A stretch of 33,914 bases of DNA from Chryseobacterium gleum (lineage in GTDB: Bacteria > Bacteroidota > Bacteroidia > UBA10329), in the NCBI GenBank assembly GCA_945903645.1, contig CAMDOM010000039.1, positions 1 through 33,914 on the forward strand, given 5' to 3'. Positions 1 through 33,914 of this stretch are shown here, piece after piece. The notes below the pieces were generated by a model. The model saw only the letters and a list, made by a program, of their open reading frames with translations, ran no database searches and was not told the DNA's origin. Within the stretch, counting starts at the first letter, position 1. Each line of letters starts with the position of its first letter. A program made the translations under genes and the position numbers.

Positions 1-1214
1 AAACAATAGATATCCAGACTTTTGCTAATGTCAATATCGTTTAGCAAGCGATTTACCCACTTCAGGGCTTCGTTATAGCGCTTTGCCCCAAAATAAATGA
101 TAGCGATATTGAAGAAGAAAAAGGCCTTTCTAACGCTGTTCAGTTTGTGGTCGTAAAGCACCAAACCAGCTTCAATTTGTGGAATTAGCTCCAGGCCTTT
201 TTTAAAGTTTCCTGTTAGAAAGTAGATGGTGAGTTCGATGCTGTTGGCAGATGAGAACAGCTTTATCTCCAAATCCTCATTGTTGCGAATGTCCATGGTT
301 TCAGGCAATTCGCGCAGTTTTTTTAGATAAGAAAACACCTCATCATATTTATGTAATTGGCTGGCGATGTAAACCACATTGGTCAGTACCGAGAAATAGA
401 CATTGGGTTCCTCGCTAAACTTGTCGAGATTGGCCTCAATGTGGCTCACATTATTTTTCAAATAGATATAGGAGTTAGCGTAATCGCCAACTCCAAAATA
501 GTAGGCACTATAAATATGGTTATATAAATATTCAGACTCATAGAAAAGATGCTCAGGTTTGCGATTGAGCAGCGTATCGTCAATAATAGATTTCAGATGC
601 AGCAAACCTTCTTCGGTCCGGGCTTTCCCTTTTCTGTTCAGTATGTGGAACAACCTACTTTTTATGCCCCAGAAGTCGTTGTAAACCTCAATCAATTTGG
701 TGATACGAGCGTTTTCTAACATCATAGCTTCCAACTCGGCATCGCCAACACTCTCGTAGTTGTCTTTCTCAATCACCAATTTCTCCCACATAAAAATCTC
801 GAGCAGGGAAGTGTGCTTTTCATATTGATATGCCAATTTCTTGGCGCCTTCCAATAATTTGTGACTTTGAGAATAGAGGGTTTTTTTGTAAAGAATTTCC
901 GCGCAGTGCAAGGTGCGCTTCAACTGTGCATCTATAGAACTGTTGGCATGATAGGAATCAAGCGCGCGCAGTAGGTGTTCATACAAGCGGCTTTTGGCAG
1001 TGGACATCGACTGAACAAGGGTTATGTTCTTTTTTACTTGCTTCAACAGCAGTGCTTCGTCATACTCTTCCTGACGGTCCATGGCATCAAACAATTGTTG
1101 ATATGTACCATAGTCGATCCCTTGTTTTGAAGTATAGACTTTGAAATACCTTTTCTCAGCTTTTGAAAGAGCCTTGATGAGTTGAAAAAGTTTATCAGAA
1201 TGTGCCTTAGACAT
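1..1214 (-). CDS. TPR-like helical-repeat protein of unknown function (3' end outside window)
   Basis: This minus-strand reading frame is open from an ATG at 1212-1214 to the window edge, giving about 404 residues with no stop, so the C-terminus is missing. It begins MSKAHSDKLFQLIKALSKAE and is rich in Leu, Lys, Tyr and paired helices. Segments such as YNEALKWVNRLLND near the window edge look like TPR helices. No signal peptide is visible, so it is probably cytoplasmic. Helical-repeat proteins of this kind are common in Bacteroidota and mostly uncharacterised. The start codon lies inside the first copy of the CTTAG...GTAATTTAT repeat found in the upstream gap. I do not recognise a specific family. 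The alternative is a regulator with an N-terminal helical domain, but no DNA-binding motif was seen. Confidence 0.75.
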   Translation of the reverse strand, partial: MSKAHSDKLFQLIKALSKAEKRYFKVYTSKQGIDYGTYQQLFDAMDRQEEYDEALLLKQVKKNITLVQSMSTAKSRLYEHLLRALDSYHANSSIDAQLKRTLHCAEILYKKTLYSQSHKLLEGAKKLAYQYEKHTSLLEIFMWEKLVIEKDNYESVGDAELEAMMLENARITKLIEVYNDFWGIKSRLFHILNRKGKARTEEGLLHLKSIIDDTLLNRKPEHLFYESEYLYNHIYSAYYFGVGDYANSYIYLKNNVSHIEANLDKFSEEPNVYFSVLTNVVYIASQLHKYDEVFSYLKKLRELPETMDIRNNEDLEIKLFSSANSIELTIYFLTGNFKKGLELIPQIEAGLVLYDHKLNSVRKAFFFFNIAIIYFGAKRYNEALKWVNRLLNDIDISKSLDIYC

Positions 1215-1496
1215 GTAATTTATGGGTAAAATTTTGTGCCATTTTCAGCGCTTAGAACTGTAATTTATTTCCGCCTTATTACTCCATTTTGAAGACCTTC
1301 AAGAGCTGATTAAGCCTAGTGAAACCAAGCATAGGAAGCAATTTTAGACTGAAAAGAACACCATGTTCACCTTTGTAAGATAAGCTAAAAAAGCAGACCA
1401 TTAACATCCAAAAAGGACTTTTTATGAATATAAAAAGAGGGCTTAGAACTGTAATTTATGCCCTAATGTTTGTAAACCCTTAGGATTGTAATTTAT
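1206..1496. repeat. Four direct copies of an 18-bp CTTAG-N4-GTAATTTAT repeat
   Basis: Copies lie at 1206-1223 (CTTAGACATGTAATTTAT), 1251-1268 and 1442-1459 (both CTTAGAACTGTAATTTAT) and 1479-1496 (CTTAGGATTGTAATTTAT). All are in the same orientation. The invariant parts are CTTAG and GTAATTTAT, with four variable bases between them. The first copy overlaps the start codon of the minus-strand gene ending at 1214. The 1215-1698 gap holds no convincing gene. Apart from these copies I see only AT-rich sequence in it. The role is unknown; a protein-binding site cluster is the simplest reading. Confidence 0.75.
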
Positions 1497-1698
1497 TCGG
1501 TCGAAATAATTGATTTAAGTACTTGATAATCAATTGCAATTTGTGAAAAATTAGCGAAAAATGAATCGTTGGATTGTATAATTATGGCAACTATTTGGTT
1601 TGCAGGCTTGAAATGCGGTGCGTAATTTCACACCGTGATTCAGCCTAATCCCAACCCTGACTCACTTTATATATTGTTTCACCATAAAAACAGAAGCC

Positions 1699-2187
1699 AT
1701 GAAAACACTCTTTGACTTTAACCAACAAGGATTTTCAATGAATTGGAAGAAGCCAGTTGGCTTGGCGCTTTTTATTATGGTTTGGATACTAATAGATAAA
1801 GGAAATGCTGCTGGTCAGTCTTTTTCTTATATAAACAGCGATTCTAAGAAACGCACCGCTATTGACCCATCAAATTCTCAACCGCAATTCAAGACAGGAA
1901 TTGAGGGTGGTGAAACGCCAGACGATGGTTCGGGCGAAACACCTGATGAGTTTGTGGTTTACCCGAATCCTGTTGTTGACGAACTTGTTTTTGATTTTGA
2001 ATTTCAGGTTAAAACAGGTATTCCGTTTGAGGTATTGGATGCTCTTGGAAGAAGAATGGACATGGGCAGTTTCAAGCCTGGATTAAACACACAACGTTTG
2101 GATTTTTCCAAGTATCGCAGTGGGTTATACTTGATACGCGTTAGTTTGGGCAACACCACGGTGGTGAAACGCGTTATCAAAAAGTAA
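1699..2187 (+). CDS. Minimal T9SS type A sorting-domain protein
   Basis: A 162-residue protein has a hydrophobic signal segment (PVGLALFIMVWILI, about residues 19-32) and a C-terminal T9SS type A sorting domain of about 75 residues. The domain begins at FVVYPNPVVDEL and ends GLYLIRVSLGNTTVVKRVIKK-like, with the family hallmarks YPNP, a Lys/Arg-rich end and GxYxxxv. Such domains direct export across the outer membrane by the type IX system. Between the signal and the sorting domain there are only about 45 low-complexity residues rich in Gly, Glu, Asp and Thr, so there is almost no cargo. The start at 1699 follows an A-rich stretch typical of the group. An ATG at 1738 would give a shorter, more conventional signal peptide. 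It converges with hldD. Confidence 0.85.
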   Translation: MKTLFDFNQQGFSMNWKKPVGLALFIMVWILIDKGNAAGQSFSYINSDSKKRTAIDPSNSQPQFKTGIEGGETPDDGSGETPDEFVVYPNPVVDELVFDFEFQVKTGIPFEVLDALGRRMDMGSFKPGLNTQRLDFSKYRSGLYLIRVSLGNTTVVKRVIKK

Positions 2188-2271
2188 TATCTTTCTAATT
2201 TCTGGTTTTATAGGGATTACTCCGCCTTTTTAGGCCGGGGCTAGGAAAGCTACACGTTCTTTGACATACTG

Positions 2272-2304
2272 ATAAAAAGACAAAAGGTGCAATTGGCCTT
2301 TGGT
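2272..2304 (-). terminator. Possible terminator of the lipoprotein-hldD operon
   Basis: On the minus strand, just after the hldD stop, a short stem (CCAAAGG against CCTTTTG with one bulge) is followed by TCTTTTTATC. The stem is weak, so this is a modest call. Confidence 0.35.
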
Positions 2305-2309
2305 TTCAT

Positions 2310-3275
2310 TCAGAAATAAGTGCCGCTAGTAAGATAGTTGGTTACATAATCATTCACACCTTGTTCTAAGGAAGTGAAAGGACGATTGTACCCAACGCCT
2401 CGCAACTTGGTCATATTCGCCTCGGTGAAATATTGGTACTTATCTCTAATGTCCAAAGGAGTATCTGCGAATTCAATGGTTTCTTCCCTGTTCATTGCTG
2501 CAAAAGTGGCGCGAACTAGGTCTATAAAGGTGCGGGCAGTTCCTGTACCCACATTGTAGATACCATTTTTAGCTCGGTTTTCCATAAGAAAGATGCAGAT
2601 ATCAACTACATCTTTCACATAGATGAAATCGCGCAACTGTTCACCATCCTTAAAATTAGGATTGTGAGAGCGAAAAAGTCTCATCGCCTCGGTTTTCCGA
2701 ATCTGACCGAAGGCGTGAAAGACCACAGATGCCATCCGACCCTTGTGATATTCATTTGGTCCATAAACATTGAAGAACTTGAGTCCCGCCCAGGAAATAG
2801 GTTGCTTCGTTTGTTCAATAGCCCAAAGGTCAAATGTGTTTTTAGATTCACCGTAAGGGTTTAAGGGAATGAGGTTTTTAATCACGGAATGGTTGTCCTC
2901 AAACCCCCACTCACCCAAACCGTAAGTCGCGGCAGAAGACGCATAAACAAGTGGTAGGCCGAATTCAGTGCAACATTGCCAAACACTCTTGGAGTAATCC
3001 ACATTGAGTTGCTGGAATATTGTGGTATCGAATTCGGTGGTATCTGTGCGTGCTCCCAAATGGAAAACCATTTTAACGGAAGCATGATTTGCTTTGAGCC
3101 AAGAGATGAAATCGTTTCGGTGAACTTTGGCGGATAATGTTTTCTGAGCAAGATTTGGAAGCTTGTCTTCGCGGCTAAAATCGTCTACGGCAACAAGGTT
3201 GGAATAACCAGCATTGTGCAAACCTGCCAACAAGCAACTTCCAATGAATCCAGCAGCGCCAGTAACTACAATCAT
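2310..3275 (-). CDS. hldD: ADP-L-glycero-D-manno-heptose 6-epimerase
   Basis: A 321-residue extended short-chain dehydrogenase, close to the usual length of HldD/RfaD. It converts ADP-D-glycero-D-manno-heptose to the L-glycero form for the lipopolysaccharide inner core, in the cytoplasm. The N-terminus MIVVTGAAGFIGS carries the Rossmann GxxGxxG (Gly6, Gly9, Gly12). VAVDDFSREDK follows strand 2 as in this family. The catalytic set is visible as Ser113/Ser114 in YASSAATYG and Tyr141-x3-Lys145 in NPYGESK. FKDGEQLRDFIYVKDV is also characteristic. It lies one base after the stop of the upstream lipoprotein gene, so the two are probably co-transcribed. An NAD-dependent UDP-sugar epimerase of another specificity is possible but less likely. 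Confidence 0.92.
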   Translation of the reverse strand: MIVVTGAAGFIGSCLLAGLHNAGYSNLVAVDDFSREDKLPNLAQKTLSAKVHRNDFISWLKANHASVKMVFHLGARTDTTEFDTTIFQQLNVDYSKSVWQCCTEFGLPLVYASSAATYGLGEWGFEDNHSVIKNLIPLNPYGESKNTFDLWAIEQTKQPISWAGLKFFNVYGPNEYHKGRMASVVFHAFGQIRKTEAMRLFRSHNPNFKDGEQLRDFIYVKDVVDICIFLMENRAKNGIYNVGTGTARTFIDLVRATFAAMNREETIEFADTPLDIRDKYQYFTEANMTKLRGVGYNRPFTSLEQGVNDYVTNYLTSGTYF

Positions 3276-3276
3276 G

Positions 3277-3705
3277 TTAGTTGGTTATCCAAAGCACATT
3301 GCCGTTGAAAGAAGTGTTGTATTGCAATAATCCAATTGCGGCCAACCCATCAACAGGAGCGCCATCTACAAGAAGAAACTTGGAATCGCAACATTCGCCA
3401 TCTACGGCAAAAATGTCGGTATCGTCCACCGTCACTCTGCAACCTTCATTGGGCAAATAGGTGCAATGCCGATCGTAAGCACGAAACTCATCTGGAGAAT
3501 ACCTGTAAATGATAATGCCTTTCGAACCGCCAGTAATAGTAACATGACCGCCAACAGCTTGAAGCGCAGAGAAATCGGGATTGGAAACGATGAGCTGAAA
3601 ATTTACAGGAGCGTAGGGAACTCCGGTAGTATTGGTGTTCTCACAAGAAATGCTAATCAATGAAATCAAAGCAAACAATAGCGGTAGCCAGAGGTTAATT
3701 TTCAT
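3277..3705 (-). CDS. Lipoprotein with a degenerate Rieske-like domain
   Basis: I chose the ATG at 3705, not an upstream one at 3822. It gives a 142-residue protein that opens with a lipoprotein signal (MKINLWLPLLFALISLISISC, lipobox SISC). The mature part resembles the Rieske fold. HCTYLPNEGC stands where CxHxxC is expected, and CCDSKFLLVDGAPVDGLA stands where CxxHGSxFxxxxG is expected. The two His ligands of the 2Fe-2S cluster are replaced (Tyr and Asp), so a cluster is unlikely. The gene is one base from hldD and probably heads that operon. Its role is unknown; the protein should be membrane-anchored in the periplasm or at the outer membrane. Confidence 0.75.
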   Translation of the reverse strand: MKINLWLPLLFALISLISISCENTNTTGVPYAPVNFQLIVSNPDFSALQAVGGHVTITGGSKGIIIYRYSPDEFRAYDRHCTYLPNEGCRVTVDDTDIFAVDGECCDSKFLLVDGAPVDGLAAIGLLQYNTSFNGNVLWITN

Positions 3706-3800
3706 TCCGTAAAGATAGAAAAGCCAATGTCCGTAACGAATGCGATGTGAATTAACCAAGTAGCTTGGCATTATTTGAATAGATGGTATATTCGTCACCC

Positions 3801-3826
3801 TCAAATTGAGGAATTCCTCCATTTGA
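3801..3826. promoter_or_regulatory. Near-perfect 26-bp palindrome between divergent genes
   Basis: TCAAAT, one base, GAGGAATTCCTC, one base, ATTTGA: the two halves match at 24 of 26 positions with no loop. It lies between the divergent starts at 3705 (minus) and 3904 (plus). Zero-loop symmetry suits a dimeric protein operator better than an RNA hairpin. No regulator gene is nearby. Confidence 0.5.
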
Positions 3827-3848
3827 ATTTGAGGAGATTTTTAAGTTG

Positions 3849-3867
3849 AATGCAAGTGGGTTGCATT
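3849..3867 (+). promoter_or_regulatory. Small hairpin in the leader of the 3904 gene
   Basis: AATGCAA-GTGGG-TTGCATT forms a perfect 7-bp stem with a 5-base loop, 36 bases before the chosen start at 3904. It could be a leader structure or a second operator half. Function is not established. Confidence 0.35.
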
Positions 3868-3903
3868 TTACAAAGTGAATTTGAATACAAGAATGAACGA
3901 AAT

Positions 3904-4212
3904 ATGAAGTTAACAGCATCACCAATGAAGAGCAGTTTAATTGGCCTAGCGCTAACGGTCTTTTTATCAGTAGGAATAACTATGCCAGTAATGGCGCAAA
4001 GCTCTGCCTCTAAAGCCCAGGCTGAAACAGAGAAAAAGCAAGCAGCTTTGAAAAAGGAAGAAGCCAAAGCGCAAGAAGCTGGATTGAAAGCACATATGAA
4101 ATCGCAGGATAAGGAAACGCGGAAACGAATGAAAGAGAATAAACGAAAGGTTGACAAAGCAAACAAAGCGAAAAGTTGGAAGCAAAAGAGTCGAAACAAT
4201 AGAGCAAAATAA
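3904..4212 (+). CDS. Small secreted lysine-rich coiled-coil protein, unknown
   Basis: Starting at the ATG at 3904 gives 102 residues beginning MKLTASPMKSSLIGLALTVF, a good signal peptide with probable cleavage after PVMA (VMA-Q). An upstream ATG at 3850 would bury the signal in an 18-residue extension that falls within a palindrome, so I reject it. The mature part of about 70 residues is almost entirely charged and helical, rich in Lys, Glu, Ala and Gln, ending RNNRAK. It looks like a small periplasmic coiled coil or nucleic-acid/polyanion-binding peptide. No family was recognised. It is followed 31 bases later by another small gene, perhaps in one transcript. Confidence 0.65.
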   Translation: MKLTASPMKSSLIGLALTVFLSVGITMPVMAQSSASKAQAETEKKQAALKKEEAKAQEAGLKAHMKSQDKETRKRMKENKRKVDKANKAKSWKQKSRNNRAK

Positions 4213-4243
4213 ATTCAGGTTGGATTAATAAACATAAAGCGAC

Positions 4244-4687
4244 ATGGAAGAGATATTGTATTTAATAGCAGGGGCGGCATATTTGGCGTTCAATTTTTAT
4301 AAAAAGTCACAGGAAGCAAAGGCAGAAAAACATGCCGAGCAAGCGACACAGCGGGATTCATCTACTCCAACTTTGCCTGAAGAAAAGAGTTATGAAACCT
4401 ATGAGGCTCCAAAATCGCTCGAGGAAATGATTTTAGAACGCTTTGGAGAGAAGGCACCTCAACCGAAAGTTGTAGTTGCAAAGCAGGTTGTTGCAAAGCC
4501 TTCTCCTTTTCTTACCACAGATGCTCCTCGATATGCAGAAGGGCAGCGGCCAAGAGTGGAACGAAGGAGTAAAAAAGTGAAAGATGAAACCAAGCCGAAA
4601 GTGTTTTACAGTGATATTTTGCAAGAGGAACTAGACTTAAAAAAGGCTTTTGTCTACAATGCCATCATGCAACGGCCTTACGCTTAG
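4244..4687 (+). CDS. Small single-pass membrane protein, unknown
   Basis: 147 residues. The N-terminus (ILYLIAGAAYLAFNFYKK, residues 4-21) is a signal-anchor helix. It is followed by a charged, disordered cytoplasmic or periplasmic stretch with many Lys, Glu and Pro. The last 25 residues, with DLKKAFVYNAIMQRPYA at the end, resemble a short C-terminal motif (hydrophobic-x2-KA-hydrophobic-x-Y-x2-I-x-RPY) that I associate with small Bacteroidota membrane proteins of unknown function. It follows the 3904 gene closely. The protein has no recognisable enzyme motif. Confidence 0.65.
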   Translation: MEEILYLIAGAAYLAFNFYKKSQEAKAEKHAEQATQRDSSTPTLPEEKSYETYEAPKSLEEMILERFGEKAPQPKVVVAKQVVAKPSPFLTTDAPRYAEGQRPRVERRSKKVKDETKPKVFYSDILQEELDLKKAFVYNAIMQRPYA

Positions 4688-4707
4688 TTCATTAACGCAT
4701 TTTAACA

Positions 4708-4741
4708 TTTGTTTAACAAATCTATATTGCCCTTATGTTCT
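4708..4741 (+). promoter_or_regulatory. Candidate promoter of the TonB-dependent receptor gene
   Basis: TTTG at 4708-4711 lies 22 bases before TATGTTCT (4734-4741), which is close to the Bacteroidota TTTG / TAnnTTTG pair but lacks the final G. The -33 element is embedded in a symmetric TTTGTTTAACAAA. Approximate match only. Confidence 0.3.
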
Positions 4742-4789
4742 TTTCTATTTTAGCCGCACTTTTTTCGCAGCATTTGAAACTGTATTGAT

Positions 4790-7700
4790 ATGATTAGAAA
4801 ACTTCTCTTACTCGCCATTATTTCCATTGGATTCATTGGTTCATCCCATGCGCAAATTGGTACAGGTACATTGTCTGGTACAATTACCGACCAAGCCACG
4901 GGCGAAACGGTGCCATTTGCCAATATAGTTGTTCTAAAAGCTGGTCAACAAGTGACTGGAGCCTCCACAGACTTTGATGGCAAATACCGTATTGCGGCCA
5001 TGAAACCTGGAACAGACTATGTTGTTAAGGCTTCCGTAGTTGGTTTTGGCGCTCAAGAAAAAACTGGGGTTAAAGTAAGCGCGGGTCAAATAACCTTCGT
5101 AGACTTCAAACTAACTCCGGGTATTGCCCTTGGTGAAGTTCAAATTATCGCATATGAAGTTCCGCTTATCGAAAAGGATGGTGGTTCTAAAACAACCCTT
5201 TCGGGTGCTGACATATCTAAGATGCCCAGTAGGGGAACTACCGCAGCTGTAACTACGGTTGCTGGGGTTCAAGACAATGACGGAGCGGTAGGAAGTGTGC
5301 GGGGTACTCGCGAAGGTTCAACCTACACCTATATAGATGGTGTTAAAGTGCGTGGATCTGCAACTGTGCCTCAAGGAGCGATTGATCAAGTTTCGGTACT
5401 TACAGGTGGTATGCCCGCACAGTATGGTGATGCTACTGGTGGTATTATCTCGATTACAACCAAAGGTGCAGCACGTAAGATATCAGGTGGTATTGAACTA
5501 CTGAGTTCTGGGGGTATAAAACTCAACGATAAAAATGATTACTTACTTGATCAACAGGGGTATCATTTGATAGGTGTCAATCTTTCTGGACCTCTTTTGA
5601 GTGTTAAGGATAAATCAGACCCTGAAGGGAAAGCAAAGCGTCCACTGCTTGGATTCTTTCTTTCTGGCGAGGTTAATTATGTGCAAGACCCACGTCCATC
5701 TGCCATTGGTTACTACTATGTTAATGAGGATAAATTGGCTCAATTGCGTGCAAATCCAATAATTCGTAACCCAACTGGGGGAAGTTTTTTGGCATCAGAG
5801 TTTGTGCGTCAAAGCGATTTGGAGTTTACCAGGCAACGTAAAAATGTGCCATCACGTGGAGTTGTAGCTTCTGGAAACATTGACTTGTACACTACCCCTA
5901 ATATTACGTTGAAAGTTGGTGGTTCTATTGACTTCAACGATAGGAAAATACCTGATTATACCAATTCCATGTTCAATTACAGTAACAATGGAGAAGAGAT
6001 AAATAAAACATGGAGGGTATTTGGTCGTTTCACCCAGCGTTTTAATAATGCCACTCCTGATGAAAATGCTAAGAAGTCGTCCATTATTTCAAACGCCTAT
6101 TATAGTATTCAGGCTGATTATGAAACATTCAATCGTGTGACTCAAGACTCACGTCACGAGGATCAGTTGTTCCGTTATGGTTATGTTGGTAAATTCGAAA
6201 CATTAAGGGAGAAAACCTACGCATTCGGGGTTGATCCAACAACTGGTTTGCCCGGTTTACTTCAAGGACCAGACAGGGATACCTTAGTAACATTCCAGTC
6301 TTCAGATGTAAATCCAGATTTATCCGCGTATACGCAGCAGTTCTATGATTTAAATCCAAACCCAGATGGATTCTACAGGAACCTGTTTGAGTTGGCTCAG
6401 GATCGTGGGGCATTGCGAAATGGCGATTTCCCAGATAATGTGTATGGCTTATGGAGAAATACGGGCTATGCATACAACAGCTATAGCCAACTAGATCAAA
6501 CTCAGTTTCGTGTGGCTGCAACGGGAGCATTCGATATAAAAAACCACTCTATTTCTCTTGGTTTTGAATACGAGCAAAGGAATGATGCATTTATTGGATA
6601 CTCGCCTTATGGTCTTTGGCAGATTACCCGCCAGTACGCGAATAGCCATTTGGCACAGCAGGATACCGAAAATCCTATTATCCATTTTGATGAAAACGGA
6701 AACTATACAGATACAATTTCCTACAATCAACTATATACTCCAGTAGATGCAAATAACCCATTGCTTGGTGGAGTTGGACAGTATTTTATCGACTACAACA
6801 TGCGTCAAGCGCTCGGGTTGGATGCAGCTGGAACAGATTGGATTGATATTGACGCACTCGACCCATCGTTTTTTCAAACAAGCTGGTTTAGTGCTGACGA
6901 ATTGTTGAATAATGGTAATTATTTGGTGGATTATTTCGGTTTTGATCACACTGGAAAGCGGCTTTCTGGAAAGCCAACGTTTGAGGATTTCTTCACCGAG
7001 AAAGATGATAATGGTCGATTTACGCGTAAAGTTGCCCCATTTGAGCCAATATACATTTCTGGATACATTCAGGATGAATTCACCTTCAAAGATTTGATTT
7101 TCCGTGTTGGTGTAAGGGTTGATCGTTTTGATGCGAATCAAAAAGTGTTGAAAGATCCTTACTCGCTATACGAAACAAAAAAAGCTGGAGAAGTAACTAG
7201 TTTCCCCGGAGGAGAAGCCGTTACGCATCCAAGCAATATCTCGGATAATGCCGTTGTTTATGTTAACGACATTAATAGTCCAACCGCGGTTTTAGGCTAT
7301 CGCGATGGTGATAATTGGTACAATGCTCAAGGAACTGCTTTGGCAAATGGCTCTTCTTTGCGCACAGGAACGGGTATAGCTCCATACTTGGTTAATCCAG
7401 GTCAAACCGTACTATCATCTGGCGCATTTAAGGATTACGATCCTCAAGTTAATGTGATGCCACGTATTTCGTTCTCTTTCCCAATTTCGGAAGATGCCTT
7501 ATTTTTTGCAAACTATGACGTTCTAACACAACGACCATTGAATGGAAATAGATTGAATCTTATGGATTATATGTTTTTGGAGAACATCAATGATGTAATC
7601 AATAATCCTGATCTTAAGCCTGAAACGACTATTGAATATGCTATTGGCTTCAAGCAGAAATTGAGCAAGCGTTCAGCTATTGAACTTAATGCATTCTACC

Positions 7701-8533
7701 GTGAAATGCGTGATCAGATTACTGTGTATCGCGTTGCAGAGGCTTACCCACGGTCATACTTGACCTATCGAAATTTGGATTTTGGAACGGTGAAAGGTCT
7801 TACCCTTACATACGACATGCGCAGAACTAACAATATCCAGTTCCGCGTTTCCTATACCCTTCAATTTGCTGATGGTACAGGTTCAAATTCTACAACTAGC
7901 CAAAATTTGGTGCAGGCTGGATTCGCCAATCTACGTGTTACTCAGCCGTTGGATTTTGACCAGCGTCACAACATCGTTGTAAGTGTGGATTACCGTTTTG
8001 GAGCGGATAAGAACTACAACGGTCCAAAGACTGCTTTGAAAAATGGAAAGGTTATCAACTGGTTTGAAAATCTTGGGGCAAACGCTATTATTAGAGCTGG
8101 TTCGGGAACTCCATTCTCTGGTCAGACTAATGTGACTGGTGATGCATTAATTAGCGGGGGAGGAACAGCATTTTTGGATGGGTCAATCAATGGTTCTTCC
8201 AAGCCTTGGCAGTTCCGTGTAGACTTAAGAATAGACCGAGATTTTAATATCAAATGGAACAAGGGATCTGAAGGCAAACCAGCCAAAACATCCATTTTGA
8301 ATGTTTATTTTGATTTGCAGAATCTTTTCAATACGCAAAACGTGATTGACGTGTATCGTGCAACCGGCAATCCCGATGATGATGGTTACTTGGCTGCCGC
8401 CCAGACTCAACAAAACATCGTAAATCAAATTGACGAACAATCATTCCGTGATCTTTATACAAGAAAGGTCAATGCCCCTGGTAACTACTCTATTCCACGT
8501 AGGTTCCGAATTGGCCTCATGTTGAACTTTTAA
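4790..8533 (+). CDS. TonB-dependent outer-membrane receptor with CarboxypepD_reg domain
   Basis: A 1247-residue protein. Residues 1-21 form a signal peptide (cleavage SSHA-Q). Residues about 25-112 form a carboxypeptidase-regulatory-like Ig domain (GTLSGTITDQATGETVPFAN, then TDFDGKYRI). A plug domain follows at about 130-230 (SVRGTREGSTYTYIDGVKVR, QYGDATGGIISITTKG). The rest is a 22-strand-type barrel ending in RRFRIGLMLNF with a C-terminal Phe. It should import or bind a large substrate at the outer membrane using TonB energy. No SusD-like partner lies next to it, so it is not an ordinary SusCD pair. Instead it precedes a T9SS cargo gene (20-base gap) and a PorV/PorQ-type gene, which suggests one operon. 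The substrate cannot be told from sequence. Confidence 0.92.
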   Translation: MIRKLLLLAIISIGFIGSSHAQIGTGTLSGTITDQATGETVPFANIVVLKAGQQVTGASTDFDGKYRIAAMKPGTDYVVKASVVGFGAQEKTGVKVSAGQITFVDFKLTPGIALGEVQIIAYEVPLIEKDGGSKTTLSGADISKMPSRGTTAAVTTVAGVQDNDGAVGSVRGTREGSTYTYIDGVKVRGSATVPQGAIDQVSVLTGGMPAQYGDATGGIISITTKGAARKISGGIELLSSGGIKLNDKNDYLLDQQGYHLIGVNLSGPLLSVKDKSDPEGKAKRPLLGFFLSGEVNYVQDPRPSAIGYYYVNEDKLAQLRANPIIRNPTGGSFLASEFVRQSDLEFTRQRKNVPSRGVVASGNIDLYTTPNITLKVGGSIDFNDRKIPDYTNSMFNYSNNGEEINKTWRVFGRFTQRFNNATPDENAKKSSIISNAYYSIQADYETFNRVTQDSRHEDQLFRYGYVGKFETLREKTYAFGVDPTTGLPGLLQGPDRDTLVTFQSSDVNPDLSAYTQQFYDLNPNPDGFYRNLFELAQDRGALRNGDFPDNVYGLWRNTGYAYNSYSQLDQTQFRVAATGAFDIKNHSISLGFEYEQRNDAFIGYSPYGLWQITRQYANSHLAQQDTENPIIHFDENGNYTDTISYNQLYTPVDANNPLLGGVGQYFIDYNMRQALGLDAAGTDWIDIDALDPSFFQTSWFSADELLNNGNYLVDYFGFDHTGKRLSGKPTFEDFFTEKDDNGRFTRKVAPFEPIYISGYIQDEFTFKDLIFRVGVRVDRFDANQKVLKDPYSLYETKKAGEVTSFPGGEAVTHPSNISDNAVVYVNDINSPTAVLGYRDGDNWYNAQGTALANGSSLRTGTGIAPYLVNPGQTVLSSGAFKDYDPQVNVMPRISFSFPISEDALFFANYDVLTQRPLNGNRLNLMDYMFLENINDVINNPDLKPETTIEYAIGFKQKLSKRSAIELNAFYREMRDQITVYRVAEAYPRSYLTYRNLDFGTVKGLTLTYDMRRTNNIQFRVSYTLQFADGTGSNSTTSQNLVQAGFANLRVTQPLDFDQRHNIVVSVDYRFGADKNYNGPKTALKNGKVINWFENLGANAIIRAGSGTPFSGQTNVTGDALISGGGTAFLDGSINGSSKPWQFRVDLRIDRDFNIKWNKGSEGKPAKTSILNVYFDLQNLFNTQNVIDVYRATGNPDDDGYLAAAQTQQNIVNQIDEQSFRDLYTRKVNAPGNYSIPRRFRIGLMLNF

Positions 8534-8553
8534 CACGAACTTTTTAAAAAGAA

Positions 8554-11500
8554 ATGATTATGGTAAAGCAATTTAGAATTCTCGCAGTTGTAGCTCTGGT
8601 GGCTATGATAGCTAATCCAGCTGTTGCGGAAAAGTCGAGAGGAGTAGAAGGAAAAAAAGCGAGTAAGACAGCTGGTCCAAAAGACCTTGCTGCAGAATGC
8701 GCTCCCCCGTCATCTTCCATAGAACTTTCATTAAATAATGTGAGAGCATTAATTCATAGTGGAGGTGATATGTGGTGGGACTTGTTAAGCGTGGCACGCT
8801 ACGAAATCCCAAAAGGTTCAGGTAAAAATTCCCTTTATGCTGGTTCATTATGGATTGGTGGTAAAGACGTTAACGGACAATTAAAAGTAGCTGCAAATAG
8901 ATTTAGAAGTCAAGGTTTTGATTTTTGGCCTGGCCCGCTAGATTTGGCAACAGCCGAAATTGACCCTGCTACTTGCGCAGCTTACGACAAGTTCTTTAAA
9001 ATCACGCGGGGCGAGGTTGATAAGTTTGTAGCTTGGTATTTGTGTAAAAACGACCCTGCTTGTGATGTAAATGTTGAGCATTCAGGATATATCGTTCCCC
9101 CATCAATATTGAACTGGCCCGCGCATGGTGACGTGACTGTAGGTCAGGATTATAACCTAGCTCCATATTTCGATGCCGATGGCAGTGGAAGTTATAACCC
9201 AGAAGATGGTGGCGACTATCCTTATTACGATATCAACCCAACTGACTTTGATTGTCTCCAAAACCGTAAAGTTCGTTTGTTTGGTGACGAAACGCATTGG
9301 TGGGTATTTAATGATAAGGGCAACATACACACGGAATCTGGAGGAAATCCAATTGGTATGGAAATACGAGGGCAAGCGTTTGCATTCTCTACTAATGATG
9401 AGATTAACGATATGACCTTTTATAACTATGAACTAATTAATCGTGGTTCGTTCACGTTGCAGAATACTTATTTCGCTCAATGGGTTGATGCTGACCTTGG
9501 GTTTGCAAATGACGATTATATAGGATGTGATGTTCGCAGAGGTTTGGGTTATTGCTATAACGGTCTTGCTGTAGATGGAACTGGCGGACCAACGCAGTAT
9601 GGAGAAAATCCCCCCGCAGTAGGTGTTGACTTTTTTCAGGGTCCTTACCAAGATAACGATGGTGTCGACAATCCATTGTACAACAACTGCGAAGTGTCCC
9701 AAGCGTTTTCGGAGGGGGGAATTGTTTATAAAGGCATCGGTGTAGGTTATAGTGATGGTGTTGTGGATAACGAGCGTTTCGGTATGCGTAGATTTATTTA
9801 TCACAATAATGATGGAACGGTTACTGGCGATCCAACCACTGCAACTGAATACTACAATTATATGAGCGGTTTTTGGAGAGATAACAGTCCAATGCTTTTT
9901 GGTGGAAATGGTCATCAGGGTGGAGGTGGGAATGTGAATACACCTGCAAACTACCAGTTTCCTGGAGATTCGGATCCATGCGGTTGGGGAACAGGGGGAA
10001 CACTTCAAGCACTAGAATGGACTGAGCAATCTGTTAATAATGTTGCTTTCGATAGAAGATTTATGCAGTCTGCTGGTCCATTTACATTGGAACCAGGTGC
10101 TGTTAACGACTTAACAGTTGGTGTGGTTTGGGCGCGTGCAACAAATGCAAGTGATCCTTTCGCATCGGTTGAAAAACTTCGAAAAGTGGACGATAAGGCA
10201 CAGGCGCTATTCGATAATTGCTTTGTTCTTATTGATGGACCAGATGCTCCAATTTTGGAAGTAATTGAATTGGATCGTGAGTTGGTTCTTCTTTTATCAA
10301 ATCCATCTACTTCCAATAATGCGGATGAAGATTATGCACAGGTGGATCCATTTATTGTAAGCGATGATGCAACCGTTGATAATATCTTCCGCTTTCAGGG
10401 CTATCAAATTTTCCAATTGAAAGATGAAACTGTTTCATCTTCGGAATTACAAAATGCCGATAAGGCACGTTTGGTGGCGCAATGCGATATAAAGGACATT
10501 GATCCATTAACCAATGCGCCTATTGCTCAAATAGTAAACTTCACATTCTCGGAAGAATTGAATGCGAGTATTCCTACTGAGATGGTAAACGGTTCTAACA
10601 ATGGAGTGCAACATTCGTTTCAAATTCTTCAAGACGAATTTGCTACTAATGACCGTAGGTTGGTGAACCACAAGAAGTACTACTACATGGCGGTGTCTTA
10701 TGCTTATAATAACTATAAGACATACAACCAAAATGACCCATTGGCTTTGGATGGACAGAAAACGCCTTACCTCGCAGGTCGTAAGAGTGCAACTGGTGGA
10801 GCAATTACTCCAATTCCTGGAATACCGCACAAATTGGCTCCTGAGCAAGAGGGAACAATAGTGAATGCGAATTATGGTGATGGTCCACGTCTCACGCGCA
10901 TTGAAGGTCAAGGTAATGGTGGTTTCGATGTTCGATTATCTCAGTTTTCACTTGCCGAGATTGTAGCAAGCGCTGAGGGTCGAGTGAAGGAAATTATCTA
11001 TGAAAATGGTCGTGGTCCAGTAGATATAAAGGTTGTTGACCCGAAAAATCTACCTATTGCAAGTTTTGTGTTCAAGATGTTGGATACCATTACTGCAGGC
11101 AATTTGTCGGATGCATACTGGTCTTTGGAATGTGTCGATGGAAATTGTCCAACTGTTGGAGGTCAAACAATTGTTTACGCAAAGCGTCCAATTGGACTAC
11201 AAAATGGAAATGAGCAGCTTATTCCAGAATGGGGAATATCTGTATTCTTAAAGCAGGTTATCGATCCAGGAGATATTCCCAGCGGAATGGGGTATATCGA
11301 TTCAAGAATTAGCTTCTCTGGCACCTCTTTTTGGTTAACTGGTGTTCCTGATGTTGACGGTATATCTCCCTTCAACTGGATACGTTCTGGTACAGTCGCT
11401 CCTGGAGAACCACCTACGGGAGATGATGATTATGGAGATGATAATCAGGTGTTTGAAAAAGTTTTGAATGGAACTTGGGCTCCATGGAAATTGGCAAGTA

Positions 11501-12573
11501 ACAAACTTGATGTAATGTCTCCAACTTGGGATCGCTTCAAGGGTCTAAATGATTTGAGAGATCTTTCCGGAGTGGACATAATAATTACCGCGGATCAAAG
11601 CAAATGGACACGGTGTCCTGTACTTGAGGTAGCTGACGAAAGTGTGCCTCGCATTGGAGATGCAAAGCGCTTCAATCTGCGTATGAGCTCGTCAGTTGGT
11701 AAAGATGGTCAACCGGATGCCTCTGGAACCAATGGAATGGGATGGTTTCCTGGATTTGCTGTAAACGTAGAAACTGGAGAACGTTTGAATATGGCCTTTG
11801 GAGAAAGCTCATGGTTGCTTCAAGAGAATGGTGGCGACATGATTTGGAACCCAACAGGTGGCGTTTTTGACGAAAATGAGAACGTTCTTTTTGGAGGTGG
11901 CCATTATATTTATGTGTTCGGACATAACGGAACGAATCCATTAAATGATGTTCCATCTTATGATGAAGGTGCATTCATATTTAGCATGCTTTCTTCTAAC
12001 AATTATGACCCTAATGATCCTGAAAAACGCAAAGTTTATAAGGATGCGATGTGGGTTGGTATGCCATTGTTAGCTCAGAATGCTACATTGCTTGCAAATG
12101 ATGTTAAGATTGAAGTTCGCGTTACTAAGCCATACCGTGAAGAAATGTCTCCAGGTTGGTTTGCTACAGAGCCCGTGAACAACAATCTACCGATGTATAC
12201 ATTCTCTACAGCAGATTTTGCTACCGTTCGTGGTGATTTAGCAACAGCCGAAACTGCGTTAGATTTAATTCGCGCGGTTCCAAATCCTTACTATGCTAGT
12301 TCTGATTACGAACGCACTCAGTTAGATAACATCGTTAAAATTATCAATCTACCAGACGAGTGTGTTATTAAAATCTACACTGTAAATGGAATAATGGTTC
12401 GTCAGTTAAAGAAAGACTCGCCTATTACTTCCATCGATTGGGATTTGAAAAATCATAAAGGAATTCCAGTAGCTAGCGGTGTGTATCTTATCCATGTAGA
12501 AGCTCCCGGTATTGGAGAAAAGGTTATTAAGTGGTTCGGTACCGTTAGGCAGTTGGACCTTGATTCCTTCTGA
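8554..12573 (+). CDS. Large secreted T9SS type A sorting-domain protein
   Basis: 1339 residues with a signal peptide (about residues 1-25, ending NPAVA-E). Early residues include NNVRALIHSGGDMWWDL and SLYAGSLWIGG, a pattern I recognise from large exported Bacteroidota proteins of unknown function. A calcium-loop-like DADGSGSYNPEDGGDYP lies at about 207-223. The C-terminus (from about 1240: AVPNPYYASSDYE, VIKIYTVNGIMVRQL, GVYLIHVEAPG, VIKWFG) is a T9SS type A sorting domain with a short extra tail, VRQLDLDSF. It is expected at the cell surface or released. The middle 900 residues have no catalytic motif I can name. It is flanked by the TonB receptor and a PorV-like barrel. An alternative ATG two codons downstream would make no difference to the product. 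Confidence 0.88.
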   Translation: MIMVKQFRILAVVALVAMIANPAVAEKSRGVEGKKASKTAGPKDLAAECAPPSSSIELSLNNVRALIHSGGDMWWDLLSVARYEIPKGSGKNSLYAGSLWIGGKDVNGQLKVAANRFRSQGFDFWPGPLDLATAEIDPATCAAYDKFFKITRGEVDKFVAWYLCKNDPACDVNVEHSGYIVPPSILNWPAHGDVTVGQDYNLAPYFDADGSGSYNPEDGGDYPYYDINPTDFDCLQNRKVRLFGDETHWWVFNDKGNIHTESGGNPIGMEIRGQAFAFSTNDEINDMTFYNYELINRGSFTLQNTYFAQWVDADLGFANDDYIGCDVRRGLGYCYNGLAVDGTGGPTQYGENPPAVGVDFFQGPYQDNDGVDNPLYNNCEVSQAFSEGGIVYKGIGVGYSDGVVDNERFGMRRFIYHNNDGTVTGDPTTATEYYNYMSGFWRDNSPMLFGGNGHQGGGGNVNTPANYQFPGDSDPCGWGTGGTLQALEWTEQSVNNVAFDRRFMQSAGPFTLEPGAVNDLTVGVVWARATNASDPFASVEKLRKVDDKAQALFDNCFVLIDGPDAPILEVIELDRELVLLLSNPSTSNNADEDYAQVDPFIVSDDATVDNIFRFQGYQIFQLKDETVSSSELQNADKARLVAQCDIKDIDPLTNAPIAQIVNFTFSEELNASIPTEMVNGSNNGVQHSFQILQDEFATNDRRLVNHKKYYYMAVSYAYNNYKTYNQNDPLALDGQKTPYLAGRKSATGGAITPIPGIPHKLAPEQEGTIVNANYGDGPRLTRIEGQGNGGFDVRLSQFSLAEIVASAEGRVKEIIYENGRGPVDIKVVDPKNLPIASFVFKMLDTITAGNLSDAYWSLECVDGNCPTVGGQTIVYAKRPIGLQNGNEQLIPEWGISVFLKQVIDPGDIPSGMGYIDSRISFSGTSFWLTGVPDVDGISPFNWIRSGTVAPGEPPTGDDDYGDDNQVFEKVLNGTWAPWKLASNKLDVMSPTWDRFKGLNDLRDLSGVDIIITADQSKWTRCPVLEVADESVPRIGDAKRFNLRMSSSVGKDGQPDASGTNGMGWFPGFAVNVETGERLNMAFGESSWLLQENGGDMIWNPTGGVFDENENVLFGGGHYIYVFGHNGTNPLNDVPSYDEGAFIFSMLSSNNYDPNDPEKRKVYKDAMWVGMPLLAQNATLLANDVKIEVRVTKPYREEMSPGWFATEPVNNNLPMYTFSTADFATVRGDLATAETALDLIRAVPNPYYASSDYERTQLDNIVKIINLPDECVIKIYTVNGIMVRQLKKDSPITSIDWDLKNHKGIPVASGVYLIHVEAPGIGEKVIKWFGTVRQLDLDSF

Positions 12574-12621
12574 TTATTGACCAAAAACATCTGAGTTCAT
12601 CACTTTTGAGAAGATATTGAA

Positions 12622-13713
12622 ATGAGAAAAATTCTAAAATCCTTACCAATTGCCCTAGTTCTTGCGATTGTGTTTCAGCCTGTATTCGGTGGAAATTCCG
12701 ATCGTGCAGGACAAGCTGGTGCCACCGAATTGCTTATAAATCCATGGGCAAGGTCTTCGGGCTTTGGCAGTGCAAACACGGCTTCAGCTCGCGGTTTAGA
12801 AGCACAGTTTCTTAACGTGGCAGGCATGGCCTTCACCGAGAAAACTGAAGTGTTATTTACTAGTACGCAATGGCTTGTAGGCTCCGGTGTTATGATAAAT
12901 AGCTTTGGCGTTTCTCAGAAGATTGGTGAGGCAGGTGTATTGGGCTTAAGCGTAATGAACATGAGTTTTGGTGATATTGAGATTACCACTACAGATGTTC
13001 CTGACGGAGGAATCGGAACGTTTTCACCGAATTATTTGAACATTGGTTTATCTTATGCCAAAAGTTTTTCTAACAGCATCAATGGTGGTTTAACAGTTCG
13101 CGTTATTAATCAGAACATTCAAAACCTCAGTGCTACTGGTGTTGCATTTGATGCTGGTGTTTCATATACCACACGGTTGGGAAGCAAAGACAAACCAAAG
13201 AACAAAGACAACCTTCAATTCGGTATCGCGCTCAAAAACGTTGGTCCACCAATGAAATTTAGTGGAGATGGTTTGGGTGTTAGAGGTACGGTGCCTGGAG
13301 GTGACCGCAGTTTAACTTTGGAATACCGTGCCGCACAATATGAGATGCCTTCATCGCTTCATATTGGCGCTACATACCATTGGCGAAATGCAACGCTTAT
13401 GCATCAAATTAGTGGTGCTGTAAACTTTACATCCAACAGTTTTACAAGAGACTTAATGAATTTTGGACTGGAATATTCGTTCAAGAATTTGTTTATGCTG
13501 CGTGGAGGATATGTGCTACAAATGGGCAGTGATGGTCCAGATGGTGATGTTGCAATTTCAGCTTTAACTGGCCCAACTGCTGGTGTTACAGTTAACGTTC
13601 CATTAACAAAGAAGGGTAGCGAAAAGAAAAGTACATTGGGTATAGATTACTCTTTCAGATCTACCAATCCGTTTTCTGGGGTGCACGCCATTGGGGTCCG
13701 CATAGCGCTGTAG
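12622..13713 (+). CDS. PorV/PorQ-family outer-membrane barrel protein
   Basis: 363 residues with a signal peptide (MRKILKSLPIALVLAIVFQP, cleavage near VFGG). The mature start GATELLINPWARSSGFGSAN and ARGLEAQFLNVAGMAF match the PorV/PorQ (FadL-like) pattern, in which NPAGL-type residues begin a small barrel. It ends in an amphipathic strand, GVHAIGVRIAL. In T9SS, PorV shuttles cargo to the sortase and PorQ helps anchor it; this copy is probably a specialised paralogue serving the adjacent cargo protein, since it lies 48 bases downstream of it. The main porV gene is usually elsewhere, with porU, so I give no symbol. A simple porin is the alternative. Confidence 0.8.
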   Translation: MRKILKSLPIALVLAIVFQPVFGGNSDRAGQAGATELLINPWARSSGFGSANTASARGLEAQFLNVAGMAFTEKTEVLFTSTQWLVGSGVMINSFGVSQKIGEAGVLGLSVMNMSFGDIEITTTDVPDGGIGTFSPNYLNIGLSYAKSFSNSINGGLTVRVINQNIQNLSATGVAFDAGVSYTTRLGSKDKPKNKDNLQFGIALKNVGPPMKFSGDGLGVRGTVPGGDRSLTLEYRAAQYEMPSSLHIGATYHWRNATLMHQISGAVNFTSNSFTRDLMNFGLEYSFKNLFMLRGGYVLQMGSDGPDGDVAISALTGPTAGVTVNVPLTKKGSEKKSTLGIDYSFRSTNPFSGVHAIGVRIAL

Positions 13714-13733
13714 TAGGCCAGCAATAAATTTTC

Positions 13734-13741
13734 TACTTTTG
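13734..13741 (+). promoter_or_regulatory. Candidate -7 element upstream of greA
   Basis: TACTTTTG fits TAnnTTTG exactly. No good TTG is visible at the expected -33 distance. If used, transcription would begin just before the hairpin at 13750. Confidence 0.35.
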
Positions 13742-13749
13742 ACAAAGTA

Positions 13750-13777
13750 AAAGAGTCCCGCTGATGCGGGATTCTTT
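13750..13777 (+). terminator. Hairpin between the PorV-like gene and greA
   Basis: AAAGAGTCCCGC-TGAT-GCGGGATTCTTT forms a 12-bp stem with one G-T pair and a 4-base loop. The poly-T is short (TTCTTTGCG), so it may be an ordinary terminator of the envelope operon or a leader hairpin of greA. Confidence 0.65.
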
Positions 13778-13805
13778 GCGTTTATAGACCATTGATAACA
13801 TTACC

Positions 13806-14273
13806 ATGAGCACGTATCTTACACAAGAAGGACTTGATAGATTGAAATCAGAGTTGGATCAACTTCGCAGAGTAGACCGTCCACGTATATCAGAACAGAT
13901 AGCCGAAGCACGGGACAAAGGCGACTTATCTGAGAACGCAGAGTATGATGCTGCGAAAGAGGCGCAAGGTTTGTTGGAAATGAAAATTTCTAAGCTAGAA
14001 GCAACAGTAGCTGATGCGAAAGTGATTGATGAATCCAAACTTTCAGGCGACCATATTCTTATATTAAGTAAAGTGAAACTGAAAAATGTGGCTAATGGTA
14101 TGACCATGAGCTACACCATTGTTCCAGAAAAGGAAGCGAATCTAAAGGAGAGTAAAATTTCGGTAGAGTCACCTATTGGAAAAGGTTTACTTGGAAAAAA
14201 AGTTGGCGATGTAGCGGAAATCACCGTCCCAAATGGGAAGGTGAGTTTCGAAATTGTAGAAGTAGGTCGATAA
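13806..14273 (+). CDS. greA: Transcription elongation factor GreA
   Basis: 155 residues, normal GreA length. It rescues backtracked RNA polymerase by stimulating transcript cleavage. The N-terminal coiled coil ends in the diagnostic tip DKGDLSENAEYDAAKE, with the acidic residues Asp40 and Glu43 that hold the catalytic metal. The C-terminal FKBP-like half contains SYTIVPEKEANLKESKIS and SPIGKGLLGKKVGD. The stop overlaps the start of the next gene (TAATG), so the pair is translationally coupled. A terminator-like hairpin in its leader may be regulatory. Confidence 0.95.
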   Translation: MSTYLTQEGLDRLKSELDQLRRVDRPRISEQIAEARDKGDLSENAEYDAAKEAQGLLEMKISKLEATVADAKVIDESKLSGDHILILSKVKLKNVANGMTMSYTIVPEKEANLKESKISVESPIGKGLLGKKVGDVAEITVPNGKVSFEIVEVGR

Positions 14274-14692
14274 TGCCGAGTATTTTCTCCCGTATTATTT
14301 CTGGAGAAATCCCTTGCTACAAAGTTGGGGAAACAGAAGATTGCATTGCTTTTTTGGACATTAGTCCGCTTACCAAAGGTCATACACTTGTGGTGCCCAA
14401 AGTTGAAATAGACCATTTGTTTCATTTGGGAGATAGTGAATTCGGTAAATTGATGCTATTCGCTAAGCAAGTGGGTCGCGCAATTGAAGCTGTGGTGCCA
14501 TGCAAGCGAATTGGAGTAACAGTAATTGGTTTGGAGGTTCCGCATGCTCACGTACACTTAATTCCAATTAATACCATGAGCGATATGAACTTTGCCAATC
14601 CTCGTGTGCAATTAACATCAGAAGAGTTAACGGATTTGGCTAGTGAAATCAGTAGGGAATTGCTTCTCCAAGCCTCCAAAAGGAAAGGTTAG
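14273..14692 (+). CDS. HIT-family nucleotide hydrolase/transferase
   Basis: 139 residues with the histidine triad HAHVHLIP (His91, His93, His95). The N-terminal SIFSRIISGEIPCYKV and FLDISPLTKGHTLVVPK are typical of the HINT/Fhit-like group, which hydrolyses purine nucleoside phosphoramidates or dinucleoside polyphosphates. It is coupled to greA by a TAATG overlap. Its stop codon interlocks with the stop of convergent ruvC (TTAG, 14689-14692). The exact substrate is unknown. Confidence 0.93.
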   Translation: MPSIFSRIISGEIPCYKVGETEDCIAFLDISPLTKGHTLVVPKVEIDHLFHLGDSEFGKLMLFAKQVGRAIEAVVPCKRIGVTVIGLEVPHAHVHLIPINTMSDMNFANPRVQLTSEELTDLASEISRELLLQASKRKG

Positions 14693-15249
14693 ACTTTCCT
14701 GTCTGGATTTTGCTTGATAAAAGCTGACCATCCAGAAACCTTGGACCCACCACTGGTAACGCCCTTTCCGGAGTTGTTAAAATGATGGCAAACTGCCGCT
14801 GCTAGGGCGTCTGTCGCATCCATTGGGAAATCTGCCATGGAGGTTTTGAGTATACTTTGCAACATTGCAGCAACTTGTTCTTTGCTGGCTGCACCATTTC
14901 CAGTAACGGATTGTTTTATTTTCCGAGGTGCATACTCACAAATTGGAATGTTAAGCGCTAGTGCAGCGGCAATACAAACTCCTTGAGCGCGTCCAAGCTT
15001 TAACATAGATTGTACGTTTTTTCCAAAAAATGGGGCCTCAATCGCCATTTCGTCTGGATGATATTGGCGGATGATTTCCGTTGTTCGGTCAAAAATCTTC
15101 TTGAGTCTATCCGCTTGGTCTTTGTATCTGTCAAGCTTTAACACACCCAAAGTCTCAACATGCAATTCATTGTTTTTGATGTGGAGAACACCGTATCCCA
15201 TAACCACAGTTCCTGGGTCAATACCAAGAATAACTCTATCCTTCACCAT
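14689..15249 (-). CDS. ruvC: Crossover junction endodeoxyribonuclease RuvC
   Basis: 186 residues. RuvC resolves Holliday junctions as a dimer together with RuvAB. The four acidic catalytic residues are present: Asp11 in ILGIDPGT, Glu71 in AIEAPFFGKN, and Asp144 and Asp147 in DATDALAAAVCHH. GRAQGVCIAAA and KQSVTGNGAASKEQV are also family motifs. Its start abuts the stop of the upstream methyltransferase gene with no intergenic base, so it is read from the same transcript. ruvA and ruvB are not nearby. A C-terminal tail of about 25 residues (GKGVTSGGSKVSGWSAFIK) is beyond the core fold. Confidence 0.95.
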   Translation of the reverse strand: MVKDRVILGIDPGTVVMGYGVLHIKNNELHVETLGVLKLDRYKDQADRLKKIFDRTTEIIRQYHPDEMAIEAPFFGKNVQSMLKLGRAQGVCIAAALALNIPICEYAPRKIKQSVTGNGAASKEQVAAMLQSILKTSMADFPMDATDALAAAVCHHFNNSGKGVTSGGSKVSGWSAFIKQNPDRKV

Positions 15250-16005
15250 TTATTGGGCATTTCGTTGTGTGATTACCGAAAGGAGAATTGCAGTGGCAGT
15301 AGCTGCATTTAGAGATTCCACACGTTGTTCAGATTCATAATTTAGAATTTTTACCTGAATGTTACTCATTGCTTGCAGTGCTGCACTAACGCCATGCGAT
15401 TCGTTTCCGATTACTAGAACCGTTTTCTTCTGCTGAGGTAAATCATAAACATTGCTTCCCGATAAAGTGGCTGTAGTAAGTTGAAATCCGTTCAATTGCG
15501 CTTCCTTAAGCTCATCCACGAGGTTGCAAGAATGTAAATTAGTATGAAATAAAGCTCCCATAGTTCCTTGCACCACTTTTGGATTGTAGGCATCCACACA
15601 ATCTGTTGAACAAAGAATAGTGGTAACCCCAAACCAACGTGCAGTTCTGATAATTGTACCCATGTTTCCGGGGTCGCGAATACCGTCCAATGCCACTATT
15701 AACGATGAATCGTAATTGGTTGGTTTCTCCTCTGATTGCTGAGCAAGGGCAAGTATTTCACTTGGATTTGTTAAACCCGAAATTTTTTCCATTTCCTTGC
15801 TAGATATAATTTCTCTAGTGAAATCACCAGCCAGTTCAGATAGTAATTCGGGCTTGGTTGAGTACACTCCAATTACTTTCAAAGGAGATGAAACGAGTTC
15901 CGTTACTACCTTCACGCCCTCCGCAACAAAAAGACCAGTGGCTGTCCGAACTTTTTTCTGCTGCAATGAGCGCAATTGTTGGATATCGGTTCGTGAAAGT
16001 GCCAC
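15250..16005 (-). CDS. TrmH/SpoU-family RNA 2'-O-methyltransferase
   Basis: 251 residues. The three SPOUT knot motifs are seen: NMGTIIRTARWFG (114-126), VLVIGNESHGV (197-206) and RVESLNAATATAILL (228-242). The N-terminal 30 residues (LRSLQQKKVRTATGLFVAEG) form the substrate-binding extension found in RlmB- and TrmH-like proteins. It methylates a ribose 2'-OH in rRNA or tRNA using S-adenosylmethionine; which nucleotide cannot be told. It is divergent from tamL (44-base gap) and co-transcribed with ruvC. Confidence 0.92.
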   Translation of the reverse strand: MALSRTDIQQLRSLQQKKVRTATGLFVAEGVKVVTELVSSPLKVIGVYSTKPELLSELAGDFTREIISSKEMEKISGLTNPSEILALAQQSEEKPTNYDSSLIVALDGIRDPGNMGTIIRTARWFGVTTILCSTDCVDAYNPKVVQGTMGALFHTNLHSCNLVDELKEAQLNGFQLTTATLSGSNVYDLPQQKKTVLVIGNESHGVSAALQAMSNIQVKILNYESEQRVESLNAATATAILLSVITQRNAQ

Positions 16006-16049
16006 TGTTTGGAGTGAAGTTTGTTTGATGATTCAAAGACCTACTAGAA

Positions 16050-18479
16050 GTGCCTAAAGGTCTGTTTTTCTCTCGTCCATTGGCTTTTCAAAAGTACATT
16101 CTCCTTTGTTGGGTTACAATCTCTATTGTTGGTATTGGCTGTTCGCCTACCAGAAAGCTTCAGGACGGAGAATATCTCCTTGTGAAAAACAAGGTGGTGA
16201 ATGATAGTAAACATGTTTCCAAGAGCGAATTGGAAGCCTTTATTCGTCAAAAACCCAATCGTAAAATACTAGGAGTATTTCGATTTCATCTTCAAGTATT
16301 CAATTTGGTAGATGAGCAAAAGTTGAATGCAAGTGTTGAACGAGTTACAGAAAAGAACAATCAACGCAATGCTAGAAGGGCTTTAAAGGGCAAAGATCCA
16401 AAAGATAGAAGGCGCTCCTTTTGGGAATGGTTGCGCGATGTAGGTGAAGGTCCTGTGGTGTTTGACCAACTAATGGCGAGCAAGTCTGCCGACCAATTGG
16501 AAATTTTTCTACAAGGCAAAGGGCATTTCAATGGAATAGTTCGCGATACTGTGGTCATCGATACGAACAAGCGGAAAGCGGTGGTCAACTATTTTGTTAT
16601 ATCGGGTGTGGCTTACAAAGTTCGGAAGCTTGAATATGATATTCAGGACCCGAAATTGTCAAGATTGGTGAAGCCTGAAACAGACCGTTCGAGAATTTTG
16701 GAGCCAGGAATGTTCTATGATGCAGATAAATTTCAGAAAGAACGCGAGAGAATTGATCGATTGCTAAAGAGCAATGGATATTATGCTTTTGCGGATGACT
16801 ATGTACGTTTTAGGGCAGACTCGGCCTTAGGTTCAAAAGAAGTTGATTTATCGCTTTACATTGAAAATCCTACCCGTAAGGATTCCATCAAAGTGAAGGA
16901 GAAAGGCCATCAGACCTATGTGATTCGAAATATTTATGTAGATACCGACTACGACCCAAAGCAGCCTAATGCATCGCGTGATACGCTTTTTTATAATGGA
17001 ATTTATTTCATTACCAAAGACAAGTTTATCCACCGTCCTGAAATGTTGCACGACAAAATCTTCTTCACCGAAGGAGATTTGTATCGCGTGCGTAGGTCAG
17101 AACTTACCTACCAATATCTCTCTGGTTTGCGGGCTTTTCGACTCATCAATATTTCGTTCAAAGACTTTGTGGAAGAGGATGGTCGCCATGTGTTAGATTG
17201 TATCATTCATCTTTCTTCATCTATGCGACAGTCGTATGCCATAGAAGCGCAGGGAACCAATACAGAGGGCAACCTTGGCTTGGCAGGAACATTCACATAT
17301 CAGAATAAAAATCTCTTTCGAGGGGCTGAGATTTTCGAGTTTAAGCTAAAAGGCGGTATCGAAACACAAGTTGTTTCTTCTAATGTTGCTGACCAACCCA
17401 TTTGGAAAGGTTTGCCTTTCAATACTGTGGAGTTGAGTCCAGAGATTAGTCTGATAATACCAAAGTTTCTGGCTCCATTTCGCACAGATAAGATTCTGCG
17501 ATATGGTAACCCTAAAAGCATTGTGTCTTTAGCGTACAATTTTCAGCAACGTCCCGATTACACACGCTCTATTTTTACCGCACGTTTCGGATATCAGTGG
17601 GCTCAAAACCAGAGTATGCAACATCGGCTTAACCCGATGGAGGTCAATTTTGTAAACATTTACAATGAGGATGCCCGTTTTATAGAACGAATAGATGGGC
17701 TGCGCGATGAGTTATTGCGGAATAGCTATCGCCCTCACTTAACTACGACCACTAATTACACACTAACCTATTCAGGACAGAAGCTAAGCAAGCGAGATGA
17801 TTTTTCTTACGTACGATTGCGATTGGAGAGCTCTGGAAATATACTGCGAGGTATTATGGCTGCGGCTCAAGCCGAAAAGGACACTACAGGAAGTTACAGA
17901 ATTTTCGATATTCCTTTTGCGCAATATCTTAAATACGAGATTGATTTTAGGCGGTATGTTATTCCTAATGCTAGTAGCATGTTGGTTTTAAGAGCTTATC
18001 ATGGCTTGGGATATCCTCTGTTAAACCTAGGTGCATTGCCATTCGAAAGTAGCTTTTTTGCTGGAGGAGCCAATGGTATTCGGGCTTGGCCTGCGCGCTC
18101 GTTAGGACCTGGTTCACTGCCTGATTCGCTCAATTTGGGCGACCAATTTGCCGACATAAAGCTTGAGTTTAATATAGAATATCGCTTCAATATCTATCGC
18201 TGGTTTAAAGGGGCCATTTTTGCCGATGCAGGCAATATCTGGTTAGTAAATCCAGACAAAGACCGTCCCCTTAGTCACTTTGATTTCACAAGGTTCTATA
18301 AGGAAATAGCGCTTGGATTAGGAATTGGACTTCGTTTGGACTTTAACTTTTTTGTTATTCGCCTTGATGTGGCCACCCCGTTTCACGACCCTAGCTTTGA
18401 AGAAGGGAATAGATGGGCAATTGAACGTTTCAAAACCAGCGATATCAATTTCAACATTGGAATTGGATATCCATTCTAG
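16050..18479 (+). CDS. tamL: TamL-type BamA/TamA-family outer-membrane lipoprotein barrel
   Basis: 809 residues. The N-terminus has a lipoprotein signal with lipobox VGIGC (Cys31), then SPTRKLQDGEYLLVKNKV, which is characteristic of the Bacteroidota TamL proteins. POTRA-like repeats occupy about 100-400. The C-terminal 400 residues form the Omp85 barrel, including FFAGGANGIRAWPARSLGPG (the conserved L6 loop, here RAWPAR, equivalent to VRGF) and a final Phe (GIGYPF). TamL is the counterpart of TamA in this phylum and works with the periplasm-spanning TamB. No tamB lies in the window. The alternative name would be BamA-like surface antigen. Confidence 0.85.
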   Translation: MPKGLFFSRPLAFQKYILLCWVTISIVGIGCSPTRKLQDGEYLLVKNKVVNDSKHVSKSELEAFIRQKPNRKILGVFRFHLQVFNLVDEQKLNASVERVTEKNNQRNARRALKGKDPKDRRRSFWEWLRDVGEGPVVFDQLMASKSADQLEIFLQGKGHFNGIVRDTVVIDTNKRKAVVNYFVISGVAYKVRKLEYDIQDPKLSRLVKPETDRSRILEPGMFYDADKFQKERERIDRLLKSNGYYAFADDYVRFRADSALGSKEVDLSLYIENPTRKDSIKVKEKGHQTYVIRNIYVDTDYDPKQPNASRDTLFYNGIYFITKDKFIHRPEMLHDKIFFTEGDLYRVRRSELTYQYLSGLRAFRLINISFKDFVEEDGRHVLDCIIHLSSSMRQSYAIEAQGTNTEGNLGLAGTFTYQNKNLFRGAEIFEFKLKGGIETQVVSSNVADQPIWKGLPFNTVELSPEISLIIPKFLAPFRTDKILRYGNPKSIVSLAYNFQQRPDYTRSIFTARFGYQWAQNQSMQHRLNPMEVNFVNIYNEDARFIERIDGLRDELLRNSYRPHLTTTTNYTLTYSGQKLSKRDDFSYVRLRLESSGNILRGIMAAAQAEKDTTGSYRIFDIPFAQYLKYEIDFRRYVIPNASSMLVLRAYHGLGYPLLNLGALPFESSFFAGGANGIRAWPARSLGPGSLPDSLNLGDQFADIKLEFNIEYRFNIYRWFKGAIFADAGNIWLVNPDKDRPLSHFDFTRFYKEIALGLGIGLRLDFNFFVIRLDVATPFHDPSFEEGNRWAIERFKTSDINFNIGIGYPF

Positions 18480-18519
18480 TCGAGCTTATTTGAAGGCAAA
18501 CCTCGCCATCAAAATTGTT

Positions 18520-18527
18520 TAGTTTTG
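18520..18527 (+). promoter_or_regulatory. Candidate -7 promoter element of the aldolase gene
   Basis: TAGTTTTG matches TAnnTTTG exactly, 26 bases before the start codon. The nearest TTTG upstream (18489-18492) is too far at 27 bases, so only the -7 half is convincing. Confidence 0.45.
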
Positions 18528-18553
18528 CTCCCCGCAAAAAAATAGCATAAGCA

Positions 18554-19615
18554 ATGGCATACAATAAGATAGTTGAACTTTTGGGCGATAAAGCCGATTC
18601 TCTGCTCAACCACACGTGCACTACATTTCCAAAGGAGAGTTTTATTCAACCAAGTGGAGATTTCGTCTCGCGCATTTTTACAGATACCAATCGCAATAGC
18701 CGTGTGTTGCGCAATTTGGAGTGGATTTACGGTCATGGAAACCTTGGAGGGAGTGGTTATGTGTCCATTCTTCCCGTAGACCAAGGCATTGAGCATTCTG
18801 CTGCAGCTAGTTTTGCTCCGAATCCAATTTACTTCGATTCGCACAATATTGTGAAGCTTGCCATGGAAGGCGGTTGCAATGCTGTGGCTTCAACCTTTGG
18901 CGTGCTGGCTTCGTGTTCGCGGAAGTACGCACATCAAATTCCATTCATTGTAAAGATAAACCACAATGAACTGCTAACGTACCCAAATAAATTCGACCAA
19001 ATTATGTTTGGCACCATTGACGATGCCTACAACATGGGCGCTGCGGCCGTTGGTGCAACTATTTACTTTGGTTCTGAAGAAAGCGCTCGACAGATTGTAG
19101 AAGTATCTGAGGCATTTGCTTATGCGCATGAGTTGGGTATGGCAACTGTGCTGTGGTGCTATTTGCGTAATAGTGGATTTAAGAAAGATGGCGTGGACTA
19201 CCACACCGCAGCAGACATCACCGGCCAAGCAAACCATATTGGTGTGACCATTCAGGCCGATATTATCAAGCAGAAATTGCCAACCAATAATGGTGGTTAC
19301 AACTCTTTGGCTAATTATGGCAAAACCCATAAAAAGGTGTACAGCGAATTGAGCACTGACCACCCCATTGATCTTTGTCGCTACCAAGCCGCCAATTGCT
19401 ACATGGGTCGCATCGGCTTAATTAATAGCGGTGGTGCTTCATCCGGAGCTACAGATTTGGCCGAAGCTGTAGAAACCGCAGTAATCAATAAACGCGCTGG
19501 TGGTCATGGACTTATTTCTGGCAGAAAAGCCTTCCAAAAACCAATGGCAGAAGGCATTCAACTGCTAAACGCTATTCAAGATGTTTACCTCAGCGAGCAG
19601 GTGACTATTGCGTAA
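18554..19615 (+). CDS. fbaB: Class I fructose-bisphosphate aldolase, DhnA/FbaB type
   Basis: 353 residues, the length of the bacterial/archaeal DhnA-type class I aldolases. It cleaves fructose 1,6-bisphosphate into the two triose phosphates through a Schiff base, in glycolysis and gluconeogenesis. Motifs seen are [14 protein letters not shown] (about 70-83), FIVKINHNE (about 135-143), [14 protein letters not shown] and [15 protein letters not shown] near the end. I did not place the Schiff-base lysine with certainty. The gene is monocistronic by appearance, with a promoter element just upstream and an AT-rich inverted repeat downstream. Confidence 0.92.
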
Positions 19616-19617
19616 AT

Positions 19618-19706
19618 AATTAAAAATTAAGAATTAAAAATTGGATGGTTTGGCTATGGCAGTTGACTTCAAGCAATTTTTAATTTTTAATTCTTCATTT
19701 TTAATT
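19618..19706. repeat. AT-rich inverted repeat between fbaB and accD
   Basis: A 25-mer at 19618-19642 and its reverse complement at 19682-19706 match at 24 of 25 bases, with a 39-base spacer. The element reads AATTTTTAATTC, two or three variable bases, then ATTTTTAATT on the plus strand of the right arm. A further copy lies at 23276-23300 before rpe. The inverted pair could fold as a long AT stem and might end the fbaB transcript, but no U-tract beyond the stem supports this firmly. Confidence 0.7.
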
Positions 19707-19713
19707 GAAGGAA

Positions 19714-20559
19714 ATGAGCTGGTTTAATCGCATCAAAGGTGGAATTACAACATCCACCCAGAATAAGAAGGAAACTCCAGAGGGGCTTTGGCACAAATGC
19801 CCGAGCTGCAAACACGTGGCTCCCACCGCTGAAAATGAAGCCAATCTTTGGGTGTGCACTAATTGCGATCATCATCAGCGCATTGGGTCAAAAGAGTATT
19901 TCCATATTCTTTATGATGATGGACATTTCGAATTATTCAACGAGCACATTATTTCCAACGACCCACTTCATTTTACAGACACAAAGCCTTATGCCGATCG
20001 TTTAAAGGAAACGAGGACCAAAACGGGATTGAACGATGCTGTTAGAACCGCGATTGGTTTAGTTGACGGACAAAAATTAGTGGTAGCTGCTATGGATTTT
20101 AACTTTATTGGCGGATCTATGGGTTCTGTGGTAGGCGAAAAGCTAGCAAGAGCTATTAATCGCTGTATTGAAGAGGAATTACCGCTCCTAATTATTTCAA
20201 AATCTGGTGGTGCACGAATGATGGAAGCAGCATTTTCGTTAATGCAAATGGCCAAAACATCGGCACGATTATCGCTTCTTTCCAAAAAAGGAATTCCTTA
20301 TATATCGCTTCTCACTGACCCAACCACTGGAGGAATTACAGCATCATTTGCCATGTTGGGCGATATTAATATAGCCGAACCCTGTGCGCTAATTGGTTTT
20401 GCTGGTCCAAGAGTGATAAAAGAAACGATTGGAAAGGAACTTCCCAAAGACTTTCAAACCTCCGAGTTCGTTCTGGAACATGGCTTTCTCGATAAGATTG
20501 TACCGAGGAAAGAATTGAAGCCGTTCATCGCAAACATGGTGAAATTGTTTCGAGAATAA
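19714..20559 (+). CDS. accD: Acetyl-CoA carboxylase carboxyltransferase subunit beta
   Basis: 281 residues from the ATG at 19714. A TTG three codons earlier is a poorer choice because the family begins MSWF. The protein carries the N-terminal zinc ribbon (Cys29, Cys32, Cys48, Cys51: CPSC ... CTNC) and the carboxyltransferase core with SGGARMMEAAFSLMQMAKTS, DPTTGGITASFAMLGDINIAEP and IGFAGPRVI. With AccA it transfers carboxylate from biotin to acetyl-CoA, the first step of fatty acid synthesis. accA and accBC are not in the window. The 25-base AT repeat ends seven bases before its start. Confidence 0.96.
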   Translation: MSWFNRIKGGITTSTQNKKETPEGLWHKCPSCKHVAPTAENEANLWVCTNCDHHQRIGSKEYFHILYDDGHFELFNEHIISNDPLHFTDTKPYADRLKETRTKTGLNDAVRTAIGLVDGQKLVVAAMDFNFIGGSMGSVVGEKLARAINRCIEEELPLLIISKSGGARMMEAAFSLMQMAKTSARLSLLSKKGIPYISLLTDPTTGGITASFAMLGDINIAEPCALIGFAGPRVIKETIGKELPKDFQTSEFVLEHGFLDKIVPRKELKPFIANMVKLFRE

Positions 20560-20576
20560 TCGCTTCAAATTAGCGA

Positions 20577-20606
20577 TTGTTGGTATGCATTTCTTTTTTA
20601 TCTTTG
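20577..20606 (+). promoter_or_regulatory. Promoter of rpsO
   Basis: TTG (20577-20579) is followed after 19 bases by TATCTTTG (20599-20606), which fits the Bacteroidota -33/-7 consensus exactly. The rpsO start is at 20644, leaving a leader of about 30 bases. Confidence 0.6.
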
Positions 20607-20643
20607 CCCCTCATTTTTTACAGACCATATTAAAAGCATATAG

Positions 20644-20913
20644 ATGTATCTAACATCAGAAGTTAAAAAAGGTATTTTCGCTCAGCACGGTGGTGTTGAC
20701 AGCAACACTGGTAGCACTGAAGGACAAATTGCCCTGTACTCACACAGAATCAATCACCTTACAGGCCATTTGAAAACCAATAGAAAAGATTTTGGAACGC
20801 AAACCGCGCTTCTTAACCTAGTAGGTAAGAGAAGGCGTTTGCTTGATTACCTTAAAGCAAAAGATATTGAAAAATATCGTGCTTTGATTAAGGAACTCAA
20901 CCTCCGTAAGTAA
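20644..20913 (+). CDS. rpsO: 30S ribosomal protein S15
   Basis: 89 residues, exactly the usual S15 length. Family residues seen are GSTEGQIALYSHRINHLTGHLKT-like in the first half, with NRKDFGTQTALLNLVGKRRR and LLDYLKAKDIEKYRALIKEL in the second. S15 binds the central domain of 16S rRNA early in assembly. It has its own promoter and a strong terminator, and it is followed by pnp, an arrangement conserved in many bacteria. Confidence 0.97.
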   Translation: MYLTSEVKKGIFAQHGGVDSNTGSTEGQIALYSHRINHLTGHLKTNRKDFGTQTALLNLVGKRRRLLDYLKAKDIEKYRALIKELNLRK

Positions 20914-20930
20914 TTTACACTTGTATGATT

Positions 20931-20966
20931 AGAAAAAGGCAATTTTCCGATTGCCTTTTTCTTTTT
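20931..20966 (+). terminator. Rho-independent terminator of rpsO
   Basis: AGAAAAAGGCAA and TTGCCTTTTTCT form a perfect 12-bp stem around an 8-base loop, followed by TTTT. It separates rpsO from pnp, though readthrough is common at this junction in bacteria. Confidence 0.8.
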
Positions 20967-21043
20967 GTGCCTGTTTGTAAGCAACAAATTCAATTAGAAT
21001 CAATCAATAATCAACCAGTAAAGAGGTATAACAAGAAGAGTAG

Positions 21044-23158
21044 ATGAAAGCAATAGTAAAATCATTTGAATTAGGTGGACAGACCATTTCTGTCGAAACA
21101 GGCAAATTGGCCAAACAGTCTGATGGAGCAGTGGTAGTAACCGTAGGAAACACCATGTTACTAGCTACAGTAGTATCGAGCATTGGAGCACGCGAAGGCG
21201 TTGACTTCCTTCCGCTTTCGGTAGATTATCAAGAGAAATATTTCGCAGTAGGTAAATATCCAGGTGGATTTTTTAAGCGTGAAAAGCAACTTTCTGCATA
21301 TGAGATTTTAGTTAGTCGTTTGGTGGATCGCGCTTTGCGCCCGATGTTCCCATCCGATTATCACTCGGAAGTTCAAGTTTTGATTAGTTTGATTTCAGGC
21401 GATAAAGAAGTGCTTCCAGATGCATTGGCTGGATTTGCTGCCAGCGCTGCATTAGCAGTTTCTGATATCCCTTTTGGAGGACCAATCTCTGAGGTACGTG
21501 TAGCAAAAATTGATGGCAAATATGTAGTGAACCCAACTCGCAGTGCATTGCTTACTGCTACAATGGATATGCTTATTGCAGGATCGGCTTCTGACATTAC
21601 AATGGTGGAAGGCGAAATGCACGAGTGTTCTGAAGTTGAAATGGTGGAGGCCATCAAAGTTGGTCACGAAGCCATTAAAATTCAGGTTCAAGCCCAATTG
21701 GAGCTTGCTGCAATGGTGGAGAAATCTAAAGTGAAACGCGAGTATTCGCACGAAGTGAATGATTCGGATTTCGAGAAGAAGGTATTTGATTTCTGTTATC
21801 CTTTGGTGAAAGAGATGGCTAAAAGTGGTTCAGGTAAAGAGGCTCGCTCTGCCAAATTAGGAGAGATTAAAGATGCCTTTGTAGCTACAATGACCGAGGA
21901 CGAGAAGGCTAGTTTGAAGCCTCTGCTTGGAGCGTATTTCAAGAAAGCGCAAAAACGCGCTGTTCGCGATGTGATTCTTACAGACCGTGTTCGTCTTGAC
22001 GGACGCAAATTGGATGAGGTTCGTCCAATTTGGTCAGAAGTAGGATACCTTCCCGGTGCACACGGTTCTGCAGTATTTACCCGTGGCGAAACGCAATCGC
22101 TTACATCTGTTACGCTTGGTGGCAAGATGGATGAGCAAAAAGTGGATGCAGTAACATTCGAGGAATCTCAGAAATTTATGTTGCATTACAATTTCCCTCC
22201 GTTCTCAACGGGTGAAGCGCGTATGATGCGCGGCACGGGTCGCAGAGAGGTAGGTCACGGCAATTTGGCCGAGCGTGCTTTGAAAGGCATGATTTCTTCC
22301 GAAAATCCATACACCGTTCGTGTTGTTTCCGATATTTTAGAAAGCAATGGCTCGTCTTCTATGGCTTCGGTTTGTGCAGGTTCTTTGGCGCTTATGGATG
22401 CAGGTGTGAAAATTAAGAGCGGTGTTTCTGGCATTGCAATGGGCTTGATTTATGACGAAGGAAAATATGCTGTCCTTTCAGATATTCTTGGTGACGAGGA
22501 TTTCTTGGGCGATATGGACTTCAAAGTAGCGGGTACTATCAATGGCATTACTGCTGTTCAAATGGACATGAAAGTGGATGGTTTGCCGTACAAAGTGTTG
22601 GAAGAAGCGTTGAACCAAGCTAGAGCTGGCCGTCTTCACATTCTTGGCGAGATGAATAAAACCATTTCAGAAACGAATGAAGACTACAAACCACATGCAC
22701 CACGCATGGTTGTGTTGACCATACCAAAAGATATGATTGGTGCAGTAATAGGACCTGGTGGAAAAATTATTCAAGAAATGCAACGCGAAACTGGAGCCAC
22801 CATCACCATTGATGAAGTGGACGGCCGTGGAGTTATTCAGATTCTATCGGATGATAAAGCTGGTGTAGAAGCAGCATTGAAACGCATTAAAGCTATCACG
22901 GCAGTTCCAGAGATTGGTGAAATTTACACAGGTCGTGTGAAAAGCATTATGCCTTTCGGTGCTTTTGTAGAGGTGATGCCGGGTAAAGACGGTCTGCTCC
23001 ATATCTCAGAAATTGAGCACAGAAGACTCAACACTGTGGAAGAAGCTTTGACAGAAGGTCAAGAAATTACTGTGAAGCTTATTGCAGTGGACGAGAAAAC
23101 AGGTAAGTTGAAGCTATCACGCAAGGTGCTTCTTCCTAAACCAGAACCACAAGCGTAA
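21044..23158 (+). CDS. pnp: Polyribonucleotide nucleotidyltransferase (PNPase)
   Basis: 704 residues. PNPase degrades RNA 3'-to-5' by phosphorolysis and can add tails. Two RNase PH domains are seen (about 10-150 and 325-465) with the RNA-binding [20 protein letters not shown] and the catalytic-core [20 protein letters not shown]. They are joined by a helical linker. A KH domain holds [12 protein letters not shown] at about 567-578, and an S1 domain occupies about 626-695 ([20 protein letters not shown]). The start at 21044 follows GAAGAGTAG. No clear promoter was found in the 77 bases after the rpsO terminator, so expression may depend partly on readthrough. Confidence 0.97.
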
Positions 23159-23179
23159 TTGTTCATTTCAAGTGGATTT

Positions 23180-23216
23180 AAAAGCCTCCGAAGCAATCGC
23201 TTTGGAGGCTTTTTTC
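23180..23216 (+). terminator. Rho-independent terminator of pnp
   Basis: AAAAGCCTCC and GGAGGCTTTT pair around an inner AGC/GCT mini-stem, followed by TTTTTTCTTT. It starts 21 bases after the pnp stop. Confidence 0.85.
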
Positions 23217-23275
23217 TTTAGTATTGCCAAGAAGTTAACGGTCGTTTACTAGTGCTGGCATAAGGAAGGGTGACC

Positions 23276-23300
23276 AATTTTTAATTCCTACTTTTTAATT
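23276..23300 (+). repeat. Third copy of the 25-base AT repeat, before rpe
   Basis: It matches the right arm of the fbaB-accD repeat at 22 of 25 bases and ends seven bases before the rpe start codon, the same distance as at accD. Confidence 0.65.
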
Positions 23301-23307
23301 CTTTTCA

Positions 23308-23955
23308 ATGCCTATTATTTCTCCCTCCATTCTTGCTACAGACTTTGCCCGCTTGGGTGAGGAGCTGGAAATGATAAATCGCAGTGAGGCCGACTGGCTG
23401 CATGTGGATGTGATGGACGGTGTGTTTGTTCCCAACATTTCTTTCGGTTTTCCGCTTATGGATGCTATGAAAAAGCATAGCACCAAACCTTTGGATGTGC
23501 ATTTGATGATAGTGAATCCAGATAAGTACTTATCGGATTTTAAAAATTCGGGTGCAGATTGGCTCACGGTGCATTATGAGGCTTGCCCGCATTTGCATCG
23601 CACTATTCAAGGCATTAAGGAATTGGGAATGAAAGCTGGTGTTGCGCTCAATCCACACACTCCTGTAAATGTGTTGGAAGATGTGATAAACGACCTCGAT
23701 TTGGTGCTTATTATGAGCGTGAATCCAGGTTTTGGCGGACAAAAGTTCATTCCCCGCGCTATGGATAAAGTTTTTGCTTTGAGGGAGTTGATTCGCAAAA
23801 CGGGCTCAAAGGCATTGATAGAAGTGGACGGTGGCGTAAATGCCACCAATGCAGTTGGATTGCTTGATATGGGTGCTGATGCCTTAGTTGCAGGAAGCTT
23901 TATATTTCGCTCCCAAAACCCAGTAGAAACAATTAGTAGCCTGAAACGGCTGTAG
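23308..23955 (+). CDS. rpe: Ribulose-phosphate 3-epimerase
   Basis: 215 residues, a TIM barrel of standard length. It interconverts ribulose 5-phosphate and xylulose 5-phosphate in the pentose phosphate pathway. Motifs seen are ISPSILATDFARLGEEL at the start, WLHVDVMDGVFVPNISFG with the metal-binding His and Asp, DVHLMIVNP, MSVNPGFGGQKFIP and the phosphate-binding EVDGGVNATNA. It converges on the minus-strand operon with only 6 bases between the stops. Confidence 0.96.
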   Translation: MPIISPSILATDFARLGEELEMINRSEADWLHVDVMDGVFVPNISFGFPLMDAMKKHSTKPLDVHLMIVNPDKYLSDFKNSGADWLTVHYEACPHLHRTIQGIKELGMKAGVALNPHTPVNVLEDVINDLDLVLIMSVNPGFGGQKFIPRAMDKVFALRELIRKTGSKALIEVDGGVNATNAVGLLDMGADALVAGSFIFRSQNPVETISSLKRL

Positions 23956-23961
23956 GCTCAA

Positions 23962-25164
23962 TTAACCAGCCACGTAATCTTTCAAGTAACTATAGGGTTC
24001 TGTGAGTTGCCCATTTTGTGCAATTGTGGCTCGATCTAGCACTTTTTGGGTGTCATTTCCAATAAAGAGGGGAATTATTTTATCGGCTAATTCCTCACCA
24101 AATCCAATCGAGGCATCCATTGGAATTTCGCAAGGTAGGTTGTCAACTGCCATTATGGTTATGCTGTCGTTGGCGTACGGTTCTGCTTCTTTTCCTGTGA
24201 ATCGCCCATAGCCGTAGATTGGATTAGTTATAGTGGAAGACCGCAACGTGGTAGGCACCGAACCTTGAATGTCGCAGGTGATGTCGGCTATTACGCGTAT
24301 GCGAAAATCATCGTCCTTCACATCTTCTTCAGTGAAAAATGCGGCTGAGTGTCCATCCCAAAAGTGTGCAGAAATGTAGATGTCTGCCTTGGATACGAAT
24401 TTCTTAAAGGTGTTGGTGTAAGTGGCTGAATCGCGGATAAAAGTATCAATGCTTTCTGGCGGTTTGCCATCGCGTTCGTGATAATCCAAAACATCGGCAT
24501 TGCACCACACAGGAAATTCAAAGTCTTTACTTAGAAAATCGGGAATGGAAACTTCGGTAATTTTAGCCGCAAGCATTGTTTCCCGCACACCGTTGGCCAC
24601 TTTTCCTCCTCCAGACACGATGATGCGTTCGTTTTTCAGATTGATTTTTTTCAATTCCTGATGCATCTCGGCAATGCTACTACACTGATGTGCTGGGCGC
24701 AATTTGTAGGTACTAGTTCGATTACCAAATGCCAAAAGCGCATTATATGCCCCAACAATTCCTGCGTATCGTCCGAAACCAAGTAGGCGTCTGCCAAAGT
24801 TGTCGGTAAGGCATTCGTAATCAATGAGGCGAATATTTTTGGCGACAACTTCCTGCAACAATTCGCGATTGTGTGCCTGTTTCTTTATCGTATGCGAAAA
24901 AAACATCATCGCGCTATTGGGCACCATCATAGCTGTCGGCACTTCTTTGACCCCAATAATTAGGTCACAATCTAGAATGTCTTCTACCACCGCAATTCCG
25001 TGGGCTGTATAGTCATCATCTGTAAAACACCGAACCGTACTGCTTTGGGCCACTATTGTTAGTGTAGGAAAGCGCAACAGGAGCTCTGCGCAATGCTGGG
25101 GTGCAATCGCGGTGCGTTTATCTGGCGGATTCTTGCCTTCACGAATAATTCCAATCTTCATCAA
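23962..25164 (-). CDS. Saccharopine/alanine-dehydrogenase-like NAD(P)-dependent oxidoreductase
   Basis: 400 residues. The N-terminus KIGIIREGKNPPDKRTAIAP is the AlaDh/PNT N-terminal domain signature. A mid-protein glycine-rich segment IIVSGGGKVANGVRETMLAA near residue 200 is the nucleotide-binding part. The combination resembles the lysine-ketoglutarate reductase half of animal AASS and the yeast saccharopine dehydrogenase. These enzymes make or split amino-acid/keto-acid adducts such as saccharopine. The true substrate is unknown, and the gene's place at the end of a glycosyltransferase/KAS III operon does not obviously suit lysine metabolism. Start either 25164 or one codon later. It is two bases from the GNAT gene. 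Confidence 0.75.
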   Translation of the reverse strand: MMKIGIIREGKNPPDKRTAIAPQHCAELLLRFPTLTIVAQSSTVRCFTDDDYTAHGIAVVEDILDCDLIIGVKEVPTAMMVPNSAMMFFSHTIKKQAHNRELLQEVVAKNIRLIDYECLTDNFGRRLLGFGRYAGIVGAYNALLAFGNRTSTYKLRPAHQCSSIAEMHQELKKINLKNERIIVSGGGKVANGVRETMLAAKITEVSIPDFLSKDFEFPVWCNADVLDYHERDGKPPESIDTFIRDSATYTNTFKKFVSKADIYISAHFWDGHSAAFFTEEDVKDDDFRIRVIADITCDIQGSVPTTLRSSTITNPIYGYGRFTGKEAEPYANDSITIMAVDNLPCEIPMDASIGFGEELADKIIPLFIGNDTQKVLDRATIAQNGQLTEPYSYLKDYVAG

Positions 25165-25166
25165 TC

Positions 25167-25733
25167 TTAATTTTCTGGGAGGATGACCTCCATTTCTGAA
25201 CCATAAACTTTTTGCAATAAGCTCAGATTCTTTTGAAATACGTTGTAAAATACCTCTTTTGATAGCATGAGTCTGTAGTAGGTTTCGGGGTGTTCTGAAA
25301 GGATATGCACAAACCCAAGACCTTCATTATAGTGCAACGCCACCGTATTATTGACCATCACCTTGGCTTCCACACCTAGCAATGGTGTGTGTGTGAAGAA
25401 GTACTCGAGAAGCAATGCAGAAGCAGAAACGGGTAGGGGAGTGCCCTGAAACGCTTCTGTTTTGATAAACAATCCAGATTGCCCCATTTTTTTATCCCAA
25501 TCGATATGTGAGAAATGAATGAGACCGTGGAATTCAGAATGCTGTTGGATAAGGAAATAATAATCGGTTTCGGGATCTAATTGCTCAAACCAACGTTTTT
25601 GATCAGCCTCCGAAATGTATTCGCGGAAATCCATAAACCGATTGATGCGTTCATCATTGCGCCATAGTCGCACGGTTTCTATGTGCTCTTTGCGCAGCCT
25701 TACCAGTTCAATTCCGAATCCTTTGATAATCAT
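25167..25733 (-). CDS. GNAT-family N-acetyltransferase
   Basis: 188 residues with the RimJ/RimL-like (Acetyltransf_3) layout. The N-terminal IELVRLRKEHIETVRLWRND, a central GLIHFSHIDWDKKMGQSGLF and the C-terminal VMVNNTVALHYNEGLGFVHI cover strands 1 to 6. The N-x6-Y-x3-LGF ending is typical of the acetyl-CoA fold. It probably acetylates an amino group of a small molecule, possibly an amino sugar made by the same operon. The start overlaps the stop of the glycosyltransferase by four bases (ATGA), so translation is coupled. Confidence 0.85.
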   Translation of the reverse strand: MIIKGFGIELVRLRKEHIETVRLWRNDERINRFMDFREYISEADQKRWFEQLDPETDYYFLIQQHSEFHGLIHFSHIDWDKKMGQSGLFIKTEAFQGTPLPVSASALLLEYFFTHTPLLGVEAKVMVNNTVALHYNEGLGFVHILSEHPETYYRLMLSKEVFYNVFQKNLSLLQKVYGSEMEVILPEN

Positions 25734-26653
25734 TCCTTGATTTCGCCTATCAAATATTGGGGCCTATTCCAATCTTTCACATACATACGGCTAATGTATT
25801 CGCCTATAATACCAAGGCTAAAAAGAATGAGACTTGTAGAAAAAAAGATGGCCACAACAATGGAAGTGAAGCCCAATTCCACGTTTTCATATTGCTTTTG
25901 GTAAATGAAATAAAGACCAATGCACAAGGTGATGAATGATGAAAGAAGCCCTCCGTAGGTCATCAAACGCAACGGAATAACGGTGTAGTTCACCACGTAA
26001 TTGATGGTCATAAAAACCAGCTTTATGCCACTATAACCCGAAGTGCCTACCTCGCGTGCTTCGTGTCGCACATATACTTGGGTAACTATGGCAGCGTGCC
26101 AGCTCAATACTTCGTCAAGCAACATGTGGCGATGATAGTTCTTTAACAATCCATCGCAAACGCTGCTGTTTATTAAACGAAAAGAAGAGCCATTCCCAGA
26201 GGTATTTCCTATAATTCCGAATACTCTATTGAACACCCAACTGCCCAAATTTCGCAACAGTGAATGCTGCTTTTGGGCAAAAATTCCGTACACCAAATCT
26301 GCACCAGTTTCCTGTTGACGTGCTAGTAAATGCGGAATTTCCTCAGGTAAATGTTGCAAATCATCATCAAGAGTAATAATCCATTTTCCTGAAGCATGAT
26401 GGATTCCACAAAGGGTGGCAGATTGCTGCCCACTATTGCGAGACAATCGAATGGCTTTAACGCGGCCTCTATATTTCTCCGTCAACAATTTTAGCGCTTG
26501 CCAGCTATTATCAGGGCTAGCATCGTCTACCAAAATCACTTCTACAGATTGGTTGATTGCTTGAAACACAGGAAATATAAGATCCACCAGTTTCGCAATC
26601 GTTTGCGAACCACCATATACTGGCACTACTACCGAAAAATCGACTGACTTCAC
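25730..26653 (-). CDS. GT2-family membrane glycosyltransferase (DPM1/GtrB/ArnC-like)
   Basis: 307 residues. The GT-A catalytic domain carries FSVVVPVYGGSQT, ILVDDASPDNSW (about 40-51) and LDDDLQHLPEEI (about 95-106), where DDD supplies the metal-binding DxD. Two C-terminal membrane helices lie at about 230-255 and 265-290 (FITLCIGLYFIY; IVVAIFFSTSLILFSLGIIG). Proteins of this layout move a sugar from a nucleotide donor to a polyprenyl phosphate at the cytoplasmic face. The sugar and acceptor here are not known. It lies in the middle of the ACP-KAS III operon. Confidence 0.88.
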   Translation of the reverse strand: MKSVDFSVVVPVYGGSQTIAKLVDLIFPVFQAINQSVEVILVDDASPDNSWQALKLLTEKYRGRVKAIRLSRNSGQQSATLCGIHHASGKWIITLDDDLQHLPEEIPHLLARQQETGADLVYGIFAQKQHSLLRNLGSWVFNRVFGIIGNTSGNGSSFRLINSSVCDGLLKNYHRHMLLDEVLSWHAAIVTQVYVRHEAREVGTSGYSGIKLVFMTINYVVNYTVIPLRLMTYGGLLSSFITLCIGLYFIYQKQYENVELGFTSIVVAIFFSTSLILFSLGIIGEYISRMYVKDWNRPQYLIGEIKE

Positions 26654-26706
26654 GGGGTGAAAATACAGAAGTTAACTTGGCTTTTACAGGTGATTTGTGG
26701 CGTGTT

Positions 26707-27774
26707 TTACTCCGCGTATTCCAACCACAATACCTGCTTCATTGCGCTGAAATTGCCAATAACCGTGGCCCACGAAAGCCCCACTCCAAAGCCTGAAAGC
26801 AAAAGCAGATTTTCCTTTTTGCATAAGGAATTGCGCAGGTTGTAGGCCAGGGTGACAGGGATAGAGGCTGTTCCAGAGTTCCCTAAATCTTGCAAGCTAC
26901 TTTCGGTTTGAGCCTCGGTTAGCCCAACACGTTTGCGTACCATTTCGTTTATAACTCTATTGGCCTGATGAAACACGGCATGGTCTATTTTGCCTAAATC
27001 GGTTTGGGTTTGGTGCATTAAATCGGTTACTTGTTGTGGCCAATGTTGGGCGGCATGTTGATACACATCTATGCCGTTTAATATGAGGTCCACTGGCCTG
27101 CGCATTATGCCTTGTCCGTAGGCTGTCATCGTCAAACTATCCATATTGAACGGATTGCGGTAGCCGCCTTCAGGTATCCAAATCACTTCTTTGGCTTGGC
27201 CGTTGGTGTTAAGCGCAAAATGGAGCGGATTATCTACTGAGGCATCTTTTACTACCGCAGTGGCCGATCCTGCATCCGAAAATAATGGAACAGTACTTCG
27301 GTCTTCGGGAGAGATGCAAGCGGTAGAAATATCTCCTGCAAGGAGTAATGCTTTTGTGCCATCGGGCATACCTTGCAGCAGCGAGGTAATGGTCCATAAT
27401 CCATAAACGTAGCCCGAACAACCCAAATTGATATCGAAAGCGGCACAGTCGGTGGTGCAACCCAAACGGTGTTGCATTATGGCCGCAGTTGCTGGTGTAA
27501 TATGGTCGGGGGTTTGGGTAACGAACACAATGATGCGAATGTCGGTGGCGTTCCAACCCAGTTTTTGCATCAAATTTTGGGCAGCATGCACACACAAATC
27601 AGAAGTGCAGGTGTTGGGAGAAGCTACCCGTCTGCTGGCTATGCCCGTGGAACGTATGTAGAGTTCGCGTTCCTTTTCAGGAATCAGCTCGCAATCTTTA
27701 TTGTATGCAATTTGTGCCGGTACAGATGCAGCAATTCCTTCGATGCGCACGTGCCGTAGCTGCGCCCAATTCAT
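26707..27774 (-). CDS. 3-oxoacyl-ACP synthase III (KAS III/FabH-like)
   Basis: 355 residues. A thiolase-fold condensing enzyme with the full triad Cys119 (INLGCSGYVYGL), His269 (VFHQANRVI) and Asn299 (LGNSGTASIP). KAS III joins an acyl-CoA starter to malonyl-ACP, or in paralogues makes related acyl transfers. It is longer than FabH (about 320) and follows directly from an ACP-like gene by a four-base ATGA overlap, so the two are made together. The context with GT2 and GNAT suggests a dedicated, non-housekeeping role. It is separated from the GT2 gene by 53 bases. Confidence 0.9.
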   Translation of the reverse strand: MNWAQLRHVRIEGIAASVPAQIAYNKDCELIPEKERELYIRSTGIASRRVASPNTCTSDLCVHAAQNLMQKLGWNATDIRIIVFVTQTPDHITPATAAIMQHRLGCTTDCAAFDINLGCSGYVYGLWTITSLLQGMPDGTKALLLAGDISTACISPEDRSTVPLFSDAGSATAVVKDASVDNPLHFALNTNGQAKEVIWIPEGGYRNPFNMDSLTMTAYGQGIMRRPVDLILNGIDVYQHAAQHWPQQVTDLMHQTQTDLGKIDHAVFHQANRVINEMVRKRVGLTEAQTESSLQDLGNSGTASIPVTLAYNLRNSLCKKENLLLLSGFGVGLSWATVIGNFSAMKQVLWLEYAE

Positions 27775-28007
27775 GCTTTTTGAGCGCCTTTTACTACAAG
27801 GAATAAATCGTTTAGCGAACGAACACTTGCAAAATCTGATGCAGAAATGGGTACACCATAGAGTTCGTCAATACGCGCAATGAGCAGCAAGGCCAACATA
27901 GAACTCCAGTTTGGAAGGTCGCGCAACACGGTTTCGGGTGTAAAGGCACAGTGGTCGGCCTCTTGCAGCTCTTGTTCTATCGAAGCAATAAAGGCCGAAA
28001 TGGTCAT
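27771..28007 (-). CDS. Divergent acyl carrier protein-like protein
   Basis: I chose the ATG at 28007, giving 78 residues, the normal ACP length. The ATG at 28061 would add a tail that overlaps a promoter-like element. The pattern VLRDLPNWSSMLALLLIARI, then ELYGVPISASDF and VRSLNDLFLVV, follows helices 2 to 4 of an acyl carrier protein. The usual DSL/M motif is SSM here, with Ser36 as the probable phosphopantetheine site. It should carry acyl intermediates for the neighbouring KAS III. The stop overlaps the KAS III start by four bases. Without a structure or search, ACP identity stays an inference from pattern and context. Confidence 0.75.
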   Translation of the reverse strand: MTISAFIASIEQELQEADHCAFTPETVLRDLPNWSSMLALLLIARIDELYGVPISASDFASVRSLNDLFLVVKGAQKA

Positions 28008-28037
28008 ACTGGAAATCAACAATGCAATGAATCGAGG

Positions 28038-28045
28038 CAAATGTA
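28038..28045 (-). promoter_or_regulatory. Candidate -7 element of the ACP-KAS III operon
   Basis: On the minus strand TACATTTG fits TAnnTTTG, 30 bases before the ACP start at 28007. The -33 element is not clear. It lies between the divergent genes starting at 28007 and 28151. Confidence 0.35.
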
Positions 28046-28150
28046 GCCTTGGCACAAACATAATAGAATTCGGGCGGATGTGGTGCGTGTGGGCAAGAAT
28101 GGCCTCATATCCTACCTTTGGCGCTACGCCTTTGGGCTATCGCGTTGCGC

Positions 28151-29056
28151 ATGGGGTTCACTTTTGCTCATATTATCAATCCCTACAGGGCAGAGGCTGG
28201 TACTACAGACCACCGCATTCAGCAAATTACCATGTATTCTATGCGCAATGCTTTGGCCTATCGTTCTGCCTTTTCTGTGCAACTACTCACGGCTCAATTT
28301 GCGGAGGATGAAGGTTTAGTTTCCGATGGATTTACGGCCACTCCTAGCCTTTCAAGGTCAGTTTTGGATGCCCATGCCTTTTCTCGGCCCAAGAAATACG
28401 CCCTTATTCAAGATGTTTTGCAACGGGCTTATGATGCGTCTGATGCCGAATTCATCATATACACCAACATGGACATCATTGTGCAACCGTTTTTCTATGA
28501 GGCGATTGTAGCGTACCTAGAAGATGGTTTGGATGCATTGGTCGTAAATCGCAGACGGATTTTGGATAGTGGGCAAACCAAAGATGACTTGCCGTTAATT
28601 CTTGCGCAGGTGGGGCAGTCGCACCCTGGGTTCGATTGTTTTGTGATGCACCGTTCGCTCATTTCGAAGTTGAAACTTGCGGGCTTGTGTGTAGGTGTGC
28701 CTTTTGTGGAATCTACGTTGGTGCATAACATCATTGCTTTTGCAACGCAATATCGCATTGTGACCGATGCCCACCTTACCACCCATCTTGGTTTGGAAGT
28801 GATGCCGCCCCGTGATGCAGAATATCATCAGTATAATCAACGCTGTTTTCAAGCTATTTTGCCCGAATTGAAACCGTTGCTCGTAGGCAAACCGTTGCCC
28901 TACGTGTATTTGTCCTTTTTGCAGCGCACATGGAAACGTGCCTTAAACCCAGCTTTGTTCTCTTCCCTTAGTTTGGAATTGGAAGGAAAAAGCGCTTCCC
29001 GAAAAATGCGTGGCTATTGGAATCAGCTGCGTTTTTATTGGTTAGAGAAAAATTAA
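28151..29056 (+). CDS. Glycosyltransferase-like (GT-A fold) protein, unknown function
   Basis: From the ATG at 28151 the protein is 301 residues, beginning MGFTFAHIINPYRAEAG. An ATG 33 bases earlier would add 11 residues that do not look like a start. The centre has EFIIYTNMDIIVQPFFYEAI, resembling the strand-loop with a metal-binding Asp in GT-A glycosyltransferases. HPGFDCFVMHRSLI and DAHLTTHLG follow, as in a group of bacterial proteins of unknown function in surface-glycan regions. No membrane helix is visible. It is divergent from the ACP operon and shares its intergenic region, so it may belong to the same pathway. The identity rests on motif resemblance only. Confidence 0.65.
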   Translation: MGFTFAHIINPYRAEAGTTDHRIQQITMYSMRNALAYRSAFSVQLLTAQFAEDEGLVSDGFTATPSLSRSVLDAHAFSRPKKYALIQDVLQRAYDASDAEFIIYTNMDIIVQPFFYEAIVAYLEDGLDALVVNRRRILDSGQTKDDLPLILAQVGQSHPGFDCFVMHRSLISKLKLAGLCVGVPFVESTLVHNIIAFATQYRIVTDAHLTTHLGLEVMPPRDAEYHQYNQRCFQAILPELKPLLVGKPLPYVYLSFLQRTWKRALNPALFSSLSLELEGKSASRKMRGYWNQLRFYWLEKN

Positions 29057-29111
29057 CGGTGCTGGTAGGACTGCTCAACATTCCCCATTTTGAAAAATTG
29101 AACACTGCTTC

Positions 29112-29149
29112 AACTGATTTTAGAAGCTTAGAATCGGTTAAAATCAGTT
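29112..29149. repeat. Perfect 11-bp inverted repeat after the 28151 gene
   Basis: AACTGATTTTA (29112-29122) and TAAAATCAGTT (29139-29149) pair perfectly around a 16-base loop. The second arm continues into AAATCTGCGTCCCTTTTTTG, so it may act as a weak terminator. The phrase also resembles intergenic repeats common in this phylum. Confidence 0.5.
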
Positions 29150-29261
29150 AAATCTGCGTCCCTTTTTTGTTTCGATTTATGGAAATATGGCGTTTTTCCC
29201 GTAAAAACGGGTGCTCCAAATGACAGCATGACAGCCACAGTCAATGGGCATGGCTATTGTG

Positions 29262-29269
29262 TACCTTTG
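29262..29269 (+). promoter_or_regulatory. Candidate -7 promoter element of tmRNA
   Basis: TACCTTTG fits TAnnTTTG exactly and lies 21 bases before the tmRNA 5' end at 29291. No clear TTG was found at -33. Confidence 0.5.
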
Positions 29270-29290
29270 TGTCACGTTCTTTTATTTATG

Positions 29291-29652
29291 GGGCCGACCG
29301 GTTTTGACAGCAGCATGGTCGGTGAGGTAAGCATGCCGGGTGTTGGAAAAATCATCCGCAATCAAGTTTTCCAAACAACAACAGGCGAAGAACACTTCGC
29401 GCTGGCTGCCTAGTTCTCAGAACTACGCAACAGCTGTTCCTGCCGCAACAGCGTTCTACAGTGTGGCAAATGGAGCATCGACAGGTAGAAATAGGCCAAG
29501 GGTTTTCTCGCCCCAAGGATGAAAACACAAGAGGATACGGGCCATTTAGGTTGTCCTTTGCCGGATTGGCTCCGACAATTAAGTTAGGAATAAGCATGTA
29601 GAAAGCCCATGGGTCTGTTGTTTGGACGAGGGTTCGACTCCCTCCGGCTCCA
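29291..29652 (+). ncRNA. ssrA: Transfer-messenger RNA (tmRNA)
   Basis: The 5' end GGGGCCGACC pairs with the 3' CGGCTCC to give a 7-bp acceptor stem, with a G-T pair at position 3, the alanine identity element. GGTTTTGACAGC follows at the 5' side as in tmRNAs. The T arm is GAGGG-TTCGACT-CCCTC. The reading frame of the tag runs from a GGC resume codon at 29384 and encodes GEEHFALAA with a TAG stop at 29411-29413. The discriminator base is A29652 and the CCA end is not fully encoded (ACC then C). tmRNA with SmpB rescues stalled ribosomes and tags the nascent protein for proteolysis. Confidence 0.97.
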
Positions 29653-29655
29653 CCC

Positions 29656-29697
29656 AACCGGACACTACCAATTTTTTGGATAGTGTCCGGTTTTTTT
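29656..29697 (+). terminator. Rho-independent terminator of tmRNA
   Basis: AACCGGACACTA and TAGTGTCCGGTT form a perfect 12-bp stem around a loop containing TTTTTT, followed by TTTTT. It starts three bases after the encoded tmRNA end. Confidence 0.9.
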
Positions 29698-29832
29698 GTG
29701 CGCTGGAATGTTGATGATGTTACTAATAGGCCGCCAGTCCACAATCGTATTCACCTGATTAAAAAATACTGACTTCACCTTGCGCCTTTCTACGGCAAGG
29801 TCTGCAAATCCGATAAGTTCCATCTTTTTCAT
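29665..29832 (-). pseudogene. Truncated IS5-like transposase N-terminus
   Basis: A 55-residue frame begins MKKMELIGFADLAVERRKVK and continues SVFFNQVNTIVDWRPISNII, which matches the N-terminal region of IS5-family transposases (FxxLAxxxRKxK, then FxxQxxxxVDWRPI). After about residue 41 the family resemblance stops and the frame runs into the tmRNA terminator stem. A whole transposase would be several hundred residues, so this is a remnant. No intact inverted repeat pair was found around it. Its abrupt end at the tmRNA 3' flank suggests insertion followed by deletion. Confidence 0.65.
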
Positions 29833-30042
29833 GCCTATAAGATAGATGAAATATACGAAATAATATCGTAATCTATTAAATGTTAAGTATATATGGAATT
29901 ATTGCCGTGCAACGGTCTCGTAGAGTGACTGTTGTTTGGTTAACTATTTTTAATACTAGACAATTCCTTTATCACGATTGCAGTCTACTGTTTTCCTATC
30001 TCGCCTCCAAATCAATCGTAGACTATCCAATAAACAACAAAT
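29833..30042. other. Non-coding AT-rich flank of the transposase remnant
   Basis: No gene of convincing length is seen on either strand here. The stretch includes a short symmetric element, CCGT-GCA-ACGG (29905-29915), and a 7-base inverted pair AGTCTAC / GTAGACT (29982-29988, 30018-30024). It may include leftover insertion-element sequence, but I cannot show this. Confidence 0.4.
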
Positions 30043-30078
30043 GAAAAAGCCGCAAGACATAAGTCTTGCGGCTTTTTC
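30043..30078. terminator. Strong terminator of the giant adhesin gene (bidirectional form)
   Basis: GAAAAAGCCGCAAGAC and GTCTTGCGGCTTTTTC form a perfect 16-bp stem with a 4-base ATAA loop. It lies 20 bases past the stop of the minus-strand gene at 30099, and A/T tracts at both ends would let it work in either direction. Confidence 0.85.
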
Positions 30079-30098
30079 GTGTCCATAATTTCCAAATA

Positions 30099-33000
30099 CT
30101 ATCGAATCAGAGTGAGATAACCCGCCTTCTTAAAGTTTCCAAGGCTGAATTCGTTCTTAACAAGTAGAACATAGTAGTACGTTCCAGCTTCAGCTTCTGC
30201 ACCGGATGGTGTTCTTCCGTCCCAGAAAATTTCTCCCGAGTTATCGTAATGCATCACAATTCCCCAACGGTTATAGATAGCCAGTTCGTAGGCAATCACC
30301 CCGAAATTGTCAATGAAGAAATTGTCGTTAAAGCCGTCATCGTCTGGAGTGAAGACGTCCGGAATGACAATAATTTGCGCAACCTCTACTTCAACGGTGT
30401 TCGTGTCGGTGCAACCAAAGCTGTTCTCAACGGTCAAACTTACCATGAATATACCCTCATCATTGAAGGAATGTTCTGGGTTCTGCTCCTCAGAAAATTC
30501 GCCATCACCGAAATTCCAATTCCAAAGCACAATAGATGAATCTCCAGAAATGTCGGTGAACAGGTGGTCTACTCCCAATTCGCCATTGGCATTGGATTCT
30601 GCCATTGCGATGGGTGAAGGATGGAGACCTACCGTGACCGAAGCGGTGCTTGTGTCCGTGCAGAAAGCATTACTTACAATCACAGTATAGGTTTCAACCC
30701 CACTTGGGGAAACTGTTATGGAAGAGGAAGTTGAACCATCGCTCCACAAGAAGAATTCGCCTCCCGAGGCAATGAGGGCCACACTGTCATTCGCGCAAAT
30801 CAACTGGTTTGGCGAAACAACTGCCACAGGAACAGCACCTACGTTGATGACAGGGGGAGTAGCCTCGGCAGTGCAACCGTTCGCACCTGTCACGATTACT
30901 GTGTATAAATTCGAATTGCCAACCATCAGCAAAGCGTTTGTTGCTCCCGCAACCACTTGTCCTTCTGCGTACCATTGGAAAGAAACATTGCTTGGTGTGG
31001 CCGTGGCCTCCAGTGCTGTGGTTTCGCCTTCGCAAATCGCAAGCGCACCAGTCACGGCAACTGCCACTTCTGGTCGGTCGTTCACCACCACTATGGTTGT
31101 ATCCGAATCTGAAGAACAGCCGTTCGCGTCTACCACGTTCACCGCATATTCACCAGCATTGCTAACGGTTATTGATTGGGTCTGTTCCCCGGTCGGGCTC
31201 CATTCGTATGATTGACCACCTGTTGCTGTCAGCACCACCTGTTCGCCATCGCAGAAAGTGGTCGGCCCATCGGTAGTGATACTAATCGCTGTTGGCTGAT
31301 AGATTAGGGTCTCCATAGTATCGGCAGCACCCACACAACCATTTGCATCAGTTACTTCCACTGTGTAACTGCCTGTTTCGTAAACCGTGATGGACTGAGT
31401 AACCTGCCCGTCTGGGTACCACGAATAACTGCCAGATATTGGCGCGGTCAGTACCAATGAATCACCCACGCAGAAAGTGGCTGGGCCAGACAATGAAATG
31501 GTTGGGGTCGGTGTGTCGAATACTGTTACATCTACGGAGGCGGAGGTCGCATTGCAACCGTTCAGATCTGTCACGGTAGCGGTGTAAGTTCCAGTTTCCG
31601 ATACTGTTATTGACTGTGTATCCTCGCCATTAGGAAACCAGGTGTATGAAGCCCCTTCGTTTACAGTAAAAACCACCTCACCGCCATCACAGAAGGCTGT
31701 TGGTCCGCTTAGGTTGATGGTAACAGGATTAATTTCAAACACCGTCACTTCTACAGCTGTTTGCGCTTCGCCTTCGCAACCGTTCTGGTCAATCACTGTC
31801 ACGGAATACGTTCCGGATTCGCTCACCGATATTGATTGCGTAAGTTCACCACTTGGAGACCAGAGATAGGAATCTGCTGTGGACGATGTAAGTGTTACTG
31901 ATCCACCATTGCAGAATTCGGTTGGGCCATTGGTTGAAATGGTTGGAACTGGATTATTGAACACCACAACAGACGTAGCGGCCGATTCGCCCTCACATCC
32001 GTTGGCATCAGTTACCGTTACCGTGTAGGTTCCAGTATTGCTCAACGTAATTGATGCAGTCGTCTCGCCATTTGGCGACCACAGATAAGCATCTTCTTGT
32101 GAAGCAGTCAATGTAATGGAATCACCTTCGCAGAACGAGGTCGGGCCGTTGGCGCTAATGGTTGGTGTCGGGTTCGGATTCACGGTCACATCAACCGTAT
32201 CGGACGAAGATCTGCAACCGTTGGCATCCACCACAGTCACTGCGTATTGTCCGGATTCTGTCACCACGGTAGATTGTGTCGTTTCTCCGTTCGATGACCA
32301 TAAATAGGAGCTTCCCTGTGAAGCGGTCAATGTCACCTCATTACCATTACAGAATTCGGTAACACCGCTTGCAATGATGGTTGCCTGATCAATAGTGAAT
32401 ACTTCAACGGAAATGGTGTCTGATACACCAGCACAACCGTTCGCATCTGTCACTTCAACCCAGTAGTCTCCTGCTTCTGAAACAACGATTGATTGACTCA
32501 CTTCTCCGTTTGGATTCCATTCGTAATCTACAAACGTTCCAGTAGAAAGTGTCACAGAATCACCGTTACAGAAACTGGTCGGTCCGTTGCTAATGACGAT
32601 CGGCACAGGATTCGGATTAACCGTCACATCAACCGTGTCCGACATCGAAACGCATCCATTCGCATCTGTAATAGACACGGAATAGGAACCTGAGGTGGTA
32701 ACCATAAGGGTTTGGGTTGTTTCCCCGTTCGGTGACCACAGGTATGAACTTCCTTCAGATGCGTTCATAGTTAACACTTTACCTTCGCAAAAGGTGGTAA
32801 CGCCATTCAAAAAAATCTGTGCAGGGTCTGTGTCAAATGTGGTCACATCGATTACGTTCGATGCGCCCACACATCCGTTCGCATCAGTAATTAACACCGA
32901 GTAAGAACCAGCACCATAAACTGTTATTGATTGTGTGGTCTGCCCGTCTGGCGACCAATCGTAAGCTGATGCTGGGCTCGCTGTTAATACTACCGAATCT

Positions 33001-33914
33001 CCTTCGCAGAATGTGGCAGGGCCACTGGCCGTAATGCTCACCTGTGGTACATCGTAAACCGAAACGTTCACGGATTGCGATTCATTTCCGCAGCCATTTG
33101 CGTCTGTCACCGAAACACCGTAATCTCCAGATTCGGTTACCGTGATTGATTGGGTAGTTTCCCCGTTTGGTGTCCATAGATAGGTGTCAGAAGTTGTAGC
33201 TGTAAGCACCACCGAAGCACCTTCGCATAAGCTCGTTGAACCATTAGACGTAATGTTCACCTGTGGTAGTGGGTTTACAATAATCACGACCGAATCCGCA
33301 GAAGCTGAACATCCGTTTGCATCCGTTACTGTCACCGTATAGGTTCCTCCAGAATTCACGAATATCGTTTCCGAAGTCTCTCCAGTAGGGTACCAACTAT
33401 ACGATGCACCAGACGATGCTGTCAGGGCAACCCTGTCGCCAGCACAGAATTCAAGTTGACCATCTACATCAATCGTTGCTGGGGCTGGTTGTGTTCCTGA
33501 TACTACCCAAGCGCAAGTTGTAGTATTAAAGTTAGATGATTCATAACATGCCAATCCTGTAGGCATGGGATCTTGAGTTCCTGATACTACCCAAGCACAA
33601 GTGGTCGTGTTGAAGTTAGCCGTCTCATAGCACGCCAATCCTGTAGGTATGGGATCTTGAGTTCCTGATACTACCCAAGCACAAGTGGTCGTGTTGAAGT
33701 TAGCTGTTTCATAACATGCTAATCCAGTTGGAGCAGCAGGTTGTGTACCTGTTACATCCCAAGCGCAAGTTGTCGTATTGAAATTCGATGATTCATAACA
33801 AGCAAGTCCAGTTGGAGCAGCAGGTTGTGTTCCAGTTACATCCCACTGACATGATGTAGTGTTGAATGATGAAGTTTCATAACATGCTAATCCTTTTGGA
33901 GCAGCAGGTTGTGT
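30099..33914 (-). CDS. Giant SprB-like repetitive adhesin with T9SS type B C-terminal domain (5' end outside window)
   Basis: The frame is open from 30099 to the window edge (about 1271 residues seen). The apparent start at 33638 is a TTG inside the repeat, so the real start lies outside. From the C-terminus back: a gliding-motility-associated/T9SS type B domain of about 86 residues (DVFTPDDDGFNDNFFIDN, YNRWG, FWDGR, AGTYYYV), then one PKD domain (SSIVLWNWNFGDGEFSEEQN), then about 13 Ig-like units of about 73 residues with FCxGD and TDANGC cysteines, then 28-residue repeats with CYE and TTTCAW. The protein should be exported by T9SS and act as a surface adhesin, possibly in gliding, but a dedicated role is not shown. 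The terminator sits just downstream. Confidence 0.9.
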   Translation of the reverse strand, partial: TQPAAPKGLACYETSSFNTTSCQWDVTGTQPAAPTGLACYESSNFNTTTCAWDVTGTQPAAPTGLACYETANFNTTTCAWVVSGTQDPIPTGLACYETANFNTTTCAWVVSGTQDPMPTGLACYESSNFNTTTCAWVVSGTQPAPATIDVDGQLEFCAGDRVALTASSGASYSWYPTGETSETIFVNSGGTYTVTVTDANGCSASADSVVIIVNPLPQVNITSNGSTSLCEGASVVLTATTSDTYLWTPNGETTQSITVTESGDYGVSVTDANGCGNESQSVNVSVYDVPQVSITASGPATFCEGDSVVLTASPASAYDWSPDGQTTQSITVYGAGSYSVLITDANGCVGASNVIDVTTFDTDPAQIFLNGVTTFCEGKVLTMNASEGSSYLWSPNGETTQTLMVTTSGSYSVSITDANGCVSMSDTVDVTVNPNPVPIVISNGPTSFCNGDSVTLSTGTFVDYEWNPNGEVSQSIVVSEAGDYWVEVTDANGCAGVSDTISVEVFTIDQATIIASGVTEFCNGNEVTLTASQGSSYLWSSNGETTQSTVVTESGQYAVTVVDANGCRSSSDTVDVTVNPNPTPTISANGPTSFCEGDSITLTASQEDAYLWSPNGETTASITLSNTGTYTVTVTDANGCEGESAATSVVVFNNPVPTISTNGPTEFCNGGSVTLTSSTADSYLWSPSGELTQSISVSESGTYSVTVIDQNGCEGEAQTAVEVTVFEINPVTINLSGPTAFCDGGEVVFTVNEGASYTWFPNGEDTQSITVSETGTYTATVTDLNGCNATSASVDVTVFDTPTPTISLSGPATFCVGDSLVLTAPISGSYSWYPDGQVTQSITVYETGSYTVEVTDANGCVGAADTMETLIYQPTAISITTDGPTTFCDGEQVVLTATGGQSYEWSPTGEQTQSITVSNAGEYAVNVVDANGCSSDSDTTIVVVNDRPEVAVAVTGALAICEGETTALEATATPSNVSFQWYAEGQVVAGATNALLMVGNSNLYTVIVTGANGCTAEATPPVINVGAVPVAVVSPNQLICANDSVALIASGGEFFLWSDGSTSSSITVSPSGVETYTVIVSNAFCTDTSTASVTVGLHPSPIAMAESNANGELGVDHLFTDISGDSSIVLWNWNFGDGEFSEEQNPEHSFNDEGIFMVSLTVENSFGCTDTNTVEVEVAQIIVIPDVFTPDDDGFNDNFFIDNFGVIAYELAIYNRWGIVMHYDNSGEIFWDGRTPSGAEAEAGTYYYVLLVKNEFSLGNFKKAGYLTLIR
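30630..33473 (-). repeat. About 13 tandem Ig-like repeats within the adhesin
   Basis: Each unit is about 73 residues (about 219 bases): [V/I]-x-[N/S]-G-x-[T/A]-x-FC-[E/N/D]-G, then Y-x-W-x-P-x-G-[E/Q]-x-[T/S]-Q-S-I, then Y-x-V-x-V-T-D-[A/L]-N-G-C. The last two units toward the C-terminus are more divergent (FQWYAEG and FFLWSDGSTSS). The DNA is less conserved than the protein, so these are old duplications. Confidence 0.85.
33493..33914 (-). repeat. Tandem 84-bp repeats coding a 28-residue CYE...TTTCAW unit
   Basis: Unit boundaries fall at 33493, 33577, 33661, 33745, 33829 and 33913, always 84 bases apart, so five whole units are present and the array continues past the window. Each unit encodes PTGLACYE-[T/S]-x-[N/S]-FNTT-[T/S]-C-x-W-[V/D]-V-[S/T]-GTQ. 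Units 33577 and 33661 are nearly identical in DNA, so copy number probably still changes. Confidence 0.9.

Follow-up and report, generated by a model that had tools for sequence, protein, structure and literature searches.

The window is a stretch of 33,914 nucleotides, contig C39 of a Bacteroidia genome in 105 contigs. Positions 23962 to 28007 carry five minus-strand ORFs, all intact, that encode an ACP, a KAS III, a GT2, a GNAT, and a saccharopine-dehydrogenase-like protein. The original prediction described these genes as tightly packed and gave their coordinates and protein families, and in this it was right. The ATGA overlaps that it placed at 27771 to 27774 (ACP/KAS III) and 25730 to 25733 (GT2/GNAT) are exact, the gap between the KAS III and GT2 genes is 53 bp, and 5 bp separate the GNAT stop codon from the dehydrogenase ATG. 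The family assignments hold in Pfam, NCBIfam, and PDB searches, the Pfam families being PP-binding, ACP_syn_III and ACP_syn_III_C, Glycos_transf_2, Acetyltransf_3, and AlaDh_PNT_N. The five ORFs are nevertheless not one functional set: conservation as a module extends to four of them, whereas the fifth adjoins these four in the window genome only.

The ACP gene (27771 to 28007, minus strand) starts with an ATG at 28007 and encodes a dedicated carrier protein of 78 amino acids with a WSSM motif. Its score of 21.9 bits exceeds the PF00550 (PP-binding) cut-off of 20.8, and its carrier residue, Ser36, is invariant in 21 homologs, while Trp34 is nearly so. The adjoining KAS III gene (26707 to 27774, minus strand) encodes a FabH-like protein (PF08545/PF08541) whose triad of Cys119, His269, and Asn299 is invariant in 19 homologs. 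It scores 194.4 bits against the FabH model, below the curated cut-off of 292.1, and therefore does not qualify as a housekeeping FabH. We regard it as dedicated to the module because a second KAS III, only 29% identical to it, is encoded elsewhere in the genome, on contig C7. In a KAS III tree, the window protein sits on a long branch and groups with a Sphingobacteriales MAG (98% SH-aLRT), apart from six congeners.

The GT2 gene (25730 to 26653, minus strand) starts with GTG, as it does in the relative G007. A family profile matched ArnC (1e-66) and GtrB sll0501 (1.9e-64), both over positions 3 to 306 of 307, and DPMS (2.5e-29). The match is thus full length and takes in the C-terminal membrane part, where two hydrophobic segments can be read from the sequence. 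An Asp-Asp-Asp-Leu stretch, corresponding to the acidic metal motif of ArnC, GtrB, and DPMS, is invariant. The polyprenyl-phosphate type proposed for the GT2 is therefore well supported as a family assignment, from which we infer its substrate.

The GNAT gene (25167 to 25733, minus strand; PF13302) encodes a GNAT-fold protein whose nearest solved relatives are PseH and FdhC. FdhC is its best PDB profile match (7.7e-13), and PseH (4ri1) is the best fold match (TM 0.71 to 0.74) of a structure predicted with a pLDDT of 92.5. Its score against the PseH model, 71.3 bits, is below the cut-off of 93.1, which places it outside the PseH equivalog. The polyamine acetyltransferase SpeG is also among its nearest homologs by sequence; opposite its Gly-rich CoA loop, the GNAT family keeps no glycine in all members, and in this it is like FdhC. 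This hints at, but does not prove, a donor other than acetyl-CoA. FdhC itself is credited with putting 3-hydroxybutanoyl on Fuc3N in E. coli O103-type O-antigens (PMC4869667). On the basis of fold and homology, the GNAT is predicted to be an amino-sugar N-acyltransferase. The proposed N-acetylation is better understood as an N-acylation that uses the ACP-bound acyl group.

ORF6 (28151 to 29056, plus strand) diverges from the ACP gene. It could not be placed in a known Pfam family, having no Pfam match; its AlphaFold structure (pLDDT 85) instead gives a divergent glycosyltransferase of GT-A fold (Foldseek E value of 1.7e-9). The intergenic region between the two genes (28008 to 28150) is a candidate promoter only. 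It contains Bacteroidota-type −7 motifs (TAnnTTTG) at 28062 and 28045 on the minus strand and at 28113 on the plus strand, a post hoc finding to be read against 18 such motifs over both strands of the whole window. No matching −33 TTG was found for these motifs, and scans for sigma-70 promoters and terminators returned matches at chance level.

Conservation and gene context of the module

Among 59 relatives, 17 gave a close KAS III match (E value of 1e−69 or better), and weaker yet syntenic matches came from G048, G017, and G049. The ACP-KAS III-GT2-GNAT module is present in 20 of 58 relatives, a count that takes in G003, where the contig ends after GT2, and G007, where it begins inside KAS III. 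Gene order is kept in nearly all of them. Many relatives add an SDR ketoreductase, often between KAS III and GT2, a second KAS III before the ACP, or an ORF6-type transferase. All 15 loci with ORF6 have it next to the module, as do 8 of 11 genomes with ORF6, so it is likely an accessory transferase of an SDR-less subtype of the module. Between the window and G007, dN/dS was saturated (dS undefined), with only a third-position excess visible.

A single-sequence search of public genomes with the window KAS III returned nothing, and a search with a KAS III alignment gave 80 loci. Most carry the same cassette, chiefly in Bacteroidota MAGs; outside this phylum, it was found in a member of the Moraxellaceae (L155) and in one of the Alcanivoracaceae (L165), the latter without a detected GT2. 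Among 100 KAS-seeded loci, GT2 was present in 62 and GNAT in 57, with both in 53 and adjacent in 51. These loci were mostly from MAGs with contig breaks, and genes were called with a simple ORF chooser that can miss short ACPs. Because the set was seeded on KAS III, an independent search was run with a GNAT profile. It yielded 21 strong matches (183 to 281 bits), the next best scoring 76 bits, and 19 of the 21 lie in KAS III loci. The strong match on G007 contig C128 comes right after a KAS III fragment, the final 44 residues, with which the contig starts, and that on G001 contig C189 belongs to a second GT2-GNAT pair without KAS III. GT2-GNAT is the tightest pair within the module, and its occurrence without a KAS means that a KAS is not necessarily the source of the acyl group in every case.

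Operon conservation had been proposed as a check on the original prediction, and failure of the five genes to co-occur in relatives as one refutation of it. The outcome was divided: ACP, KAS III, GT2, and GNAT do belong together, since 20 of 58 relatives, as well as loci of other phyla, keep their order, while the fifth gene does not co-occur with them. The four-gene cassette is real and widely common to bacteria, with its order kept across families and phyla.

Two kinds of context genes were enriched near the module. TMTC-like GT-C genes were found near 18 module loci versus 1 non-module locus (P = 0.003) and sulfotransferases near 22 versus 1 (P = 0.0003), both P values being optimistic because the loci are related. 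The window genome encodes two TMTC-like GT-C proteins, away from the cassette, and has 11 PMT_2 matches. ArnT is the closest solved homolog of TMTC proteins (PMC7801869).

Related KAS III, ACP, and SDR genes occur with PglD in 20 other loci, 16 of which also have a DegT aminotransferase; these loci are of the kind known from wfpC-G of Flavobacterium psychrophilum. This PglD type and the GT2/GNAT type are nearly exclusive (overlap in 2 of 20, Fisher P = 9e−9). DegT aminotransferases were considered as cassette members and rejected, as they accompany the PglD type, and no PglD, DegT, or PglC genes lie near the window cassette.

Other lipid- and polysaccharide-related genes were seen in the sampled loci. 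Some relatives have LpxO/OlsC-like hydroxylases (NCBIfam OlsC, 8.6e−27, below the cut-off) and PhyH-type oxygenases close to their loci, and a Parabacteroides plasmid carries a KAS III, two ACPs, an AMP-binding enzyme, an acetyltransferase, and an SDR among polysaccharide genes.

The saccharopine-dehydrogenase-like neighbor

The fifth gene (23962 to 25164, minus strand; relatives suggest an ATG at 25161) encodes a protein resembling the lysine-forming/LKR type of saccharopine dehydrogenase. It matches the LKR domain of AASS (3.5e−31) and yeast Lys1 (1.7e−10), and its VK and SHTIK residues align with the conserved Lys/His region of AASS. The gene converges with rpe, encoding ribulose-phosphate 3-epimerase (23308 to 23955, plus strand; TIGR01163 over cut-off), and it also adjoins rpe in the five congeners G001, G004, G005, G006, and G008. 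It was found in 50 of 59 genomes, making it nearly ubiquitous in the class, with 62 to 72% identity within the genus.

The original prediction made this enzyme a fifth step, and the distribution of the gene does not bear this out. In G007, the closest relative by the dehydrogenase (72%), the gene lies inside contig C11 with unrelated flanks; contig C128 carries the KAS III tail, GT2 (71%), and GNAT (62%), with an alpha/beta hydrolase after them. Dehydrogenase and module are likewise on different contigs in G001, G004, G005, G013, G015, and G048. Only 2 of 100 loci have the dehydrogenase near the module, namely, the window and G008 (about 11 kb away), and linkage of the five genes across relatives was not found. 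The window genome also encodes a Lys9-like saccharopine dehydrogenase (PF03435 and PF16653) on contig C31. Dehydrogenase and Lys9-like genes occur together in 44 genomes, singly in 5 and 1, and neither occurs in 8 (Fisher P = 5.5e−6). Association with the module is weaker, the dehydrogenase being found in 20 of 20 relatives with the module and in 29 of 38 without it (Fisher P = 0.02); both tests ignore relatedness.

That the dehydrogenase tracks the Lys9-like gene points to ordinary saccharopine/lysine metabolism. AASS is a fused protein; in the window genome, its LKR half corresponds to the fifth gene and the Lys9-like partner is encoded separately, both genes being unrelated to the glycan cassette. 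By proximity, the dehydrogenase may be cotranscribed with the module in the window, but it is a passenger, a core lysine-metabolism gene and not a functional member of the module. With it falls the proposed amino-acid-bearing product, which was unsupported once the dehydrogenase was unsupported as a fifth step. We rejected an amino-acid-bearing lipid in view of the near-universality of the gene, the locus counts, the G007 contigs, and the co-occurrence with the Lys9-like gene. Of the acylated, possibly amino-acid-bearing surface lipid proposed originally, an acylated surface glycan or lipid remains as the best reading.

Predicted function of the module and known systems

We propose that ACP, KAS III, GT2, and GNAT probably produce an N-acylated amino sugar that is carried on polyprenyl phosphate and destined for lipid A, a surface glycan, or a surface protein. 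The acyl chain, sugar, and acceptor named here are those that the enzyme families suggest. Judging by its catalytic residues, KAS III would form a 3-oxoacyl-ACP by condensing a short acyl-CoA with the malonyl group that the dedicated ACP carries, and a ketoreductase would convert this product to the 3-hydroxyacyl-ACP; the ketoreductase could be the operon SDR in most relatives and a housekeeping FabG acting in trans in the window. The GNAT would attach the acyl group to an amino sugar through its amine, a reaction that PseH and FdhC perform on nucleotide sugars, and the ArnC/GtrB-like GT2 would load the sugar on polyprenyl phosphate, either of these two steps possibly preceding the other. After flipping, a GT-C of the ArnT/TMTC kind would transfer the sugar to its final acceptor. 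We favor this four-gene model, derived from gene content and predicted structures, having counted several observations against it: the window operon has no ketoreductase, the cassette has no amino-sugar biosynthesis gene, SpeG is among the near homologs of the GNAT, the PseH cut-off was missed, DegT goes with the PglD type, and the pair on G001 C189 has no KAS III.

Other explanations were weighed against this model. That all five genes form one pathway, with the dehydrogenase adding a saccharopine-like amino-acid adduct, would agree with the shared strand, the 5-bp spacing after GNAT, and the presence of the dehydrogenase in every relative with the module. It is highly improbable, given that nearly all genomes of the class have the gene, that none of the relatives examined has it next to the module (it is on another contig or, in G008, at the 11-kb distance noted above), and that it co-occurs far more strongly with the Lys9-like gene; moreover, the window KAS III groups outside six congeners, whereas the dehydrogenase is 62 to 72% identical within the genus. 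An acylated glycolipid, with acyl-ACP feeding a lipid, GT2 adding a sugar to that lipid, and GNAT as a side activity, gains from ACP and KAS III being lipid-building parts and from the hydroxylases and oxygenases near some relatives' loci. We consider it quite unlikely, as GT2 falls in the polyprenyl-phosphate clade, no PlsC or GlsB/OlsA-type lipid-forming acyltransferase is among the conserved families, and the GT2-GNAT pair is kept without a KAS in G001. In addition, a short hydroxyacyl rather than a long chain fits the gene set, because KAS III and one optional SDR are accompanied by no dehydratase or enoyl reductase.

The GNAT might instead plainly N-acetylate an amino sugar from acetyl-CoA, with ACP and KAS III serving a separate modification of that glycan, of an O-acyl or lipid kind. 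In favor of this, PseH, whose fold the GNAT matches best, is an acetyltransferase, and GT2-GNAT does exist without KAS and ACP on G001 C189. However, at 19 of the 21 strong GNAT loci ACP and KAS III are in the same operon, no other acyltransferase is conserved there as a user of acyl-ACP, and the glycine pattern of the GNAT family is that of FdhC, not SpeG. We therefore hold plain acetylation to be unlikely and retain the four-gene model of N-acylation from ACP.

The claim that no standard pathway has this exact gene set was partly right. We found no description of the set in the open-licence literature, but its ACP/KAS part is closely anticipated by the O-antigen R-group cassette of Flavobacterium psychrophilum, comprising the KAS genes wfpC and wfpE, the ACP gene wfpD, the reductase gene wfpF, and wfpG for a PglD-like acyltransferase (PMC6519341). 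The O-antigen carries 3,5-dihydroxyhexanoyl on Qui2NAc4N, R-group genes alter LPS serotype, and the functions of wfpC-G were in turn predicted, from the genes together with NMR of the product (PMC6519341). The two systems would share a polysaccharide-dedicated ACP, KAS, and ketoreductase giving a short hydroxyacyl to an amino sugar, and homologous KAS III/SDR genes are present in Flavobacterium loci L104, L107, and L108. As in wfp, a dedicated ACP adjoins KAS III in the window. In contrast to the PglD-like (left-handed helix) transferase, Wzx/Wzy locus, and bacillosamine genes of wfpC-G, the window cassette has GNAT and an ArnC/GtrB-type GT2 in place of PglD and no bacillosamine genes. It also has one KAS and no SDR rather than two KAS and a ketoreductase, both of which many relatives possess. 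The cassette would operate in the manner of the wfp acyl supply but lacks these two defining features, and we regard it as a variant of that supply.

The later steps would resemble the Arn pathway, which is not known to have an ACP/KAS acyl supply and in which the ArnC cargo is a formamido sugar, and the GtrB/DPMS pathways. The alignment of GT2 with ArnC and GtrB is full length, and the TMTC-like GT-C partners found near many relatives' modules resemble ArnT (PMC7801869). FdhC and PseH share the fold of the GNAT; genes for nucleotide sugars accompany theirs, and no dedicated ACP/KAS in their operons is known from the sources consulted. Tentatively, and with clearly less confidence than in the four-gene model, we suggest a widespread Arn-like surface modification route in Bacteroidota, in which a short hydroxyacyl from ACP/KAS III, GNAT, an ArnC-like GT2, and a TMTC-like (ArnT-fold) GT-C may act in turn on lipid A, glycans, or proteins.

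Tight spacing alone, here 5 bp, can mislead pathway inference. N-acyl decorations define O-antigen antigenicity, as with the R-group genes of F. psychrophilum (PMC6519341). About one-third of the sampled relatives, and bacteria beyond the Bacteroidota, have this second type of cassette, which would predict unknown surface acyl-sugars in many environmental bacteria. The module neighborhood also offers a way to test the role of prokaryotic TMTC-like GT-C proteins and, if the Arn-like route is true, would give prokaryotic TMTC homologs a function.

ORF6 and the region upstream of it

ORF6 (28151-29056, +) belongs to a family that has no Pfam model and is predicted from an AlphaFold model and Foldseek comparison to adopt a GT-A fold. 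Members are found in the window and at loci L067, L072, L074, L077, L078, L079, L097, L101, L103, L112, L116, L120, L126, and L142. ORF6 is divergent from the ACP gene in the window, while most of its relatives are convergent with the GNAT gene. The short ACP/ORF6 intergenic region contains three TAnnTTTG motifs, at 28045 (-), 28062 (-), and 28113 (+).

Genes associated with the cassette in relatives

The gene following GNAT usually converges on it with an overlap of a few bases, and comes from a small set: a sulfotransferase, an Asp/Asn hydroxylase-like protein, or ORF6 (e.g., L069, L117, and L126). Bacterial TMTC-like proteins (GT-C plus TPR) are encoded near the cassette at L066, L069, L070, L073, L078, and 14 further loci, and the L066 protein matches PF08409 above the cut-off. 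A second GT2-GNAT pair, lacking KAS and ACP, occurs at L209 (G001:C189, 3267-8202); its flanking genes encode an LpxO/OlsC-like hydroxylase and GT-C proteins similar to the TMTC-like ones.

A large repetitive protein

The gene at 30099-33638 (-) encodes a large protein with approximately 10 similar, apparently Ig-like/PKD-like repeats and a putative gliding-motility-type C terminus. Judged by its sequence, the product is likely to be a surface protein exported by type IX secretion.
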